Shown: piece after piece, positions 1-64,000 of the stretch | Position numbering within the stretch: position 1 is the stretch's first letter | How the letters are laid out: each line of letters opens with the position of its first letter | From: Armatimonadota bacterium | GTDB lineage: Bacteria; Sysuimicrobiota; Sysuimicrobiia; Sysuimicrobiales; Sysuimicrobiaceae | DNA: 64,000 bases | Direction of reading: 5' to 3' | Assembly (NCBI GenBank): GCA_031432545.1 | Contig: JAVKGX010000004.1 | Location: 62,001 to 126,000, forward strand | Program-made: the position numbers and the translations under genes | Notes under the pieces: generated by a model | Database searches by the model: none | What the model saw: only the letters and a program-made list of their open reading frames with translations | Told to the model about the DNA's origin: nothing

Positions 1-294
1 GACACCAACAACAACGGGCGGCGGGATCCCAGCGAGCCGGCGGTCGAGGGCGTCATCCTCGTCCTGTGGCCGGGCGAAGAGCGCAGGACCACCGACGAAC
101 GCGGGGCATTCGAGTTCTTCCCCCTACGCCCGGGAGACCACCGAGTGCGGCTGCTTGCGGACTCCCTTCCACCCCACCTGGCCGTCCCGGCGGATGGAGC
201 CGAGTTCACCGTCCGTGTGGCCCCCGGGCAGACCCTCGAGCTGGCGGTGCGGCTCATCCCGAGGACCAGGCCCGTCGTGCCGAGCTTCCCGTAA
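1..294 (+). CDS. C-terminal end of an SdrD-B/carboxypeptidase-regulatory-like surface protein (partial)
   Basis: Frame 1 is open from the window edge to a TAA at 292-294, giving 97 residues with no start, so the gene begins outside the window. The first residues read DTNNNGRRDPSEPAVEGV, the classic opening of an SdrD-B-like domain, in which a calcium-binding DxNxNG loop leads into a beta-sandwich. It continues with a strand pattern typical of this fold (TTDERGAFEFFPLRPGDHRV). Such domains are stalk modules of secreted or surface proteins. No anchor or sorting signal is visible at the C-terminus (ends VPSFP). It converges with the minus-strand secreted-protein gene 6 bases downstream. The domain call is fairly firm; the full protein is unknown. 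Confidence 0.75.
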   Translation, partial: DTNNNGRRDPSEPAVEGVILVLWPGEERRTTDERGAFEFFPLRPGDHRVRLLADSLPPHLAVPADGAEFTVRVAPGQTLELAVRLIPRTRPVVPSFP

Positions 295-300
295 GCCCCG

Positions 301-771
301 CTACATCACCAGGATCACCAGCAGCTGTCGGGCAGCTTCCGAGACGACGGCATCACCCCGTGCCACGTACTCCAGCTCCGCGGTCGTCTGCCGCAAGGCC
401 AGATCCGCGGCGATGCAGGCGCGGACGACCACGTCGTGCGTCCGACCCGTGGTCCTGCCCTGGCCGGAAGCCACCGTAACGAAGTTGCCGGCGAGGGGCG
501 ACCCCCCGACCTGCCAGGAGAGTCCCGGTCCGCCCGTCCGCAGCCGCACGGTCAGTTCGTAGGTCACGTTGCTCCTGACGTGCACGGTCGTCACCAGGGA
601 CCCGCACCGGCGGGCAGGGATGGACAGGTGCTGTGGCGCAGACAGCAGTGTGACCTGGATGCGGGGGAGTACGGTGATGCCTACGGTCTGCGTTCGCCCG
701 GCGCCAGAGACACCGGGTGCGGGGTAGAACAGCGCCACAACCACGACGATCCAGGCAGCGCCGTTTCGCAC
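301..771 (-). CDS. Small secreted protein of unknown function, behind a c-di-GMP riboswitch
   Basis: The 156-residue protein starts with GTG at 771, chosen because a strong GGAGGAG lies 8 bases upstream; a GTG 36 bases earlier (807) has no such site. Residues 1-25 form a signal peptide: a charged RN, a hydrophobic run (AWIVVVVALFY), then a small-residue cleavage region near VSGAG. The mature part is beta-rich with alternating hydrophobic positions and two cysteines about 70 residues apart, as in pilus-subunit or spore-coat-U-like sandwiches. I do not recognise a family with certainty. A cyclic-di-GMP class I aptamer sits about 90 bases upstream on the same strand, so expression is probably tied to c-di-GMP and hence to surface attachment or motility. 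Function is inferred from context only. Confidence 0.7.
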   Translation of the reverse strand: MRNGAAWIVVVVALFYPAPGVSGAGRTQTVGITVLPRIQVTLLSAPQHLSIPARRCGSLVTTVHVRSNVTYELTVRLRTGGPGLSWQVGGSPLAGNFVTVASGQGRTTGRTHDVVVRACIAADLALRQTTAELEYVARGDAVVSEAARQLLVILVM

Positions 772-859
772 GTCTTCCGCTCCTCCGCGCGAGCAGGCGC
801 CCAGCACAGCGGCCCTGCCTCACGACCGAGGAAGCAGGGCCACACATGGACCCTCGCTT

Positions 860-948
860 CGGCAGCCCGGCGACCGTGGCCCCGATGGGGCTGTAGGCCC
901 GTGGCTTTGCGTCCCCGGGTTTCCCTGGGTTTGCCCTTTCGGTCGAGC
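860..948 (-). promoter_or_regulatory. Cyclic-di-GMP class I (GEMM) riboswitch aptamer
   Basis: On the minus strand the sequence carries the hallmark GEMM-I blocks in order: AAAGGGCAAACC, a GAAA tetraloop hairpin closed by CCC/GGG pairs, GGGACGCAAAGCC, then GGGCCTACAGCC leading into a second GC-rich arm. These match the P2 stem with GNRA loop, the conserved GGACGCAAAGCC ligand pocket and the P3 arm of GEMM-I. Downstream, 812-818 pairs with 834-840 (GCCCTGC/GCAGGGC, with an inner CTC/GAG). This hairpin may be the expression platform. It precedes the secreted-protein gene starting at 771. Exact ends are approximate. Confidence 0.88.
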
Positions 949-1005
949 GCTATTCGGTTTTCACCCACTCTCTAATGCAAGAAGCGTGCCACGCCACAGA
1001 CACCT

Positions 1006-1566
1006 CTACCGGACGCGTTCCAGGTACTGACCCGTGCGGGTGTCCACGCGGATCTTCTCGCCCTGGCCCACGAACAGGGGAACATGGACCACCGCCCCGG
1101 TCTCCAGTTTTGCGGGCTTGCTGCCGCCCGACACCGTGTCGCCGCGCACGCCCGGAGAGGTCTCGACCACGGTGAGCTCGACGCTGTTGGGCAGCTCCAC
1201 TTCCAGTGGTCTGCCCTCGTGGAAGACCACCTCGACCGTCATCCCGTCCTTGAGGAAGCGCCTGCCGTCGCCGACGACCTCGGCGGGCAGCGTGATCTGC
1301 TCGTAGGTCTCGTTGTCCATGAAGTGGTAGGCCTCGCCGTCGTGGTATAGGTACTGCATCTCCTTCGTCTCGAGATAGGCGCGGGGCACGCGCTCACCGG
1401 CGTTGAACTTCCGCTCCACGATCGCACCCGTGCGCATGTTCCGGATCTTCGCCCGTACGTACGCCGACCCGCGGCCGATCTTGACGTGCTGCGATTCCAC
1501 GACGGTGTACAGCTCACCGTCCAGTTCGATGTGCACACCGGGCCGAAAGTCGTTGCTGGAGATCAT
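1006..1566 (-). CDS. efp: Translation elongation factor P
   Basis: EF-P binds ribosomes stalled at polyproline stretches and helps peptide-bond formation. The 186-residue length is typical. The ATG at 1566 was chosen over an upstream in-frame start because the KOW-like N-terminal domain begins there (ISSNDFRPGVHIELDGELY) and a GGGAGGA lies 9-10 bases upstream. Three beta-barrel domains follow, ending in the family-typical GEKIRVDTRTGQYLERV. The tip of the first domain reads KIGRGSAY, with Arg32 where E. coli and Bacillus carry a modified Lys. Arg at this site is known in the rhamnosylated (EarP) type and in unmodified forms. No modification enzyme is visible nearby. It is the last gene of the minus-strand run that includes the pilus genes, but it may have its own promoter. 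Confidence 0.97.
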   Translation of the reverse strand: MISSNDFRPGVHIELDGELYTVVESQHVKIGRGSAYVRAKIRNMRTGAIVERKFNAGERVPRAYLETKEMQYLYHDGEAYHFMDNETYEQITLPAEVVGDGRRFLKDGMTVEVVFHEGRPLEVELPNSVELTVVETSPGVRGDTVSGGSKPAKLETGAVVHVPLFVGQGEKIRVDTRTGQYLERVR

Positions 1567-1618
1567 CCTGCCGTGTCCTCCCGCTCGTTCCACATCGTTC
1601 TGCCCGCGCGATGGCACC

Positions 1619-1627
1619 ATCGTACCA
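1619..1627 (-). promoter_or_regulatory. Candidate extended -10 promoter for efp
   Basis: The minus strand reads TGG-TACGAT, an extended -10 (TGn plus 4 of 6 TATAAT positions), about 52 bases before the efp ATG. No good -35 is visible, which is usual for extended -10 promoters. The same TGG-TACnAT form occurs before rpsT at 23243. A 7-bp inverted repeat (CCCGCAC/GTGCGGG, 1637-1643 and 1654-1660) lies just upstream and could end the preceding transcript, but it lacks a U-tract. Confidence 0.4.
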
Positions 1628-1710
1628 TCGACCGACCCCGCACGTAGATGGGGGTGCGGGCAATGGACCGCTGAAGACCCTCGGCCTGCACCTGATGGCT
1701 GATGGGGCCG

Positions 1711-2607
1711 CTAAGACGAGACGATGGCCACGTCGCCGCCCATCTGCTCGGCCAGTGCCAGCGCCTGCTCCGCCTTCTGCAGCAGGGGTCCCGGCTCGTC
1801 CGCGTGCTCGGGACAGGCCGCCACCCCCGCGCTGATCTGCGGCGCGAGCCCGCCCTGGTGCATTTCGGCGCGCGCCGCCAGGTCCTCGCGAAGGCGCTCG
1901 ACGACGAGCATCCCCGATGCGCCGTCCGTCTCCGGCAACAGCACCGCGATGCGATCCGCGGCCAGGCGGCACTTCGCGTCGACCGAGCGGGTGGACTCCT
2001 TGAGGACCTGCGCCACCTGCTCGACGGCGGCCTCCGCGCCCTGCGGGCCGTGCTGGGATGCCAGTTCCTCGTAGTTGTCTACCTTCAGCAGAGCCAGGCA
2101 CAGCGGACGGCCGTAGCGCACCGATCGCCGGACCTCGATGGGCAGGACGATCCGGAAGTACGACTCGTTGAACAGATCCGTTGCCCAGTCCTTGAGCGTG
2201 GTGTCGTCCGGAGCCCGTGCGGGCTCCGGCACCGTCCCCTCCCTCTCGGGGATCCGCCTCGCCGCGTCGTGCCACGACACGATGTCCATGGCCGCCCGGT
2301 CGAACTCCCCCGAAAGCGCCGCGGTCTCCTCCGCGGTCAGGTCCGACAGCACGCTCAGCACCGCACCGCGGAACGCCAGGAGGAGTTCGAGGCGGTCCGC
2401 GGCCGGCGCCCCCGACGTGGTGCGCTGCAGGTCCGACCTCACGAACGCGCGCACCGCATCCCGCTCCCCGCGCAGCGCCCGCTCGACGCCGTCGAGCAGC
2501 TCGCGACCCCACCTCTGCAGCGCCTGCGCCGACCGCGGCTTGGAGCCCCCGGTCTGGACAGCCTGCAACCAGGTCTCGAGGATCCGCTCCCGGTCGGTGT
2601 GCCTCAT
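1711..2607 (-). CDS. RsbRD-type N-terminal domain fused to a degenerate GGDEF domain
   Basis: The 298-residue protein starts with ATG at 2607 (RHTDRERILETW). Residues 1-130 are helical and resemble the RsbRD N-terminal sensory domain, which is often seen before GGDEF modules. Residues 150-298 follow the diguanylate cyclase fold (RYGRPLCLALLKVDNYEEL, then RLAADRIAVLLP, then ISAGVAACPEHAD). The signature GG(D/E)EF is replaced by AADRI, so both glycines and the catalytic Glu are gone, and c-di-GMP synthesis is unlikely. It may act as a binding or scaffold protein. It lies between pilD and efp, 19 bases downstream of pilD, hinting at pilus control. A c-di-GMP riboswitch is 800 bases away. The GGDEF relation is good; the N-terminal domain call is moderate. 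Confidence 0.75.
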   Translation of the reverse strand: MRHTDRERILETWLQAVQTGGSKPRSAQALQRWGRELLDGVERALRGERDAVRAFVRSDLQRTTSGAPAADRLELLLAFRGAVLSVLSDLTAEETAALSGEFDRAAMDIVSWHDAARRIPEREGTVPEPARAPDDTTLKDWATDLFNESYFRIVLPIEVRRSVRYGRPLCLALLKVDNYEELASQHGPQGAEAAVEQVAQVLKESTRSVDAKCRLAADRIAVLLPETDGASGMLVVERLREDLAARAEMHQGGLAPQISAGVAACPEHADEPGPLLQKAEQALALAEQMGGDVAIVSS

Positions 2608-2626
2608 GCGGCCTCCGCTGCGTCCC

Positions 2627-3376
2627 TCACAATCCGAAGGCGCCCAGATACCATCGGAGGAGTTGTCGTCCCCATTCCATCGCCACAAACCCCCCGACCG
2701 CAAGCGCCGGTCCGAAGGGGATGTGGTCCTTGCGCTTCTTGATGCCGGTGGCCAGCAGCACGAGCGCGACCAACCCACCGATCAGCACACCCGCGAACAG
2801 GCCCACCCCGATCAGCGGCCAGCCCAGGAACGTGCCCATCATCGCCGCGAGCTTGACGTCTCCCCCGCCCATGCCTCCGCGGCTTGCCATCGCGATCAGC
2901 AACAACACGCCACCGGCACCCAGGCCCGCCGCCGCACCGGCCGCCATCCCCCAGGGTCCGTCGCGCAACCCGGAGAGCACCAGGCCCAGCGCCATACCCG
3001 GCAGCGTGATGCGGTCCGGGATGATCTTGTGCTCGAGGTCGATGAAAAACACCGCGACCAGCAGCACCCCGAAGACCGCACACGCCGCCCCCTCCCAGGT
3101 CAGCGCATGCCGCCAGGCGCAGTAGGCGAACAACCCGGCGACGAGGATCTCGACTACCAGGTAGCGAGGCGAGATCCGCGCGTCGCACGTCCGGCACCGC
3201 CCGCGCAGGGCGAGGAAACTCAAGATCGGAACGTTCTCCCACCACTCCAGCCGGCGGCCGCACGACCGGCACCTCGATCCCGGCAGGATCACCGACTCCC
3301 CTCGGGGGAGGCGGTGGATCAGGACGTTTGTAAAGGAGCCGAAGATGGCGCCGAAGACGAATGCCAACCCGGTCAT
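2627..3376 (-). CDS. pilD: Type IV prepilin peptidase / N-methyltransferase
   Basis: This inner-membrane aspartic protease cuts prepilin leaders before the conserved hydrophobic helix and methylates the new N-terminus. The 249-residue protein begins with a hydrophobic helix (TGLAFVFGAIFGSFTNVLIH), followed by a cytoplasmic zinc loop with two CxxC pairs (CRSC and CRTC). The two catalytic aspartates are in the expected places: FIDLEHKIIPD and GGGDVKLAAMMG, the latter being the GxGD motif. Six to eight membrane segments are apparent. ATG 3376 matches the normal family N-terminus; upstream codons in frame are low-complexity and were rejected. It works on the minor pilins encoded at 9177-12857 in the same gene run. 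Confidence 0.96.
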   Translation of the reverse strand: MTGLAFVFGAIFGSFTNVLIHRLPRGESVILPGSRCRSCGRRLEWWENVPILSFLALRGRCRTCDARISPRYLVVEILVAGLFAYCAWRHALTWEGAACAVFGVLLVAVFFIDLEHKIIPDRITLPGMALGLVLSGLRDGPWGMAAGAAAGLGAGGVLLLIAMASRGGMGGGDVKLAAMMGTFLGWPLIGVGLFAGVLIGGLVALVLLATGIKKRKDHIPFGPALAVGGFVAMEWGRQLLRWYLGAFGL

Positions 3377-3474
3377 ATCAGCACCGGTCCCGCAATGCCG
3401 GCGGCGCCGATCCTTGAAAGCCCCTTGCCCCCTCCGTCGTCGGAGCAGAGAGGGTGACGCGGGCGGAGCGCAGG

Positions 3475-4167
3475 TCAGGGGGGCGCACAGGGTCCCGTCG
3501 CCGGACGGTGGCCCAGGGCGATCGCCTCCCATTTGATGAGGAAGAACGCGGCGCGCTCGATCCGCGGAAGCTGCGGGCAGCTCAGCCTGTAGATCAATCC
3601 GGTCGCGAGGTCCACCACCACGAAGTAGTCCGAGGCCCTAAACCTCGGGTCGGCCAGTGCCGGGAACGGCGGCGGCGTCGGGACTGCACCCGGCACCTGG
3701 ACCGCCGGAACCAGCGGAGGGGGCGGCACCGCGCCCGCCCGGGCCAGCACCGCGAAGTCCTTGCTCAGCTCCATCAGTTTGGGCAGCAGCGCTTCGGCTG
3801 CGTCCCAGTCGCCCCGCGACTGGTAGAGATTGTAAAGCGCAAGGTACGCGTCCACGTGCTTTTCGTCCGCGGCGATCGCCGCCCGGAACTCCGACTCCGC
3901 CGTGCGGTGGTAGTCCGCGCCGTAGGCGATGCTCCCCACCCGCCACAGACGCCACGTCCAGTAGTACGCGTATCCGAGCCGGAACCGCGCGTCCGCATTG
4001 CGCGGGTTCGCCTGGGCCGCCGCGCGCAGCGGGGCTACGGCCTGGACGAACGCCGCATCGTTCGGGTAGGTCGCCGAGAGGTCGAAGGCAAGCGCCGTCC
4101 CGGCCAGCGCAATCGCCACCAGGGTTACCGCCCCCGGTATCGCCCACGCCCACCCGTGCGGTCTCAC
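3475..4167 (-). CDS. Exported TPR-containing protein
   Basis: The 230-residue protein starts at ATG 4167. An N-terminal signal or anchor (AWAIPGAVTLVAIALAGTALAF, residues 7-28) is followed by tetratricopeptide-like helices: NPRNADARFRLGYAYYW, YHRTAESEFRAAIAADEKHVDAYLALYNLY and GDWDAAEALLPKLMEL. A Pro-rich linker (PPPPLVPAVQVPG) leads to a C-terminal patch of about 60 residues without a recognised family. Position between pilQ and pilD suggests a periplasmic or membrane-bound pilus assembly helper, possibly a pilotin-like role, but that is inference. The stop lies about 100 bases before pilD. Confidence 0.75.
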   Translation of the reverse strand: MRPHGWAWAIPGAVTLVAIALAGTALAFDLSATYPNDAAFVQAVAPLRAAAQANPRNADARFRLGYAYYWTWRLWRVGSIAYGADYHRTAESEFRAAIAADEKHVDAYLALYNLYQSRGDWDAAEALLPKLMELSKDFAVLARAGAVPPPPLVPAVQVPGAVPTPPPFPALADPRFRASDYFVVVDLATGLIYRLSCPQLPRIERAAFFLIKWEAIALGHRPATGPCAPP

Positions 4168-4198
4168 GTCTCCCTCCGGCTTCGCCGACCCCGACGAC

Positions 4199-6130
4199 TC
4201 AGGTCCTGGGTTCCGTCAGCTTGGGCAGCACCCGCGGCGTGATGATGAACACGACTTCCCGGTTGCTGCGCTCGGTGATCTCCCGGCGGAACAGCCAGCC
4301 GATGATCGGGATGTCTCCCAGGATCGGCACCTTGACCACCCGGTGCCTCTCCTCGTTGCGGATCAGTCCGCCGATCACGATCGGCGTGCCGTCCTTGACG
4401 GTCAGAGTACTGGTCGCCTGGCGTGTGGTCTTCCCGACCGCGTTTCCGACCACGACCAGCGAACCGACTTCGGCCAAGATCCGCGTCGTGACAAACCCGT
4501 CCGGGTTGATCTTCGGCGTGATGTTCAGCTTCACGCCCGCGTCGATCGTCTGGATGATCGGTCGCCCTTGCTCGTCGAATCCCGTCACCACGGGGATCTG
4601 ATCGCCGACGAACGTCTGAGCCGCCTGGCCGTCGCGCGTGACGATGCGCGGATTCGCCAGCACTCGTCCTCTCCCATCGCTCACCAGCAGCCGCAGCGCG
4701 GCAAAGAAATCGATCGTGGCCCCGATGTAAGGAGCCGTGAAGACCTGGCCAACCACGTTCCAGTCGAAGCCGAGATCCTTTAGCTGGTCGAGGTTAATGT
4801 CAACGACCGTCGCCTCGACGAGCAGTTGCTGGATCGGTACGTCCACGATCGCCAGCAGCTGCTGGATGCGCTGGTGGTCACCCTCGGTCGCCGTGACGAT
4901 CAGCGCGTTGTTCGGGTAGTCGATGCTGATCTGCGGGGTCGACGGCCGGAGCTGCTCGGTGAGCAGGGTGCGGATCTCCGCCAGCGGATCGCGTGCCGGC
5001 TGGCCTGACTCACCGCGGTTGATGTCGGCGGCGAGCCACTTCAACGGATACACGCGTGTGGAGAGCGCGACGACCGGGATCTGCACGTCGAGCTGAGCGA
5101 TGATGCCGGCGATCAGCTGGTGCTGTTCGCGCGTCGCGACCACGATTAGCGTGTTCGTGCGCTCGTCGACCACGATCGGCGTCCTCTCCACTACCTGCGC
5201 GGTGGTCACGACCTGGACCTGGCCGGCTGGGCCGATCTGCTGCTGCTGAGCCGGTCGGATTCGGCCGAAGACGAGGGCTTCGACGCGATCCCTCACGTCG
5301 GCGGCGCGCGCGTGGCGCAACCGATAGTATCGGATCTCGACCTGCTGCTCCGCGATCCGATCCGCCGGCCCAACCACGATGCTCCGGCCCACCCGGGCCC
5401 ACGCCAGTCCAAGTGGTCGTGTCAAGAGGTCCAGCGCTTCCTCCAGCGTCACGCCGACGAGCCTGATCGTGACGCGCCGATCCGCAGCTTCCGGCGCCAC
5501 CACGATGTTGAGGTTCGACAGGCGCGCCAACGCAGCCAGGACGTCGGACATCTTCGCGTCCCGGAATTCCAGTGTGAACCGCCGCGTGGGTACGGGGGTT
5601 GCCTGAGCGGCGGGCTGCGCTTGGGCGACGGGCTGGGTCTGCCCCATGGGCGCGCCGGCTTGGGCGGACGCGGCCGGGTGGGAGGCGCCTGTCGCCGGAC
5701 TCAAGACCGCGACGACCACCGCCCGGTTTCCGTCCGCGGTTTGCACCGTGTACGACCGGCTGACGCTGAGTTCCACGACCACGCGGACCGTGGTCTCGTT
5801 GAACTGCCCGACGCGGACGCGGGCCACATCGCCCTTCCGGTAAGCGAGTTCTCCGGCCGAAAAGCCCAGTCGGGCCCCGAGGATGTCGACGACGACCATC
5901 GTGTCGGGTTTCCCGGACCAGTCGGCCAGCCGGTAGCGGACCGCGCCCGTGGCCAGGATCGCGATCTGCACCTTGCCGACGAACTCCTTCACCGTGACGT
6001 CCGTGACGGTCACGAGCGCTGCAGCCGCGGGCTGTGCCGGGATCACGAGCACCGCCGCGAGCAGGCCCGCCGCGGCCGCAACCGCCAGGCGACCCGGAGT
6101 ACGGCTTGCACGTGCGCGGCGCCTGTTCAT
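4199..6130 (-). CDS. pilQ: Type IV pilus secretin
   Basis: Secretins form the outer-membrane ring through which the pilus passes. The 643-residue protein has a signal peptide (residues 1-38, ending PAAAA). An AMIN domain at about 40-140 (VTVKEFVGKVQIAILATG) binds peptidoglycan. An Ala/Gln/Pro-rich linker is followed by an STN-like N domain at about 185-255, two NolW-type repeats (about 260-345 and 350-430), and the secretin core to about 635 with VLANPRIVTRDGQAA and VPILGDIPIIGWLFR, the family fingerprint near the C-terminus. Its start overlaps the end of the PilP-like gene by four bases (ATGA). An AMIN secretin in this otherwise Bacillota-like context is the best sign of a diderm envelope. 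Confidence 0.95.
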   Translation of the reverse strand: MNRRRARASRTPGRLAVAAAAGLLAAVLVIPAQPAAAALVTVTDVTVKEFVGKVQIAILATGAVRYRLADWSGKPDTMVVVDILGARLGFSAGELAYRKGDVARVRVGQFNETTVRVVVELSVSRSYTVQTADGNRAVVVAVLSPATGASHPAASAQAGAPMGQTQPVAQAQPAAQATPVPTRRFTLEFRDAKMSDVLAALARLSNLNIVVAPEAADRRVTIRLVGVTLEEALDLLTRPLGLAWARVGRSIVVGPADRIAEQQVEIRYYRLRHARAADVRDRVEALVFGRIRPAQQQQIGPAGQVQVVTTAQVVERTPIVVDERTNTLIVVATREQHQLIAGIIAQLDVQIPVVALSTRVYPLKWLAADINRGESGQPARDPLAEIRTLLTEQLRPSTPQISIDYPNNALIVTATEGDHQRIQQLLAIVDVPIQQLLVEATVVDINLDQLKDLGFDWNVVGQVFTAPYIGATIDFFAALRLLVSDGRGRVLANPRIVTRDGQAAQTFVGDQIPVVTGFDEQGRPIIQTIDAGVKLNITPKINPDGFVTTRILAEVGSLVVVGNAVGKTTRQATSTLTVKDGTPIVIGGLIRNEERHRVVKVPILGDIPIIGWLFRREITERSNREVVFIITPRVLPKLTEPRT

Positions 6131-6744
6131 CGCTCCTCCCCACCTCCCAGCTCCAGCTCCAACCGTGTCTCCCCCTGCCGCAGCACTACTCTCTGCGCCG
6201 TGATCTCGATGACCCTGAAGCCTTCCACGATGTCTCCGACCTTGACGATGTAGGTCGTTCCACCGATGTCCAAGATCGCCATCCGCTCGCCGTCCTGGAT
6301 CAACACCCCCGCCACCCGAGCCGGCGGCCGCGGCGGTCCCGGGGTCGCGGCCAGGCCGGGCCCGGTTCCGGTGGGCACCCCGGGCGCCGGGGGCCCAGGG
6401 AAGAACGGCGGAGGCACGGCCGGAGGCGGCGGCGCAGCCGGCCGCGGCGCCGCCGCGGCCTGCGGTGGCACCACCAGCGGCACAAACGGGTTGCCGCGGC
6501 CCACCGCCCTCGCTGGCAGTTCCACGCCTGCCTGGACCCCGGACGGGGGCTGCGGGGTCGACGTCGCCTCTGCGACCGGCGGCGCCGGCGTGGCGGCGAC
6601 CGGGGGGGGCGGTTGCGGCGGTCCGCCCGTCGGTGGAGGAGCCAGCACCCGCGTGTAGAGGTAGTAGCCGACCAGCACCGCCAGGATCACCAGCAGGTAA
6701 GGCATAACCCGGCTCTGCTGCTGTCTTGGTGGGCGGGCACTCAT
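6127..6744 (-). CDS. pilP: PilP/GspC-like pilus assembly protein
   Basis: The 205-residue protein has one transmembrane helix (VMPYLLVILAVLVGYYLYT, residues 13-31), then a long Pro/Ala-rich stretch of about 100 residues (PPPPAVPPPFFPGPPAPG), then a compact beta domain at about 140-200 (VAGVLIQDGERMAILDIGG and DIVEGFRVIEITAQRVVLR). This is the HR/PDZ-less fold of PilP and GspC that links the PilN-PilO inner-membrane complex to the secretin. Here it is anchored by a helix rather than being a lipoprotein. It overlaps pilQ by four bases and ends the PilMNOP chain. The role is inferred from fold and position; the family name is moderate. Confidence 0.8.
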   Translation of the reverse strand: MSARPPRQQQSRVMPYLLVILAVLVGYYLYTRVLAPPPTGGPPQPPPPVAATPAPPVAEATSTPQPPSGVQAGVELPARAVGRGNPFVPLVVPPQAAAAPRPAAPPPPAVPPPFFPGPPAPGVPTGTGPGLAATPGPPRPPARVAGVLIQDGERMAILDIGGTTYIVKVGDIVEGFRVIEITAQRVVLRQGETRLELELGGGEER

Positions 6745-7337
6745 CGGCTCACCGCCTCAGGAAGCACATAGGTCGTCGCACGCACCGTCAACGCCAGCAG
6801 TTGCCCCGCCGGGACCCCCTGGGCTGCCGTCGGCGTGACCCTTACGTCCGACAGCACGAGCAACCGGGGGAAGTCCTGCAGGCGCTCCAGGAAGTCAACG
6901 AGCGCCGCGTAATTCCCCTCGGCTCCCAGTTCGACGCTGAACGTCTGATACTGGATCTGTTCGGGCTGCTGTCGCTGCCCCGCCGGTGCCGTACCGGTCT
7001 GCAGAGGACCCGGGCGGATCAGGGTGATCGTCGCCTGCGACTCCCGGACCGTTTGCTCCAACTGGACCAAAAGAGTGGGGATCTCGCGGGCGGACGGCAG
7101 TTTGGTCTCGAGTTCTGCGACCCGGGCCCGGGTCTCGTTGAACTCCCGCTCCACCTCGGGCCCCTCCGCCACGAGGGCTTCCAGGCGCTGGCGCTCGGAG
7201 GCGACCCGCTCGAGTTCGGCTTCCAGCCGACGCGCTTCGGCCTGCTGCGGCTGGTAGAAGAAAAAGTAAAAGCCCGCGACCATCGCGATCACGATGACCG
7301 CGAACACCAAGAACCACTCGCGCGGCCGCAGGGTCAT
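6741..7337 (-). CDS. pilO: Type IV pilus inner-membrane protein PilO
   Basis: The 198-residue protein starts at ATG 7337, which overlaps the pilN stop as ATGA. A single membrane helix at residues 9-27 (FLVFAVIVIAMVAGFYFFF) is followed by a coiled coil at about 30-75 (QAEARRLEAELERVASERQ) and a ferredoxin-like C-terminal domain at 100-190 (FSVELGAEGNYAALVDFLERL). The last phrase is the PilO hallmark. PilO pairs with PilN in the periplasm and transmits the alignment complex to PilP and the secretin. The upstream in-frame extension seen from 7586 is not credible because it crosses pilN. Confidence 0.92.
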   Translation of the reverse strand: MTLRPREWFLVFAVIVIAMVAGFYFFFYQPQQAEARRLEAELERVASERQRLEALVAEGPEVEREFNETRARVAELETKLPSAREIPTLLVQLEQTVRESQATITLIRPGPLQTGTAPAGQRQQPEQIQYQTFSVELGAEGNYAALVDFLERLQDFPRLLVLSDVRVTPTAAQGVPAGQLLALTVRATTYVLPEAVSR

Positions 7338-7921
7338 CGCGTGCCCCCCGTGTCCTCGGCCGAAGCCCGGGCCCTGGGGGACCCCTCCAGCTCGGCGGTC
7401 AGCGTGAACCTGCTGACATTGCGCTGTCCGATCGCCTGTCGCTCGCTCACTGAGAGGTCCACGTTTCGGAAGTACGGCGACTGCTCCAGGTTCACCATGA
7501 AGACAGCGACGGACTCGTTGTTGGCCGTCGTCGTCCCGTCCACCTGGACCGCGCGTCCGCCCTGCACCGAAAACGCCGTCAGCCACGTGTCCTGCGGGAT
7601 CACCTGGCTGAGGTCACTGACCGCCTCTGCGGCGGGGATCTGAGAGGCGAAGAACTGCTGGATCAAGGTCTCGCGCCGGCGCAGCGACTCCACGGCGCGC
7701 TTCATCCGCTCGACCTCAGCAGCCTGGGGCCGGATGCGCTCGATCTCCGCGTTGTGGTCGGCGATCTGACGGCGCAGATCGGCCATGCGTCCTTGCAGGA
7801 CGATCCCGTAGACCACGAGCCCGACCGCGACCACGAGCACCACCAGCAGACCCCATCCGACCGGTCCCAGTCCGGGACGCCGCTTGCGCTCGGGTGCGAG
7901 CAGGTTGATCCGGATCGTCAT
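7334..7921 (-). CDS. pilN: Type IV pilus inner-membrane protein PilN
   Basis: The 195-residue protein opens with TIRINLLAPERKRR, matching the short cytoplasmic INLLP motif by which PilN docks onto PilM. A transmembrane helix follows at residues 23-42 (VGWGLLVVLVVAVGLVVYGI), then a coiled coil (LRRQIADHNAEIERIRP) and a Fimbrial/PilN domain (WLTAFSVQGGRAVQVDGTT). Its ATG overlaps the pilM stop and its stop overlaps the pilO start, both as ATGA, so the four genes are translationally coupled. The C-terminal tail is rich in charged residues and Ala. Confidence 0.93.
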   Translation of the reverse strand: MTIRINLLAPERKRRPGLGPVGWGLLVVLVVAVGLVVYGIVLQGRMADLRRQIADHNAEIERIRPQAAEVERMKRAVESLRRRETLIQQFFASQIPAAEAVSDLSQVIPQDTWLTAFSVQGGRAVQVDGTTTANNESVAVFMVNLEQSPYFRNVDLSVSERQAIGQRNVSRFTLTAELEGSPRARASAEDTGGTR

Positions 7922-8958
7922 GGCTCGGCTCCCCTCAGCGCGAGGCCGACCGCGGCCGCGATCACCGGCCCGCTGCCTGCTGGCGCGTGATCTGCGGGCA
8001 TCGCTACCAGCACGTCTCCGACTTCCACGGGCAGCCCCAGTTCATCCGCAAAGAGCGCCGGCAGGTTGGGCATCCTGGCGGTTCCCCCGACGAGGATCGC
8101 CTTGCGAACCCTGTCGCTTCCGCGGGACTGAAAGAACTCCACGGAACGCCGGATCTCCGTCACCATGTCCCCGATCACGGGGGCAACCGCCTCGACCACC
8201 CTGGCGGCGGTCGGGTCCTCGGGTACCCCACGGCCCAGCGGGGCGACGGCTTTTTCTTCCTTAACGACCTGTGCCGCCGTGGGTTCCAGGTCCAGGGCTG
8301 CGGCCACGGCGCGCGTCAGCATGTTGCCACCCACGGGCACGCTGCGCGACAGGCGCAGCCTTCCGTCGTGCACGACGATGACGTCGGTGGACTCCGCCCC
8401 CAGGTCGGCGATCAGGAGCGCGCCGTCGCTGGTTTCCTTCTGAAAGGCGCGCATCAGCGCAAAGGAGGTGACCTCCATCACCTCGGGGGTGACGCCCGCC
8501 TGCCTCATCACGTTCACAAACCCGTCGACGACGTCCCGCCGAGCTGCGACGAACAGCACCTCCGTGCGCTCCCGCTGCCCCTGCTTCGCCCGCTCGAAGA
8601 CGTGGTAGTCGACGGCGAGGTTCTCGCCGGACACCGGCAGGTAGCGCTCCGCTTCGAACCGGACGGCCTGCGCGAGCTCTTCGTCCGGCATCCCCGGCAA
8701 CTGGATCTCGCGGACGACGACTGCCTTGCCGCCCAGCGCGGTGTTCACCCTCCGGTTGCGGATCCCCGCCTGCTGGAAGGCCGCGGAGATGGCGTCTTTG
8801 AGGGCCTCGGTGTTGGCGACCGCCCCTTCCAGGACGGCCCCGTACGGCGTGGGCACGACTGCGGCGCGGGCGATGCGGAAGTCCCGGCTGGCCCTGGCGA
8901 CCTCGGCGACTTTGATCGTGCTGCTTCCGATGTCGAGTCCTACCACTGTACCGGCCAT
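7918..8958 (-). CDS. pilM: Type IV pilus actin-like ATPase PilM
   Basis: PilM is the cytoplasmic actin-fold partner of PilN and helps place the pilus machine. The 346-residue length is typical. The phosphate-1 loop is VVGLDIGSSTIKVAEV at residues 4-19. Later actin-fold signatures are LIADLGAESTDVIVV at about 190 and ILVGGTARMPNLPALF at about 290, the adenosine motif. ATG 8958 is the first start after the 218-base intergenic leader and marks the first gene of the PilMNOPQ chain. The upstream leader holds a long-range inverted repeat, described separately. Confidence 0.95.
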   Translation of the reverse strand: MAGTVVGLDIGSSTIKVAEVARASRDFRIARAAVVPTPYGAVLEGAVANTEALKDAISAAFQQAGIRNRRVNTALGGKAVVVREIQLPGMPDEELAQAVRFEAERYLPVSGENLAVDYHVFERAKQGQRERTEVLFVAARRDVVDGFVNVMRQAGVTPEVMEVTSFALMRAFQKETSDGALLIADLGAESTDVIVVHDGRLRLSRSVPVGGNMLTRAVAAALDLEPTAAQVVKEEKAVAPLGRGVPEDPTAARVVEAVAPVIGDMVTEIRRSVEFFQSRGSDRVRKAILVGGTARMPNLPALFADELGLPVEVGDVLVAMPADHAPAGSGPVIAAAVGLALRGAEP

Positions 8959-9037
8959 CCGGCCTCCCCTCGGTCAGCCAGAACGGGTGCCTATCTTGAT
9001 GTGAAAGTTCGGTCAGGACTTGCTTTGCACTTGCTGT

Positions 9038-9121
9038 GCCGGAAGCACGTTCGGTATCCCGATCACCGATTCCTGCAAGATCGGCTGCGAATCTCTCAGG
9101 ATCCTATGCCCAACTTCCGGC
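9038..9121 (-). repeat. Long-range inverted repeat in the pilM leader, possible structured RNA
   Basis: In the 218-base gap between the minor-pilin gene (stop at 9177) and pilM (start 8958), GCCGGAAG (9038-9045) pairs perfectly with CTTCCGGC (9114-9121), enclosing 68 bases. Inside, CCGATC and GATCGG can pair, and AGGATCCT is a palindrome. The segment lacks a U-tract, so it does not look like an intrinsic terminator. It could be a leader structure or processing site that sets the pilM operon apart from the pilin genes. It does not match GEMM-I or any other riboswitch I know. Confidence 0.4.
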
Positions 9122-9176
9122 TCCCCTAGTCCCGACCGACAGGATATTGGGCCCAAACCTGCTCACCACGCCCGCC

Positions 9177-11030
9177 TCAGAGGATCTCCCGCCAGTTGGT
9201 GATGATGACCGACGGCTTGCCCCCCTCCAGGAACGTCCCGACGGCCGCCGGCAGAAAGTCCTTGAGGCCCGCCACCTGGCAGAGGTCCACGTTCTGCTCA
9301 AACTCGAGGGCATTGGCGATGACCTGACCGTAGATCTGGGCATCCTTGGTCAACCGGATGCTGTTGCGGGCGATGAAGCTTCCCTGGAGCTCCTGGCTTG
9401 CGGCGTTGCCATTGAGCCCGAACGTCACGCTTCCCTTCACCGCGAACGCCAGTGCGTCGAGGCGTGGAAACCGGTTCGAGTTGCTCGTGGAGGTGCACAC
9501 ACCCGCCGCGCTGCGCGATCGGATCATCTCCGATACGTCAAGCGCAGGGTTGGTGCAGCCCTCGCAGCCTACGGCGATGATGCTCGCGTCGCCCTCCGAC
9601 TCCCCCGCCGTGCTGGCGGCGTCCAGATTTGGGTTGTCGTCGACCTGATAGAAGACGTCCCGGCTGTTTCCCATGCTGACCTTACCCGGGACGTAGATCC
9701 GCTGACCAGCCGCGACAAACAGAACACCCCGGAGCCCGGTGCTGACATTGTAGCCCATGTAGTAGGCAGCGCAACTCTGCAGGATCGTCTGCAACTGGGC
9801 CCTGTTGGGGCTCGGATGGCCGGGAGCGCTTTGGCAGTCCGCTTCCCTTCCGATCTTGGGCAGCCTCAACGCGTCCGCGCCGAAATCCAGGTTTGCGTTG
9901 TCCGCGGCCGTCCAGCCGGAGCCGCTGTACCGGAACATCCGCAACCGAGTGCCATCGGACGTCAGCGCGTTGGTGCGGTTCGCCTTCAGCCCGTCCACGA
10001 ACGATCCGACGTCTTCCAGTTGAATGTCGGGCACCTTATCGTCCATGAACCGCGTGCAGATCTCCGGCCCCGGGGTCCCGCAGTCGTACGGCTGGTTGCC
10101 GCTGATGATGATGCGTCCACCGATATGTACACCCTCCATGGGCTGCGTTGAGGTCCCGAGCTTGGGATTGCCGTTCAGGTCCAGATTGCCGCAGATGAAG
10201 GTCTGGTTCCGATAGGGCTCCGTCTCGCCGACGTTGAGCGGCCGGTCGTTGAGTTGAAAGGAGTTGCCGTGGAACAGCCAATCCTGACGCATGTAGACGG
10301 ACCCGCGGATCCGCCACGTGCCGTTGCCCGAAACCTGGGCATTCACGCTCGTGCTCGAGTAGACCGCGAAATCGGCCGGATACAGCCGGTGCGCGGTGAA
10401 CGTGAACCCCCGGGTGGCGCGGCCCACCCGTCCGATGACGCGCAGGTTGATACGGTCCTTGGAGCGCCCGGTGGTCTCGTAGGTCACGATGAACCGAGGG
10501 TTGCCGGGCGGGACAGCCGCCGGCGGATTCGGAGACGGCACCGCGCCGGGTCCCCCAGGGGTGCTCGAGTCGATGCACCGGCCGGTGCCTCCGCCACCTC
10601 CGCTCCCGCCTCCGGGCGCCACCCCCACGGGGTCTTCCCACGTCGGATACGGCATCCCCTCGGGATAGTCCGTCGGCCCCATGCACCTGCCACTCATCAG
10701 GTCGAACAGCACGGGTCTGCCCGCGTCTGTGCCGCACCGCCCGGTCGCATCGATCCCCGTGCCGTCCGTGGTCCAGTCAGTGTCCAACCGGAGCGAGGCG
10801 ACGGCCCTAGAAGCTGCGGCTTCGGCCACGTAGAACGCGCGCGCGGAGTCTTCGCCGGCTTGCACGGAGAGCGTCTCCGTCATCGCCGCCGCCACGAGCG
10901 CTACGGAGACCAACAACATCACCACGATCGTGATCAGCGCGATCACGAGCGCGACGCCCGACTCCGACCCGATGACCGGGCCGATCGACTGCCTCAATCT
11001 CATACCGCGTGTGCGACCTGAGATTCTCAT
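9177..11030 (-). CDS. Large PilX-like minor pilin with Cys-containing extracellular region
   Basis: The 617-residue protein begins at ATG 11030, overlapping the previous gene as ATGA. Residues 20-75 match the PilX N-terminal pattern: ESG then VALVIALITIVVMLLVSVAL, then SARAFYVAEAAASRAVASL. This is the hydrophobic pilin helix, although the Glu at +5 is replaced. About 540 residues of surface domain follow, with a Gly-rich linker (PGGGSGGGGGTGRC), at least ten cysteines, and repeated beta segments such as GVHIGGRIIISGNQPYDCG. The middle resembles polymer-forming bactofilin or DUF7305-like repeats in which a beta solenoid is built. It may be a tip adhesin. It sits in the minor-pilin operon before pilM. 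The exact domain family is uncertain. Confidence 0.8.
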   Translation of the reverse strand: MRISGRTRGMRLRQSIGPVIGSESGVALVIALITIVVMLLVSVALVAAAMTETLSVQAGEDSARAFYVAEAAASRAVASLRLDTDWTTDGTGIDATGRCGTDAGRPVLFDLMSGRCMGPTDYPEGMPYPTWEDPVGVAPGGGSGGGGGTGRCIDSSTPGGPGAVPSPNPPAAVPPGNPRFIVTYETTGRSKDRINLRVIGRVGRATRGFTFTAHRLYPADFAVYSSTSVNAQVSGNGTWRIRGSVYMRQDWLFHGNSFQLNDRPLNVGETEPYRNQTFICGNLDLNGNPKLGTSTQPMEGVHIGGRIIISGNQPYDCGTPGPEICTRFMDDKVPDIQLEDVGSFVDGLKANRTNALTSDGTRLRMFRYSGSGWTAADNANLDFGADALRLPKIGREADCQSAPGHPSPNRAQLQTILQSCAAYYMGYNVSTGLRGVLFVAAGQRIYVPGKVSMGNSRDVFYQVDDNPNLDAASTAGESEGDASIIAVGCEGCTNPALDVSEMIRSRSAAGVCTSTSNSNRFPRLDALAFAVKGSVTFGLNGNAASQELQGSFIARNSIRLTKDAQIYGQVIANALEFEQNVDLCQVAGLKDFLPAAVGTFLEGGKPSVIITNWREIL

Positions 11031-11701
11031 GGGCTCAGCACCAACCTTGGAGTCGCCTGTGTTCGCAGGACCAGTACCTCGCCCGCCCTGCCGCTCACCA
11101 ACTCGAGTCGGATCTTCACGCGGAAGATCCGACCGAGGTTCGTCGAGGATACGCTGCCCGTGCAGGGTTCCGTTCCCCCGTTGAGCGGTTGGTCCTTTAC
11201 GTCGTAGTAGCAGAAGTTGATCCCCGTGACCGTGATGATCCCCACCTCTTCGACGACGGTCAGCGGACGAACGGCCTCCGGCGTCGTTGCCCCGAGGCTG
11301 TAGGTCCTCTCGATCAGCCGGCCACCGTCTACCAGGTACTCGTACTCCTTGACCGGCGTACCGCAAGGACCAACGGAAGCGGCAAACCGAATCAGACTCT
11401 CATTGATGTTGCCACCCGGTGGGTTTCGGAAGATCGGAAGCACCGGAGCGGCTCCGCACACTTCCGGTTGTCCTCCGAGCCGGATCCTGCGGGTGATCCA
11501 CTCCAGGGAGTGGCGCGCGTTCTGCTGGACGCCGACGCGATGCTGTCCCGTGGCCCACGTCTCCAGCATCGCCCGCAGGGTCACGAACATCCCCGACAGC
11601 ACGACCGCGATCATCGCCAGCGCGATGAGCAACTCCACCAGTGTCAGCCCCGCCTCTCGGGCGGGCCCGGCTCGTCCCGTATCGGTTGCAGGCGCTTTCA
11701 T
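11027..11701 (-). CDS. PilW-like minor pilin
   Basis: The 224-residue protein starts at ATG 11701, overlapping the previous gene as ATGA. The class III signal is EAG followed by LTLVELLIALAMIAVVLSGM, with cleavage after Gly and Glu at +5. The next 35 residues (FVTLRAMLETWATGQHRVG, then ARHSLEWITRRIRLGGQPE) fit the PilW-type N-terminal extension, where a long helix is followed by an RRIRL stretch. The rest is beta-rich with four to five cysteines, which probably form disulfides outside the cell. Minor pilins prime pilus assembly and may bind DNA or surfaces. The prepilin call is firm; the PilW label rests on position and pattern. Confidence 0.88.
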   Translation of the reverse strand: MKAPATDTGRAGPAREAGLTLVELLIALAMIAVVLSGMFVTLRAMLETWATGQHRVGVQQNARHSLEWITRRIRLGGQPEVCGAAPVLPIFRNPPGGNINESLIRFAASVGPCGTPVKEYEYLVDGGRLIERTYSLGATTPEAVRPLTVVEEVGIITVTGINFCYYDVKDQPLNGGTEPCTGSVSSTNLGRIFRVKIRLELVSGRAGEVLVLRTQATPRLVLSP

Positions 11702-12240
11702 TGCTTCACCATGCTCGTCTGACCCGAGACGAACGGCACGGCATCTGTCGCGCTGCGAAACAGGTCCACTCTGGCAGCCAGCGTAATGATGTCGATGCTG
11801 CAGTTCGAAGTGCACTGCGGATTCAGTTTCTCAAAGGTCTCGACGTACAGTGTGATCACGGCCTTCTCGAAGGTATCCGGCAGGGGCGTCTCCCCCGGCA
11901 ACTGCGTTCCCGGGGTAATCGTGCGCCGGCGGGTGCTGCCGACGGTGGTCCACCCCGCCGGCGGCGTGGGGCTCGTGAAGATGGTCACCAGCGACCCAAA
12001 CCCTTGCGACTTCAGGTATTCGAGTTCGGCCTGCAACCACTGGGAGGCGATCGTCTTTGCCCGCGCGGCCCGCTCGGCCTGCGCGGTCCTTGCCGTCCCG
12101 ACCTGCGCCACGGTCCTCGTCACCACCTGCATGCTGGCGAGCAAGACGACGACGACCAGCGTGACCGCCACCACGACCTCGAGCATGGACAGCCCGGCCT
12201 GGCTCCGTGGGACTGCCGTGAATCGGTGAGCGCGCCTCAT
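11698..12240 (-). CDS. PilV/GspI-like minor pilin
   Basis: The 180-residue protein starts at ATG 12240, overlapping the stop of the GspH-like gene as TGATG. Its leader, SQAG, is followed by LSMLEVVVAVTLVVVVLLAS, a prepilin helix with Glu at +5. A short body follows with an amphipathic stretch (ERAARAKTIASQWLQAELEYLKSQGFG) and a beta region containing two cysteines (NPQCTSNCS). The pattern of QWLQAELEYLKS resembles PilV-type minor pilins in related Gram-positive and deep-branching lineages. It is part of the four-gene minor-pilin set. Confidence 0.88.
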   Translation of the reverse strand: MRRAHRFTAVPRSQAGLSMLEVVVAVTLVVVVLLASMQVVTRTVAQVGTARTAQAERAARAKTIASQWLQAELEYLKSQGFGSLVTIFTSPTPPAGWTTVGSTRRRTITPGTQLPGETPLPDTFEKAVITLYVETFEKLNPQCTSNCSIDIITLAARVDLFRSATDAVPFVSGQTSMVKQ

Positions 12241-12857
12241 CACCCGCCCCCTCCGGGGCACGGTGCACCTGGCGGCGGAACGGTAACCAGACCCGCCGAG
12301 CCCACGCATACCCTCCGCGTGTGGGTGCCGCCCGAGACGGTGACGCGGAAGCCCGTGCAGTCCGCCCCGGTACAGGTGGGATATGGCGAGCCCGACGGCA
12401 CGAAGACGATGGCGTCCCCCGGGGTGGTCTGTACCGTCACTCCCACTGGGTAGTCGTGGGAGCTTAGCAGGATTCCGTAGCCAGCCAGCTGGGCCGCGGT
12501 CGGACTCTGACAGGCGAACCCCGCTCCTTCCGGCACGACGTACACGCCGGCGCGCATCGCCCCGAAGGCCACCCCCACGCACTTTGCCTCCGCAGACTTC
12601 GCGACAGCCGCCTGCTGGGCGACCCGGATGTCCGCAGCCAGCTCCCGCGTGACGTTCTGAACCCGGCGCTCCATGATCACCCGCTGGTAGGCGGTGAAGG
12701 CGACTGTCAATAAGATGGCGAGGATCGCCATGACGAACAGGAGTTCGATCAACGTGAACCCCTGCTCCCAATCGGGTCGGCTGGACCGCAGCGGTTTGAT
12801 GCCCCGACCTCCCCTTACCCGCGCCGCGCTTCTACACGGATTCGAAAACTTACCCAC
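12240..12857 (-). CDS. GspH/FimT-like minor pilin
   Basis: The protein carries a canonical type IV prepilin signal, QG then FTLIELLFVMAILAILLTVA, with Glu at +5. A GspH/FimT-like body follows (RVIMERRVQNVTRELAADI, then AAVAKSAEAKCVGVAFG). A start at GTG 12857 gives 205 residues but has no Shine-Dalgarno. A very strong AAGGGGAGG (12808-12816) stands exactly seven bases before an in-frame ATC at 12798-12800, which would give 186 residues with a normal 14-residue leader (KPLRSSRPDWEQG). The true start may therefore be the rare AUC codon. It is the first gene of the minor-pilin run, 136 bases after carB. Four cysteines sit in the C-terminal half. Confidence 0.85.
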   Translation of the reverse strand: MGKFSNPCRSAARVRGGRGIKPLRSSRPDWEQGFTLIELLFVMAILAILLTVAFTAYQRVIMERRVQNVTRELAADIRVAQQAAVAKSAEAKCVGVAFGAMRAGVYVVPEGAGFACQSPTAAQLAGYGILLSSHDYPVGVTVQTTPGDAIVFVPSGSPYPTCTGADCTGFRVTVSGGTHTRRVCVGSAGLVTVPPPGAPCPGGGG

Positions 12858-12993
12858 TTTCTGCGTCCGCGAAGCAGTTCCTGCGACCTCACGGCCAATT
12901 CAACCGCGACCCGACAGACATTTGCTGAGCAAGATCAGTGCCACCCGCTTATACGAGTCGGCTCGCCACCAGACCCGTCCGTTCCTGATCGGG

Positions 12994-15900
12994 CTATGCG
13001 AGGGGCGCGGGGCCCGCCATGGCCCTGGGTTCGGCGAACGCCTGCTGCTGGATGGCCTCGAGGACGTCGGCGAGCGCCCACGCGGTCTCAAGCGAGGTCA
13101 GGCAGACAATGCGCCGCTCGGCGGCTGCCCGCCGGATCCGGAAACCCAGTCGGGAAGGGTCGTACCCGGCGGAGGGGACGTTGACCACCGCGCTGATCTC
13201 GCCGGCGCGGATGGCTCCCACCGCATCGGCGTGGGACACCGGCCGGCACGGGATGCCCGCGCGCTGCAGCGCCGCGGCGGTCCCCGGCGTCGCCCGCAGG
13301 TCGACCCCCAGACCGAGCAGCCGCCGCGCGAGCCGCACGGCCTCGCGGTGACCTCGGGGCGGAACCGACAGCAGCACGTCCCCCGCGGTCGGCAGCGCCA
13401 TGCCCGCGGCCAGGAACGCCTTGTACAGCGCGGCCGCAAGCGTGCGGTCCACGCCGATCGCCTCCCCGGTGGACCGCATCTCCGGGCCCAGCGCGACCTC
13501 CGCCCCGCCAAGCTTCTCGGACGAGAACACCGGCGCCTTGACCGCCACCTGACGCGGCGGCGGCAGGTGGTACACGCCAGGAAAGCCCAAGTCCGCCAGC
13601 GTCGACCCGAGCATCACGCGCGTGGCGATCTGCACCAGCGGGACGCCCAGCACCTTGCTGACGAATGGGACGGTGCGGCTGGCGCGCAGGTTGACCTCCA
13701 GCAGGTAGACGCGGTACCCCCAGACCACGAACTGGGCGTTGAGAAAACCCCGCACGGACAGTGCGCGGTTCAGCGTCTGGAGGATCTGGGAGATGCGATC
13801 GGCGATCTCCGGGCTCAGCCGCGGCGCCGGGAAGATCATCATGCTGTCGCCGGAGTGGACGCCGGCGCGCTCCACGTGCTGCATGACGGGCGGCAGCAAC
13901 AGGTTCTCGCCGTCGGCGACCGCGTCCACCTCGAGTTCGGTCCCCTCCAGGTAGGCATCGATGAGCACCGGATGCCGCGGGTCGATCGCCAGCGCCTCGC
14001 GCACGATGGCGCGCAAATCGGTGTAATTGTGGACGATCCGCATCCCCCGGCCTCCCAGTACGTAGGAGGGCCGGACAAGCACCGGAAGCCCGATGCGCTC
14101 GGCGAGCACGTCTGCCTGTTCGACCGACCGCACCGCACCGCCCGGCGGACGCAGGATCCCCAGGCATTCCAGCAGAGTGTCGAACTTAAGGCGGTCCTCG
14201 GAGGTGTCCAGGCTCTCCACGGGAGTGCCGAGCACCGGGACGCCGGCCCGCGCCAGGGGCCCGGCCAGGTTCAGCGCCGTCTGCCCTCCGAACTGCACCA
14301 GGACGCCGACCGGCCGCTCGTGCTCGACGACGTTCAGGACGTCCTCCGGGGTCAGCGGCTCGAAGTACAGCCGGTCGGAGATGTCGAAGTCGGTGCTTAC
14401 GGTTTCCGGGTTGTTGTTCACGATGACGGCCCGCAGCCCCGCCTCGCGCAGCGACCGCACCGCGTGGACGGTGCTGTAGTCGAACTCGATCCCCTGGCCG
14501 ATGCGGATGGGGCCCGATCCCAGCACGACGGCGCACGGGCGGGGGTCCGGGGTTGCCTCGTCTTCCTCTTCGTACGTGCTGTAGTAGTAGGGAGTGGCGG
14601 CGGGGAACTCTCCGGCGCAGGTGTCCACCAGTTTGTAGGTGGGACGGATGCCGGCGGCGCGGCGCCGCTTCTGGACCGCATCCTCCTCGCATCCCCACAA
14701 CCGTGCGATCTCGACGTCGGACAGCCCCACCGTCTTGGCCTCTCGCAGCGCCGACTCGGAGTGATCGTGCAGCAGCCGGCGCTCGGTGGCCACGATCCGC
14801 TCGATCTCCCACACGAAGAAAGGATCGATCCCGCTGGATGCGGCGATCCGGCGAGCGTCCGCGCCCCGCCGCAGCAGCTCCGCCACCGCCCACAGACGGT
14901 CGTCGCTGGGCATTTCGACCCGCGCCCACAGGTCAGCCTCCGAACACGCCGCCAGGTCCGGATGCCACAGCCCTCGGTTGCGCGACTCCACAGAGCGCGC
15001 CGCCTTGAGCAACGCCTCGGTGAACGTGCGGCCGATGCCCATGGCCTCCCCGGTGGATTTCATCTGGGTGCCCAACCGGCGGTCGGCGTCGGCGAACTTG
15101 TCGAACGGCCACCGCGGGATCTTGACGACGACGTAGTCGAGTGCGGGTTCGAAGCAGGCCACCCCACGCGTGATGGGGTTTTGGATCTCGTGCAGCCGGT
15201 ATCCGATCGCGATCTTGGCCGCCACGCGCGCGATCGGATAGCCGGTGGCCTTGCTCGCCAGCGCGCTGCTGCGGGACAGGCGCGGGTTCACCTCGATCAC
15301 GTAGTAACGCTCGCTGCCGGGGTCGAGCGCGAACTGGACGTTGCACGCGCCCTCGATCCCCAGCGCCCTCACGATCGCGATCCCCGCGCTGCGCAGCATC
15401 TGATGATCGCGGTCGCTCAAAGTCAGGCTGGGCGCCACCACGATGCTGTCTCCGGTGTGCACGCCCATCGGATCGATGTTCTCCATGTTGCAGATCGTGA
15501 TGCACGTGTCCCCGCCGTCGCGCACCACCTCGTACTCGATCTCCTTCCACCCCTCCAGCGATCGCTCCACGAGGACCTGAGCGATGGGGCTGGCGGCGAT
15601 GCCGCGCGCAGCCAGCGCGGCGACCTCCTCGAGCGAGCGGGCGAGCCCTCCTCCGGTGCCGCCCAGCGTGAATGCCGGCCGGATCACCACCGCGCCTTCC
15701 AGCGCTCGCGCGAACTCCACGGCCTGCTTTGGCGTCGAGGCGATCGCGCTCTCGGGCACCGGTTGCCCGATGCGGACCATCGCCGCCCGGAACCGGTCGC
15801 GGTCCTCGCCGTCGCGGATCGCCTCCAGGGGGGTGCCCAGGACCTCCACCCCCAGACGGTCGAGCACGCCCCGCCGATCCAGCTCGGCGGCCAGATTCAG

Positions 15901-16185
15901 GGCCGTCTGCCCGCCCAGCGTCGCCACGATCCCCTGCGGTCTTTCCTGTTCCAGCACGCGCGTGAGGAACTCCGGGGTGAGCGGCTCGAGGTAGACCCGG
16001 TCGGCCGTCTCCGCGTCGGTCATGATCGTCGCGGGATTGCTGTTGACCAGGACGACCTCGATGCCTTCTTCGGTCAGCGCGCGGCACGCCTGCGTGCCCG
16101 AGTAGTCGAACTCGGCGGCCTGGCCGATGACGATCGGCCCCGACCCGATGACCACCACCTTGCGCAGGTCCGGACGCCGCGGCAT
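12994..16185 (-). CDS. carB: Carbamoyl-phosphate synthase large subunit
   Basis: CarB makes carbamoyl phosphate from bicarbonate, ammonia passed from CarA, and two ATP, for arginine and pyrimidine synthesis. The 1063-residue length is standard. It starts PRRPDLRKVVVIGSGPIVIG at ATG 16185, coupled to the carA stop by TGATG. The two ATP-grasp halves are evident: residues about 1-400 with GQAAEFDYSG, and about 550-930 with SGPIRIGQGIEFDYSTVHA. The MGS-like regulatory domain follows, ending about 1060. Each half has the EVNPRLSRSSALASKATGYP or EVNLRASRTVPFVSKVLGVP motif. It is transcribed with carA. Confidence 0.98.
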   Translation of the reverse strand: MPRRPDLRKVVVIGSGPIVIGQAAEFDYSGTQACRALTEEGIEVVLVNSNPATIMTDAETADRVYLEPLTPEFLTRVLEQERPQGIVATLGGQTALNLAAELDRRGVLDRLGVEVLGTPLEAIRDGEDRDRFRAAMVRIGQPVPESAIASTPKQAVEFARALEGAVVIRPAFTLGGTGGGLARSLEEVAALAARGIAASPIAQVLVERSLEGWKEIEYEVVRDGGDTCITICNMENIDPMGVHTGDSIVVAPSLTLSDRDHQMLRSAGIAIVRALGIEGACNVQFALDPGSERYYVIEVNPRLSRSSALASKATGYPIARVAAKIAIGYRLHEIQNPITRGVACFEPALDYVVVKIPRWPFDKFADADRRLGTQMKSTGEAMGIGRTFTEALLKAARSVESRNRGLWHPDLAACSEADLWARVEMPSDDRLWAVAELLRRGADARRIAASSGIDPFFVWEIERIVATERRLLHDHSESALREAKTVGLSDVEIARLWGCEEDAVQKRRRAAGIRPTYKLVDTCAGEFPAATPYYYSTYEEEDEATPDPRPCAVVLGSGPIRIGQGIEFDYSTVHAVRSLREAGLRAVIVNNNPETVSTDFDISDRLYFEPLTPEDVLNVVEHERPVGVLVQFGGQTALNLAGPLARAGVPVLGTPVESLDTSEDRLKFDTLLECLGILRPPGGAVRSVEQADVLAERIGLPVLVRPSYVLGGRGMRIVHNYTDLRAIVREALAIDPRHPVLIDAYLEGTELEVDAVADGENLLLPPVMQHVERAGVHSGDSMMIFPAPRLSPEIADRISQILQTLNRALSVRGFLNAQFVVWGYRVYLLEVNLRASRTVPFVSKVLGVPLVQIATRVMLGSTLADLGFPGVYHLPPPRQVAVKAPVFSSEKLGGAEVALGPEMRSTGEAIGVDRTLAAALYKAFLAAGMALPTAGDVLLSVPPRGHREAVRLARRLLGLGVDLRATPGTAAALQRAGIPCRPVSHADAVGAIRAGEISAVVNVPSAGYDPSRLGFRIRRAAAERRIVCLTSLETAWALADVLEAIQQQAFAEPRAMAGPAPLA

Positions 16186-17333
16186 CAGGCAGGCTCCGGC
16201 GCGCGAACCGAGTGGACCATCTGCAAGAACGCGTCGAACAGGTCGCGCGAGTCGCGCGGCCCAGGGCTGGCCTCGGGGTGGAACTGGACGGCGAACAGAG
16301 GGAGTGCCACGTGGCGCAACCCCTCGACGGTCCCATCGTGCAGGTTCCGGTGCGTGACGCTTAGACCCGTCCCGGCCAGCGACGCCTCGTCGACGGCATA
16401 CCCGTGGTTCTGCGTCGTGATCCGCACGCGGCGGCCTTCGGTTTCGATAACCGGGTGGTTCGAACCGCGGTGGCCGAACGGCAGCTTGAACGTCCGCGCC
16501 CCCGCGGCCAGCGCCAAAATCTGGTTGCCCAGACACACTCCAAAGATGGGCAGGCGGCCCCACAGCGATCGGACCTCGGCCGCGATCGATCGCAACCGCG
16601 CGGGATCGCCGGGCCCGTTGCTGATCACCAGCCCCTCCGGCGACAGCGCTGCGATCTCCGATGCGGTAGCGGTGGCGGGGACCACGATGACCTCACACCC
16701 ACGGGCGTGGAGTTCCCGGACGATGCCCATCTTCAGCCCGCAGTCCACCACCGCGATGCGCGGTCCACCACCGGGCACCACGAAGCACCCCGGCGGCGTC
16801 ACCTCTGCGACCAGGTCGACGTCCCCCACGTCCGGGGCGGCTGCCGCGCGGGCTGCGAGCAGCGCGGGGTCGGCGTCACCGGTCATCATCACCCCGCGCT
16901 TGAGCCCCCCGCCGCGCAGGTGGCGCACCAACTTGCGCGTATCGATCCCGCTCAGCCCCACCACGTTCCAGCGCCGCAGGTAGTCGCCCAGCGCCACGGA
17001 ACCCTGCCAGTGCGACGTGTACGGGCTCGCCCACCGCACCACGAACCCCCGCAGGAAGGGTCGTCGGGACTCCGCCCAGGCCGGGTCCAACCCGTACGTG
17101 CCGATCATGGGAAACGCCATCACCACGATCTGCCCGGCGTACGAGGGGTCTGTAAGGACTTCGGGGTATCCGGTCATGCTGGTCGTGAACACCACCTCGC
17201 CTGCGGCCTCGCCTTCCGCCCCGACCACCCGGCCGCAAAAGGCCGTCCCGTCCTCCAGCACCAGCCACCCCCGCCGCCAAACCTCCTCCGGAGTCGGAGG
17301 ACCGGACGGCGCATCTGCCATTTGCATGTTCAT
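16185..17333 (-). CDS. carA: Carbamoyl-phosphate synthase small subunit (glutamine amidotransferase)
   Basis: CarA hydrolyses glutamine to feed ammonia to CarB. The class I glutaminase triad is visible: nucleophile Cys in FGVCLGNQILALAAG and His-Glu in AVQFHPEASPGP. The N-terminal half (TGYPEVLTDPSYAGQIV) is the family-specific part. Several Met codons lie at 17339, 17333, 17327 and 17321; I chose 17333 (382 residues). The region has no Shine-Dalgarno, and a predicted promoter would place the 5' end at about 17334, which suggests a leaderless mRNA. An ARG-type box overlaps the start (17323-17336). Length agrees with the family. Confidence 0.95.
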   Translation of the reverse strand: MNMQMADAPSGPPTPEEVWRRGWLVLEDGTAFCGRVVGAEGEAAGEVVFTTSMTGYPEVLTDPSYAGQIVVMAFPMIGTYGLDPAWAESRRPFLRGFVVRWASPYTSHWQGSVALGDYLRRWNVVGLSGIDTRKLVRHLRGGGLKRGVMMTGDADPALLAARAAAAPDVGDVDLVAEVTPPGCFVVPGGGPRIAVVDCGLKMGIVRELHARGCEVIVVPATATASEIAALSPEGLVISNGPGDPARLRSIAAEVRSLWGRLPIFGVCLGNQILALAAGARTFKLPFGHRGSNHPVIETEGRRVRITTQNHGYAVDEASLAGTGLSVTHRNLHDGTVEGLRHVALPLFAVQFHPEASPGPRDSRDLFDAFLQMVHSVRAPEPA

Positions 17334-17336
17334 GCA
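17323..17336 (-). promoter_or_regulatory. ARG-box-like operator over the carA start
   Basis: TGCAT-GAAC-ATGCA on the minus strand is a 14-base palindrome with the half-site geometry of ArgR/AhrC boxes (TGNAT-n4-ATNCA). It covers the translation start cluster of carA. An imperfect partner (TGCAT-AATG-ATACG) lies 6 bases upstream; the usual spacing between tandem ARG boxes is about 3, so it may be weaker. Arginine repression of carAB is common in bacteria. The repressor gene itself is not in the window. Confidence 0.55.
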
Positions 17337-17340
17337 CATT

Positions 17341-17369
17341 ATCGTATCATTATGCATCCCCGGGCACAA
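17341..17369 (-). promoter_or_regulatory. Candidate carA promoter
   Basis: The minus strand has TTGTGC (17364-17369), a 17-base spacer, and TACGAT (17341-17346). The -10 matches 4 of 6 positions and the -35 only 3 of 6. Transcription would begin about 17334, one base from the ATG at 17333. The upstream terminator hairpin (17375-17397) ends just before this promoter, which supports a fresh start of transcription here. Confidence 0.4.
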
Positions 17370-17397
17370 CGAAGGCCCGCGTCCACAGGACGCGGGC
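17366..17397 (-). terminator. Intrinsic terminator candidate after rsmE
   Basis: A perfect 10-bp stem with a three-base loop, GCCCGCGTCC-TGT-GGACGCGGGC on the minus strand (17375-17384 and 17388-17397), is followed by CTTCGTTGT. The stem is strong but the U-tract is weak. It lies 80 bases past the rsmE stop and before the carA promoter. Confidence 0.45.
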
Positions 17398-17480
17398 ACA
17401 CCGAGCGACTGCCACCGTATTGGCCGCCATGGCTCCCTCCCGGAGAGCCTTAATGGTGTCTATCGCACAACTGTATCAGG

Positions 17481-18230
17481 TCAGCCCGGCCGATGCAAAC
17501 CCTCCCCACCCGCTGCGCCCGCGCCGCACCATCCGAGCACGATCGCCCCCGCCGCGACCGCGGCGGTCTCCGTGCGCAGGACGAGCGGCCCGAGACCGCA
17601 CAGCGTGGCCACCTCCCGCAGGGCATCGACTTCGCGCTCCTCGAACCCGCCTTCGGGGCCGACGAACACCCCGATGTCCCAAGCGCGATCTGCCTGCGCC
17701 AGCGCCCGCAGGATCGGGACGCCTCCGCCCTCCCATAGGGCCAGGCGCACCGCGTGCCGACGGAACCGCTCCAGCGCCGCGGCGAAGTCCACGGGCTCGC
17801 AGACTTCGGGGATCTGCGCGCGCCGCGACTGCTTGCAAGCCTCCGACGCGATACGCCGCCAGCGGTCCAGGCGCGCTCCTCGCTTCACGCTGCGGCCCGC
17901 GAGCACCGGTACGAACACCGACACCCCCACTTCGGTGCCCATGCGGACGATGTGGTCCATCTTGTCCGCCTTGGGCAGACCCTGGTACAGCGTCAGCCGA
18001 TACGGGAGGGTCACCGCCGGGCGCTCGGAGACCACGCGCGCCACGATCTCGTCCCCGGCGACCGCCACCACCTCGGCCTCCCACTCCGCCCCTCGGCCGT
18101 CGAAGGCCACGAAACGGTCCCCTCCGCGCAGCCGCAGGACGTGGACGGCGTGGTGCGCCTCTCCTCCCTCCACGCGCAACAGATCCGCAGCGATCGGGTG
18201 CCGGATCACCAGCAGACGGTGCATGGACAT
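17481..18230 (-). CDS. rsmE: 16S rRNA (uracil-1498-N3) methyltransferase
   Basis: The 249-residue protein is a SPOUT-fold methyltransferase. It shows the RsmE N-terminal PUA-like domain (HRLLVIRHP, then HHAVHVLRLRGGDRFVAFDG) and the C-terminal knot (VFVGPEGGFEEREVDALRE, then GPLVLRTETAAVAA). ATG 18230 is coupled to the prmA stop as TGATG and gives the normal length. A second ATG two codons later (18224) is possible. The gene order dnaJ-prmA-rsmE is common in Bacillota and related phyla. Confidence 0.95.
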   Translation of the reverse strand: MSMHRLLVIRHPIAADLLRVEGGEAHHAVHVLRLRGGDRFVAFDGRGAEWEAEVVAVAGDEIVARVVSERPAVTLPYRLTLYQGLPKADKMDHIVRMGTEVGVSVFVPVLAGRSVKRGARLDRWRRIASEACKQSRRAQIPEVCEPVDFAAALERFRRHAVRLALWEGGGVPILRALAQADRAWDIGVFVGPEGGFEEREVDALREVATLCGLGPLVLRTETAAVAAGAIVLGWCGAGAAGGEGLHRPG

Positions 18231-19114
18231 CAGCGGACGGTCGTCGCAAGACGGTCGGGGCTTTGGGCCGAGCACACCACGCACCGCCACTCGCCCTCTG
18301 CCAGTTCGCGGTCCACGGACAGGCCGGCACGCGAGACTGCGCTGAGGACCGGTGTCAACGACGATGCGACGATGCCCGAAGCGACGAAGCGGCCGCCCGC
18401 TCTCAGCCGCCGTACGACCTGCGGGGCGGCCCGCACGATAGCCGGCGCGACGATGTTCATCAAGATGAGGTCGGCGCGGACGCGGACCCCGCGCAACAGA
18501 TCCCCTGCCCTGACCGTCACTCGCTCGGCCACGCCATTAGCGCGGGCGTTGGCCGCGGCGATGCGGCAGGCCAGCGGATCGTTGTCGATCGCCACTACCC
18601 TGCCGGCCCCGAGCCGTGCCGCGGCGATCGCGAGGATCCCCGAGCCCGTCCCGACGTCGAAGACCGTCTCGCCCCCGCGCACACACTCCGCCAGGGCCTG
18701 CAGGCATAGGCGAGTCGAACCGTGGAGCCCGGTCCCAAACGCCATCCCGGGATCCAGGACCAGCGGCACCTCTCCGGGGGCCGGTTGCGCCCGTTGCCAC
18801 GGCGGGCAGACGAGGAAGCGGCCGACCCGGAACGGCCGGAAGTGTTTCTTCCACGCCTCCGCCCAGTCGGTGGCGGGAATCGTCCGTACCGTCACGCGTG
18901 CCGGGGACGGGTCGAGCCCGAACGCGCGCAGTGCACGCACGCGGCCCCGGACCGCGGACGCGCGGCCGACCGCACCCGATGGAACGTAAGCGGTGAGCCG
19001 GACGTCCCCGTCGGCATGCTCCTCGACGTACCCTCTGCCCAGGTCCAGGAGGATCGCGCCGACCGCCTCGGCCGCCTCTTCGCCCGTGACCACCGAAACT
19101 TCCAGCCAGCGCAT
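18230..19114 (-). CDS. prmA: Ribosomal protein L11 methyltransferase
   Basis: PrmA trimethylates ribosomal protein L11. The 294-residue protein starts at ATG 19114 (RWLEVSVVTGEEAAEAVG), the normal N-terminus of the family. Upstream in-frame codons run through dnaJ and were rejected. The SAM site is FDVGTGSGILAIAAARLGA at about 165, with VVAIDNDPLACRIAAANA after it and the substrate motif MNIVAPAI at about 225. The gene lies 41 bases after the dnaJ stop and overlaps rsmE by one base. Confidence 0.94.
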   Translation of the reverse strand: MRWLEVSVVTGEEAAEAVGAILLDLGRGYVEEHADGDVRLTAYVPSGAVGRASAVRGRVRALRAFGLDPSPARVTVRTIPATDWAEAWKKHFRPFRVGRFLVCPPWQRAQPAPGEVPLVLDPGMAFGTGLHGSTRLCLQALAECVRGGETVFDVGTGSGILAIAAARLGAGRVVAIDNDPLACRIAAANARANGVAERVTVRAGDLLRGVRVRADLILMNIVAPAIVRAAPQVVRRLRAGGRFVASGIVASSLTPVLSAVSRAGLSVDRELAEGEWRCVVCSAQSPDRLATTVR

Positions 19115-19155
19115 CCGATGAACCGGCGAGGCCTGTCGCTGCCTGCGGATCGGGG

Positions 19156-20262
19156 TCACTGCAGCAGGTCCTTCACCTTGTCCACGATCCTCCGGCGCCC
19201 GGGCTGGATGTGCTCGCCGCGGACCCTGGCAAACTGCAGGAGGGCGCGGCGCTCCTCGCGGCTCAGTTGCCGCGGGATCTCGACCTTCCATCGAACGTAC
19301 AGATCTCCGCGCCGACCCTGCAGGTCCGGCATCCCCTTCCCGCGCAGCACCGCCACGTCTCCGGGTTGGGTCCCCTGGGGAATCGTCACCCTCTCCGGCC
19401 CGTCGAGCGTCGGGACCTCCACCGTGCCGCCCAGGGCTGCCTGCACCATGGTGATTGGGATCTCCGCATACAGGTGCTGCCCCCGCCGCTCGAAGAGCGG
19501 ATGCGGCGCGATGTGGATCACGACGTAGAGGTCGCCCCGCCCGCCTCCGCGCAGGCCGGCCTCCCCTTCGCCCGCCAGGCGCAGCCGCATGCCGTCTTCG
19601 ACCCCCGCCGGAATTCGCACGGTCAGCGTGCGCTCGACCTCGGCGCGGCCGGTTCCGCGGCAGCGCCGACAAGGATTCCGCACGACGCGTCCGCGGCCTC
19701 CGCACTGCCGGCACGTCGACACGTGGGTGAAGTGCCCAAGCAGCGTGCGCTGCCACGTCCGGGTCTGGCCGCTGCCGCGGCAGGTCGGGCAGACCTCCAC
19801 CCCGCCCCCGGCCTCCGCGCCGGTGCCGAAGCAGTGGGGGCAGGTTTCCAGGCGCGCGACATCGATGTGTCGCTCCGCACCGTGCGCGGCTTCCTCCAGG
19901 CTGATCTCCAGGTCGTAGCGCAGATCCGAACCGCGCTCGGGGCCCGGCTCGCGGGCAGCCCCTGTGCGCACCCCGCCGAAAAATGCATCGAACAGGTCCT
20001 CGAACGGGCTGCCGAACCCGAAGTCGAAGTCGCGCGTGCCGGCTGCGGTGACGGTCCCGAAGCGGTCGTACTGCGCCCGCCGCTCCGGATCGCTGAGGAC
20101 CTGGAAGGCCTCGTTGATCTCCTTGAACCGTTCTTCGGCCTGAGGGTCCTCGCGGCGCACGTCGGGGTGATACTCACGGGCGAGGCGCCGGTACGCCTGC
20201 TTGATCTCCTCAGCAGAAGCGTTTCGGGGAACGTTGAGGACCTGGTAGTAGTCGCGCGCCAT
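19156..20262 (-). CDS. dnaJ: Chaperone DnaJ
   Basis: DnaJ recruits and stimulates DnaK. The 368-residue protein has the J domain at residues 1-70 with the HPD motif ([13 protein letters not shown]), a Gly/Phe-rich linker ([21 protein letters not shown]), and four zinc-binding CxxCxGxG repeats at about 135-205 ([32 protein letters not shown]). The C-terminal substrate domains complete the full type I architecture. It is downstream of hrcA in what is likely one HrcA-controlled transcript. grpE and dnaK are not in this window, so the usual hrcA-grpE-dnaK-dnaJ operon is split. Confidence 0.97.
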
Positions 20263-20307
20263 GGCTTCGGATCGAGTCGGTTCCGCGCGTGTTGGATTGC
20301 GGCGCGC

Positions 20308-21423
20308 TCACTCCTCGCGGCTCAGTCTGTCGCTGAGCGTACGCGCAAGGTACCTCACCATGCCGATCATTCTACCGTACGGCATCCGCGTCGGTCCCAC
20401 GACGCCGAGCACGCCGACGGGCTGTCCGCGGACCCAGTACGTCGCACACACGATGCTGCAGTCGTGCATCTCGCCCACGGGGTTTTCGCGCCCGATCCTC
20501 ACGTCGACATCCCCACCCTCCGGCCGCAGGACGGAGCGCAGCGTGTCTTGGCGGTCCAACACCGACAGAACCGGTTGTGCGCGCCGTACGTCCTGGAACT
20601 CGGGTTGCTTGAGTATGTAGGACATGCCCTCGACGAAGACCCGCCCCGCATGCTCGCCCACGTGGCGCACCAGCGTCGCGCCGAGCTCGCGCACAAGGGC
20701 CCGGCGGTGCGACGCGTGGGCGACGAGTTGCTCCAGCCGCGCGGCCGTGATCTCCGTGATCTCCGGGAGGGTGCGTCCGACAAGCCAGGCGCTGAGGATC
20801 CGTGACAGTTCGTCGAGTTCCTCCGGCGCCGTACCCGCAGGCAACTGCAGGACCGCCCCTTCGATGGGGCCTGCGTCCGTCAGCACAACGACCAGCGCCC
20901 TGTCCGGCGCAACCGGGACCAAGTGGAGGTGGCGAAACCTTCGACGGTCCGCCGGCGGGGTGCTGGCCAGCGCCGGATACTCGCTCACCGACGCAAGAGT
21001 ACGAGCCGCTTCCTGCGCCGCCCGCTCCACCTCCTCCGCCCGCTGCAGCCGTCGCCGAATCCGTTCGCGTTCCGCCGCCGTCAGCCGCTGCCCGCTCGGC
21101 ACTCCGGCCGCTTGCGGCTCGCCTCGGACCCGTGTGCGGTCCGGCGCTGGAGCCTCGATCCTTTGACGGCCCAGCATCACATCGACGTACAGGCGATATG
21201 CGCGATCCGTCGGCACGCGGCCGGCGGAGGTGTGGGGCTGGCGCACGTAATCCATCTCCGTTAGGGCGTGCAGTTCGTTGCGGATCGTGGCCGGGCTGAC
21301 CTCCAGCCGGTAGCGTTCGTACAGCGCTTCGGAGCCCACTGGTTCCGCAGACAGGATGTGCTCGTGGATCACCGCCCACAGGATCCGCTGCTTGCGCGCG
21401 TCCAGGGTGTGCTGCGCTTGCAT
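20308..21423 (-). CDS. hrcA: Heat-inducible transcription repressor HrcA
   Basis: HrcA binds CIRCE and represses heat-shock genes; its activity depends on GroEL. The 371-residue protein starts at ATG 21423 (QAQHTLDARKQRILWAVI) with AAGGGCGG upstream. The winged-helix N-terminus (VSPATIRNELHALTEMDYV, then PHTSAGRVPTDRAYRLYVD) is the strongest family signature. A middle insertion and a GAF-like C-terminal domain follow (IGRENPVGEMHDCSIVCATY, then VGVLGVVGPTRMPYGRMI). A perfect CIRCE lies 13 bases upstream, so the gene is autoregulated. Confidence 0.96.
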   Translation of the reverse strand: MQAQHTLDARKQRILWAVIHEHILSAEPVGSEALYERYRLEVSPATIRNELHALTEMDYVRQPHTSAGRVPTDRAYRLYVDVMLGRQRIEAPAPDRTRVRGEPQAAGVPSGQRLTAAERERIRRRLQRAEEVERAAQEAARTLASVSEYPALASTPPADRRRFRHLHLVPVAPDRALVVVLTDAGPIEGAVLQLPAGTAPEELDELSRILSAWLVGRTLPEITEITAARLEQLVAHASHRRALVRELGATLVRHVGEHAGRVFVEGMSYILKQPEFQDVRRAQPVLSVLDRQDTLRSVLRPEGGDVDVRIGRENPVGEMHDCSIVCATYWVRGQPVGVLGVVGPTRMPYGRMIGMVRYLARTLSDRLSREE

Positions 21424-21436
21424 CCTGCCACCGCCC

Positions 21437-21463
21437 TTAGCACTCGCAAGCACAGAGTGCTAA
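21437..21463 (-). promoter_or_regulatory. CIRCE operator of hrcA-dnaJ
   Basis: TTAGCACTC-N9-GAGTGCTAA, a perfect match to the 27-base CIRCE consensus, lies 13 bases before the hrcA ATG and 9 bases past the predicted -10 element. HrcA bound here would block transcription start and could also act in the leader RNA. A matching site is found before groEL at 46077. Confidence 0.95.
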
Positions 21464-21472
21464 TCCACGCCC

Positions 21473-21502
21473 ACCGTAGCATCCGCCGCCGCGACCGGTC
21501 AA
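21473..21502 (-). promoter_or_regulatory. Promoter of hrcA-dnaJ
   Basis: TTGACC (21497-21502), an 18-base spacer and TACGGT (21473-21478) on the minus strand. The -10 is preceded by TGC, giving an extended -10. The placement next to CIRCE matches the groEL promoter geometry, which supports both. Confidence 0.6.
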
Positions 21503-21522
21503 CGGGAACGGTGCGCCGGGCC

Positions 21523-23136
21523 TCACGGTGCCCCTGGGACCGGGGCGCGCCGCCGGAACAGGTCCACCACCACCCTCAGCTCCTCCGCTCGCAGCAGCGC
21601 GCTGGCCGCCAGGTACACCAGGCCCGCGCAGCCCAGGGAGAGCACCAGCTGGACGCCCTGGCCGACCAGGTGGGCGGGGTCGACGAGTCCCGCGCTGACC
21701 CGGCTCACAGCCCAGGCCACCGCCGCCATCGCCGCCCCGGCCAGAAGCGCCCGCCCGGCGCTCGCTCCGACGCGCCTTCCCTCCAGCGACCCCACCCGCC
21801 GCCGCAACAACCAGAACAGGATCGTCACGTTCACCGTCACCGTAATGGAACTGGCCAGGGCAACGCCGACGTGGCCCGCAACCTGCATCAACGACCACAC
21901 CAGGACGGCGTTAAGCGGGATCATCGCGGCGCCGACGCGGACCGGAGTGACCATGTCGTGCAGTGCGTAGAAGACGCGCGTGACGATGTAGTAGCACGCG
22001 GTGGGGACGAGCCCCAGCCCGTAGGCGGCCACCGCCCAGGCCACCGCCGCGGTGGCCTGCGGTGTGAACTCGTACCGTTCAAACAGGATGCGCACGATCA
22101 GATCGGGCATCGCCAGCACCACCGCCAGCACCGGCGCGGTCGTGAAGATCGCCGCGCGCAACCCCAGCGACGCCGTCCGCCGCAGCGCCGACAGGTCGCC
22201 GCTCCCCGCGTGGCGGGACAGCAGGGGGAAGATGGCCGTGGCGATGGAGATCGCGAAGAAACCGATCGGCGCCTGCACGACCTCGTACGCGTAGTCCAAG
22301 ACCGCCACCGCGTTGACCGCCTGGGTCCCGGGCAGAAACGAAGCGAAGAATCGTCCGACGTACGCATTGATCTCCACGACCGCCAGGCCGAGCATCGCCG
22401 GCAGAGCGAGCCGGGCAACCTCCCGCAGCGCCGGGTGGTGCAACTCCAGCCGCGGCCGGTAGCGAAAGCCCAGGCGTGCGGCCGCTGGCAGCTGGACGAA
22501 GAACTGCAGTGCCGTCCCGACCACCCATGCGATCGCCAGGCCGTGGATCCCCACCCGCGGTCCGAGGAGCAGTGTGCCGCCGATGATCCCGAGGTTGAAC
22601 ACCAAAGGAGCGAAGGCCGGCACCGCAAACGACTGGTGGGACTGCAAGTACCCTGTCATGAACACCGACAGGGCCAAAAACAGCATCGCCACAAAGACGA
22701 TCCGTGCCAGCGAGACCGTCAGATCCACCAGCCCCGGAGAGGCGACGAATCCCGGGGCGGCAAGCGGGATGACAAACGGTGCCGCGACCTGGCCGATCAA
22801 GACCATCCCCAGCCCCACGAGGATCACGAGGGTCAGGAGGTTGTCGGTCACCCGCTGGGTCTCCTCGGTGTCTCCTCGCGTCAGATAGCGCGTGATCGTG
22901 GGAATGAAGACGATGCTCAGTGTGCCGCCCAGGAGGAGGCGCTGCACGAAGAACGGAACGTAGTAGGCGATGACGTAGGCTCCCTTCGCCTCGCCGGCGC
23001 CGAACAGAGCAGCCACCACCACTTCGCGCGCCACGCCCAGCACACGGCTGGCCAGCGCCGCCACGGCCATAACCGCCGCGGCCCGTGCGATCCGCCGGGT
23101 GGGGGTCCCTTGCTCTGCCAGCGGCTGCGACGCCAC
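21523..23136 (-). CDS. murJ: Lipid II flippase MurJ
   Basis: MurJ moves lipid II across the inner membrane for peptidoglycan synthesis. The 537-residue protein starts at GTG 23136, with AGGGGCG upstream. Longer starts would run into the divergent rpsT promoter. Fourteen hydrophobic segments are visible. Family marks include ASRVLGVAREVVVAALFG in helix 1, the YYVPFFVQRLLLGG region, and FASFLPGTQAVNAVAVLDYA in the middle. No kinase domain is fused at the C-terminus. It is oriented opposite to rpsT with a shared upstream region. Confidence 0.93.
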   Translation of the reverse strand: MASQPLAEQGTPTRRIARAAAVMAVAALASRVLGVAREVVVAALFGAGEAKGAYVIAYYVPFFVQRLLLGGTLSIVFIPTITRYLTRGDTEETQRVTDNLLTLVILVGLGMVLIGQVAAPFVIPLAAPGFVASPGLVDLTVSLARIVFVAMLFLALSVFMTGYLQSHQSFAVPAFAPLVFNLGIIGGTLLLGPRVGIHGLAIAWVVGTALQFFVQLPAAARLGFRYRPRLELHHPALREVARLALPAMLGLAVVEINAYVGRFFASFLPGTQAVNAVAVLDYAYEVVQAPIGFFAISIATAIFPLLSRHAGSGDLSALRRTASLGLRAAIFTTAPVLAVVLAMPDLIVRILFERYEFTPQATAAVAWAVAAYGLGLVPTACYYIVTRVFYALHDMVTPVRVGAAMIPLNAVLVWSLMQVAGHVGVALASSITVTVNVTILFWLLRRRVGSLEGRRVGASAGRALLAGAAMAAVAWAVSRVSAGLVDPAHLVGQGVQLVLSLGCAGLVYLAASALLRAEELRVVVDLFRRRAPVPGAP

Positions 23137-23242
23137 ACCACGCCCCTGGCCGCCCGCGCCAGCGAGCGACCGGGCCACGTGCCCACACGCGATGGGAACC
23201 CGTGGACGGCCCGGAAACTGCACGGCGCGGCGGTCCCGAATA

Positions 23243-23251
23243 TGGTACAAT
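23243..23251 (+). promoter_or_regulatory. Extended -10 promoter for rpsT
   Basis: TGG-TACAAT on the plus strand (TGn plus a 5-of-6 -10 box) begins about 75 bases before the rpsT GTG. No clear -35 is seen. The form is nearly the same as the candidate before efp. It lies in the divergent murJ/rpsT region. Confidence 0.5.
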
Positions 23252-23319
23252 GCCTTCTGGCCCAGCGGCACACCGCGCCGCGAACGCGCGAGAAAGGTCG
23301 GCGCCGGCAAGGAGGAGCA

Positions 23320-23568
23320 GTGGCCAAACGCATCCGTTCGGGGCTCAAGAGGTTGCGTCAGAACGCCCGACGTGCCCTGCGCAACCGCGCTGTCCGCTCA
23401 AAGGTGAAGACGCTGACCAAGCGGGCGCGGACGTCCGGTGAGGCGGCTGCGGTCGCAGCCGCGGTCAAGGCGCTGGACAAGGCCGCGGCCAAGGGGATCC
23501 TGCACAAGAACGCCGCGGCGAGACGCAAGTCGAGGTTGATGAAGGCGGTGGCCGCGGGCGAAGGCTAG
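23320..23568 (+). CDS. rpsT: Small ribosomal subunit protein bS20
   Basis: The 82-residue basic protein starts with GTG at 23320, preceded by AAGGAGG at 23309-23315. The sequence AKRIRSGLKRLRQNARRALR, then SKVKTLTKRAR, then LDKAAAKGILHKNAAARRKS, is the standard S20 helical bundle that binds 16S rRNA. It is one of the few plus-strand genes in the first 46 kb, lying between divergent murJ and convergent holA (gap 12 bases). Initiation at GTG is common for this organism. Confidence 0.96.
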   Translation: MAKRIRSGLKRLRQNARRALRNRAVRSKVKTLTKRARTSGEAAAVAAAVKALDKAAAKGILHKNAAARRKSRLMKAVAAGEG

Positions 23569-23580
23569 GCCGCCCCACCC

Positions 23581-24660
23581 TCAGGCCATCCTCGCTCCCC
23601 ACCCCGCCCCGCACAGCCTGACGACCAATCCTTCCAGCGCCGCGCGTGCGCTCGCGGGCGAATTCTTCAGCGCGAGGTCCGTTCGCTCGATCTCCCGGTA
23701 CAGGCCTGCCAGATCGACCCCCCGCAACCGGCGGATTTGATCCCGGTACCGTCCGTACAGCCACGCGCGGTTTCCCAGCGCGGCTCGGACCCGGTCGGGG
23801 GCGGCATGCTGTTCGGCCAACGCCCCGGTCGCGAGCAGCGCCCGAAAGTGGCCCGCCAAAAGGGCGAGCAGGCCGATGGGATTCTCCGAGGACAGCAACG
23901 TGTCGAGTGTGCGCAGCGCGTGGCCGACGTCGCCTTCTCCCACGGCGTCGACGATCGCGAACACCGAGACCTGCACCCCGCGGTACGCCACTTCCCTCAC
24001 GTCGTCCGTCCGGATGGTCTCCCGATCGCCCGTGAACATGACGAGCTTGTCGATCTCTCCGGCCAGGTCCCGTAGCCCCGTGCCCACCACGTCCACCAGC
24101 GCGCGCGCGGCCTCCGGCTCCAAGCGCTTGTCCAAAGACTGGGTCCGCCGCATCGCCCATGCGGCGGCCGCCTGGCTGTTCAGGGGTTCGAACTCCTGGA
24201 TCCGAGCCACCTTCCGCAGCGTCGCGTACAGCCGGCGCCGGCGGTCGAGCGAACGAGCCACGAGGACGAGGACGGACGGCGGCGGTCCCTGCTCGAGGTA
24301 GGCGGCCAGTCGCTCCTGCGAAGGTATAGGCAGCCGCTCCAGCCCCCGGACCACCACGACGCGCGCGCTGCCGAAGAACGACATCGTGTCCGCGCGTGTG
24401 ATGATCTGTACGACGTCGGTCTCGCCGGCGTCCAGGCGGTCGAGGTTCAAGCTGCGTTCCTCGGGAGGCAGGTGCGCGTCCACCAGGCGATGGACGGCTT
24501 CATCCACCAGCCAGTCTTCTTCGCCCAGCAGCAGGTGGACACGGTGGGATTCGAAGACGGTACTCCCGGTCCGCCGCGCCAAGGATCGGGCGCCAGGGGT
24601 TGAGCCCCGACCGGACTCCGTCCGCCGGCGGCGCGGCGCCCGGTCGCGCGGCGGGGTCAT
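23581..24660 (-). CDS. holA: DNA polymerase III delta subunit
   Basis: HolA opens the beta clamp in the clamp-loader complex. The 359-residue protein starts at ATG 24660, overlapping the DUF3006 stop as ATGA. Beyond an Arg-rich N-terminal extension of about 40 residues, VHLLLGEEDWLVDEAVHRL is the typical opening of the AAA-like domain. SFFGSARVVVVRGLERL, then LAGEIDKLVMFTGDRETI, then NPIGLLALLAGHFRALL are the other family marks. The comEC-holA-rpsT neighbourhood is typical of Bacillota-like genomes. The N-terminal extension is unusual, and a later start near residue 35 cannot be excluded. Confidence 0.92.
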   Translation of the reverse strand: MTPPRDRAPRRRRTESGRGSTPGARSLARRTGSTVFESHRVHLLLGEEDWLVDEAVHRLVDAHLPPEERSLNLDRLDAGETDVVQIITRADTMSFFGSARVVVVRGLERLPIPSQERLAAYLEQGPPPSVLVLVARSLDRRRRLYATLRKVARIQEFEPLNSQAAAAWAMRRTQSLDKRLEPEAARALVDVVGTGLRDLAGEIDKLVMFTGDRETIRTDDVREVAYRGVQVSVFAIVDAVGEGDVGHALRTLDTLLSSENPIGLLALLAGHFRALLATGALAEQHAAPDRVRAALGNRAWLYGRYRDQIRRLRGVDLAGLYREIERTDLALKNSPASARAALEGLVVRLCGAGWGARMA

Positions 24661-24884
24661 TCGTCCGCCAGCCGGTCGAGGATCTGGTCGACTTCCCGCC
24701 GGACCGGATTGGCCACCAACCGCACCGCGATCTCGACCCCGCTGCCCTCCGCGGCCTGGTGGGGAAGGACCGCACGGGGCAGGAACGCCGCATCTCCTCC
24801 GTCCAGGAAGATCACGGCCACCTCCTCCTCGATGCGGTCGACGACACCGCGGCGGGTTACCTTGCCCTCATCGTGCGTACCCAT
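24657..24884 (-). CDS. DUF3006 domain protein
   Basis: The 75-residue protein starts at ATG 24884 with GGGAGGGG upstream; it overlaps the comEC end by 28 bases and holA by four. The sequence RGVVDRIEEEVAVIFLDGG, followed by LPRAVLP and a Gly-Val-Glu-Ile stretch, fits DUF3006, a small beta-barrel domain known next to ComEC or metallo-beta-lactamase genes. The function is not known. The overlap with comEC and holA suggests translational coupling. Confidence 0.72.
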   Translation of the reverse strand: MGTHDEGKVTRRGVVDRIEEEVAVIFLDGGDAAFLPRAVLPHQAAEGSGVEIAVRLVANPVRREVDQILDRLADE

Positions 24885-27130
24885 ACACCCCTCCCGTCCG
24901 TCGTCACGGCCACCGCGCCGTCTCGGTCGGTACGGTAGAGCGCCACGTTCCGGCGCGCGTAACGCGCCAGCACATCGGGGTGCGGATGGCCGTAGCGGTT
25001 GCCCTTCCCCACCGACAGCACCGCAACCTCGGGCCGCACCGCGTCCAGGAACGCCTCGCTGCTGCTCGTGCGGCTGCCCTGGTGCGGGACCTTCAGCACG
25101 CGGCTGCGGATTGCCTCTCCCATCACCACGAGTGCACCCTCCGCCACCTCCTCGACATCCCCGGCGAACAGGAACGCCACCTCGCCGTACACCAGACGCA
25201 GCACCACGGAGTTCTCGTTGGCGGCCGACCTTCCTCCGACGAAAGGCCGCAACGGCCACAGGACGTGCGCGGTGACGCCCCGACCCAGCTCCACGGTCAT
25301 CCCACGTCTTGCGACCCGGTACGGAATGCGCCGCGACTCGACTTCCAGCAAGAAGTCGCGGTACACCGGCGTCGGGTGCGGGTAACCGGCGTCCAGCACC
25401 GCTCCCACCTCGAAGTTCTGGAGTACGGAGACAACTCCTCCCACGTGGTCGGCGTGCGGATGGCTGAGCACGACCAGATCGACCTGGCGGGCGCGGCGTC
25501 GCAGAAACGGCACCACCTGCCGCCCGTCCGGACCGCCGTCGATCAGGATCGTGCGGCCACCGGGTGCTTCCACCCAGATCGCGTCACCCTGGCCGACATC
25601 CAGGAACGTCACCTCCAACGTCGCGTCACGGCCCGGCAGCGCGTGCGACCACACGCAGCCGGCCACCACCAGCGCTGCGAAGACCACCGCTCTGTGAGGT
25701 CTCGGACCGCCGCGCAGCGCCCGCCCTGCCAGGGCCAGGCCCGCCACGGCGGCGGCGACCGCCCAGGGTGCGGGGCGCGGGACCGGAACGGTCGCGCCGG
25801 GCAGGCCGGAGACCAACATGGCGACGCGGACCAGGTAGGCGCACGCGGGCTCTGCGATCCAGGCCAGTGGCAGCGCCAGCGGCGCCCACACCGCGCCCAC
25901 GACCCCGGCCGCGATACCCAGCGGCACAACCGCGGCCACGACCGGCAACGCCAGCAGGTTTCCGAGCAGCGCGTGCGGTTGGATCTGCTGGAAGTTCCAC
26001 ACCAAGATGGGCATCACGGCGAGGTTGGCGCCGGCCGTTGCGGCGACCGTCGTGCGGACCGAACCGGGCAGCCGCGCCAGCCGCTCTGCGATCGGAGGGG
26101 CGAGATGGATCAGCCCCCACGTCGCGGCGAACGACAGTTGGAACCCCAGGTCCCACAGCAGAGCCGGGTTGGCCACCAGCAGAACCGCGCCGGCCAGAGC
26201 GAGGCTCGTGTAGCCGTCACCCTCCCGCCGCCACCCGGATGCCGCCACCGCCAGCACCGCCATCGCGGACGCGCGCGCCATCGACGGCTCCCAGCCGCAG
26301 ACGAGTGCGAACGCCAGTACGCCGGCCAGGGTCGCAGCACTTCGCACCCACCTGCGCATTCCGCGCAGCACCAGGTGTAGCGCGCCGGCGACGATCGCCA
26401 ACTGCGCGCCCGACGCGACGAGCACGTGCAGCAGCCCGGCGTCGCGGAATGCGCGGTTCAGATCGGGGTCAGACAGCGGGATCCCGAGCACCAGGCCGGA
26501 CAGCAGCGCGCCGTACGGCGGCGGGAGGACCTCTTCGTAGACCGATCGCAGAGCACGGCGGGCGGCCGCCGCCGCGCGCAAAACCGGGTATCCCGCAGCC
26601 GGCTCCACGATCTCGACGCGTTCGGCGTACAACCGCGCGCGGACCTTGTACCGTGCGAGCCTGCGGGCCGGATCGGGCTCACCGGGGTTGCGCGGCGCGG
26701 GCAGTTCGGCGACCCGACCGGTCGCGCGCACCCGGTCGCCGACCCGGACCTCCGCGCCGCCGCGCGTGACGACCTGCAGCCGGCCCCTTCGGACCTGTGG
26801 AAACTCTCGGGCCCGTTCGACGTGGACGACAACCCGTTCGTCGGTGGCCGCCACGATCCCCTCCACCGTGGCGCGCAGCCCCACCAGAGACGCGGCGTCG
26901 TCGGGGCCCACCGGACGGGCCGCATGCGCGTGCAGCGCCGCGCCCACCGCCGCCGCGAGCACCACCAGCGCCAGGGATCCTGCCACCGTGGACCGGCAGA
27001 CCAAAGCCGCCGCCACCCCGGCCGCTGCGAAGCCGAAGCCGACGATCCCCCACGCAGGAAGGGACAGGTACGACGCGCCGGCGATACCGGCAGCGAGCGC
27101 GACGCTGGCCCACACCAACGGTCGGCGCAC
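24857..27130 (-). CDS. comEC: DNA internalization-related competence protein ComEC/Rec2
   Basis: ComEC forms the inner-membrane channel for transforming DNA. The 757-residue protein starts at GTG 27130 with GGAGGGA close upstream. It holds the N-terminal DUF4131 region, the competence domain with many helices (VLVASGAQLAIVAGALHL at about 240, a key motif), and a C-terminal metallo-beta-lactamase-like domain from about 510 (VTFLDVGQGDAIWVEAPGG and LSHPHADHVGGVVSVL). The HxHxDH metal motif is intact. With the type IV pilus operon it suggests natural transformation, but comEA is not in the window. Confidence 0.95.
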   Translation of the reverse strand: MRRPLVWASVALAAGIAGASYLSLPAWGIVGFGFAAAGVAAALVCRSTVAGSLALVVLAAAVGAALHAHAARPVGPDDAASLVGLRATVEGIVAATDERVVVHVERAREFPQVRRGRLQVVTRGGAEVRVGDRVRATGRVAELPAPRNPGEPDPARRLARYKVRARLYAERVEIVEPAAGYPVLRAAAAARRALRSVYEEVLPPPYGALLSGLVLGIPLSDPDLNRAFRDAGLLHVLVASGAQLAIVAGALHLVLRGMRRWVRSAATLAGVLAFALVCGWEPSMARASAMAVLAVAASGWRREGDGYTSLALAGAVLLVANPALLWDLGFQLSFAATWGLIHLAPPIAERLARLPGSVRTTVAATAGANLAVMPILVWNFQQIQPHALLGNLLALPVVAAVVPLGIAAGVVGAVWAPLALPLAWIAEPACAYLVRVAMLVSGLPGATVPVPRPAPWAVAAAVAGLALAGRALRGGPRPHRAVVFAALVVAGCVWSHALPGRDATLEVTFLDVGQGDAIWVEAPGGRTILIDGGPDGRQVVPFLRRRARQVDLVVLSHPHADHVGGVVSVLQNFEVGAVLDAGYPHPTPVYRDFLLEVESRRIPYRVARRGMTVELGRGVTAHVLWPLRPFVGGRSAANENSVVLRLVYGEVAFLFAGDVEEVAEGALVVMGEAIRSRVLKVPHQGSRTSSSEAFLDAVRPEVAVLSVGKGNRYGHPHPDVLARYARRNVALYRTDRDGAVAVTTDGRGVWVRTMRAR

Positions 27131-27225
27131 TCTCCCTCCGCGGCACCAAAGGTCCCGAGGAGCAAACGGGAGCCGACCCGACTTTCGCGCAGGCGGGTGA
27201 GTGATCTCCTGCGGAGCAACCGACG

Positions 27226-27546
27226 CTACCGCTTTCTCAGCGCGCCGACGACCGCGCCGCCGATCATGCTCACGATGCCCTCGTAGAGGCTGAGGGCCAG
27301 CAGGACCGCACCCCCTACAGCACCCACGATCGCGCCCACGAGTCCGGCGATCGCGATCCCCAGTGCTTCCAGGACGAAGAACCCTACGACGGCGCCGAGG
27401 ATGCCCGCCAGGAAGCCGGCCAGCGCGCCGCGCCCTGCGCCGCCGCCGGCGATGAGCGCGGCCACCGCCCCTCCCGCCAGCGGCCCGAAGGGGACGGGCG
27501 TCAGGATGACGTTGACAAGGAAACCGACGATCACGCCCAGCAACAT
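27226..27546 (-). CDS. Small hydrophobic membrane protein (DUF5518-like)
   Basis: The 106-residue protein has about four membrane segments, such as LLGVIVGFLVNVILT and GFLAGILGAVVGFFVLEALG, and many Gly and Ala residues arranged as small-residue zippers (GAIVGAVGGAVLLALS). The ATG at 27546 follows CGGAGG by 9-10 bases, a good ribosome site. It looks like the DUF5518 or Gly-zipper class of small membrane proteins, whose roles are unknown. It sits between comEC and thrS with no clear operon link. Confidence 0.6.
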   Translation of the reverse strand: MLLGVIVGFLVNVILTPVPFGPLAGGAVAALIAGGGAGRGALAGFLAGILGAVVGFFVLEALGIAIAGLVGAIVGAVGGAVLLALSLYEGIVSMIGGAVVGALRKR

Positions 27547-27600
27547 GATGGTGCGCCTCCGTTGGACAAGGGAGCTCGGGTCGGCCCTTGCGCCGGTCGG

Positions 27601-29538
27601 CTACGAAATGGCGCGCGACGCGATCTCTTCGTGCGCGCGCCGCGCAAATTCCTCCAGGGACATCGAACCCAGGTCGCCCCGCGAACGATGACGCACCGCG
27701 ACCATGCCGGAGCGTACTTCCCGGTCCCCGACGACCAGCATGTACGGAACCTTCATCAGTTGCGCGTCCCGGATCTTCCGACCGATCTTCTCATTTCGGC
27801 CGTCGACGTCTGCCCGCAGTCCCCGGGCACGCAGGGCCGCCGCCGCTTCCCGGGCGTGGGCGATGTGCCGGTCGGCGATCGGCAGCAGGCGGGCCTGCTC
27901 CGGAGCCAGCCACATCGGGAATGCGCCCGCGTAGTGCTCGATGAGCAGCCCGAAGAAGCGCTCCATCGAACCGAACAGCGCCCGGTGCACCACGTAGGGA
28001 ACGTGCTCGCGGCCGTCCTCGCCCACGTAGGTCAGCCCGAACCGCACCGGCAGGTTGAAGTCGAACTGCACGGTGGCCGTCTGCCACGGCCGGTTCAGCG
28101 CGTCGACCAGGTGGATGTCGATCTTGGGCCCGTAGAAGACCGCCTCGCCCTCCAGGCGCGCATACGGAAGGCCCCTGCGGTCGAGCACGGCGGCCAGCGT
28201 GCTCTCGGCCGTATCCCACATATGGGGGCTGCCCGCATACTTCCCGAAGTCATTCGGATCGCGGACCGAGAGGTGAACCCTGTAGTCCCGAAATCCGAAT
28301 GCCTCGTAGATCGTGAACGCCAGGTCCAGCACCCGGTCCATCTCGTCGGCGAGCTGGTCGGGACGGCAGAAGATGTGTGCGTCGTCCTGCGTGAAGCTGC
28401 GCACGCGCAGCAGACCGTGCAGCACTCCGGAGCGCTCGTACCGGTAGACCGTCCCGAGTTCCCCGATGCGCATCGGCAGGTCACGGTACGATCGGGTCTC
28501 CCGACGGTAGAGCATCATGTGAAACGGGCAGTTCATCGGCTTGATCAGGTAGCGCTGCTCTTCAACTTCCATCGGCCCGAACATGCTCTCCCGGTACCAG
28601 TGCAGATGACCGCTCGTCTCCCACAGGTGGGCACGGGCGATGTGCGGCGTGTACACGAGTTCGTACCCGTGCTCGCGATGCAGCTGCTTCCAGAAGGTCT
28701 CCGCGACCTCTCGGACGACGGCGCCACGCTGCGTCCACAGAACCAGACCGGGGCCCACGTCCTCGCTGATCAAGAACAGGTCCAGCTCTCGTCCGAGCCG
28801 GCGATGGTCTCGCCTCTTGGCTTCTTCGAGCAGCCGCAGGTGTTCGGCGAGCTGGCCTTCGTCGGGGAAGCTGATGCCGTAAATCCGGGCAAGCTGCTCG
28901 CGCCGCTCGTCACCGCGCCAGTACGCGCCCGACGTGCTCAGCAGCTTCACCGCCTTGATGTACCCGGTGCTCGGCAGGTGCGGCCCCCGGCACATGTCCA
29001 CGAAACCGTCCTGCCGATAGAAGGACACCCGCTCGTCGCGGATGTCCTCGAGCAGCTCCAGCTTGTACTTCTCTCCCATCTCGCGGTACATGCGGATCGC
29101 CTCGTCGCGGGGGATCTCGATCCGCTCGATGGGTTGATCCTGCCGCGCCAGCTCGCGCATGCGCGCTTCGATCCGGTCCAGGTCTTCCGGCATCAACGGA
29201 CGGCCAATGTCGATGTCATAGTAGAAGCCGTCTGCGATCGGCGGGCCGATGGCGAGCTTGGCGTCCGGGAACAGTTCCTTGACGGCCTGCGCCATCAGGT
29301 GTGCGGAGGAGTGCCAGTAGATCTCCCGCCCCTGCGGGTCGTCGAACCGCAGGAACCGGACCTCGGCGTCGCATTGGGCTGACGCGGACAGGTCCATGGG
29401 TTGGCCGTTCACCAGGGCCGCCAGGGCATCACGCTCGCCGCGTTCCTTGGCGATGTCGACAAGGCGCGTACCGACCGGATAGCTCGCCTCGGTGCCGTCG
29501 GCGAACCGGATCCGTACCCTGTCGGCCCGTGCGTCCAT
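27601..29538 (-). CDS. thrS: Threonine-tRNA ligase
   Basis: ThrRS charges tRNA-Thr and edits mis-charged Ser. ATG 29538 gives 645 residues, the family norm, with GGAGGTGGAGG just upstream. Domains: TGS (1-65, VRIRFADGTEASYPVGT), editing domain with HSSAHLMAQAVKELFP, catalytic core with zinc ligand Cys in MNCPFHMMLYR and class II motif 2 in SFTQDDAHIFC, and anticodon domain at the C-terminus (WLAPEQARLLPIADRH). The longer open frame to 29844 is leader RNA, not protein. Expression is controlled by a T-box and a strong promoter. Confidence 0.98.
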   Translation of the reverse strand: MDARADRVRIRFADGTEASYPVGTRLVDIAKERGERDALAALVNGQPMDLSASAQCDAEVRFLRFDDPQGREIYWHSSAHLMAQAVKELFPDAKLAIGPPIADGFYYDIDIGRPLMPEDLDRIEARMRELARQDQPIERIEIPRDEAIRMYREMGEKYKLELLEDIRDERVSFYRQDGFVDMCRGPHLPSTGYIKAVKLLSTSGAYWRGDERREQLARIYGISFPDEGQLAEHLRLLEEAKRRDHRRLGRELDLFLISEDVGPGLVLWTQRGAVVREVAETFWKQLHREHGYELVYTPHIARAHLWETSGHLHWYRESMFGPMEVEEQRYLIKPMNCPFHMMLYRRETRSYRDLPMRIGELGTVYRYERSGVLHGLLRVRSFTQDDAHIFCRPDQLADEMDRVLDLAFTIYEAFGFRDYRVHLSVRDPNDFGKYAGSPHMWDTAESTLAAVLDRRGLPYARLEGEAVFYGPKIDIHLVDALNRPWQTATVQFDFNLPVRFGLTYVGEDGREHVPYVVHRALFGSMERFFGLLIEHYAGAFPMWLAPEQARLLPIADRHIAHAREAAAALRARGLRADVDGRNEKIGRKIRDAQLMKVPYMLVVGDREVRSGMVAVRHRSRGDLGSMSLEEFARRAHEEIASRAIS

Positions 29539-29558
29539 CCTCCACCTCCGAACGAGAC

Positions 29559-29809
29559 AGCGCCCCGTCCTCTCGGGACGGGGCGCTGCCCGCGGTTCCA
29601 CCCGGATTCCGGTGGTCGCCGTCGCTCCCACCGGCTCTCGCGAGGTTCTATCGGCCCTCACCGGCAGGCTTGGTGCCGCCCCCACCAGGCGGCCTTCACC
29701 CGCAGCTCCGAGATGGTGTCGCGCCGCCTCTCCGCGGGAGGGCTTCCAGCCCAGGCCCCACCCTCTCTCGTGCGGCGTTTCGACGCGACGCGTCCTCTTC
29801 GTCGCTCTT
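29559..29809 (-). promoter_or_regulatory. T-box leader of thrS
   Basis: On the minus strand, GGGTGGAACCGCG (29591-29604 region) is the conserved T-box that pairs with the tRNA acceptor end. It is followed by a perfect 12-bp terminator stem, arms AGCGCCCCGTCC (29559-29570) and its complement (29576-29587), closed by GAGA, leading into a T-containing GTCTCGTTCGG. The T-box bases overlap the terminator side, as in class I T-boxes. Upstream lies about 200 bases of stem I and related stems. An ACC triplet (29715-29717) is a possible specifier codon for threonine, which I could not fold by hand. The leader ends 20 bases before the ATG. Confidence 0.88.
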
Positions 29810-29815
29810 CGTGCA

Positions 29816-29844
29816 AGGATAGCCGCGGCGCGGCGACTTGTCAA
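29816..29844 (-). promoter_or_regulatory. Sigma-A promoter of the thrS T-box leader
   Basis: Perfect TTGACA (29839-29844), a 17-base spacer, and TATCCT (29816-29821) on the minus strand. It is the best promoter seen in the window and lies 8 bases past the yraN stop, so thrS is transcribed on its own. Confidence 0.88.
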
Positions 29845-29852
29845 AAGGGCCG

Positions 29853-30215
29853 CTACAGGCGAAACGCATCGGGCAGGATCTCGACGGCGACCGGCTCTCC
29901 CGTCGGTCCGAGTTCTACGGCCACCACGTCGAACCGGCAGACGGGGTGCCTCGCCCGGTGACGCTGCAGGTAGGCTTCGGCCAGGCGAGCGATGCGACGC
30001 TGTTTGTGCAGCGTCACCGCCTCGAAGGGATTCCCGCGGTCCGCCGTCCTCCTCGCCTTCACTTCCACGAACACCAGCGTACCGCCCTGATCACACACCA
30101 CGTCGATCTCCCCGAACCGGAACCGCACGTTGCGCGCCACGACCCGGTAGCCGGCCCGCCGCAGCGCCGCGACCGCCGCCTCCTCCGCGTCAGTCCCGAT
30201 CCGCCGTCGGTTCAT
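29853..30215 (-). CDS. yraN: UPF0102 family protein YraN
   Basis: The 120-residue protein has a nuclease-like fold related to Holliday junction resolvases. Motifs are [23 protein letters not shown], split as GTDAEEAAV and [11 protein letters not shown], and the catalytic-looking [20 protein letters not shown], i.e. E-I-D and E-V-K as in restriction endonuclease-like folds. It overlaps the rnhB end by 26 bases, a common pairing (rnhB-yraN) in bacteria. The biochemical role is still unknown. Confidence 0.92.
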
Positions 30216-30852
30216 CGCCCCACAGCGCGTCGGCGCGGAACGGAGAGAAAGACCGGCGGTGAACCGGGCTCGGCCCCAGCGCGCGGATCGCCGCGAAGTG
30301 TTCGGCGCAGGCGTACCCCTTGTGGCGGGCGAACCCGTAGCCGGGGTAGAGGGCGTCCAGTTCGGTCATGATGCGGTCACGCTCGACCTTGGCGAGGATC
30401 GACGCCGCCGCGATGCAGGCCACCTGCGCGTCCCCGTTCACGATCGTACGCTGGGGGATCGGCAGGTACAGGCCCGAGCGCCCATCCACCAGCACCAGCG
30501 ACGGCACGACGATCAGCCCTTCCACCGCCCGCCGCATCGCCAGGCGCGCGGCATGCAGGATGTTCATCCGGTCGATCTCCTCGACGGACGCGGTCGCGAC
30601 CGCCCACGCCAGCGCGCGGCGGCGGATGTGCTCGGCCACCACCGCCCGCACGGACGGCGCCAGTCTCTTGCTGTCGTCCAATCCCGGGATCCGGGTCTGG
30701 CGCCCGAAGATGACCGCGGCCGCCACCACCGGGCCGGCCAGGGGCCCGCGCCCGGCCTCGTCCACTCCCGCGACCCAGGCGTACCCAGCCCGCCAGGCCT
30801 CCCGCTCAACGCGGTAGAGCGAGACACGCCCCCGCGCCCCGCGGGCTGTCAG
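30190..30852 (-). CDS. rnhB: Ribonuclease HII
   Basis: RNase HII removes ribonucleotides from DNA duplexes. The catalytic motif [19 protein letters not shown] (Asp and Glu), DDSKRL, then the acidic [13 protein letters not shown] helix are intact. The family normally starts 15-25 residues before VDEAGRG, but no ATG, GTG or TTG exists in this frame in that region. The first usable codon is CTG 30850-30852, which overlaps the lepB stop as CTGA and would give 220 residues. The only GTG close by is inside the active-site loop (VDEAGRG). I used the CTG as a working start; either CTG initiation or a sequence error is possible. Confidence 0.85.
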
Positions 30853-31499
30853 CGCACCACGCCCATCCGCGTGGGCGGCCAGTAGACGACGAACGCGCGG
30901 CCGACGACGTTCTGGATCGGGACCAGGCCGAAGAAGCGGCTGTCCTCGCTGTTGCACCGGTTGTCCCCCATCACGAACAGGTGGTTCGGGGTCACCGTCT
31001 TCGGGCCGAAGTTCTGGGCGCACGCACGGTCGCCGCCGAGGGGCGTCAGATCCGGGCGCGGGCGCCCGTTCAGGAACACCACGCCTTGCCGCAGTTCCAC
31101 ACGGTCGCCCGGCAATCCGACCACCCGCTTGACGAAGTCCTTGCCGGGGTTCAGAGGATACCGGAAGACGATCACGTCTCCGCGCTGGACCGGCGCCAGG
31201 CGGTAGTAGAACTTGGCGACGAGAATGCGGTCGCCAATGTGGAGGGTCGGCTCCATCGATCCCGAGGGGATGAAGAAGGCCTGTACGACGAAGGTGATGA
31301 TGACGAACGCCAGCACGACCGCGAACACCGCGGCGTCGAGCGTCTCGATGAAGACGCGCCGCACCGAGGGGGAGAACAGATAGGCACGCTTGACCGCCAG
31401 CCGGAGCACGACGAGCGCCACAGCGACCACCATGATGATCACCGGGATGCTCATCTCGGGAAGCGACACGGACGACAGCGACTCCCTGAGGTTGACCAT
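30849..31499 (-). CDS. lepB: Signal peptidase I
   Basis: The 216-residue membrane protease cuts signal peptides from exported proteins. Two N-terminal membrane helices ([20 protein letters not shown] and [20 protein letters not shown]) precede the catalytic Ser81 in [13 protein letters not shown] and Lys124 in [15 protein letters not shown], the Ser-Lys dyad. The last family box is [22 protein letters not shown] 31499 was chosen because an earlier start lies in the region that contains the rplS terminator. It follows rplS, a common order. Confidence 0.95.
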
Positions 31500-31520
31500 G
31501 GATCCGTCTGTCCTGCGGCA

Positions 31521-31549
31521 CGCAAAGGGCGGCGCGTTCCGCACCGCCC
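31521..31549 (-). terminator. Intrinsic terminator between rplS and lepB
   Basis: On the minus strand GGGCGG...CCGCCC (31527-31532 and 31544-31549) with an inner GCG/CGC stem forms a hairpin followed by TTTGCG. It lies in the 121-base gap after rplS. The U-tract is short, so termination is probably partial. Confidence 0.5.
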
Positions 31550-31620
31550 GTCACGCTGGATGCACGCGCCACGCCTCGATCGCAGGCCCCGCGGGTGGGC
31601 GGCGTCGAGCGCTCCTTGTC

Positions 31621-31962
31621 CTAGCGCCGCTCCCGGATGCGCGTCTGCTTGCCCACCTTGTCCCGCAGGTAGTACAGCTTCGCACGGCGCACGCGTCCGC
31701 GCCTGACCACGTCGACGCGGTCCAGCCGCGGAGAGTGCAGCGGGAAGATGCGCTCCACGCCGACCCCGTGCGAGATCCGCCTGACCGTGAAGGTCTCGCG
31801 CAACCCGCCGCCGCGGCGGCCGACCACGACCCCCTCGAAGGCCTGCACGCGCTCTCTGCCGCCCTCGATCACCTTCATGTGGACGCGCACTGTGTCCCCG
31901 GGTCCGAAGTCCGGTATCTTCGATTTCAACTGCGGCTGCTCGACCAGCATCGTCTTGTCCAT
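31621..31962 (-). CDS. rplS: Large ribosomal subunit protein bL19
   Basis: The 113-residue protein is bL19 at the subunit interface. Motifs: [19 protein letters not shown], then [20 protein letters not shown], then [23 protein letters not shown] 31962 has GGAGGA at the usual distance; a second Met is five codons on. The gene follows trmD by 47 bases in the conserved rpsP-rimM-trmD-rplS order. Confidence 0.97.
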
Positions 31963-32009
31963 AGCCGTCCTCCGCGCCCGTGACCGGCGCCACAAAACCA
32001 GATTATACA

Positions 32010-32819
32010 CTACGCGGGCCCCCGGCCGGACTCCCCGGCGTTCACGTCCCTCTCCGGTGCGTGGGCGTCCTCCCCTTCGATCTCTTCCAACAGCTTCCGG
32101 TCTTCGGGGCCGAGCTCGGCCGCCGCCAGCAGGTCCGGCCGCCTGCGGGCCGTCCGCCGCAGCGCTTCCTTCCGCCGCCATCGGGCGATCTCTGCGTGGT
32201 GGCCGGACAGCAACACCTCTGGCACCCGCAACCCTTCCACCTCGGGGGGGCGTGTGTAGTGCGGGAAGTCCAACAATCCGCCGCTGAACGAGTCGGCCTC
32301 CACCGATCCCCGGTCGCCGACGACCCCGGGCACCAGCCGCGCCGTCGCATCGACGATCACGAGGGCCGCGAGTTCGCCTCCGGTCAGCACGTAGTCGCCG
32401 ATGGAGATCTCCTCCGCGCCCAGTCCCAGCACGACCCTCTCGTCCACACCCTCGTAGTGGCCGCACAGCACGACCAGGTGCGACAGTCGGCTGAGCTCCC
32501 TGGCCGTCGCCTGGTCGAACCGTCTCCCCTGCGGCGAGGTCAACAGGATCCTGTCGGGCCGCCCCGCCTCCGCGGTGATCGCGCGCACCGCGGCGAAGAA
32601 CGGCTCGGCCTTCATGACCATCCCCGGGCCGCCGCCGTACGGGTAGTCGTCGGTGGTGCGGTGCCGGTCGGTCGCGAAGTCCCGAAGGTCCCAGACGCGC
32701 ACCGCGAGGATACCGCGCGCCTGCGCGCGGCCCAGCACGCTCATCTGCAGGGGGGCCATCGCCTGCGGAAAGATCGTCACGATGTCGATCCGCAGACGCG
32801 CGGCCTGGTCGTGGCTCAT
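32010..32819 (-). CDS. trmD: tRNA (guanine-37-N1) methyltransferase
   Basis: TrmD methylates G37 beside the anticodon to keep the reading frame. The 269-residue protein starts [17 protein letters not shown] after a short leader; ATG 32819 overlaps the rimM stop as ATGA. The SPOUT knot is seen in [19 protein letters not shown] at about 50, [15 protein letters not shown] at about 110 and [17 protein letters not shown] at about 130. The substrate region [21 protein letters not shown] follows. All invariant knot residues I know are present. Confidence 0.97.
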
Positions 32820-33352
32820 CGGTCGTCCACCAGCCCGGGAATTAGACGCACGACCATGCGGCCACCGCGGGGGTCCAACTCCGCCACCACGTCCCGGACC
32901 GCCGGGATCAGGACTTCCCGGCCTCCGCCGCGCACCGCATACACGTCGTTCGCCCCGGTCCGCAAGACCTCCGCGACCCACCCGAGGGGCTCGCCGTCGG
33001 TGGTCGTCACCTCCATCCCGATCACGTCGTGGACGTAAAACCGGCCTTCCGGAAGAGGCGGGGCGTCCTCGCGCTCCACGTGGAGAGAGGCACCGCTCAG
33101 TTCGCGCGCGGTCTCCGGCGTGTCCACACCCGTCAGCTTCACGAGGAACGTCTCGCCGGCGCTTCGCACACGTTCGACCCCGTAGGCGGTCGTCCGATCC
33201 CCACGCACCACGAGCACCCGGCGCAACGTCCGAAACCGGTCGGGGAAGTCGGTGTCCGGCCGCACGCGCACCTCTCCGTGGATCCCGTGCGGGCGCATCA
33301 CGACACCGATCCGGAGAGTCCTCGGTGCGGGCCTGCCCGTGGGTCCGGCCAT
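32816..33352 (-). CDS. rimM: Ribosome maturation factor RimM
   Basis: RimM helps assemble the 30S head by binding uS19. The 178-residue protein starts at ATG 33352. The N-terminal RimM domain ([19 protein letters not shown], residues 13-31) and the C-terminal PRC barrel ([20 protein letters not shown], then [15 protein letters not shown]) are clear. It overlaps trmD by four bases. Confidence 0.96.
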
Positions 33353-33363
33353 CTCGCCTCCGG

Positions 33364-33771
33364 CTACCCCTGCCGGATCTCCATGACGATGCCGTCCTTC
33401 ACGACGATCTCGGTGCGGGTGAGCTTGCTGAAGAGGTTGTCGCCCACCCGGATCTCCAGCTGCGAGTCGACCGTGGTCTGCGGAAACTCGCTGTTCAGCA
33501 CGAGATTCTCCGCCTCCCGCAGACGGTCACGGAGCTCGGCCCGTACCATCTCCTGGCGCGTGCGCTCCAGTTCCAGCTGCTGGCGAAGCCCACGGCTCTG
33601 GGGCGACACCTGCCGCTCAAGGTCCAGACGCCGCAACTGCGTCTCGATCTGGTTGAGGACTTCCTCGACCCGTCGAAGCGCCTCCTCGAGTTCCCGCCGG
33701 TACAGGTCCTTGAAGTTCTCCGTGACGATCGCCTTGACCACCACGGGCCGGATCACTGTGATTGACGCCAT
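33364..33771 (-). CDS. ylqD: YlqD family protein
   Basis: The 135-residue protein matches the YlqD family found between khpA and rimM in Bacillota. The start ASITVIRPVVVKAIVTE leads to a coiled coil of about 65 residues (LEEALRRVEEVLNQIETQL, then QQLELERTRQEMVRAELRD), then a small beta domain (LEIRVGDNLFSKLTRTEIV). The function is unknown; position suggests a tie to ribosome or SRP biogenesis. It lies 12 bases before the khpA end region. Confidence 0.85.
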   Translation of the reverse strand: MASITVIRPVVVKAIVTENFKDLYRRELEEALRRVEEVLNQIETQLRRLDLERQVSPQSRGLRQQLELERTRQEMVRAELRDRLREAENLVLNSEFPQTTVDSQLEIRVGDNLFSKLTRTEIVVKDGIVMEIRQG

Positions 33772-33783
33772 CCCAACCTCCGG

Positions 33784-34020
33784 TCATCCGCCCTCGATTT
33801 CCACCATGACCGCGTCGCGCCCCCTGCGGCGCGCGGCCGCCCGCGCGAGGATGCGCACTGCGCGCGCGACACGGCCATTGCGACCGATGACCTTGCCGAC
33901 GTCTTCGGGGGCCACCCGCACCCGCACCACCTTACCTCGGGCATGCTCCACCTCCGAGACCTCGACGGCGGTCGGATCGTCGACGATGCCCATGACGATG
34001 TGCTCGACCAACTCCCGCAT
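33784..34020 (-). CDS. khpA: KH domain RNA-binding protein KhpA
   Basis: The 78-residue protein is a single KH domain with the GxxG loop (EDVGKVIGRNGRVARAVR). It binds small RNAs and rRNA together with KhpB (Jag) in other species. ATG 34020 gives the usual length; a TTG four codons earlier (34032) is possible. The gene lies between rpsP and ylqD, its standard place in Bacillota. Upstream at 34059-34105 an 8-bp inverted repeat (CCCACCCA/TGGGTGGG) sits in the rpsP-khpA gap. Confidence 0.92.
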   Translation of the reverse strand: MRELVEHIVMGIVDDPTAVEVSEVEHARGKVVRVRVAPEDVGKVIGRNGRVARAVRILARAAARRRGRDAVMVEIEGG

Positions 34021-34107
34021 CGCTTCAGACAAGGCACAACGAACGCGAGTTTCGCACTCCCACCCAGGCGCGGGCCCGCTCGCTCTGGGAGAGGGCTTGG
34101 GTGGGCG

Positions 34108-34383
34108 TCATGCCTTGGACCTCGCCCGCTCCTGCCACTGTCGGAGGATGCCGGTCTTCCGCAGCAGGACCCGCGCCGCGTCCGACGGACGCGCGCCCCG
34201 CTCCAGCCAGGCGATCGCCTTCTCGGCGTTGATGTGGATCGTCGACGGTTCCGTGCGCGGGTTGTACTGGCCGATCACCTCGATGTACCGGCCGCTGCGG
34301 GGCGACCGCGAGTCTGCCACGACCACCCGGTACACGGGCTGGTGGCGCTGCCCCATGCGCATCAACCGAATCTTCACCGCCAT
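34108..34383 (-). CDS. rpsP: Small ribosomal subunit protein bS16
   Basis: The 91-residue protein starts [20 protein letters not shown], the exact family opening, and continues with [19 protein letters not shown] and [23 protein letters not shown] 34383 follows a GGAGGAAGC-type site. The gene lies 17 bases after ffh in the conserved ffh-rpsP order. Confidence 0.97.
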
Positions 34384-34400
34384 CGCTTCCTCCTTGGCAA

Positions 34401-35723
34401 TCAGATCGGAAACGGCGGCTTCCTGCCCCGCCGTCCCACCGCTTCGAACCGCTTCATCATCCGCTTGGTCTCCTCGAACTGCCGGAGCAACCGGTTGACG
34501 TCCTGCACGGTCGTTCCGCTGCCCCGGGCAATCCGTCGCTTGCGGCTGGCGTTGAGGATCGCCGGGTCGCGGCGCTCGGCCGGCGTCATCGAGTTCACGA
34601 TCGCCTCGACCCGACCGAGCTGCGATTCATCGACCTCGGCCCGAAGGGCCCGGCGCCCCGCCATCCCCGGAATCATGTCGATCAGGTTCTGCAGCGGGCC
34701 CATCCTGCGCACCTCGCGCAGCTGCTGGCGGAAGTCCTCCAGCGTGAACTCGGCCCGGCGTATCTTGCGCTCCAGTTCGGCCGCCCTCTCGGCTCCGATC
34801 GCCTCCTGTGCCCGCTCCACCAGCGTCAAAACGTCGCCCATGCCCAGGATGCGGGACGCGACGCGCTCAGGATGGAAGGGTTCGAGCGCATCCAGCTTCT
34901 CGCCCGTTCCCACGAACAAAATCGGCTGACCCGTCACCGCAACCACCGACAGCGCCGCCCCGCCCCGCGCATCGCCGTCCATCTTCGTGAGCACGATCCC
35001 GTCGATGCCCACCGCGGCCTGGAACCGATCCGCGACGCCGACCGCTTCCTGGCCCGTCATCGCGTCGACGACCAGAAGCACGTGATGCGGACAGATCGCC
35101 TCCCGCAGCCGTCGGATCTCGTCCATCAACGTCTCGTCCACGTGCATCCGGCCGGCGCTGTCCACGATAACGAAGTCCGATCCCTGAGAGCGGGCGTGCT
35201 CGATCGCCGCCTCCGCCACCGCCACCGGGTCGGTCCAGTCCCGGTGGAACACCGGCACGCCCGCCGACGCCCCGACCACCTGCAACTGCTTGACGGCGGC
35301 TGGGCGGTGGAGGTCCGCGGCCACCAGCAGCGGCCGCCGGCCGCGCCTGCGCAGGTGGAGCGCAATCTTGGCCGCCTGCGTCGTCTTGCCGGTTCCGTGC
35401 AGACCGCACATCAGGACGACGGTCGGCGGCTTCGGCGCCGGTGCGAGTTCGCGGTGGGCGGTCCCCAGCAACCGCGTCAGCTCGGCGTGTACGATCTGGA
35501 TGACCTGCTGGGCGGGGCTCAGGCTCTTCCAGATTTCCTGACCGACGGCCGCGTCGCGCACGCGCGCAACGAACTCTCGCACGACCTTGAAGTTGACGTC
35601 CGCTTCCAGCAGGGCCAGGCGCACCTCGCGCAGGGCGGCATCGACGTCCTCGATCCGCAGCGCACCGCGGCCGCTCAGCTTCCGGAAGACTCCGCCGAGC
35701 CGTTCCTGCAGGGTCTCGAACAT
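34401..35723 (-). CDS. ffh: Signal recognition particle protein Ffh
   Basis: Ffh binds signal sequences and SRP RNA. The 440-residue protein starts at ATG 35723, with GTGAGGG upstream, and overlaps the methyltransferase by 49 bases. It has the N domain (1-90), the G domain ([18 protein letters not shown] as P-loop, [14 protein letters not shown], then [14 protein letters not shown]) and the Met-rich M domain ([19 protein letters not shown]). Two small departures from the family pattern are visible: GLHGTGKTT in place of GLQGSGKTT, and DSAGR in place of DTAGR. Both are conservative. The longer open frame to 36125 is a shadow. Confidence 0.97.
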
Positions 35724-36319
35724 GCCCTCACCGCCTTGTACACCCGAAACCCACCGCCCCGTTCGACCTCCTCCGCGTTGCCGAAGATCCGGGCGACGAT
35801 CCTGCCCAGCGTCTTCGCACCCATCCCGGTCCGGGCGACTAGGTAGAAGCGGCCGCCCGGCTTGAGGTGCTCGGGGGCCCCTTCGATGATGCCCTCGACG
35901 ACGCCTCGTCCAGCCCGGATCGGCGGGTTCGTGGCGATGACGTCGAACCGCCGGCCGCGCACCGGCTCGTAGCCCGCTCCCAAGAGTACCTCGACATTGG
36001 CCAGGCCGTTGCGCCGCGCGTTGTCCCGGCTCAGCGCCACCGCACGCTCGTTCACGTCCGTCAGCACCGCGCACCCGCCCGGTGCGGCCGATGCGGCGAC
36101 GATTCCGATCACACCGTACCCGCACCCGACGTCGAGCACCGTGTCGGTCGGCCCGATCTCGAGGGCCTCCAGCAACAGGCGGGTGCCGCGATCCACCGCG
36201 CCGTGCGAGAACACCGCCCGGTCGGTCTCGAACAGAAACGCACGGCCCCGGAAGGAAAAACGCACCGTGCGCCGGTGCGAACGCGTCCGGGGACGCTCGG
36301 AGAAGTAGTGCTGGGTCAC
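35675..36319 (-). CDS. RsmC/YbxB-like class I SAM methyltransferase
   Basis: The 214-residue protein has the SAM site TVLDVGCGYGVIGIVAASAA at about 60 and the catalytic NPPI motif in DVIATNPPIRAGRGVVEG at about 130. This is the single-domain 16S rRNA guanine-N2 methyltransferase type (YbxB), without the extra N-terminal copy of RsmC. The N-terminus HYFSERPRTRSHRRTVRFSF is typical. It overlaps ylxM by four bases and ffh by 49. Its place between ylxM and ffh is not usual, so it may be regulated with SRP. Confidence 0.87.
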   Translation of the reverse strand: MTQHYFSERPRTRSHRRTVRFSFRGRAFLFETDRAVFSHGAVDRGTRLLLEALEIGPTDTVLDVGCGYGVIGIVAASAAPGGCAVLTDVNERAVALSRDNARRNGLANVEVLLGAGYEPVRGRRFDVIATNPPIRAGRGVVEGIIEGAPEHLKPGGRFYLVARTGMGAKTLGRIVARIFGNAEEVERGGGFRVYKAVRACSRPCRNGSAESSGS

Positions 36320-36690
36320 ACCATCTCGCGGATCGCGCGCGCCCGCGCCTGCAGGCGTCCTGCCGCCTCCGCGTCGCGCAGCCGGGCGATCTCCTCTTCG
36401 AGCGCCTCGATCTCCCTGAGGATCGCTGCGCGTCGCCGATCGTCTCCCCGACCCCGCTGCACGATTCCCAACAGCTCCTCGTATCGCGCCAGTTCCGCCA
36501 ACGACCGACGGATGCCGTCGTGGATCGCCTGCCGCGTCACGCCGAACCGCTCGGCAATTTCCGACAGCGACAGATCGTCGTGGAAATACATCGCGATCAG
36601 CCGCTGCTGCCGCGGCGTGAGCAAACGCGCGTAGACGTCGAACAGGCGAATCACCGCCAGTCGATCTGCCAGCAACCGATCCGTCGCCAT
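36316..36690 (-). CDS. ylxM: YlxM/UPF0122 family SRP-associated helix-turn-helix protein
   Basis: The 124-residue protein has a sigma-factor-like helix-turn-helix (DVYARLLTPRQQRLIAMYF, then LSLSEIAERFGVTRQAIHD). YlxM precedes ffh in Bacillota and binds SRP in streptococci. A C-terminal coiled coil (REIEALEEEIARLRDAEAA) extends the core. ATG 36690 follows a short AT-containing upstream region. It shares an ATGA overlap with the methyltransferase. Confidence 0.9.
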   Translation of the reverse strand: MATDRLLADRLAVIRLFDVYARLLTPRQQRLIAMYFHDDLSLSEIAERFGVTRQAIHDGIRRSLAELARYEELLGIVQRGRGDDRRRAAILREIEALEEEIARLRDAEAAGRLQARARAIREMV

Positions 36691-36720
36691 TGCCTGTAAA
36701 GGTTCACCCCTTTACACATA

Positions 36721-37926
36721 TCACACTCCGCCGCCGCCGGCAACCGGATGGGTGGTGGCGGGCACTCGCGCGACCACCAGCGCGCCGGTGAGCGCGACCA
36801 GGCCCAAGGACGCAAAAGCCCAGCCCCACGACGTCGCGGTGGCATCGAGGATCAACCCGAACACCGCCGGGGCGGCCGCCGCGGCGACGAATCCTAGCCC
36901 CGACTGCACGGCCATCGCCGCGCCCAGCGTCTCCATCCTCGCCGACTCGGCCACGGCCGCCGACAGCGCCGACGACTCGGCTGTGATCAGCAACCCGTAC
37001 ACCAAAGCCACCGAGAGAACCACCCCCGGGCCCATCGGTAGGCTCCAGCCGATGCCCAGCGAACAGGCGGCCGATCCGACCAGGCACAGCGCGATCGTAC
37101 GGCGACGACCCAGCCGGTCGGACACCCACCCGCCGAGGGCGTTGCTGACGGCGCCTGCCGCGAGGACGGCCGACGCCACGGCGGCGGCCTTCGAGGAAGC
37201 CTCGAGGACCGACGCCTCCTGTGCGGCCCACAGCACCGTCAGGAACGCCGGGAGCCACGCCCGCATGCCGAACAGTTCCCAGTTGTGCGCCGCGTAGGCC
37301 GTCGCAAACCGCATCGCCCGCGCGTTGCGCAGCACCTCGACGATGTTGGCCCCCATGCGGGATGTGCTGCGCGGCGTGTCGGGCGCGATCGCCCACGCGA
37401 TGCCGAACGCCGCGAACGGGCCCAGTGCGGTCACCCAGAGCGCGACACGCCAGTCCAGCCGCAACAACAGCCCGGTGAGCAGCAAAGACGCGCCCGTGCC
37501 CAGACCGAAGCAGGAGATGTACAGCCCCATCGCGGCACCGCGGCCGGCCGCAGGGAAGCGGTGCACCACCAGGCGCATCCCCGGGGCGTAGGTCCCGGCC
37601 AGGCCCGCGCCGGCCAGGCCCCTCAGCACGAGCGCCGAGGCCAGGTCGCGCGCGCCGAGTGCGAACAGCACGCCGAAGACACCGTTCCACAGCGCCGACC
37701 CGAGGTACACCACGCGGACCCCCACGCGGTCGGTCAGCGTGCTCAGCACGACCACGGCGATCACATATCCGATCTGCTGGGCCGCGAAGACCGCTCCGGC
37801 CTCCGCCGCGCTCAGACCCCACTCGGCGCGCAGGATCGGCAGCGCGGCCGCGTAGTTGGCGAATGGGAGCATCGTGGCGATGTGTGCGATGCACAGAGCC
37901 GTCAGCCACCGCCACTCGCCGCGCAT
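36721..37926 (-). CDS. MFS transporter
   Basis: The 401-residue protein has 12 predicted membrane helices (for example CIAHIATMLPFANYAAALPIL, split as CIAHIATML and PFANYAAALPIL; and FAAFGIAWAIAP) and the MFS loop 2-3 motif STLTDRVGVRVVYLGSALW. The second half repeats it in GGWVSDRLGRRRTIALCLVG. The family is a NarK/CynX-like carrier, but the substrate cannot be told from the sequence. The gene lies between ylxM and ftsY, breaking the usual ftsY-ylxM-ffh run; the stop is 30 bases before ylxM. Confidence 0.88.
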   Translation of the reverse strand: MRGEWRWLTALCIAHIATMLPFANYAAALPILRAEWGLSAAEAGAVFAAQQIGYVIAVVVLSTLTDRVGVRVVYLGSALWNGVFGVLFALGARDLASALVLRGLAGAGLAGTYAPGMRLVVHRFPAAGRGAAMGLYISCFGLGTGASLLLTGLLLRLDWRVALWVTALGPFAAFGIAWAIAPDTPRSTSRMGANIVEVLRNARAMRFATAYAAHNWELFGMRAWLPAFLTVLWAAQEASVLEASSKAAAVASAVLAAGAVSNALGGWVSDRLGRRRTIALCLVGSAACSLGIGWSLPMGPGVVLSVALVYGLLITAESSALSAAVAESARMETLGAAMAVQSGLGFVAAAAAPAVFGLILDATATSWGWAFASLGLVALTGALVVARVPATTHPVAGGGGV

Positions 37927-38021
37927 GCGCTTCCGTAGGATCTATCCGGCAGCCCACGGGGTGCGGCAGCCTCCGCGATCTACCGGCGCGGAGCCGGCTA
38001 CCACGGACGGAAGGGGCTTGC

Positions 38022-38948
38022 TCACGCCGCCGGCCCAAGAGCCGGAAACAGGGCGTCCGCGAAGGCTTCCGGATCGAAGGGGTGGAGGTCGTCGACCCCT
38101 TCACCCGTACCGACGAACTTGACCGAGATGCGCATCGACCGCCCGATCGCGAGGAGCACACCACCCTTTGCGCTGCTGTCGAGTTTGGCCACGACGATGC
38201 CCGTGAGCGGGACCGCCTGCTGGAACTGGCGCGCCTGCTGGAGCCCGTTCTGTCCGGTGTTGGCATCCAGCACCAGCAGTGACTCCACGGGCGCTGCCGG
38301 CAGGTGTCGCTCCACGACCCGGCGGATCTTGCGCAGCTCTTCCATCAGGTTGACCTTCGTGTGCAGCCGTCCGGCGGTGTCCACGATCAAGACGTCGGCC
38401 CGCCGTGCCCCCAGCGCCTGGAGCGCATCGTAGACGACGGCAGCTGGGTCTGCGCCTTCCCGGTGCCGGACCACCGGCACGCCCGCGCGATCCGCCCACA
38501 CCTGCACCTGCTCGATGGCCGCCGCTCGGAACGTGTCGGCGGCCGCGATCAGGACACGTCGCCGTTCGTGCGTGAGCCGGTGGGCCAGCTTGCCGATCGT
38601 CGTGGTCTTGCCCGAACCGTTGACCCCCAACACGAGAACCACCGCCGGGGGCGGGTCGAGCCGGAGCGGCTCGGCCGCGCCGAGGTGGTCGACGATGATC
38701 TCCCGAAACGACCGGCGGAGGTCCTCCGGCCGCCACACCCCCATCATGGCCCTGCGCCGCAGCTGGGCGACGACGTCTGCGGCCACCTCGACGCCCGCGT
38801 CGGCTGCGATGAGGGCCTCTTCCAGGCGGTCGAAGAACTCGTCGTCGGGAGGCCGCGCGAAGACGTCCTCCAGGTGTGCGGCGATCGCGCGACGAGTCTT
38901 GTTCAGGCCTTCGCGGAAGCGCTCTGCCAGTCCGCGCCGAGTCTCCAT
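38022..38948 (-). CDS. ftsY: Signal recognition particle receptor FtsY
   Basis: FtsY is the membrane receptor for SRP. The 308-residue protein has the N domain (1-90), the P-loop VLVLGVNGSGKTTTIGKLAH at about 110, VLIVDTAGRLHTKVNLM, then GIVVAKLDSSAKGGVLLAIG, the last being the SRP-GTPase closing motif. The N-terminal acidic A domain is very short, as in many thermophilic or deep-branching lineages. ATG 38948 is a good fit. It is downstream of lon in the minus-strand order (41 bases). Confidence 0.96.
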   Translation of the reverse strand: METRRGLAERFREGLNKTRRAIAAHLEDVFARPPDDEFFDRLEEALIAADAGVEVAADVVAQLRRRAMMGVWRPEDLRRSFREIIVDHLGAAEPLRLDPPPAVVLVLGVNGSGKTTTIGKLAHRLTHERRRVLIAAADTFRAAAIEQVQVWADRAGVPVVRHREGADPAAVVYDALQALGARRADVLIVDTAGRLHTKVNLMEELRKIRRVVERHLPAAPVESLLVLDANTGQNGLQQARQFQQAVPLTGIVVAKLDSSAKGGVLLAIGRSMRISVKFVGTGEGVDDLHPFDPEAFADALFPALGPAA

Positions 38949-38988
38949 GCCTCAGCCGACCGCGTGCCGTCCGAAGCCCCGGGTCCCG

Positions 38989-41421
38989 TCAGGCCTGCGG
39001 CGGCGGAGGTACCTGACGCGGCGGCTCGGTCTTGACGTGCGGCAGTTCGATCACCGGCTGTGGAGGTGGTGCCTCCGGAAGCGTCGGCCGCCGCGGCGCC
39101 GGCAGCAGCGCGTGTTCGAGAACCTCGTCCATATGCTCCACGAGCTGGAACCGCAGCTTGCGCCGGACCTTTTCGGGGATCTCGTGCAAGTCCTTCTCGT
39201 TCTCCTTCGGCAAGATGACCGTGCGCACGCCCGCCCGGTGCGCGGCGATGACCTTCTCCTTGAGCCCGCCGATCGGCAACACCCGGCCCCGGAGCGTGAT
39301 CTCACCGGTCATCGCGACGTCCTTGCGCACCGGCCGCCCCGTCAGCGCCGAAGCCACCGCCGTGGCCATCGTGATCCCGGCCGACGGTCCGTCCTTGGGC
39401 TGCGCGCCGGCCGGTACGTGGATGTGCACGTCGTACTTGCTGTACCAGTCGTCGTCGGCCCCCAGCGGCTTCGTCCGAGAGCGCACGTACGACACTGCGG
39501 CCTGCGCCGACTCCTTCATGACGTCGCCCAGTTGGCCGGTGAGCGAGAGCTTGCCCGTCCCCCTGACCAGCGTGGCCTCCACCGGGCTCACGTCACCGCC
39601 CATCTCGGTCCACATCAGGGCCATCGCGGCGCCGACCTCGTCCTCCTTCTCCGCGGTGCCGTGCCGGAAACGCGGCGGCCCCAAGAACTTGTGCAGCATC
39701 GGCGGCGTCACGCGGTGCGGCGCCTGCTTATCGTCGGAAGCGACCATCGTCGCCACCTTGCGGCAGATCGTGCCGATCTCACGCTCGAGGTTGCGCACAC
39801 CGGCTTCCCGCGTGTACTCGCGGATGATCTTGCGCAGTGCCTCGTCGGAGAACTGGAGTCCGAACGACTCCAGCCCGTTCTCCTTCACCTGCTTGGGCAC
39901 CAGGAATTGCTTGGCGATCCCGAGCTTCTCGTCCTCGATGTACCCGGCGAACCGGATGACCTCCATGCGGTCCCGCAGCGCGGGCGGGATCGTGTCCAAG
40001 ACGTTAGCCGTGCAGATGAACATCACCTCGCTGAGGTCGAAGGGCAGTTCCAGGTAGTGGTCGCTGAATGCGAAGTTCTGCTCCGGGTCCAGCGCCTCCA
40101 GCAGCGCCGCCGACGGGTCGCCCCGGAAGTCGACGCCCAGCTTGTCGATCTCGTCGAGCATGAACACCGGGTTGCGGCTGCCTGCCGTCTTCATCCCGTG
40201 CAGGATTCGGCCCGGCAGGGCGCCGACGTAGGTCCGGCGGTGGCCCCGGATCTCGGCTTCGTCCCGTACGCCGCCCAGCGAGATGCGCACGAACTTCCGC
40301 CCCAGCGCCCGCGCGATCGACTTGCCCAGCGAAGTCTTGCCCACCCCTGGCGGGCCCACGAAGCAGAGGATCGGCCCGCGGGACTGCGGGCTAAGCTTGC
40401 GGACTGCCAGGTACTCGATGATCCGGTCCTTGGCCTTGCGCAGGCCGTAGTGGTCGGCGTCGAGGATCCGCCGCGCCTCGGCGATGTCCAGCCGGTCCTC
40501 CGTCCGCACCGACCACGGCAGCGCGAGGATCCAGTCCAGGTACGTCCGCACGACGACCGCTTCCGCAACCATGGGCGGCATCTTCTCCAGCCGGTTGAGT
40601 TCCTCGAGCGCCTTCTCCTTGACGTTGTCGGGGAGGTTGGCCTGGTCGATCTTCTTTCGGTACTCCTCCACCTCGGCGACCCGCTCGTCCTTCTCGCCCA
40701 GCTCACTCTGGATCGCCTTGATCTGCTCCTTCAGGTAGTACTCGCGCTGCGACTTCTCCATGGACTTGCGGACGCGGTTTTGGATCTTGCGTTCCAGGTC
40801 CAGGATGTCGATCTCCTTCGCCAGGATCTGCGCCAGCAGCTCCAGCCTCTCTTTGGGAGCCGACTCCAGGACGCGCTGGCGGTCCTCCGTGCGCAGCGGG
40901 AGGTGCTGGGCCGCGAGGTCGGCCAGCTTGCCGGGCTCGTCGGCGCTCATCACCGCCATGAACGCCTCCGGCGTGATGGACCGGCTGAGCCTCGCATAGC
41001 GCTCGAACTGCGAGGTGAGCCCCCGCATCAGCGCCTCGATCTCGACGGTCTTCTCCGTCGGGTCGGGGACGGCTTCCAGGCGCGCTACCAAAAACGGCTC
41101 CGTGCGCGCCAACCCGAGGATCCGCGCCCGCACCAACCCCTCAACCATGACCTGGAAGACGCCGTCCGGCTGCTTGCCGACGTTCAGCACGCGCGCGATC
41201 ACACCCCACGAGTGCAGATCCTCGGCGGTGGGGTCTTCGATCTGCTCGTCCCGCTGGGTCACGAGGGCGATCAGCCGGTCGCCGCCCATCGCCTCCTCGA
41301 GCGCGCGCACGGACTTGGGCCGGCCCACGCCCAGCGCGATCGGCATGTGCGGCAGCACGACGACGCCTTTCAGCGCCAGCACCGGGAGGGCTGTCGGGTA
41401 AGACGTCTGGGTGTCGCTCAT
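38989..41421 (-). CDS. lon: ATP-dependent protease Lon
   Basis: Lon degrades misfolded and regulatory proteins. The 810-residue protein has the LAN domain (1-200, [20 protein letters not shown]), a coiled-coil linker, the AAA domain ([20 protein letters not shown] at about 360) with Walker [12 protein letters not shown], and the C-terminal protease domain with the Ser-Lys dyad: Ser in [14 protein letters not shown] and Lys in [15 protein letters not shown] Pro-rich tail ([19 protein letters not shown]) extends past the usual end. ATG 41421 is a clear start. Confidence 0.97.
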
Positions 41422-41461
41422 CTAAACCTCCACGAGGTGCCCCAAAAGCACCCGCCTACGT

Positions 41462-41469
41462 CTTATATA
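41462..41469 (-). promoter_or_regulatory. Candidate -10 region for lon
   Basis: The minus strand reads GTATATAAGAC in an otherwise GC-rich 116-base gap between clpX and lon. TATATA or TATAAG could serve as a -10 box. No convincing -35 lies 16-18 bases upstream. A short GCCAC/GTGGC hairpin followed by TCTTT lies at about 41510-41529 and could end clpX transcripts. Confidence 0.3.
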
Positions 41470-41537
41470 CGCGCAACGCAACGGGAAGATTCCCCGAAAC
41501 TGGGGGATAAAGAGCCACCGGCCCGTGGCCACGGCGT

Positions 41538-42803
41538 TCAGGATGCCGGCTTCTCCTTCGCCAAGCGCTTGGCCTCCGCGGCGGTCACGAGAATGGGTCG
41601 AGCCCGCCGCTCCACGGCTTCGAGAGTGACGATGCAACGCTTGATGTCGGGGCGACCGGGGATCTCGTACATCACCTCGAGCATGATGTCCTCGATGATC
41701 GTCCGCAGCCCGCGGGCGCCCGTGCCCCTGCCCATGGCCTCGCGCGCGATCGCCCGCAGCGCGTCTTCGGCGAAGACCAGGTCGACACCGTCCATCTCGA
41801 GGATCTTCTGGTACTGGCGCACCAGCGCGTTCTTGGGCTCCACGAGGATCCGGACCAGGTGGTCCTCGGTGAGGGGCTCCAGCGGCGTGATCACCGGCAG
41901 CCGCCCGATGAACTCGGGGATCAACCCGTAGCGCAGCAGGTCCTGGGGCATGACGTAGCGCAGCATCTCGCCGACCCTCTTCGACCGTGCCCCGGCGTGG
42001 GCCCCAAACCCGATGCTCGCCTGCCGCACGCGGCTCTCGACGATTTTCTCCAGCCCCTCGAACGCGCCGCCGCAGATGAAGAGGATGTTCGTGGTGTCCA
42101 CCTGAATGAACTCCTGGTGGGGGTGCTTGCGCCCGCCCTGCGGGGGCACGTTCGCCGTCGTGCCCTCCAGGATCTTAAGCAACGCCTGCTGCACGCCCTC
42201 GCCCGACACGTCGCGCGTGATTGAAGGGTTCTCTGACTTGCGCGCGATCTTGTCCACCTCGTCGATGTAGACGATGCCGCGCTCGGCCTTCTTGACGTCG
42301 TAGTCGGCGGCCTGCACCAGCCGCAGCAGAATGTTCTCGACGTCCTCACCCACGTACCCGGCCTCGGTCAGGCTGGTTGCGTCGGCGATCGCGAAGGGCA
42401 CGTCGAGGATCTTGGCCAGCGTCTGGGCGAGATGGGTCTTCCCGCACCCCGTAGGCCCGATCAGCAGGATGTTGCTCTTCTGGAGTTCGACGTCGGTGGG
42501 CCGGCGGTGTCCGATCCGCTTGTAGTGGTTGTAGACGGCGACGGACAGCGCCTTCTTCGCCCGCTCCTGACCGACGACGTAGTGGCAGAGGGTCTCGTAG
42601 ATCTCGTGCGGCTTGGGGAGGTTGCGCGGACCGCCCTCCTCATGCTCGCCGTACAGTTCCTCTTCGAGGATCTCGTTGCACAGCTCGATGCACTCGTCGC
42701 AGATGTAGACCCCGGGACCGGCCACCAGCTTGCGTACCTGGTCTTGGGTTTTGCCGCAGAACGAGCACTTCAGCCGTTCCCGCTCCTCGCCAAACCGGAA
42801 CAT
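41538..42803 (-). CDS. clpX: ATP-dependent Clp protease ATP-binding subunit ClpX
   Basis: ClpX unfolds substrates and feeds them to ClpP. The 421-residue protein has a zinc-binding domain ([15 protein letters not shown] and [12 protein letters not shown], residues 14-47), the AAA domain with Walker [20 protein letters not shown] at about 115, the pore loop [12 protein letters not shown], Walker [17 protein letters not shown], and the IGF loop region around [12 protein letters not shown]. That IGF tripeptide binds ClpP. Located 55 bases from clpP in the conserved tig-clpP-clpX-lon order. Confidence 0.98.
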
Positions 42804-42858
42804 CGCGCCTCCCAGGGTTGCTGCCTCCTCGTGTCGGACGAGAGCAACTTCACTGCCT

Positions 42859-43467
42859 TCACCGGGCCAGCTTGGCGAGCTTCTCCGGCCGCGGTTGCAC
42901 GATCTGGTCGACGATCCCGTACTCCATGGCGCGCTGGGCGCTCATCCAGAAGTTCCGGTCCGTGTCCCGCTCGATCCGCTCCAGAGGCTGGTTGGTGTGG
43001 CGGGCGAGGATCTCGTTGAGGATGCGCCGCAGCTCCATGACCTCGCGGGCCTGGATGTCGATGTCCACGGCCTGACCCTGAGCGCCGCCCCAGGGCTGGT
43101 GCAGCATGATGCGGGAGTACGGGAGCGCGGACCTCTTCCCCTTGGTGCCCGCCGCCAGCAGCAGCGCCCCGGCGGACGCGGCCAGACCCACACAGATCGT
43201 CTGGACGTCGGGCTGGATGTGCTGCATCGTGTCGTAGATGGCCAGCCCCGCGGTCATCGAGCCTCCGGGACTGTTGATGTACAGCTGGATGTCCTTTTCG
43301 GGGTTCTCGTAGGCCAAGAACAACATCTGGGCGATGACCAGGTTGGCCACATCGTCGTCGATCGGACCGCCCAGGAAGATGATGTGCTCCTTGAGCAGGC
43401 GCGAGTAGATGTCGTAGGCGCGTTCCCCGCGCGCGCTCTGCTCGACGACGATCGGAACGAGCGTCAT
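42859..43467 (-). CDS. clpP: ATP-dependent Clp protease proteolytic subunit with Asn in the catalytic Asp position
   Basis: The 202-residue protein starts at ATG 43467, overlapping the tig stop as ATGA. The nucleophile Ser98 is in [14 protein letters not shown] and His123 in [11 protein letters not shown]. The third triad residue normally is Asp at position 172 in ERDTDRDxF; here the sequence reads [12 protein letters not shown], i.e. Asn172 (codon AAC). The same Ser98-His123-Asn172 arrangement is known in Listeria ClpP1, which is poorly active unless paired with ClpP2. A second clpP elsewhere in the genome would therefore be expected. Other parts, including the [17 protein letters not shown] strand, are normal. 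Confidence 0.96.
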
Positions 43468-44726
43468 GGTCCTTCTCCCTGCTGTCCCGAGGCGACGGCC
43501 GTCAGGAAGGCCAGCGCCTTGCGTCGCCTCAGCCGGGCCCGGAGCACTGCCAACCGGGTCTCGTCTTGCAGCCACGAGCGGACGCTGTCCGCCGCTTCTG
43601 GCGCGCCGCCTGCTAGGTTCTCGACCGCCTCTTTGAGGTCCTGCTCCGACGGCTCCAGCGACTCAGCCGCCGCGACGGCATCCAGCACCAGCCGCGCGCG
43701 CAATCGACGCTCCGCGGCCGGACGCATCTCGTCGTGCACCTGCTGTTCGGTCTTGCCCCTGAGTTCCAGGTATCGCTGGAACGTCAGGCCGCGGTGCTGC
43801 AGTTCCTCCTGCAGGTCGTCCAACAGCGCGTGGACCTCCGTGTGCACCATCGTCTCCGGCACGTCGAACTGAGAAGCCTCTACCAGGGCGGCGACGACCC
43901 TCTCCTCGTAGTCCCGTTGGGCCTGCCGGGCAGCCTCGTCCTCCAGCCGCGTGCGGATGTCTGCCCGAAGTTCGTCGAGCGTCTGTCTGTCGCTCACCGT
44001 CCGTGCGAATGCGTCGTCGGCGGGCGGCATCTCGCGCACGCGGACGTCAACCACTGTAACCCGCACCGTGCCTCGCTCATTCCCGATCTCAACGATCTCG
44101 TCGCGGCGCCTGCCCACCAGGGCAGCACCGAGGTCGGCGGGGGTGTCGGGCGCCCCCAGTTCCAGGAGCAGCTCGCGGCCCGGGGTCAGCCGATCGGCGC
44201 CTTCCGGAGCATGATCTGTGCGGATGAGGACGAATTCTCCGGCCTGCGCCGGGCCGTCCTTGGGGACGAGCTGCGCGTAGCGCAGCCTCAGCGCCTCCAG
44301 CGTCCGTTCGACGTCCTCCTCCGAGACGGCCGCCTGCTCGCGGGGTACGCGCAGATCCCGGTACGGACCCAACCGGACGTCGGGCTCCACCTCGACGGTG
44401 GCGGTGAAGCGCAGGGGCTCGCCTTCGACGATCCCCTGGACGTCGATGTGGGGCCGCGCAACCGGACGGATTCCCGTCGCCTCCAACGCCTCGGGGTACG
44501 CCTCGGAGAGCAACGCCTCCAGGGCCCTCTCGTAGACCGCCTCCCGGGAGACGTAACGCTCGACGATCGCGCGCGGCGCCTTGCCCGGACGGAAACCGGG
44601 GATCTTCGCACGCTGGCCGAGGTGGGCAAAGCTGGCCTGGATCGCCCGGTCGACGCGGTCGTGCGGCACCTCGACCTCCAGGACCGCACGGCTGCCGGGC
44701 TCACGTCTCACTTCCACCTTCACCAT
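43464..44726 (-). CDS. tig: Trigger factor
   Basis: Trigger factor binds nascent chains at the ribosome exit. The 420-residue protein has the ribosome-binding domain ([19 protein letters not shown], then [19 protein letters not shown], which holds the GFRxGKxP signature), the FKBP-type PPIase domain at about 150-245, and the helical substrate domain ([19 protein letters not shown]). ATG 44726 is standard. It is followed by clpP (ATGA) and preceded by tRNA-Leu 58 bases upstream. Confidence 0.96.
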
Positions 44727-44783
44727 TCAACCCTCGCTCCCGGACGCGCACACCGCACTCCGATCTGGTGTCGTCGACACCCC

Positions 44784-44868
44784 TGGTGCGGGCGGAGGGA
44801 TTTGAACCCCCACGGGTTGCCCCCACGGGATCCTAAGTCCCGCGCGTCTGCCGTTCCGCCACGCCCGC
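44784..44868 (-). tRNA. tRNA-Leu (anticodon UAG)
   Basis: The minus strand folds as GCGGGCG acceptor, D arm with GGCAGACG, anticodon stem CGGGA-CTTAGGA-TCCCG, a long variable arm (GTGGGGGCAACCCGTG), and T arm GGGGTTCAAATCCC. The loop anticodon is TAG, reading CUN leucine codons. The discriminator is A and CCA is encoded (44784-44786). The long variable arm confirms a class II tRNA. Confidence 0.96.
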
Positions 44869-44989
44869 CCCGGCTGCCGCCACCCACAGGCCCGCACCCC
44901 TCCGGCGATCCCAAAGAGCCCGCGCGCCCTTCTTTGCAACCAACGTCTGCGGGCGGCCCTTTTGCCGCGTAACCCTGGCTTCGTCCTCC

Positions 44990-45025
44990 CAAACGACGAA
45001 CCCCGCTGGGGCGTACCCGCGGGGT
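44990..45025 (-). terminator. Terminator candidate downstream of tRNA-Lys
   Basis: On the minus strand ACCCCGC...GCGGGGT (45000-45006 and 45019-45025) with an inner GGG/CCC forms a hairpin, followed by TCGTCGTTT. It lies 36 bases after the tRNA-Lys CCA end. The rest of the 190-base stretch 44869-45060 between the two tRNAs has no coding signal that I can see. Confidence 0.45.
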
Positions 45026-45060
45026 CTTCGCTTCACCAACCACAGACCACCGTTGCCCGA

Positions 45061-45136
<76 letters not shown>

Positions 45137-45194
45137 AGCGCCGATTGTAGCAACGCGCGGGACGGACGGCAACACGACGACGGCGGCAGTCGCC

Positions 45195-45914
45195 TCACGG
45201 TACCGGTTCCGCCCACCGGAATGTAAGCGGCCCGGTGTAGGCGGGCAGACGAAGCACCTGCCGACGTTGCACTCGCACCGTCACGCCGACCGCCCGTAAC
45301 CCATCGACGAACCCGCCGCGGATCCGCAGGACCGCCTCCATCTCGTCGGCCGGCCCGATCGCTCGGATGACATAGGGCGGACGCAGCGGCGCGCCGTCCA
45401 CCACAATGCGCGGGCCGGACTGTCGGAAGGCCGACCTCGCCAGCACCCTCCGGTCGCCGATCGCGATCGCCTCGGCGCCCGCAGCCCACAACTCGTTGGC
45501 GATCCCCGCGAGGTCGTTCGCCTCCAGCGTCGCCGGCAGCGGGACGCCCACCGCGCGGCCCGCCTCCACGGTGACCTCGATCCCCCGTCCCCGCACCGGG
45601 GTCAGCCCGAGCACCACCCGGTACAGGGCCGCTTCCTCGGCCAGCGCGGCCGTCAGCGCCTTGCCCTCCGCCGTCAGGCGCTCGTACTCGGCCAGCCGAT
45701 GCCGCAGGCGGGCCACCTCCTCCTCCAGCACCGCCCTCGCCTGCTCGGCCTGGGCGACGAGCACCGCCATTTCCTCCACCCGGCGGACCGGAACCGCCGG
45801 CGTCGGGCGGACCGCCTGCATCGAACGGAACTGCACCACGAGCAGAAACCCCACGGCGACGGCCGCGACGGCGATCGCCCCTGCCGGGTTGTGGGACTGA
45901 CCACGGGCCGCCAT
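45195..45914 (-). CDS. DUF881 family membrane-anchored protein
   Basis: The 239-residue protein has one N-terminal transmembrane helix (AGAIAVAAVAVGFLLVVQF), a coiled coil at about 45-90 (VAQAEQARAVLEEEVARLRH), then a beta-alpha domain that matches DUF881 (GIEVTVEAGRAVGVPLPAT, then LAGIANELWAAGAEAIAIG, then GPRIVVDGAPLRPPYVIRAI). This family is found near divisome genes of Bacillota, with no fixed function. ATG 45914 is preferred to the GTG at 45926, since the nearest GGGAGG is too close to the GTG. It is upstream of tRNA-Lys and divergent from groEL. Confidence 0.85.
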   Translation of the reverse strand: MAARGQSHNPAGAIAVAAVAVGFLLVVQFRSMQAVRPTPAVPVRRVEEMAVLVAQAEQARAVLEEEVARLRHRLAEYERLTAEGKALTAALAEEAALYRVVLGLTPVRGRGIEVTVEAGRAVGVPLPATLEANDLAGIANELWAAGAEAIAIGDRRVLARSAFRQSGPRIVVDGAPLRPPYVIRAIGPADEMEAVLRIRGGFVDGLRAVGVTVRVQRRQVLRLPAYTGPLTFRWAEPVP

Positions 45915-46037
45915 CCCCTCTCCCACGATCCTCCCTCAGCCTATCAGCAGCCGCACGCGGTCACAACGCGGCCGCCGGGCCGGACCGAAGCTCCGGCGGG
46001 GTCGTGGGTCTGGTCGCCCGGCCCTCCCAAGACCCCC

Positions 46038-46066
46038 TTGATCGGCGCGCCCGGACTTGGAACAAT
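46038..46066 (+). promoter_or_regulatory. Promoter of groEL
   Basis: TTGATC (46038-46043), a 17-base spacer and AACAAT (46061-46066) with TGG before it (extended -10). The CIRCE begins 10 bases downstream, the same geometry as in hrcA. Confidence 0.6.
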
Positions 46067-46076
46067 AGACGGTGGA

Positions 46077-46103
46077 TTAGCACTCTCTTCCCCAGAGTGC
46101 TAG
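46077..46103 (+). promoter_or_regulatory. CIRCE operator of groEL
   Basis: TTAGCACTC-N9-GAGTGCTAG has one mismatch to consensus in the last base. It lies between the promoter and the groEL ribosome-binding site (AAGGAGG at 46129-46135). HrcA encoded at 20308-21423 is the likely repressor. Confidence 0.93.
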
Positions 46104-47771
<1,668 letters not shown>

Positions 47772-47791
47772 ACTCGGGCCTGCCTCGCAAG

Positions 47792-47829
47792 CCGACGGGG
47801 TTCCCGGAGCCGGGAACCCCGTCGGTTTT
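47792..47829 (+). terminator. Intrinsic terminator of groEL
   Basis: A perfect 16-bp inverted repeat (CCGACGGGGTTCCCGG, 47792-47807, and its complement, 47810-47825) is followed by TTTT. It is the strongest intrinsic terminator in the window and ends the groEL transcript 20 bases past the stop. Confidence 0.95.
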
Positions 47830-47874
47830 CCGTCAACCTGAATCGCCCCCGCCGCGGGCCGCCACATGACAGGA

Positions 47875-47950
47875 TGGGGTGGCCGACGGGACTCGAACCC
47901 GCAGCCCCCAGAGCCACAGTCTGGTGCTCTACCTTTGAGCTACGGCCACC
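47875..47950 (-). tRNA. tRNA-His (anticodon GUG)
   Basis: Acceptor GTGGCCG with an extra G at -1 and C at 73, the histidine identity pair. D arm TAGCTCAAAGGTAGAGCA, anticodon stem CCAGA-CTGTGGC-TCTGG, T arm GCGGGTTCGAGTCCCGT. CCA is encoded (47875-47877). It is transcribed towards the groEL terminator, in the opposite direction. Confidence 0.96.
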
Positions 47951-47999
47951 GCGCACAGAGCAGTATACCAGCGGGCGGTGACCACCGGCCACAGACTTC

Positions 48000-48401
48000 C
48001 TACGGCTCCTCCAACATGGTGGTGGCGCTGCCGTCGCTGCGGATCGAAAGCCGCCAGCGGCGGCCCTGGTTGTCCGTACGGCCGTGCGCGATGACCGCGA
48101 TCTCCAACGCGCTGACCCTTCGCAGCGAAAAGGTCCAATGGGGGGTCGGGCTGAGGTCCAGGTCCTGCGGGCCCAGCCAGGTGAACAGGCCGCCGTGGCC
48201 GGGCAGGTAGGCGGCTGCCTGCGTCCGGATCAGCGTGAATCGGGCGAAGGCTTCCTGGTCGTAGGCGCTGCGGGCCACCGTCCGGCGGGTCTCGACCTCG
48301 CGGCGCGGCCCGAACTGACCACTGGTAAGCAGGAACGCCAGCGCCCCGAGGATGAGCAGCGCCAGCAGGACCTCGACCGCGCTAAGGCCCCGTTGCCGCA
48401 T
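48000..48401 (-). CDS. Lone type IV pilin-like (pseudopilin) protein
   Basis: The 133-residue protein starts at ATG 48401. The leader is RQRG, followed by LSAVEVLLALLILGALAFLL: cleavage after Gly, Glu at +5 and a 20-residue hydrophobic helix, all as in type IV prepilins. The short mature domain (YDQEAFARFTLIRTQAAAY, then GPQDLDLSPTPHWTFSLR) has no cysteines. It is not with the pilus genes at 4-13 kb but would be a PilD substrate. It is upstream of tRNA-His on the same strand, 50 bases away. It could also belong to a type II secretion or competence pseudopilus. Confidence 0.75.
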   Translation of the reverse strand: MRQRGLSAVEVLLALLILGALAFLLTSGQFGPRREVETRRTVARSAYDQEAFARFTLIRTQAAAYLPGHGGLFTWLGPQDLDLSPTPHWTFSLRRVSALEIAVIAHGRTDNQGRRWRLSIRSDGSATTMLEEP

Positions 48402-48600
48402 GTCAGTCTCACGATCCCCACGGCACCGTGGACCGGCACCGAGCCCCCCGATGCTCCGATCATGGAAGGCCGGCGGACCTGCGTCAAGCGACACTGTCCG
48501 CCGGGCCGGGGGGGTAGTATGGAGTAGCGCCGATGCGAAGCCGTGCACCTGCGGCCGAACCGCGTCCAACGCGCCAAGACATGCGAGAGCGAGGTGAAGC

Positions 48601-49452
48601 ATGGCCGACACAGTGCTCCTGGAGGAGATGACCTGGCCCGAGATCCAGCAGGCCGTGGCGCGGGGTGTCCGGACCGTGGTGATCATGACCGCCTCAACCG
48701 AGCAGCACGGTCCACACCTGCCGCTGGCAACCGACGCGCTGATCGGGCAGGCGGTGGGCGAGCGTGTCGCGCGAAGGCTGGGGGCTCTGCTGGCACCGGT
48801 GATCCGACCCGGCTGCTCCGACCACCATCTGGCCTTCCCGGGCAGCCTCTCCGTCCCCACCGGTGTGTTCTCGGACCTGGTCGCCTCCTACGTGCGATCC
48901 CTCGTCCCCCACGGGTTCCGGACGTTCGTCTTGCTCTCCTCGCACGGCGGCAACTTCCGACCTCTGCAGGAAGCGGCGGACCGTCTCCGCCGGGAGTTCG
49001 GTCCCGACGGTGCCCGGATCCTCGCGGTGGCCGGCGACGTGGGGTTGCACGACATGATGCGCGTCATGGTCGACGCCGCGGCTTCCCTAGGTGCCCCGCA
49101 GGACGTGGACGCGATCCACGCCGATGCCTGCGAAACCTCGGTCATGATGGCGCTGCGGCCCGACCTCGTCCGCACGGACCGCATCGAACCGGGCTTCACC
49201 GGCCGCATCGACGTGGACACCCTGTTTCGGGATGGCCTGCGGGCGGTCACGCCCAATGGGATCCTCGGCGACCCGCGCGCCGCCTCTCCACAGCTCGGGC
49301 TGGGTGTGCTCGACCGTCTCGTAGACCACCTCGTGCAAGCCGTGGAGGCCCAGCAGGAGTCGCGAGGACTGGACCTCCGACGGGGAACCCAGGGCAGACG
49401 CGTGGACTCCGACACGGGCGCCCGGGAGGAACGCGGAAGTGAGGAACTTTAG
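48601..49452 (+). CDS. Creatininase family hydrolase
   Basis: The 283-residue protein starts at ATG 48601 with AGGTGA upstream. Metal-site motifs of the creatininase fold are TASTEQHGPHLPLATDA (Glu, His, then Asp), LSSHGGNFRPLQEAA, and HADACETSVMMALRPDLV (His, Glu). The family includes creatinine amidohydrolase and the F420 and mycofactocin enzymes. The substrate is not clear. The C-terminus ends with a hydrophilic tail of about 30 residues. The remnant behind it, on the opposite strand, also belongs to hydrolase chemistry, which hints at a past catabolic cluster. Confidence 0.88.
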   Translation: MADTVLLEEMTWPEIQQAVARGVRTVVIMTASTEQHGPHLPLATDALIGQAVGERVARRLGALLAPVIRPGCSDHHLAFPGSLSVPTGVFSDLVASYVRSLVPHGFRTFVLLSSHGGNFRPLQEAADRLRREFGPDGARILAVAGDVGLHDMMRVMVDAAASLGAPQDVDAIHADACETSVMMALRPDLVRTDRIEPGFTGRIDVDTLFRDGLRAVTPNGILGDPRAASPQLGLGVLDRLVDHLVQAVEAQQESRGLDLRRGTQGRRVDSDTGAREERGSEEL

Positions 49453-50110
49453 GTCGGATCCAGCGCCCCCAGCCCGGAGGTCCGACGACCTCTCCGCCGC
49501 GCATCACCACCCGTCCACGAACGAAGGTCGCAACTGGCAGCCCCTGGAACCGCATACCGTCGTAGATCAAGGTAGTTCCTCGAGCCTTCGTCTGAAGCTT
49601 GGAAGAATCGTGCACGGATTGCGCGGAAAGATCCACGAGCACCAAGTTGGCATCCGCGCCAGGCCGCAAACTTCCCTTCTGCGGCCACAGTCCGAACAGC
49701 CGCGCGGGGTTCTCTCTCGTCAGCTGCACGAGCTTGGTCAATGTCAACCGGCCGCACGACACCCGTCGCCGGTGGGTAGTCGTGCACCACGATGGGAACA
49801 TCGACTGCGCGGGCGACCTGTTCGTAGTAGCCGAACAAAACTTCGTCGTTCTGAGCCGGCGGTGGGCCCACGAGCAATGCAAGCGCCCCTAGTTCGCGCG
49901 CCCGCACACAGCTTCGCACAGCCGGGATGGTCCCCGCTGCTCCGGCACCGACGATCAGAGCGCGATCGGACGGCAAAGCCCCTCACCAAGGGTTTCCTGC
50001 AACTTCGATGCCGACCGCAAGGCCCGGTAACCCCCGTAGATCATGAGATCCGAGGCGTTCTGCATGATCTGGGCGACCTTCCGGTTGCTTTCCTGGACTG
50101 GCGGAACCGG
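49448..50110 (-). pseudogene. Decayed remnant: dihydropyrimidinase-like C-terminus and DapA-like fragment
   Basis: Two protein fragments lie on the minus strand in different frames. From 49976 to 49758 the frame reads RALIVGAGAAGTIPAVRSC, then LLVGPPPAQNDEVLFGYYEQ, then VPIVVHDYPPATGV, the pattern of the dihydrodipicolinate synthase family. From 49753 to 49448 another frame reads LTLTKLVQLTRENPARLFGL, then KGSLRPGADANLVLVDLSAQ, the end of a dihydropyrimidinase/dihydroorotase-type amidohydrolase. Upstream, 49985-50110 codes VAQIMQNASDLMIYGGYRAL and then stops. No intact gene can be read. A deletion probably joined two genes. The remnant fills the 700-base gap between the creatininase gene and tRNA-Arg. 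Confidence 0.65.
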
Positions 50111-50151
50111 TATGCAATCCGCGGAGCCATCGGTATAGTGGGGTTTGACCG

Positions 50152-50227
50152 GCGCCCGTAGCTCAGGGGAAAGAGCGGCTGCCTTCTAAGCAGCGGGTCG
50201 GGGGTTCGAATCCCTCCGGGCGCGCCA
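50152..50227 (+). tRNA. tRNA-Arg (anticodon UCU)
   Basis: Acceptor GCGCCCG, D arm TAGCTCAGGGGAAAGAGC, anticodon stem GCTGC-CTTCTAA-GCAGC, T arm GGGGGTTCGAATCCCTCC. The loop anticodon is TCT (AGA). G73 and CCA are encoded (50225-50227). A possible -10 (TATAGT, 50134-50139) lies upstream and a T6 run (50239-50244) downstream. Confidence 0.95.
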
Positions 50228-50353
50228 CGACTGCTGTCTTTTTTCCGTGCCGGCGAGGGCCTGGTTCGGGTCCGATCGGCGACCCCCCGCAGTGTTTGCC
50301 CCACGGAGGCAGCAAACCAGCCGGCACCGCATCCCGACCGCGGCCGGCAGGAC

Positions 50354-51367
50354 TCAGGCCCACAGGACGCGGTCGAGCCGGCGCCACCGCGCATCCAGGC
50401 GCCACAGCCCGGCCTGGCGTGCGAAGCGCAGGGCCTGTTCGAACTCCTGCGGGTACAGCCGCCGGTTGATCTGGGCGAGCTTGGGCTCGGTCTTCGCCTT
50501 CCACGCCGGATAGTACTGATCCATGACGTTCACGTACGTGTCGACGGACAGACCGGCGATCCAGTTCAAGATCTCACGCGTGTCGTCCAACAGGCCGGGC
50601 ATGACGAGGTGGCGGACGATCAGCCCGCGCAGCGCCAGTCCGTCCTCGTCCACCCGCAGCGGCCCCACCTGCTCGTGCATCGCCCGGATCACCTCGCGGG
50701 CGACGTCGGGGTAGTTGGGCGCCAGCAGGTACTTGCGGGCGTGCTCCCGGTGCCACAGCTTGAAGTCCGGCATGTAGACGTCGACCACGCCGTCCATCAA
50801 GGCGATGCTGTGCAGGCTGTCGTAGGCGCTCGTGTTGTAGACGAGCGGGAGTCGCAGCCCGCCCTCGATCGCGTACGGCAAAGCTTCCAGGATCTGCGGA
50901 ACGACGTGCTCGGGAGTCACAAAGTTGATGTTGTGGCACCCGATCTGCTGCAGGTGCAGCATCATCGCCGCCAGTTGCTTGGGCGAGAGGTCTTCTCCCT
51001 CGCCGATCTGGCTGGTCTCGAAGTTCTGACAGAACTGGCAGCGGAGATTGCACCACGCGAAGAAGATCGTGCCCGAACCCCGCCATCCGCGGAGCACGTC
51101 TTCCTCGCCGAAGTGGGGGAAGAAGGAAGAGACGCGCGCGTAACGGCCGGTCTTGCATACGGCGAAACGGTTGTCCAGGCGGTTGACGTGGCAGTCGCGG
51201 GGACACAGGGTGCAGTCCCCCAGCGCCTCCAGCGCGTCTTCGACCTTGTCGCGCAGCCGGCCCTCCTCGTAGGTGCGCAGATAGGCCGGGAGGAAGTCCG
51301 ACCGGCGGTCGACGAATCGACCGTGTCCGTGCACCTCGACGGGGATCTCTCGGCTGGCCAACAACAT
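50354..51367 (-). CDS. Radical SAM protein, PflA-like (COG1313 type)
   Basis: The 337-residue protein has the radical SAM cluster motif CNLRCQFC at about 106 (FFAWCNLRCQFCQNFETSQ) and a second Cys group in the N-terminal part (CTLCPRDCHVNRLDNRFAVC). This pairing is typical of the COG1313 group, annotated as pyruvate formate-lyase activating-like proteins of unknown substrate. Other marks are NINFVTPEHVVPQILEAL and VYMPDFKLWHREHARKYL. It may activate a glycyl-radical enzyme or modify a protein. No glycyl-radical enzyme gene is in the window. The C-terminal tail is Arg-rich. Confidence 0.88.
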   Translation of the reverse strand: MLLASREIPVEVHGHGRFVDRRSDFLPAYLRTYEEGRLRDKVEDALEALGDCTLCPRDCHVNRLDNRFAVCKTGRYARVSSFFPHFGEEDVLRGWRGSGTIFFAWCNLRCQFCQNFETSQIGEGEDLSPKQLAAMMLHLQQIGCHNINFVTPEHVVPQILEALPYAIEGGLRLPLVYNTSAYDSLHSIALMDGVVDVYMPDFKLWHREHARKYLLAPNYPDVAREVIRAMHEQVGPLRVDEDGLALRGLIVRHLVMPGLLDDTREILNWIAGLSVDTYVNVMDQYYPAWKAKTEPKLAQINRRLYPQEFEQALRFARQAGLWRLDARWRRLDRVLWA

Positions 51368-51476
51368 GCTTCACCACCCGCCACGCCAATTCTCGCAACC
51401 TGTACCGGCCCGGGCAATCCGCCGCCCACACCGGTGGCCCCGACCCGGATCACCCAGGCCGTGCCGGCGCCTGAAA

Positions 51477-52643
51477 TCATGAGGCAGGTCGGACCTCGTA
51501 GCGCAGCAGGGCGCCCAGGCCTCCGTACGGCCGCAGCCTCCCCTCCCCGTCGACGACCTCGATCCGGGCGCGGTTGTGGTAAGCCAGCAACGGCAGCGCC
51601 TGTGTGGGCGACAGTGCGCTCATGGCGCCCTCGCAGACCGGGCAGGACTCTGCGCGCTCACCGGTGGCGTAGCCGCACTCGTCGCACTGCCAGATCTCGC
51701 CCCCCAGGTCCCGATCCGCGACGACTGTCGCCACCTGGCGCCGGTTCAACGCCGCCAGCGTCCCGGCCACCCCGACCACCGCCGTCCCCGGTTCCCCCTC
51801 CAGGAGCGACCGGACCACTTCGGCCTCCCGGCGGGCTTCGGCCTCTCGCGCCACGGCCAGCACGCGCTGGCGGATTCGCGGCCACTCCTCCTGCGGCGGG
51901 ATCGGGACGACCGCGACGACCCGGCCGCGCACCGTCTCCGGAAGCAGGTCGCGCGTCGCGTTGGCCGCCTCCTCCGGGCCCCCGATGACGAGGCGGTCGA
52001 CGCCCTCCTCTTCGACCACAGCGGCAGTGGCCTGCGCGACCCCCGCCCAAAAGCGCCGCAGGTGCGCGTCCACCCTCGCGTCGAAGGTGTCCCGCTGCGC
52101 CCCGCGGCTGGCGCCCGTTCCCAGCCCCTTCGTGAACGAGGGCGGCCGCCCCGACTTGAAGCGCCAGTCGTGCGTGTCCAGATCCAGCACCTCTTCCTCG
52201 ACGACCTCGGCATCCCCCAGGTAGGCGACCAGCAGCCGCGCCTGGTCGCGATGGACCGTCAGGATCACGTGGCGCGGGTACTCCTGGCTTGCCCACAGCA
52301 GCGGCCACACGTCCGGCCGGCCGACGCGCACCACGTTCGCGACGGGCACCGGCAGCACGTACTCCTTCCACAGGTCCGCGGCGGCGTACAGCGCGATCCC
52401 ACGACCCAGCGACCGTCCGTCACGGATGTGTGCCTCGACCCGCTGGGCGAGCTGGCTGAACTCGCGGCGCTTCTCCCTGGGCAGCCGGTCGAGAACGGCC
52501 CCCAACGCTTGGCGCAACCAGATCCGGTACGCAGGCTCCGCGCGCTGGTTTTCGGGCTTCGTCGGATCGGTGTCGAGGCAGACCGTGAGCACGTCCCGCC
52601 GATCCTGCTCGATGAGTCGGTCGATCTCCCTGCGGTGCAGCAT
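51477..52643 (-). CDS. Archaeal-type release factor 1 homologue (baeRF family) with C-terminal zinc ribbon
   Basis: The 388-residue protein starts at ATG 52643, 5 bases after GGAGG; the upstream ATG at 52673 is not preferred. The opening REIDRLIEQDRRDVLTVCLD, then REKRREFSQLAQRVEAHIRD, then GIALYAAADLWKEY, then VNVVRVGRPDVWPLLWASQE-like text corresponds to the N and M domains of eRF1-like proteins of bacteria. A pelota/eRF1-type domain 2-3 follows (VVEEEGVDRLVIGGPEEAAN). The C-terminus has a zinc ribbon, CDECGYATGERAESCPVC. Bacterial eRF1-like proteins (baeRF, VLRF1) act in ribosome rescue, and this may be one. It is not a standard RF1/RF2. Confidence 0.72.
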   Translation of the reverse strand: MLHRREIDRLIEQDRRDVLTVCLDTDPTKPENQRAEPAYRIWLRQALGAVLDRLPREKRREFSQLAQRVEAHIRDGRSLGRGIALYAAADLWKEYVLPVPVANVVRVGRPDVWPLLWASQEYPRHVILTVHRDQARLLVAYLGDAEVVEEEVLDLDTHDWRFKSGRPPSFTKGLGTGASRGAQRDTFDARVDAHLRRFWAGVAQATAAVVEEEGVDRLVIGGPEEAANATRDLLPETVRGRVVAVVPIPPQEEWPRIRQRVLAVAREAEARREAEVVRSLLEGEPGTAVVGVAGTLAALNRRQVATVVADRDLGGEIWQCDECGYATGERAESCPVCEGAMSALSPTQALPLLAYHNRARIEVVDGEGRLRPYGGLGALLRYEVRPAS

Positions 52644-52699
52644 CGGAACCTCCACAAGTGGTGGATCGAACACGATTCATGGATCGCAGCGCACTGTCG

Positions 52700-53695
52700 T
52701 CACCCCGGACCCGGCATCACGAGCACCGCCGCCCCGCGCAGCCTTCCGGCCCGCAAGGCCTCCAGCGCGTCGTTCGCCGCGTCGAGCGGAAACGCTTGCA
52801 CTCGGCTGCGGACGGGGATGCGCCCGGCCAGCGCCAGGAAGGCCTCACCGTCGGCACGCGTCAGGTTGGCGACCGATCGCACGACGCGTTCTCCCCACAG
52901 CAGCGCGTAGGGCATTGGCGGGATGCCGCTCATGTGGATCCCCGCGCACACCACGACGCCACCGCGCTCCACTGCCCGCAGGGCGACCGGAACGAGGGCG
53001 CCGACCGGCGCGAAGAGGATCGCCGCGTCCAGTTCGGTGGGGGGCGCTTCGTCCGAGCTGCCAGCCCACTCCGCGCCCAGTTCGAGTGCGGCCTGCTGCC
53101 CTTCTCGGTCGTTGGGACGGGTGAACGCGAAGACCCGCCGGCCTTCGTGGCGGGCGACCTGAGCGACGAAGTGGGCCGACGATCCAAACCCGTACAGGCC
53201 GATGCGTTCCGCGTCGCCGGCCGCTCGCAGTGCCCGGTACCCGATCACTCCGGCGCACAACAGCGGCGCGGCCTCCAGGTCTGTGAACCCCTCCGGAATC
53301 CGAAATGTGTAACGCTCATCGGCCGCCGCATACTCCGCGTAGCCGCCGTCGACGTGGTATCCGGTGAACCGGGCCTGCCCGCAGAGGTTTTCGCGACCGC
53401 CGGTGCAGTATCGACAGGTACCGCACGTCCAGCCCAGCCAGGGAATCCCGACACGATCCCCGACTCGAAACCGCTGCGCTCCGGATCCGACCTCCACCAC
53501 CGTGCCAACGACCTGGTGTCCGGGAACCAGCGGGAGCTTTGGATCGGGCAGCTCGCCGTCGACGACGTGCAGATCGGTGCGGCACACCCCGCAGGCGGTC
53601 ACCCGCACCACCACGTCCTGCGGCCCCGGCTTCGGGCGTGGTATGTCGGCGGCCCGCAGCGGTCGGCGCGGCTCATCCAGGACCATCGCGCGCAT
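52700..53695 (-). CDS. Zinc-dependent alcohol dehydrogenase
   Basis: The 331-residue protein is a medium-chain dehydrogenase. Catalytic zinc ligands: Cys in TACGVCRTDLHVVDGEL, His-Gln in LVPGHQVVGTVVEVG, and Cys later; structural zinc cysteines are in WTCGTCRYCTGGRENLC. A shorter NAD(P) region has IGLYGFGSSAHFVAQVA. It is close to the AdhP/zinc-alcohol-dehydrogenase-related class (UreE-less). Cys-linked AdhP-like enzymes oxidise primary alcohols or reduce aldehydes with NAD(H). The gene stands alone between the baeRF gene and the VWA operon. Confidence 0.9.
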   Translation of the reverse strand: MRAMVLDEPRRPLRAADIPRPKPGPQDVVVRVTACGVCRTDLHVVDGELPDPKLPLVPGHQVVGTVVEVGSGAQRFRVGDRVGIPWLGWTCGTCRYCTGGRENLCGQARFTGYHVDGGYAEYAAADERYTFRIPEGFTDLEAAPLLCAGVIGYRALRAAGDAERIGLYGFGSSAHFVAQVARHEGRRVFAFTRPNDREGQQAALELGAEWAGSSDEAPPTELDAAILFAPVGALVPVALRAVERGGVVVCAGIHMSGIPPMPYALLWGERVVRSVANLTRADGEAFLALAGRIPVRSRVQAFPLDAANDALEALRAGRLRGAAVLVMPGPG

Positions 53696-53857
53696 CGCGC
53701 CGGGTTCTGGCCTCCTTCCCTACCCTCCGCCTTTCGACGTCGCCGGTCCCGCCTCCGCCCTGGCTCTGCGGGGACCCGTGGCAGGCTCCGGCGCCGCCGG
53801 GAGACGGCTCCCGACGCCATCGGAAGCGTGCGCAGGGACGGTGGCGAAACGGGGGAA

Positions 53858-54838
53858 TCAGGCCGACCTGTACACCCAGAGCATCGACGTCGCGACCGCG
53901 CAGACCAGCAAAACGGCGGCAGCGGCGGCGGCGACGGAAGAGACCTCGGTCGGCTTGCGCTCCCACCCGATCACCCGGCCCAACGTGCGGTAGACGCGCC
54001 GGAGTTCCGACGCGGAGGAGGCGTGGTAGTAGGTGCCGTCGGTGATCGCAGCGATCTCCTTGAGCGTCTCTTCGTCCAGCCGCACCCAGATCATGCGGCC
54101 CCCGAGGTTGAGGAACGTCCCCTCGGGTGTGCCGACGCCAACGGTGTAGACTTTCACCTGCTGGTCGCGGGCGATCCGTGCGGCGTCGCTGGGTAGCACG
54201 CCGCGGTTGCTCTGGCCGTCCGACATCAGCACGACGGTGGCCGGTGGCAGCCTGCCCTGGGGCGGCGGGGGCGGCTGCGACAGATCCGCGGGTCGCGTCC
54301 GCCCGGGCAGGGCCCACACTGCCTCGAGCAGCCCGTCCCCAATCGCCGTCGCGAACTCCGTCGCCAGCGACTCGATCGCGCGCATGACGCGCTCGTGGTC
54401 ATCCGTCGGCGGCACCAGAAGCGTGGCGTAGGAGCTGAACGTGACCAGGCCGATGCGGGCCCCCCGGGGCATCGACCGCACGAACTCCAGCGCCGCGGCC
54501 TTCGTGGCTTCCATGCGGTTGGGGGGGACGTCCTCGGCCAGCATGCTGCGGCTCACGTCGATCGACAGCACGACGTACACGTTTGACGCCGGGACGGGCA
54601 GCGGCGCCACGGGGCGGGCGAGCGCCACGATCAGGGCCAGCAGCGACAGGCCGAAGACCGCGGCGGGAAGGTGCCTTCTCCACGTCCGCGACTGCGATGC
54701 GGCAGCCGCCACGAACGCGATGTCGGTGTGGGACACCGTGCGGGGGTTGCGCCGGCGCAGCAGAGTGACGTACAGCGCTCCTAGCAACGGGACGAGCAAC
54801 ACGCCCCACAGCATCGCAGGCCACTTGAACGTCAGCAT
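53858..54838 (-). CDS. VWA domain membrane protein (BatA/BatB-like), second copy
   Basis: The 326-residue protein starts at ATG 54838. Two N-terminal membrane helices (PAMLWGVLLVPLLGALYVTL and AVFGLSLLALIVALARPVAP) precede a von Willebrand A domain with the MIDAS motif VVLSIDVSRSMLAEDVPPNR at about 95. The loop TVVLMSDGQSNRG completes the metal site. A C-terminal helix (VAAAAAAVLLVCAVATSMLW) anchors it again. It lies 10 bases after the similar gene at 54849-55856, so a tandem duplication is likely. Bat proteins work with MoxR ATPases. Confidence 0.9.
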   Translation of the reverse strand: MLTFKWPAMLWGVLLVPLLGALYVTLLRRRNPRTVSHTDIAFVAAAASQSRTWRRHLPAAVFGLSLLALIVALARPVAPLPVPASNVYVVLSIDVSRSMLAEDVPPNRMEATKAAALEFVRSMPRGARIGLVTFSSYATLLVPPTDDHERVMRAIESLATEFATAIGDGLLEAVWALPGRTRPADLSQPPPPPQGRLPPATVVLMSDGQSNRGVLPSDAARIARDQQVKVYTVGVGTPEGTFLNLGGRMIWVRLDEETLKEIAAITDGTYYHASSASELRRVYRTLGRVIGWERKPTEVSSVAAAAAAVLLVCAVATSMLWVYRSA

Positions 54839-54848
54839 GCCGGGGCTC

Positions 54849-55856
54849 TCACGGCACTCTCCGAAACCACGCCAACGACAGCGCCCCACCGGCCAGCATG
54901 AGAACCCCGCCCGCCGCCGCGACGAGTGAGGTCACCTCCGTCCTCTGCCGCTGCCACGCGAACGCCCTTCCGAGTTCGCGGGCGACCGCGCGCAGGTCGT
55001 CCGACGAGGGAGGGTAGAAGTAGCGCCCGCCGGTGATCTGTGCGATCTGCTGTAGCCCGGTCGGATCGAACGGAATGAACACCATCTGGTTGTCGACTGA
55101 CTGAACGCTGCCACTGGGTGTTCCGACCCCGACGGTGTAGACCTTCACGCGAAACTCGTGCGCGACCTGCGCCGCCTGCAGGGGGTCGACGCCGATGTTT
55201 GTCACACCGTCGGTGATGACCACGACCGCGCCGGGCGGAAGCGCTTCGGGCGCCGACGGAGGCACCACAGTCGGCGGCTGGCCGCGTTGCTGCTGCAACA
55301 GCGCCTCTCCGGCCTGCTCGCGCCCCGGCATCGCCCGCACCGCGGCCAGGATCGCCGAGCCGACCGCCGTCGCCTGAGCCGGCTGCAGCCGGTCGATCGC
55401 GTCCAACACGTCCGGGTGCTCCGTCGTTGGGTGCACGAGCACCTGGGGGTAGTCGCTGAACGCCACCAGACCGACGCGCACCGACCGTGGCATCGCCCGA
55501 ACGAGGTCCCGGGCCGTGGTCTTCGCAACCTCCAGACGGCTGGGCGTCAGGTCGTTGGCCACCATGCTCTTGCTCGTGTCGATCGCGAGCATCAACACCG
55601 ACTGGTTCGTGGGAACGGGGATGGCCGCCACCGGCCTGGCGGAGGCGAGTATCAGCAAGACGATCGCGGAAAGGTAGCAGGCGAACGGGAGGTGTGGCAA
55701 GCGCAGGCGCGGGCCCTGCCGCAGGTAGGGCAGCAGGTGAGCGTCGGCGAACGCGGTCGCCGCCTGCGCCTGCCACCGGCGCAACGCACCGTAGCCGACG
55801 AGCAGCAGCGGGACGACCGCCAGCCCGACCAGCATCACCGGCCAGGTGAACTCCAC
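54849..55856 (-). CDS. VWA domain membrane protein (BatA-like)
   Basis: The 335-residue protein has an N-terminal membrane region (PVMLVGLAVVPLLLVGYGAL and ACYLSAIVLLILASARPVAA) and a VWA domain with MIDAS LMLAIDTSKSMVANDLTPSR at about 90. The MIDAS-linked loop is AVVVITDGVTNIGVDPLQAA. A C-terminal helix follows (VAAAGGVLMLAGGALSLAWF). It overlaps the DUF58 gene by 22 bases and precedes its tandem copy. Domain order equals that of BatA in the MoxR-DUF58-Bat system. Confidence 0.91.
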   Translation of the reverse strand: MEFTWPVMLVGLAVVPLLLVGYGALRRWQAQAATAFADAHLLPYLRQGPRLRLPHLPFACYLSAIVLLILASARPVAAIPVPTNQSVLMLAIDTSKSMVANDLTPSRLEVAKTTARDLVRAMPRSVRVGLVAFSDYPQVLVHPTTEHPDVLDAIDRLQPAQATAVGSAILAAVRAMPGREQAGEALLQQQRGQPPTVVPPSAPEALPPGAVVVITDGVTNIGVDPLQAAQVAHEFRVKVYTVGVGTPSGSVQSVDNQMVFIPFDPTGLQQIAQITGGRYFYPPSSDDLRAVARELGRAFAWQRQRTEVTSLVAAAGGVLMLAGGALSLAWFRRVP

Positions 55857-56725
55857 CGTCTCCTCCTGCGGTACGCGACGAAGCGGACCAACGGTTCGAC
55901 GATCGACTCGTGGGTGGACAACGTCAGGACGTCCACACCGGCCTGTCGGAACGCCAGCCGCAACCTATCGTCGCGCGTCGTCACGAGCTCGCGATAGGCG
56001 GCCCGCACGCGCGCGTCGGACGTGTCCACGCGCACCTGCTCGCCGGTCTCCGGGTCCTGCAGGGTCATGACCCCCACATCGGGCAGCTCGCGCTCGGCGG
56101 GATCCGTGACGCGCACCGCGACGACGTCGTGTCGCTGCGCCACCTGCCGCAGCGGCGACTCCCAGCCCTCGGCGGACAAAAAGTCAGAGACCAAGAACAC
56201 CAGCGACCTCCGGCGCAGCATGCGCGCGACGTTCACGAGCGCGCGACCCAGATCCGTCCGCTCGCCCGGCGGGGAGGCGGCCAGCTGGTCTGTGGCGTGC
56301 AGGATCCGCAGCGCCTGTCGGCGTCCGGTGCGCGGGGGGATCATCAGGGGTTGGGGGAAGAACAGCGCGCCGACCTTGTCGCCGTGGCGCGTCACGATGT
56401 ACGCTGCGGTCCCGCAGAACTCGGCGGCCACGGCCCGCTTGAGCACGCGCCGCGTCCCGAACGCCATCGACGGCGACAGATCCACCACCAGCCAGGCGGT
56501 GAGCTCCTTCTCCTCGCGGTACTGCCGGACATGCAGCCGCGCCGTCCGAGCGGTCACGTTCCAGTCGATGCGGCGCACCTCGTCACCGGGCACGTACTCG
56601 CGCACCTCGGCCAGGTCCAGGCTGGGACCGTAGAACACCCCCGTGTAGTCCCCGAACAGGAATCCGTCGAGACGGCGGACGACCCTAAACTCGAGGCGCC
56701 TCAAGATCTGCTCGGGTGTCTCCAT
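55835..56725 (-). CDS. DUF58 domain protein
   Basis: The 296-residue protein has the DUF58 signature EVREYVPGDEVRRIDWNVTA at about 40, followed by RLHVRQYREEKELTAWLVVD and a VWA-like MIDAS (LVVDLSPSMAFGTRR). Membrane helices are not evident, so it is soluble or peripheral. In the MoxR system, DUF58 acts between the ATPase and the VWA proteins. It overlaps the moxR gene by 41 bases and batA by 22. Confidence 0.93.
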   Translation of the reverse strand: METPEQILRRLEFRVVRRLDGFLFGDYTGVFYGPSLDLAEVREYVPGDEVRRIDWNVTARTARLHVRQYREEKELTAWLVVDLSPSMAFGTRRVLKRAVAAEFCGTAAYIVTRHGDKVGALFFPQPLMIPPRTGRRQALRILHATDQLAASPPGERTDLGRALVNVARMLRRRSLVFLVSDFLSAEGWESPLRQVAQRHDVVAVRVTDPAERELPDVGVMTLQDPETGEQVRVDTSDARVRAAYRELVTTRDDRLRLAFRQAGVDVLTLSTHESIVEPLVRFVAYRRRRRWSSPGR

Positions 56726-57722
56726 GCGGGTCTCCGATGTGGACTCGAGGGAGCGGCACCCGCTCCAGAATCCTCTCGATGATCCGGTCCGGCGTCACTT
56801 CCTCGGCGAGCGCCTCGTAGGACAGGACCAGCCTGTGCCGCAGCACCTCGTAGGCCAGATCCCGGACGTCCTCCGGCAGCGCGTACTCTCGGCCGCGCAG
56901 GACCGCCAGCGCCTTGGCGCCCAGCACGAGGTTGAGGGGCGCGCGCGGGCTCGCTCCGAAGGAGACGTAGCGCCTCATCTCTGCCAGCCCGACGCTGCCC
57001 AAATCGCGCGTCGCGGTTGCCAGGGCGACCGCGTACTCCATCACGCGCGGGGCGACGTACACAGTGTCGGCCACCTTCTGCAGATCCAGAAGGTCGCGCG
57101 CCTCGATGACCCGTTCGGCCCGGGGCAGCGTCTCGGCGCTCATCCGCTCGACCACCTCGATCTCCTCGTGCACCGACGGGTATCCGATGACCACCTTGAA
57201 CATGAACCGGTCCAGCTGGGCTTCCGGCAGCGGATACGTCCCCTCACTCTCGATCGGGTTCTGCGTCGCCAGGACCAAGAACGGCTCCGGCAGCGGGAAC
57301 GTGTTCTTGCCGATCGTCACCTGCCGCTCCTGCATCGCCTCCAGCAGCGCCGACTGCACTTTGGCCGGCGCACGGTTGATCTCGTCGGCGAGCACCAGGT
57401 TGGCGAAGATCGGTCCCAGTTCGGTCTCAAACGTGGCCTTCTGCTGGTTGTACAGCCTTGTGCCGATCAGGTCGGCGGGCACGAGGTCCGGCGTGAACTG
57501 GATCCGTTTGAACTCCCCGCCGACGGTGTGTGCGGTGGTCTTGATCGCCATCGTCTTGGCCAGCCCGGGAACGCCTTCGATCAGCACGTGGCCGCGGGCG
57601 AGCAGGGCGACGAGGATCCGTTCGAGCATCAGATCCTGGCCGACGATCACCTTCTTGATCTCGAACAGGACCCGACGAAGAGTCGCGGCGGCCTGCGCGT
57701 ACACCTCGGTGGGATGCGGCAT
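56685..57722 (-). CDS. MoxR family AAA ATPase
   Basis: The 345-residue protein starts at ATG 57722 with GGGAGGAAACCGA upstream. Walker A is HVLIEGVPGLAKTMAIKTTA at about 50, Walker B and sensor follow in LVLADEINRAPAKVQSALLE, then ATQNPIESEGTYPLPEAQLD and RFMFKVVIGYPS. MoxR ATPases assist maturation or metal insertion of partner proteins, with DUF58 and VWA proteins as in this operon. The substrates here are unknown. A promoter lies 74-103 bases upstream. Confidence 0.95.
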   Translation of the reverse strand: MPHPTEVYAQAAATLRRVLFEIKKVIVGQDLMLERILVALLARGHVLIEGVPGLAKTMAIKTTAHTVGGEFKRIQFTPDLVPADLIGTRLYNQQKATFETELGPIFANLVLADEINRAPAKVQSALLEAMQERQVTIGKNTFPLPEPFLVLATQNPIESEGTYPLPEAQLDRFMFKVVIGYPSVHEEIEVVERMSAETLPRAERVIEARDLLDLQKVADTVYVAPRVMEYAVALATATRDLGSVGLAEMRRYVSFGASPRAPLNLVLGAKALAVLRGREYALPEDVRDLAYEVLRHRLVLSYEALAEEVTPDRIIERILERVPLPRVHIGDPHGDTRADLEAPRV

Positions 57723-57795
57723 TCGGTTTCCTCCCGTCGCGGGGCTACGCCATCTACGATCCCAGAACGCCGAGGGGGATTCCCGGCTCGCCACG

Positions 57796-57825
57796 ATGCT
57801 AAACCGAGGCCCGGGAAGGGGTCAA
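57796..57825 (-). promoter_or_regulatory. Promoter of the moxR operon
   Basis: TTGACC (57820-57825), an 18-base spacer and TAGCAT (57796-57801) on the minus strand. The -35 matches 5 of 6 and the -10 4 of 6. It lies between the ABC permease stop and the moxR ATG, so it fits the start of the four-gene operon. Confidence 0.5.
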
Positions 57826-57870
57826 ACCGCGGGCTTCACATGCGTGTGACAATCGATCTGCGGGCGGCCT

Positions 57871-58734
57871 TCATCCCTTGAGCGCCCCCCCGGTGAGGCC
57901 GGCGATGAAGCGGTCGATGAAGGAACTGTACACGATCGCGATCGGCAGGCTGGTGATCAGGCACGCGGCCATCAGCGACCCCCAATAGAAGACGTCGCCG
58001 CGCACCAGGGCCACCGGAACGCCCAGGCTCACTGTCATCTTCTGGACCTGGCTGATGAAGGTCAGAGCGTAGATGAACTCTTGCATGACCAACGTGAACG
58101 CGAAGATCACCACGGTCAGCAGCCCTGGGACGGCCAGCGGCAGCACAACCTTCCGGATCACGCTCAGCCGGCTGTAGCCGTCGATCATCGCCTGCTCCTC
58201 GATGTCCCGCGGCACCGACCGGAAGAACCCCATCATCAGCCACGTGCAGAACGGAATCGTGAACGTCGGATAGATCAGCACGAGCGCCCAGAGGTTGTTC
58301 TGCAGTCCCAGCACGGAGATCACCCGCGCGAACGGGATGAACAGCAGTGTCGGTGGGATCAGGTAGGTCAAGAAGATGCCGATCCCCAGCCGTTCCCCCC
58401 AGCGCCCTGTCAGCCGGGCCAGGCTGTAGCCGGCCGGTACGGCGGCCAGCAGCGTGATCAGCACCACGACCCCGCCCACGAAGGCGGTGTTCTTCACCCA
58501 CGTGAGGTAGGGGGTTCCCGTAAACAGCAGCCGCACGTGGTCGAGCGTGGGAGGGTCATTGAAGATCCACGGGACGTGGCTCAGATTCGTCGCTCCCACG
58601 TACAGGTCGCGGTTCTGTTTGAACGACGTCAGCAGCATCCAGTAGAAGGGAAAGACCGCGAATACCGTGAACGCCAGGGCCCCCACGTACAGCGCCAATC
58701 GCCGCAGGACGCGCGTCAGGCGCCGCAGTGTCAT
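57871..58734 (-). CDS. ABC sugar-type transporter permease 2
   Basis: The 287-residue protein has six membrane helices (ALYVGALAFTVFAVFPFYWM as the first) and the inner-membrane EAA loop EQAMIDGYSRLSVIRKVVLP, which docks onto the ATPase. This is the MalG/UgpE type of carbohydrate uptake permease (CUT1). ATG 58734 overlaps the first permease as ATGA. The substrate cannot be told by sequence. It is the last gene of the importer operon. Confidence 0.93.
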   Translation of the reverse strand: MTLRRLTRVLRRLALYVGALAFTVFAVFPFYWMLLTSFKQNRDLYVGATNLSHVPWIFNDPPTLDHVRLLFTGTPYLTWVKNTAFVGGVVVLITLLAAVPAGYSLARLTGRWGERLGIGIFLTYLIPPTLLFIPFARVISVLGLQNNLWALVLIYPTFTIPFCTWLMMGFFRSVPRDIEEQAMIDGYSRLSVIRKVVLPLAVPGLLTVVIFAFTLVMQEFIYALTFISQVQKMTVSLGVPVALVRGDVFYWGSLMAACLITSLPIAIVYSSFIDRFIAGLTGGALKG

Positions 58735-59669
58735 ACGCCCACCTCCGCGCGCCGTGCCACCCGCAGCATCACGACGGCCAGCACGAGCAGCAGCGGGAGC
58801 AAGAACAGCGCGACCGCTGCCCCCTCCCCGAGGTTCGCGCCGAGGATGCCGCGCTGGAACGCCAGCGTGGACAGCACGTGCGTCTGGTTGTACGGGCCGC
58901 CCCGGGTCAGCAGCCACACGACGCTGAAGTCCGTGGCCGTGAACACCATCCCGAACAGCACCGCGACCGTCACGACCGGCAGCAGCAGCGGGAGGTTCAC
59001 TTGGAACAGGCGCCGGAAGAACCCCGCTCCGTCCACCACGGCCGCCTCGCGGACGTCCTGCGGGATCGCGGTCATCCCGGCGAGCACGATCACGGTCGCG
59101 AACGGAAACATCCGCCACACGTGGACAATGATGATCGCCGCAGTCGCAAGTGCCGGTTCTCCGAACCAGTACAGCCAGCCCGGCAGCAGGCCCGCGACCT
59201 TGAGGGTCCAGTTGATCACGCTGAACGTGGAATCGAAGATCCACACCCACGCCATCGACGCGAGGGCGACCGGTGCCGCCCAAGGCAGGAGCAGCAGCGA
59301 CCGGACGACGCGCTTGCCGAAGAAGGCCGCATCCAGCACGTGGGCTGCCGTCACCGCCAGCACCATGACCAGCAGCTGCGAGACGACCACGAACCGCAAC
59401 GTGTTGGCGAGGGCGCGGCGGAACAGCGGGTCTCCGAGCAGGGTCTCGAAGTTCCGGAATCCCACCCAGCGCAGGTCCAGGCTTCCGGCGGTCGCGGCCG
59501 AAAAGCTGAGGAGGATGGCGAGGGCGAACGGCACGGCGACCAGCAGGATGACATAGGCCAGCGCCGGCCCCAGCATGAGCGGGGCGAGCACCGCCTCGCG
59601 GTCGGCGATCGTCCGCCGAACCAGTCCGGGCGCCGCGGGCGCAACCGCGGCCTCCCTACGCAGCGCCAT
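58731..59669 (-). CDS. ABC sugar-type transporter permease 1
   Basis: The 312-residue protein has six or more helices and the EAA loop EAAVVDGAGFFRRLFQVNLP. It resembles MalF/UgpA of the CUT1 family. The N-terminus is cytoplasmic and Arg-rich. It overlaps the ATPase gene by 14 bases and the second permease by four. Confidence 0.93.
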   Translation of the reverse strand: MALRREAAVAPAAPGLVRRTIADREAVLAPLMLGPALAYVILLVAVPFALAILLSFSAATAGSLDLRWVGFRNFETLLGDPLFRRALANTLRFVVVSQLLVMVLAVTAAHVLDAAFFGKRVVRSLLLLPWAAPVALASMAWVWIFDSTFSVINWTLKVAGLLPGWLYWFGEPALATAAIIIVHVWRMFPFATVIVLAGMTAIPQDVREAAVVDGAGFFRRLFQVNLPLLLPVVTVAVLFGMVFTATDFSVVWLLTRGGPYNQTHVLSTLAFQRGILGANLGEGAAVALFLLPLLLVLAVVMLRVARRAEVGV

Positions 59670-60693
59670 TGCGTGCGAGCCCTGTCCGCGCGTCGAATCG
59701 GCGCAGATCCCGTGAGCGCAGGGCGAACTCGTACACTTCCCCCTCGGCGATCGGCGTCGTGATCGTGACCGGCACCGCCGAGATGACCGGCTGGTCGGTC
59801 CTCCGCTCTTCCTCCAGGTAGCCGTAGATCAACCGGTCGGAGCCCAGGTGTTCCACCTCTCGGACGCGGAACCGGTACACGACCAGGTCGTCGTTGGAGC
59901 CGAAGGCGTTCCTCGGGAGGAAGTTCTCGGGCCGGAAGCCGTAGATCGTCTGCTCGTCGTGCTCGACGAGGTTCATCGGCGGCGATCCCAGAAACGTTGC
60001 GACGAACGTGTCGGCCGGGTTGTCGTAGACTTCCTGCGGCGTCCCGATCTGCCGGACGCGCCCCTGCTCCATCACCGCGATCCGGTCCCCCAGTCCCATG
60101 GCTTCCACCTGGTCGTGGGTCACGTAGATCGTGGTGGTCCCCAGTTGCCGCTGTAGCTGCTTGAGCTCGAACCGGGCGACCGCGCGCAGTTTTGCGTCGA
60201 GGTTGCTGAGCGGCTCGTCGAGCAGGAACACGCGCGGGTCTCGCACCACCGCCCGCGCCAGCGCCACGCGCTGCCGCTCCCCACCGGACAGCTGGCGCGG
60301 CCGGCGCCCGAGCAAATGGCCGATGCCGAACAGTCCGGCGGCCCACTCCACCCGCTGGCGGATCGTCGGCCGTTCTGTGCGCAGCGCTTCCAGCGGGAAG
60401 GCGATGTTCTCGAAAGCGGTCTTGTGCGGGTACAGCGCGTAGCTCTGGAACACCATGGCGATGCCGCGTGCCCGGGGCGGCACGTCCTCGTCGACGCGCT
60501 GGCCGCCGATGTAGATCTCCCCGGCCGTCGGCGTCTCGAGGCCGGCGATCATCCGCATCAGGGTCGTCTTTCCGCACCCCGAGGGTCCGAGCAGGACCAA
60601 CAGCTCGCCCTCGCCCACCGAAAGATCCACGCCGTCGACGGCACGCACCTCGCCGAAGTGCTTGTGCAGAGACCGGGTTTCCACGTAGCCCAT
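59656..60693 (-). CDS. ABC transporter ATPase, MalK/UgpC type
   Basis: The 345-residue protein starts at ATG 60693. Walker A is VLLGPSGCGKTTLMRMIAGL, signature LSGGERQRVALARAVVRDP, Walker B VFLLDEPLSNLDAKLRAVAR, switch His in TTTIYVTHDQVEAMGLGDRI. A TOBE-like regulatory region follows at about 240-345, as in carbohydrate importers that respond to sugar state. The long upstream open frame to 61758 was rejected. It lies 77 bases after the binding-protein gene. Confidence 0.96.
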   Translation of the reverse strand: MGYVETRSLHKHFGEVRAVDGVDLSVGEGELLVLLGPSGCGKTTLMRMIAGLETPTAGEIYIGGQRVDEDVPPRARGIAMVFQSYALYPHKTAFENIAFPLEALRTERPTIRQRVEWAAGLFGIGHLLGRRPRQLSGGERQRVALARAVVRDPRVFLLDEPLSNLDAKLRAVARFELKQLQRQLGTTTIYVTHDQVEAMGLGDRIAVMEQGRVRQIGTPQEVYDNPADTFVATFLGSPPMNLVEHDEQTIYGFRPENFLPRNAFGSNDDLVVYRFRVREVEHLGSDRLIYGYLEEERRTDQPVISAVPVTITTPIAEGEVYEFALRSRDLRRFDARTGLARNGAA

Positions 60694-60770
60694 AGCAGTT
60701 TCCTCACACTGCGCCGGGGGCGAGGGCCCGGCGGCCCCCGACCCCCGGCGTTCCGTTCGTGCGCCGGCCG

Positions 60771-62231
60771 CTAGCGGTCTCCCCCTCCTCCGCCGACGAG
60801 CCCCTGACGGCGCCACTTCGTGAAGATCTCGCGGCAGCGCCGATTCGCCTCGTCCAGCGCCTGCCGCGGCGTCAGCTGTCCGGTCGCCGCCTTGGCGAAC
60901 ATGTCGGTGATCACGTAGGTATCGAAGATCTCGCCGATGGCCGGGTTGGCCGGACCGGGGTGACCAACGTTGGTCGTCCACTCCTCCGCGTCCGCGATCG
61001 GCCGCAGCTTGTCGGGCGGATTCGACCCGAACGGATCGCGGATGCACGCGGCGCGGATCCAGCGGCGTCCCTCCGCGGGCTTTTCGGCAACCGGCACGCG
61101 CCGGTCCGCCACCGATCCCATGAACGACGGGAAGTTGTACAGCTTGCTCGCCAGCACGGCGCTGCGGTAGTTCTCCAGCAGGTGGAGCAGGAACTCCTTG
61201 GCGACATCGGGGCTGCGGGCGAACCGCCAGATGACCCATACGCCGGTCAGGTGGCCGCTCACCCACCGCGCCGCGGGACCGCGCAGCGCGGGAACGAAGT
61301 GGATGTCGTCGGCGACCGGCAGACGGTTGTCCTGCGCGGTGCGGTAGGCCGAGATCGAGTTCAGGATGTACGAGGTCTGCCGCGCGTTGAGGGCCTGGTT
61401 GTTCGACGCGGCGTTCCAGCTCAACACGGCAGGGTTCATGACTTCCCGGAAGAGGCGGACACCGTACTCGAGTGCGCGGATCGTCTGCTCGCTGTTGAGC
61501 ACGACGTTCTCCTGGGCGTCCTGCACCGAGGCACCGAACGACCACAGGATCGCCCGCACGGCCATGTTCGAGTCGATGTCCTGGGAGTACCCGATCCCGA
61601 TGGGGATCTGGATCTCCGGGAACCGCTGCTTGATCCGGTTGCCGCCCACCAGCAGATCGTTCCAGGTCGCCGGACCGTTGGGGTATCCGACCGCGGTCCA
61701 GACGCTCTTCAGATAGTCGCCGGGATCCGGCACCCAGTTGTCGGAGAACCCGAACCACTTGTTCGTGTTGCGGTTGAAGGTGCTGCGCCGGATGAACGGC
61801 ATCATCGGGCCGTACAGACGCTCCGCCTCGCGGTTGATGTCGGCCAGATCGAGCACGTGCGGCTCGAACGCCGCCGGCGGCGCCAGAAAGAAGAACAGGT
61901 CGTGGCCCTGCTGCGCGGCGACCTCCGCGTTGGCCCGCGGCACGACGTCGGCGAATGAGATGTGGTCGACGGTCACCTGGATGCCCTTGCTCTCACCCCA
62001 GCGGCGGGCGAACGGATCGAACCACTCGTCGTAGGCCGGCACGAAGTGGCTCCACGTGCCGATGCGCAGCGTCCGCTGCTGCGCCATGGCGTACTTCGGC
62101 ACGTAAAAGTACGGCATGCTGGCGACCGCCGTCGCGGCGGCGGCGCGCTTGAGGAAATCCCGTCGGGAGATCCGCCCTTGTTCGGCGCCGCCCCCGTCGA
62201 CCGGTGCTGGTGCCTTCTTCGGTTCTGACAT
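60771..62231 (-). CDS. ABC transporter substrate-binding protein with Tat signal
   Basis: The 486-residue protein starts at ATG 62231, about 7 bases after GGGGGTGAG. A twin-arginine signal is present: SRRDFLKRAAAATAVASM at residues 26-43, then the AMA-Q cleavage site. The mature part is a family 1 solute-binding protein (LRIGTWSHFVPAYDEWFDPF, then WNDLLVGGNRIKQRFPEIQI). Export in folded form suggests a cofactor or a fast-folding protein, or just a lineage habit. The substrate is not evident; related proteins bind glycerol-3-phosphate, maltose or oligosaccharides. Confidence 0.9.
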   Translation of the reverse strand: MSEPKKAPAPVDGGGAEQGRISRRDFLKRAAAATAVASMPYFYVPKYAMAQQRTLRIGTWSHFVPAYDEWFDPFARRWGESKGIQVTVDHISFADVVPRANAEVAAQQGHDLFFFLAPPAAFEPHVLDLADINREAERLYGPMMPFIRRSTFNRNTNKWFGFSDNWVPDPGDYLKSVWTAVGYPNGPATWNDLLVGGNRIKQRFPEIQIPIGIGYSQDIDSNMAVRAILWSFGASVQDAQENVVLNSEQTIRALEYGVRLFREVMNPAVLSWNAASNNQALNARQTSYILNSISAYRTAQDNRLPVADDIHFVPALRGPAARWVSGHLTGVWVIWRFARSPDVAKEFLLHLLENYRSAVLASKLYNFPSFMGSVADRRVPVAEKPAEGRRWIRAACIRDPFGSNPPDKLRPIADAEEWTTNVGHPGPANPAIGEIFDTYVITDMFAKAATGQLTPRQALDEANRRCREIFTKWRRQGLVGGGGGDR

Positions 62232-62239
62232 GCTGCTTC

Positions 62240-63184
62240 TCACCCCCCTCGGTCTGCTTCGTTGTCCAGAGTACGCCCGCCGACGTCCCGTTCCCTCCCT
62301 AAAGACCGGGTTTCACCGGACAGTTCCTCCAGCAGCAGGGCGAGGGCCGACGAGTCCGCCTCGCCGCGGCCGGTTGCCACAAGCGCCGCCATCAGTTCGC
62401 CCACCAACGCCGTCGCCGGCAACGGCACGCCCGCATCCCGGCCTGCGGCGAGGGCGATGGCCAGGTCCTTGCGGTGCAGCCGACTGCGAAAACCGGGTTC
62501 GTAGAGGCGGTCAAGCATCCGCTGCCCGTGGACTTCCAGGACCCTGCTCGCAGCGAATCCCCCCAGCAGCGCCTGACGTACCCGGGCGGGGTCGACCCCG
62601 CTGCGCCGCGCCAGCGTCAGGGCTTCGGCGACGGCTTGCACGGTAAGGGCCACGACGATCTGGTTGGCTGCCTTGCACACCTGCCCGGCGCCGTTGGGAC
62701 CGACGTGGACGATGTTCCTGCCCATCGCTTCGAACAGCGGCTGGCAGGCAGCGAACGTCTGGTCGTCACCGCCCACCATGATCGAGAGCGTCGCTTCCTC
62801 GGCGCCCCTTTGCCCCCCGCTGACCGGCGCATCCAGCATCTGAACGCCCCGAGCCCGCAGTCGTTGCGCGAAGGCGCGCGCCGCGCCGGGCGCAATCGTG
62901 CTCATGTCGATCACCACGCCGCCCGTCCGCAGCCCCTCCTCCACACCGCCCGGGCCGAACAGGACCTGCTCGACGTCGGGCGTATCGGGCAGCATCGTGA
63001 TCACCACGTCGCTGGCCTGTGCGACCTCCACGGGGGCACTCGCAGCCGCAGCCCCCGCGGCCACCAGTTCGTCCACCGGCGGACGGCTACGGCTGTGCAC
63101 CGTCAGCCGATACCCCGCGCGCAGGAGGTTGCGGGCCATCGGCTTGCCCATGATGCCCAAACCGATAAAACCCACCGAACTCAT
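62240..63184 (-). CDS. NAD(P)-dependent beta-hydroxyacid dehydrogenase (GarR/GlxR-like)
   Basis: The 314-residue protein starts at ATG 63184 (SSVGFIGLGIMGKPMARNLL), the family N-terminus with the GxGxxG nucleotide site. Substrate motif APVSGGQRGAEEATLSIMVG and the catalytic Lys in GAGQVCKAANQIVVALTVQA are intact. Enzymes of this type reduce tartronate semialdehyde or oxidise 3-hydroxyisobutyrate. It is 8 bases before the ABC binding protein, so it may act on what the importer brings in. It may read from a promoter downstream of tRNA-Glu. Confidence 0.93.
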   Translation of the reverse strand: MSSVGFIGLGIMGKPMARNLLRAGYRLTVHSRSRPPVDELVAAGAAAASAPVEVAQASDVVITMLPDTPDVEQVLFGPGGVEEGLRTGGVVIDMSTIAPGAARAFAQRLRARGVQMLDAPVSGGQRGAEEATLSIMVGGDDQTFAACQPLFEAMGRNIVHVGPNGAGQVCKAANQIVVALTVQAVAEALTLARRSGVDPARVRQALLGGFAASRVLEVHGQRMLDRLYEPGFRSRLHRKDLAIALAAGRDAGVPLPATALVGELMAALVATGRGEADSSALALLLEELSGETRSLGRERDVGGRTLDNEADRGG

Positions 63185-63246
63185 CTGGGGATCGAACCGA
63201 CCGGAGCGATCCGCGGCGCCGTTCACCGTTCACCGCCCACGGCCGT

Positions 63247-63322
63247 TGGTGGCCCCAGGGGAATTCGAATCCCCGTCTCCACCTTGAGAGGGTGGTGTCC
63301 TAGGCCTCTAGACGATGGGGCC
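63247..63322 (-). tRNA. tRNA-Glu (anticodon CUC)
   Basis: Acceptor GGCCCCA, D arm TCGTCTAGAGGCCTAGGACA, anticodon stem CCACC-CTCTCAA-GGTGG, T arm GGGGATTCGAATTCCCC. The anticodon CTC reads GAG. CCA is encoded (63247-63249). It lies 58 bases downstream of tRNA-Gln. Confidence 0.96.
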
Positions 63323-63380
63323 ATGCACCGCAGTGGTCGGTGGGCCCCACACACCGGGCCTCCCCGACCGTCGTCCTCAC

Positions 63381-63454
63381 TGGCTGGGGGAGGAGGATTC
63401 GAACCCCCGCTAACGGGTCCAGAGCCCGTCGTCCTACCGCTAGACGATCCCCCA
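63381..63454 (-). tRNA. tRNA-Gln (anticodon CUG)
   Basis: Acceptor TGGGGGA, D arm TCGTCTAGCGGTAGGACGA, anticodon stem ACGGG-CTCTGGA-CCCGT, T arm GGGGGTTCGAATCCTCC. The anticodon CTG reads CAG. The U1-A72 pair and G73 agree with tRNA-Gln identity. CCA is encoded (63381-63383). Confidence 0.95.
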
Positions 63455-63482
63455 AAACAAGCCCCACGGTTGCCCGTGGGGC
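63454..63482 (-). terminator. Intrinsic terminator downstream of gltX
   Basis: GCCCCACGG-GCAA-CCGTGGGGC on the minus strand (63461-63469 and 63474-63482) is followed by TTGTTTTG. It lies 54 bases after the gltX stop and directly before tRNA-Gln, so some transcripts end here and the tRNAs rely on read-through or their own start. Confidence 0.7.
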
Positions 63483-63535
63483 CACACCCCCTATCTTGGC
63501 GGACCGCGCCGACCCTGTCAAACCGCTGCCACGCT

Positions 63536-64000
63536 CTATGCGGCGCCGCCGGCCAACGCCTGCGCGTCGGCCAGGCGCCGAACGACCCGGTCCTTGCCGA
63601 GGACCTCGATCAGTTCGAACAGGCCGGGCCCCACAGTCTTGCCCGTGAGCGCCACCCGCAGCGGATGGACGATTGCACGCATCTCCAGATCCCGTTCGCT
63701 TGCCAGCGCCCGCAGCACGCGCTCGATGTGAGCAGCCGCAAACGGATCCGCCGCCCCCAGCTGCTCCGAGGCCTCCCGCAGCACCTGTCCGGCACCCGGC
63801 TGCCGGAGGTACTTGGTGACGGCTGCCTCGTCGTAGCGGGGTCGCTCTAGGAAGAAGAAGTCGCCGTAGGTCACCACATCCTCCCCGGTCTTCAGACGCT
63901 CGCCGAGGACTTCGACCACCCGGCGCACGTAGTCCCGCACCTCGGGGCCCACCGGCTCGGTGAGCAGGCTCCGGCGCACCAGGTAGCCGGTGACCAGGTC
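63536..64000 (-). CDS. gltX: Glutamyl-tRNA synthetase, C-terminal part (partial)
   Basis: The frame is open to the right edge and ends at 63536, giving the last 154 residues. The text LVTGYLVRRSLLTEPVGPEV, then ERPRYDEAAVTKYLRQPGAG, then MRAIVHPLRVALTGKTVGPG, then LFELIEVLGKDRVVRRL is the anticodon-binding domain and C-terminal closing pattern of bacterial GluRS. The MRAIVHPLRVALTG block matches the family (usually xxRxALTG). The N-terminal catalytic part is outside the window. tRNA-Gln and tRNA-Glu follow on the same strand. Confidence 0.92.
   Translation of the reverse strand, partial: DLVTGYLVRRSLLTEPVGPEVRDYVRRVVEVLGERLKTGEDVVTYGDFFFLERPRYDEAAVTKYLRQPGAGQVLREASEQLGAADPFAAAHIERVLRALASERDLEMRAIVHPLRVALTGKTVGPGLFELIEVLGKDRVVRRLADAQALAGGAA

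Follow-up and report, generated by a model that had tools for sequence, protein, structure and literature searches.

What does a cyclic-di-GMP (c-di-GMP) riboswitch control when the gene behind it encodes a small secreted protein of no recognised family? The question arises at the left end of the window, by which we mean the whole 64,000-nucleotide stretch of an Armatimonadota contig (phylum Sysuimicrobiota, order Sysuimicrobiales) analysed here. A reading of the bare sequence had proposed a GEMM-I riboswitch on the minus strand, upstream of a gene for a 156-residue protein, here called P0001. Using cmscan, we found RF01051 (c-di-GMP-I, GEMM-I) at 858..945 (–), corresponding to the core P2/P3 domain of the aptamer, with a score of 75.8 bits and an E-value of 4.3e-13. 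The match covers the full model (positions 1-87) and lies far above the curated gathering score of 35 bits for this family, whose clan takes in RF03167. The blocks on which the proposal had rested, a GAAA tetraloop together with GGCAAACC and GGGACGCAAAGCC, were present as stated. At the level of family membership by sequence, the P0001 leader is a genuine c-di-GMP-I riboswitch and is expected to bind c-di-GMP. The genome (2.19 Mb) contains six such aptamers, and that of P0001, located 86 nt from its GTG codon, has the highest score.

The sequence-only reading had overlooked a second regulatory element. A -24/-12 promoter sequence for sigma-54 (RpoN), TGGCACG-CTTC-TTGC, is present at 977..991 (–) (TGGCACGCTTCTTGC), 31 nt ahead of the aptamer, and matches the pattern TGGCACN5TTGC exactly; the predicted transcription start of P0001 is at about 965. 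Exact boxes of this kind occur twice in the window against 0.04 expected (the second is at 12929-12943, –) and 20 times in the genome, which contains rpoN, compared to two occurrences of the reversed pattern. We then scored the 125 first-in-array aptamers of the order for a box that scored 9 or more out of 10 no further than 250 nt away. Boxes were present at 15 of the 30 aptamers from families f1 and f2, both of which have rpoN, and at 0/95 elsewhere, and the antisense, reversed and downstream controls gave 1, 0 and 1 hits out of 125. The rpoN gene (PF04552) is missing from families f5 and f7 (23/23 genomes) and present in most other families, so that the rpoN-less families provide a built-in control for the pairing of sigma-54 with the riboswitch: 15/37 aptamers outside these two families carried a box, compared to 0/88 within them (p 1e-9, an optimistic value, as p values here generally are, since related genomes are not independent). 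With an exact match, a genome that carries rpoN, and controls near zero, the element upstream of P0001 is, judged from sequence, a sigma-54 promoter.

The leader that follows consists of a short P1, a strong hairpin without a U run, and a free Shine-Dalgarno sequence. The possible closing helix P1, identified by eye, pairs CGCU (949-946) with AGCG (858-855) across 855..949 (–) and is weak and short in this copy. Over 133 aptamers of the order, cognate 5' and 3' flanks paired better than mismatched ones (-13.4 vs. -11.8 kcal/mol, p 3e-6), indicating that aptamers of the order generally have a closing P1 helix. The expression hairpin that had been suggested stands as a strong G+C-rich stem at about 809..845 (–; -29.4 kcal/mol), but its z score is only -1.85 against shuffled sequences and it has no U run. 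A search for an intrinsic terminator pattern at this hairpin found none, and a U-run terminator for P0001 is thereby ruled out. With such a hairpin, either translational control or an atypical terminator is possible. The Shine-Dalgarno sequence GGAGGA (781..786, –), 9 nt ahead of the GTG, lies in a region that is mostly unpaired in the predicted ensemble. Its exposure was identical when the leader was folded with and without the aptamer enforced, and therefore no ON or OFF direction can be read for P0001.

The P0001 gene occupies 301..771 (–), with its GTG at 771. As had been proposed, its product has a hydrophobic N-terminus and two cysteines (C56 and C119), and the conservation of both suggests a disulfide. 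An AlphaFold2 model built from ten sequences (pLDDT 73) is all-beta with nine strands and Ig-like, in agreement with the beta-rich mature part that had been anticipated. When we compared this model with the PDB using Foldseek, the pilins EcpA and FimA were among the best matches, with E-values down to 8e-5; TM scores were modest (0.3-0.58), and unrelated non-pilin beta-sandwiches scored equally. By sequence, P0001 matched nothing in the PDB but antibody heavy chains (E 0.015 or worse), which were set aside as generic Ig-fold noise. The view that P0001 belongs to no recognised family was borne out in part. Neither Pfam nor NCBIfam contained a match, and its relatives likewise lack a Pfam family at a meaningful score; the Spore coat protein U / Csu pilin family matched none of them. 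However, P0001 has a paralogue nearby, which belongs to an operon family found in eight genomes. This paralogue, 3.4-3.9 kb away and just beyond the window, was detected by BLASTP at E 2e-9 with both cysteines aligned and an identity of about 27-31%. A profile of seven operon subunits matched P0001 over 120 columns (hhalign 94.9%, E 4.5e-8), and a joint profile found it at E 8e-40, a value that is not independent because P0001 is itself in the profile. Used as a query against 60 relatives, P0001 yielded three partial matches near threshold, and the paralogue proved the better probe. The same riboswitch-gene pair was not found in relatives, P0001 itself being present in the source genome only.

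The paralogue is the first gene of a plus-strand operon that lies left of the window and converges on P0001. By its open reading frames, the operon encodes the 168-aa secreted paralogue (L007 3424-3930, +), a 281-aa secreted protein that is a chaperone candidate (L007 3982-4827, +), and an 821-aa usher-like barrel protein (L007 4829-7294, +), the 3' end of whose gene is in the window at 1..294 (+). Profile searches divided the 821-aa protein into Cu_amine_oxidN1, a central region, and two SdrD_B-like domains. Its AlphaFold2 model (five sequences, mean pLDDT 73, first 190 residues poor) shows 26 consecutive strands between residues 205 and 616 and then two beta domains. In a Foldseek search of the PDB, places 1-11 were all FimD or PapC ushers, with a best E-value of 1.5e-19. 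Global TM scores were low (0.25-0.3), which may reflect the flexible multi-domain model. The model thus has the parts of an usher, a large barrel with N- and C-terminal domains, of which the N-terminal one was predicted with low confidence.

The gene order and Ig-fold subunits of this operon are those of archaic and alternative chaperone-usher pili (Csu, ECP/EcpA), whose ushers likewise have, besides the barrel, one N-terminal domain and two beta domains at the C-terminus. The operon subunits end directly after their last core strand, an abrupt end also seen in pilins that require a donor strand. The operon nevertheless differs from Csu and ECP. The Pfam Usher family (PF00577) had no match in the 43 Sysuimicrobiales genomes, while an E. 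coli control was positive; no plug domain is inserted between the barrel strands of the model; and the N- and C-terminal domains match Cu_amine_oxidN1 and SdrD_B. The chaperone candidate had no Pfam or PapD family match and showed only weak Ig-like and WxLIP similarity. Since the Usher family is absent, the chaperone similarity weak, and the TM scores low, we call the operon chaperone-usher-like rather than chaperone-usher.

The WxLIP similarity raises the question of whether the operon could instead serve WxL-type surface anchoring, with the 281-aa protein as a WxL-interacting anchor and the barrel as an unrelated export or anchor protein. The first Ig-like domain of the 281-aa protein is weakly similar to WxLIP in profile, the protein weakly matches EfmWxLIP1 in the PDB (E 0.08), and a distant relative matches Pfam WxLIP_PGBD at E 0.0038. 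However, the best WxLIP score of that relative, 17.7 bits, is below the cut-off of 27.3, we noticed no WxL motif among the subunits, and the 281-aa protein has no apparent C-terminal membrane helix that would anchor it and is encoded alongside an outer-membrane barrel whose eleven top structural matches are all FimD/PapC ushers. We consider WxL-type anchoring improbable.

The chaperone candidate is present in exactly 8 of the 43 Sysuimicrobiales genomes, the same eight that carry the operon subunit, and the order subunit-chaperone-usher is conserved in all of them. In the seven other carriers, a sigma-54 box lies 64-106 nt upstream of the subunit gene (7/7); the operon in the source genome has no recognisable box. 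Divergent versions occur outside the order, where a more distant chaperone candidate was found in 30 of 343 genomes. An usher-like gene follows it in five of eight inspected loci, with a small gene between the two in one of these, and at some loci a small secreted protein precedes the chaperone candidate. Relatives of both the subunit and the chaperone candidate are encoded at L091 2892-8704 in a Bacteroidota MAG (Persicitalea). In family f2 (L054, L057, L061, L062), the cluster that holds the usher-like operon also contains rpoN, a roadblock-like gene and an alternative sigma factor.

In the source genome, the operon and P0001 together are located between efp and nusB. The efp gene (elongation factor P; 1006..1566, –), identified through homologues in 11 relatives, flanks the system without being part of it, and relatives with a readable junction have nusB directly after efp with no P0001-type insert. 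Because efp and nusB lie side by side in several relatives (L081, L082, L083), the operon and P0001 look like an insertion, as judged by gene order; G+C content does not differ. On the other side of efp is a GGDEF gene (1711..2724, –), a conserved efp neighbour. Its product matches Pfam GGDEF at E 7.7e-21, and the description of the protein as degenerate is apt, as AADRI stands at the signature position. Type IV pilus genes begin at about 2.6 kb, within the 3 kb that had been indicated.

Since these genes lie 1-3 kb away, it had been suggested that P0001 and its riboswitch are functionally tied to the type IV pilus operon and to the degenerate GGDEF gene. Apart from physical closeness, this idea draws on the occurrence of c-di-GMP-I riboswitches ahead of type IV pilin-like genes in two family members (G004, G005). 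Against it, relatives have efp and the gene preceding it without P0001 or the riboswitch (in L074 and L076-L078, the gene ahead of efp is similar in size), and the relatives of P0001 track the usher-like operon, as does the riboswitch-led secreted protein described below, which does not go with efp or type IV pilus genes. The suggested tie is thus not upheld, and we regard it as very unlikely.

Although P0001 itself was confined to one genome, a recurring riboswitch-led secreted protein was found in relatives. These proteins, which we term type B, have 125-142 aa, share the motif V(K/R)SN..(W/Y).L, and are encoded downstream of c-di-GMP-I riboswitches in six genomes, all of which carry the operon, compared to 0/35 operon-negative genomes (Fisher p 5e-6; within family f2, p 0.03). 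In all six copies, the gene starts about 12-17 nt past an aptamer (in G007, the aptamer nearest the gene was identified by eye), and three of the six genes are preceded by serial arrays of two or three aptamers. In G007, three aptamers are found by the type-B gene (L070 2944-3083, 4541-4687 and about 4805, +), and some 60 nt of repeat, GTTGAAGGT ... ACCTTCAAC, are inserted in each of their P3 stems. The match between the type-B and operon-subunit profiles is remote (E 2.6e-5), and P0001 showed no significant similarity to the type-B profile. From sequence and gene context, P0001 is the source genome's type-B counterpart by position and a member of the operon-subunit family by sequence. A type-B-like match in the source genome at C2:66132 (E 2e-4) was rejected; the aligned part, in a 435-aa frame, is limited to query residues 5-50 and probably reflects signal-peptide similarity.

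The P0001 leader is built unlike the type-B leaders. In four of these (G031, G037, G025, G034), the 3' strand of P1, as seen by eye, is GAGGAC and includes the Shine-Dalgarno sequence; in G031, G025 and G034, an upstream GAUGAGG could pair with the same CCUCAUC arm. Predicted Shine-Dalgarno exposure in type-B leaders was mixed (0.01-0.61). Their sequences suggest an OFF switch, in which a ligand-stabilised P1 would mask the start site.

These results lend good support to the claim that a secreted surface component is under c-di-GMP control. The reading we favour, which we hold to be somewhat better than an even bet, is that P0001, transcribed with sigma-54 and gated by c-di-GMP, is a subunit or cap in a fibre of a divergent chaperone-usher-like kind, its function as a subunit being deduced. 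RNA polymerase with sigma-54 would initiate near the predicted start at 965, and a c-di-GMP-I aptamer would fold in the nascent leader and take up its ligand. The ligand state would then set expression through the segment between the aptamer and the start codon. Following export by Sec, the Ig fold of P0001 would form with its disulfide, and the Ig-like chaperone candidate and usher-like barrel would bring the protein to the surface. Several points count against this reading: the exact riboswitch-P0001 pair is a single case, the recurring riboswitch-led protein being remote in sequence; P0001 is convergent with the operon, not within it; and the missing sigma-54 box at the operon of the source genome, the modest TM scores of P0001, the barrel model without a plug and with a low-confidence N-terminal domain, and the weak sequence hints for the chaperone candidate weigh in the same direction.

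The C-terminus of P0001 bears on its place in such a fibre. Members of the operon family stop about five to eight residues after the conserved YTI..EY strand; P0001 runs about 20 residues further, and its AlphaFold2 model has an extra C-terminal strand at 144-155 that is absent from other family members. In usher pili, subunits polymerise because they lack their last strand (PMC4654587). Since P0001 alone has a strand beyond the core, the model and this analogy suggest that it may complete its own fold and serve as a cap or tip, not as part of the shaft. The same strand could, alternatively, remove the need for donor-strand assembly altogether. P0001 would then be a free-standing c-di-GMP-controlled Ig-like matrix or adhesion protein, whose likeness to the operon stems from duplication and joint acquisition, which its convergent orientation, own promoter, and identity of merely about 27-31% to the operon paralogue would fit. 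However, only operon-positive genomes have small secreted Ig-like proteins led by riboswitches, and sigma-54 boxes mark both these proteins and the operon, and we therefore think a free-standing role rather unlikely. Returning to the fibre subunit or cap, a broader version can be put forward tentatively, though we hold it to be somewhat less likely than not: the operon would represent a widespread, unnamed branch of chaperone-usher-type assembly beyond the recognised families, in which Sysuimicrobiota set the composition of the fibre, not the machinery, by c-di-GMP. The sigma-54 promoter and riboswitch would gate a special Ig-like subunit or cap, and the general subunit, chaperone and barrel would be made separately.

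Were the favoured reading correct, an mRNA switch would place a chaperone-usher-like surface fibre under the direct control of c-di-GMP. Sigma-54 and the riboswitch together make a two-input design, with activator-dependent transcription and a ligand-dependent readout. The locus as a whole suggests that in an uncultured soil and hot-spring phylum, attachment to surfaces is coupled to a widely used "settle down" signal. Archaic chaperone-usher systems have been reported from Proteobacteria, Cyanobacteria and Deinococcus-Thermus (PMC4654587); usher-type assembly would extend to a deep uncultured phylum and to the further lineages that carry the chaperone candidate, and usher-type proteins would include ones unnamed in current family libraries. 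The text of the Sysuimicrobiota description contains no mention of pili, c-di-GMP or riboswitches (PMC11604079), and, judged from titles and abstracts, no paper on c-di-GMP riboswitches with chaperone-usher systems or RpoN in the open-access collection searched describes such an arrangement. The P0001 aptamer itself looks ordinary; its target system and its pairing with sigma-54 look to be undescribed. In Bacillus thuringiensis, the Bc2 c-di-GMP riboswitch controls a collagen adhesion protein (PMC4933901), and is likewise located in the leader of a surface protein. From known c-di-GMP-I riboswitches, that of P0001 differs in its upstream sigma-54 promoter, a pairing that recurs in relatives, and in its unnamed target family.

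P0001 has a single aptamer, and the same genome also contains a tandem array of three at C4:148056-148568 (+; L008 5057-5569), comparable to the triple-tandem riboswitch Bc3-5 of B. thuringiensis (PMC4759541). A perfect sigma-54 box lies upstream of this array and, by eye, a U-run terminator behind its first copy; the last copy precedes a GHL10/PgaB-like glycoside hydrolase gene, with a GT2 glycosyltransferase nearby. Of two further single aptamers, one (L009 6920-6995, +) is followed by a U-run terminator and then a lipoprotein-like 302-aa protein, and the other (L010 8853-8933, –) by no clear gene. Across Sysuimicrobiales, c-di-GMP-I riboswitches were repeatedly observed upstream of WhiG/FliA-type-like sigma factor genes (L066 6534, L069 6412, L173, L204 and many f5 and f7 loci), and c-di-GMP may control a sigma factor cascade in this order. 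In family f2, the riboswitches ahead of these genes also carry sigma-54 boxes.
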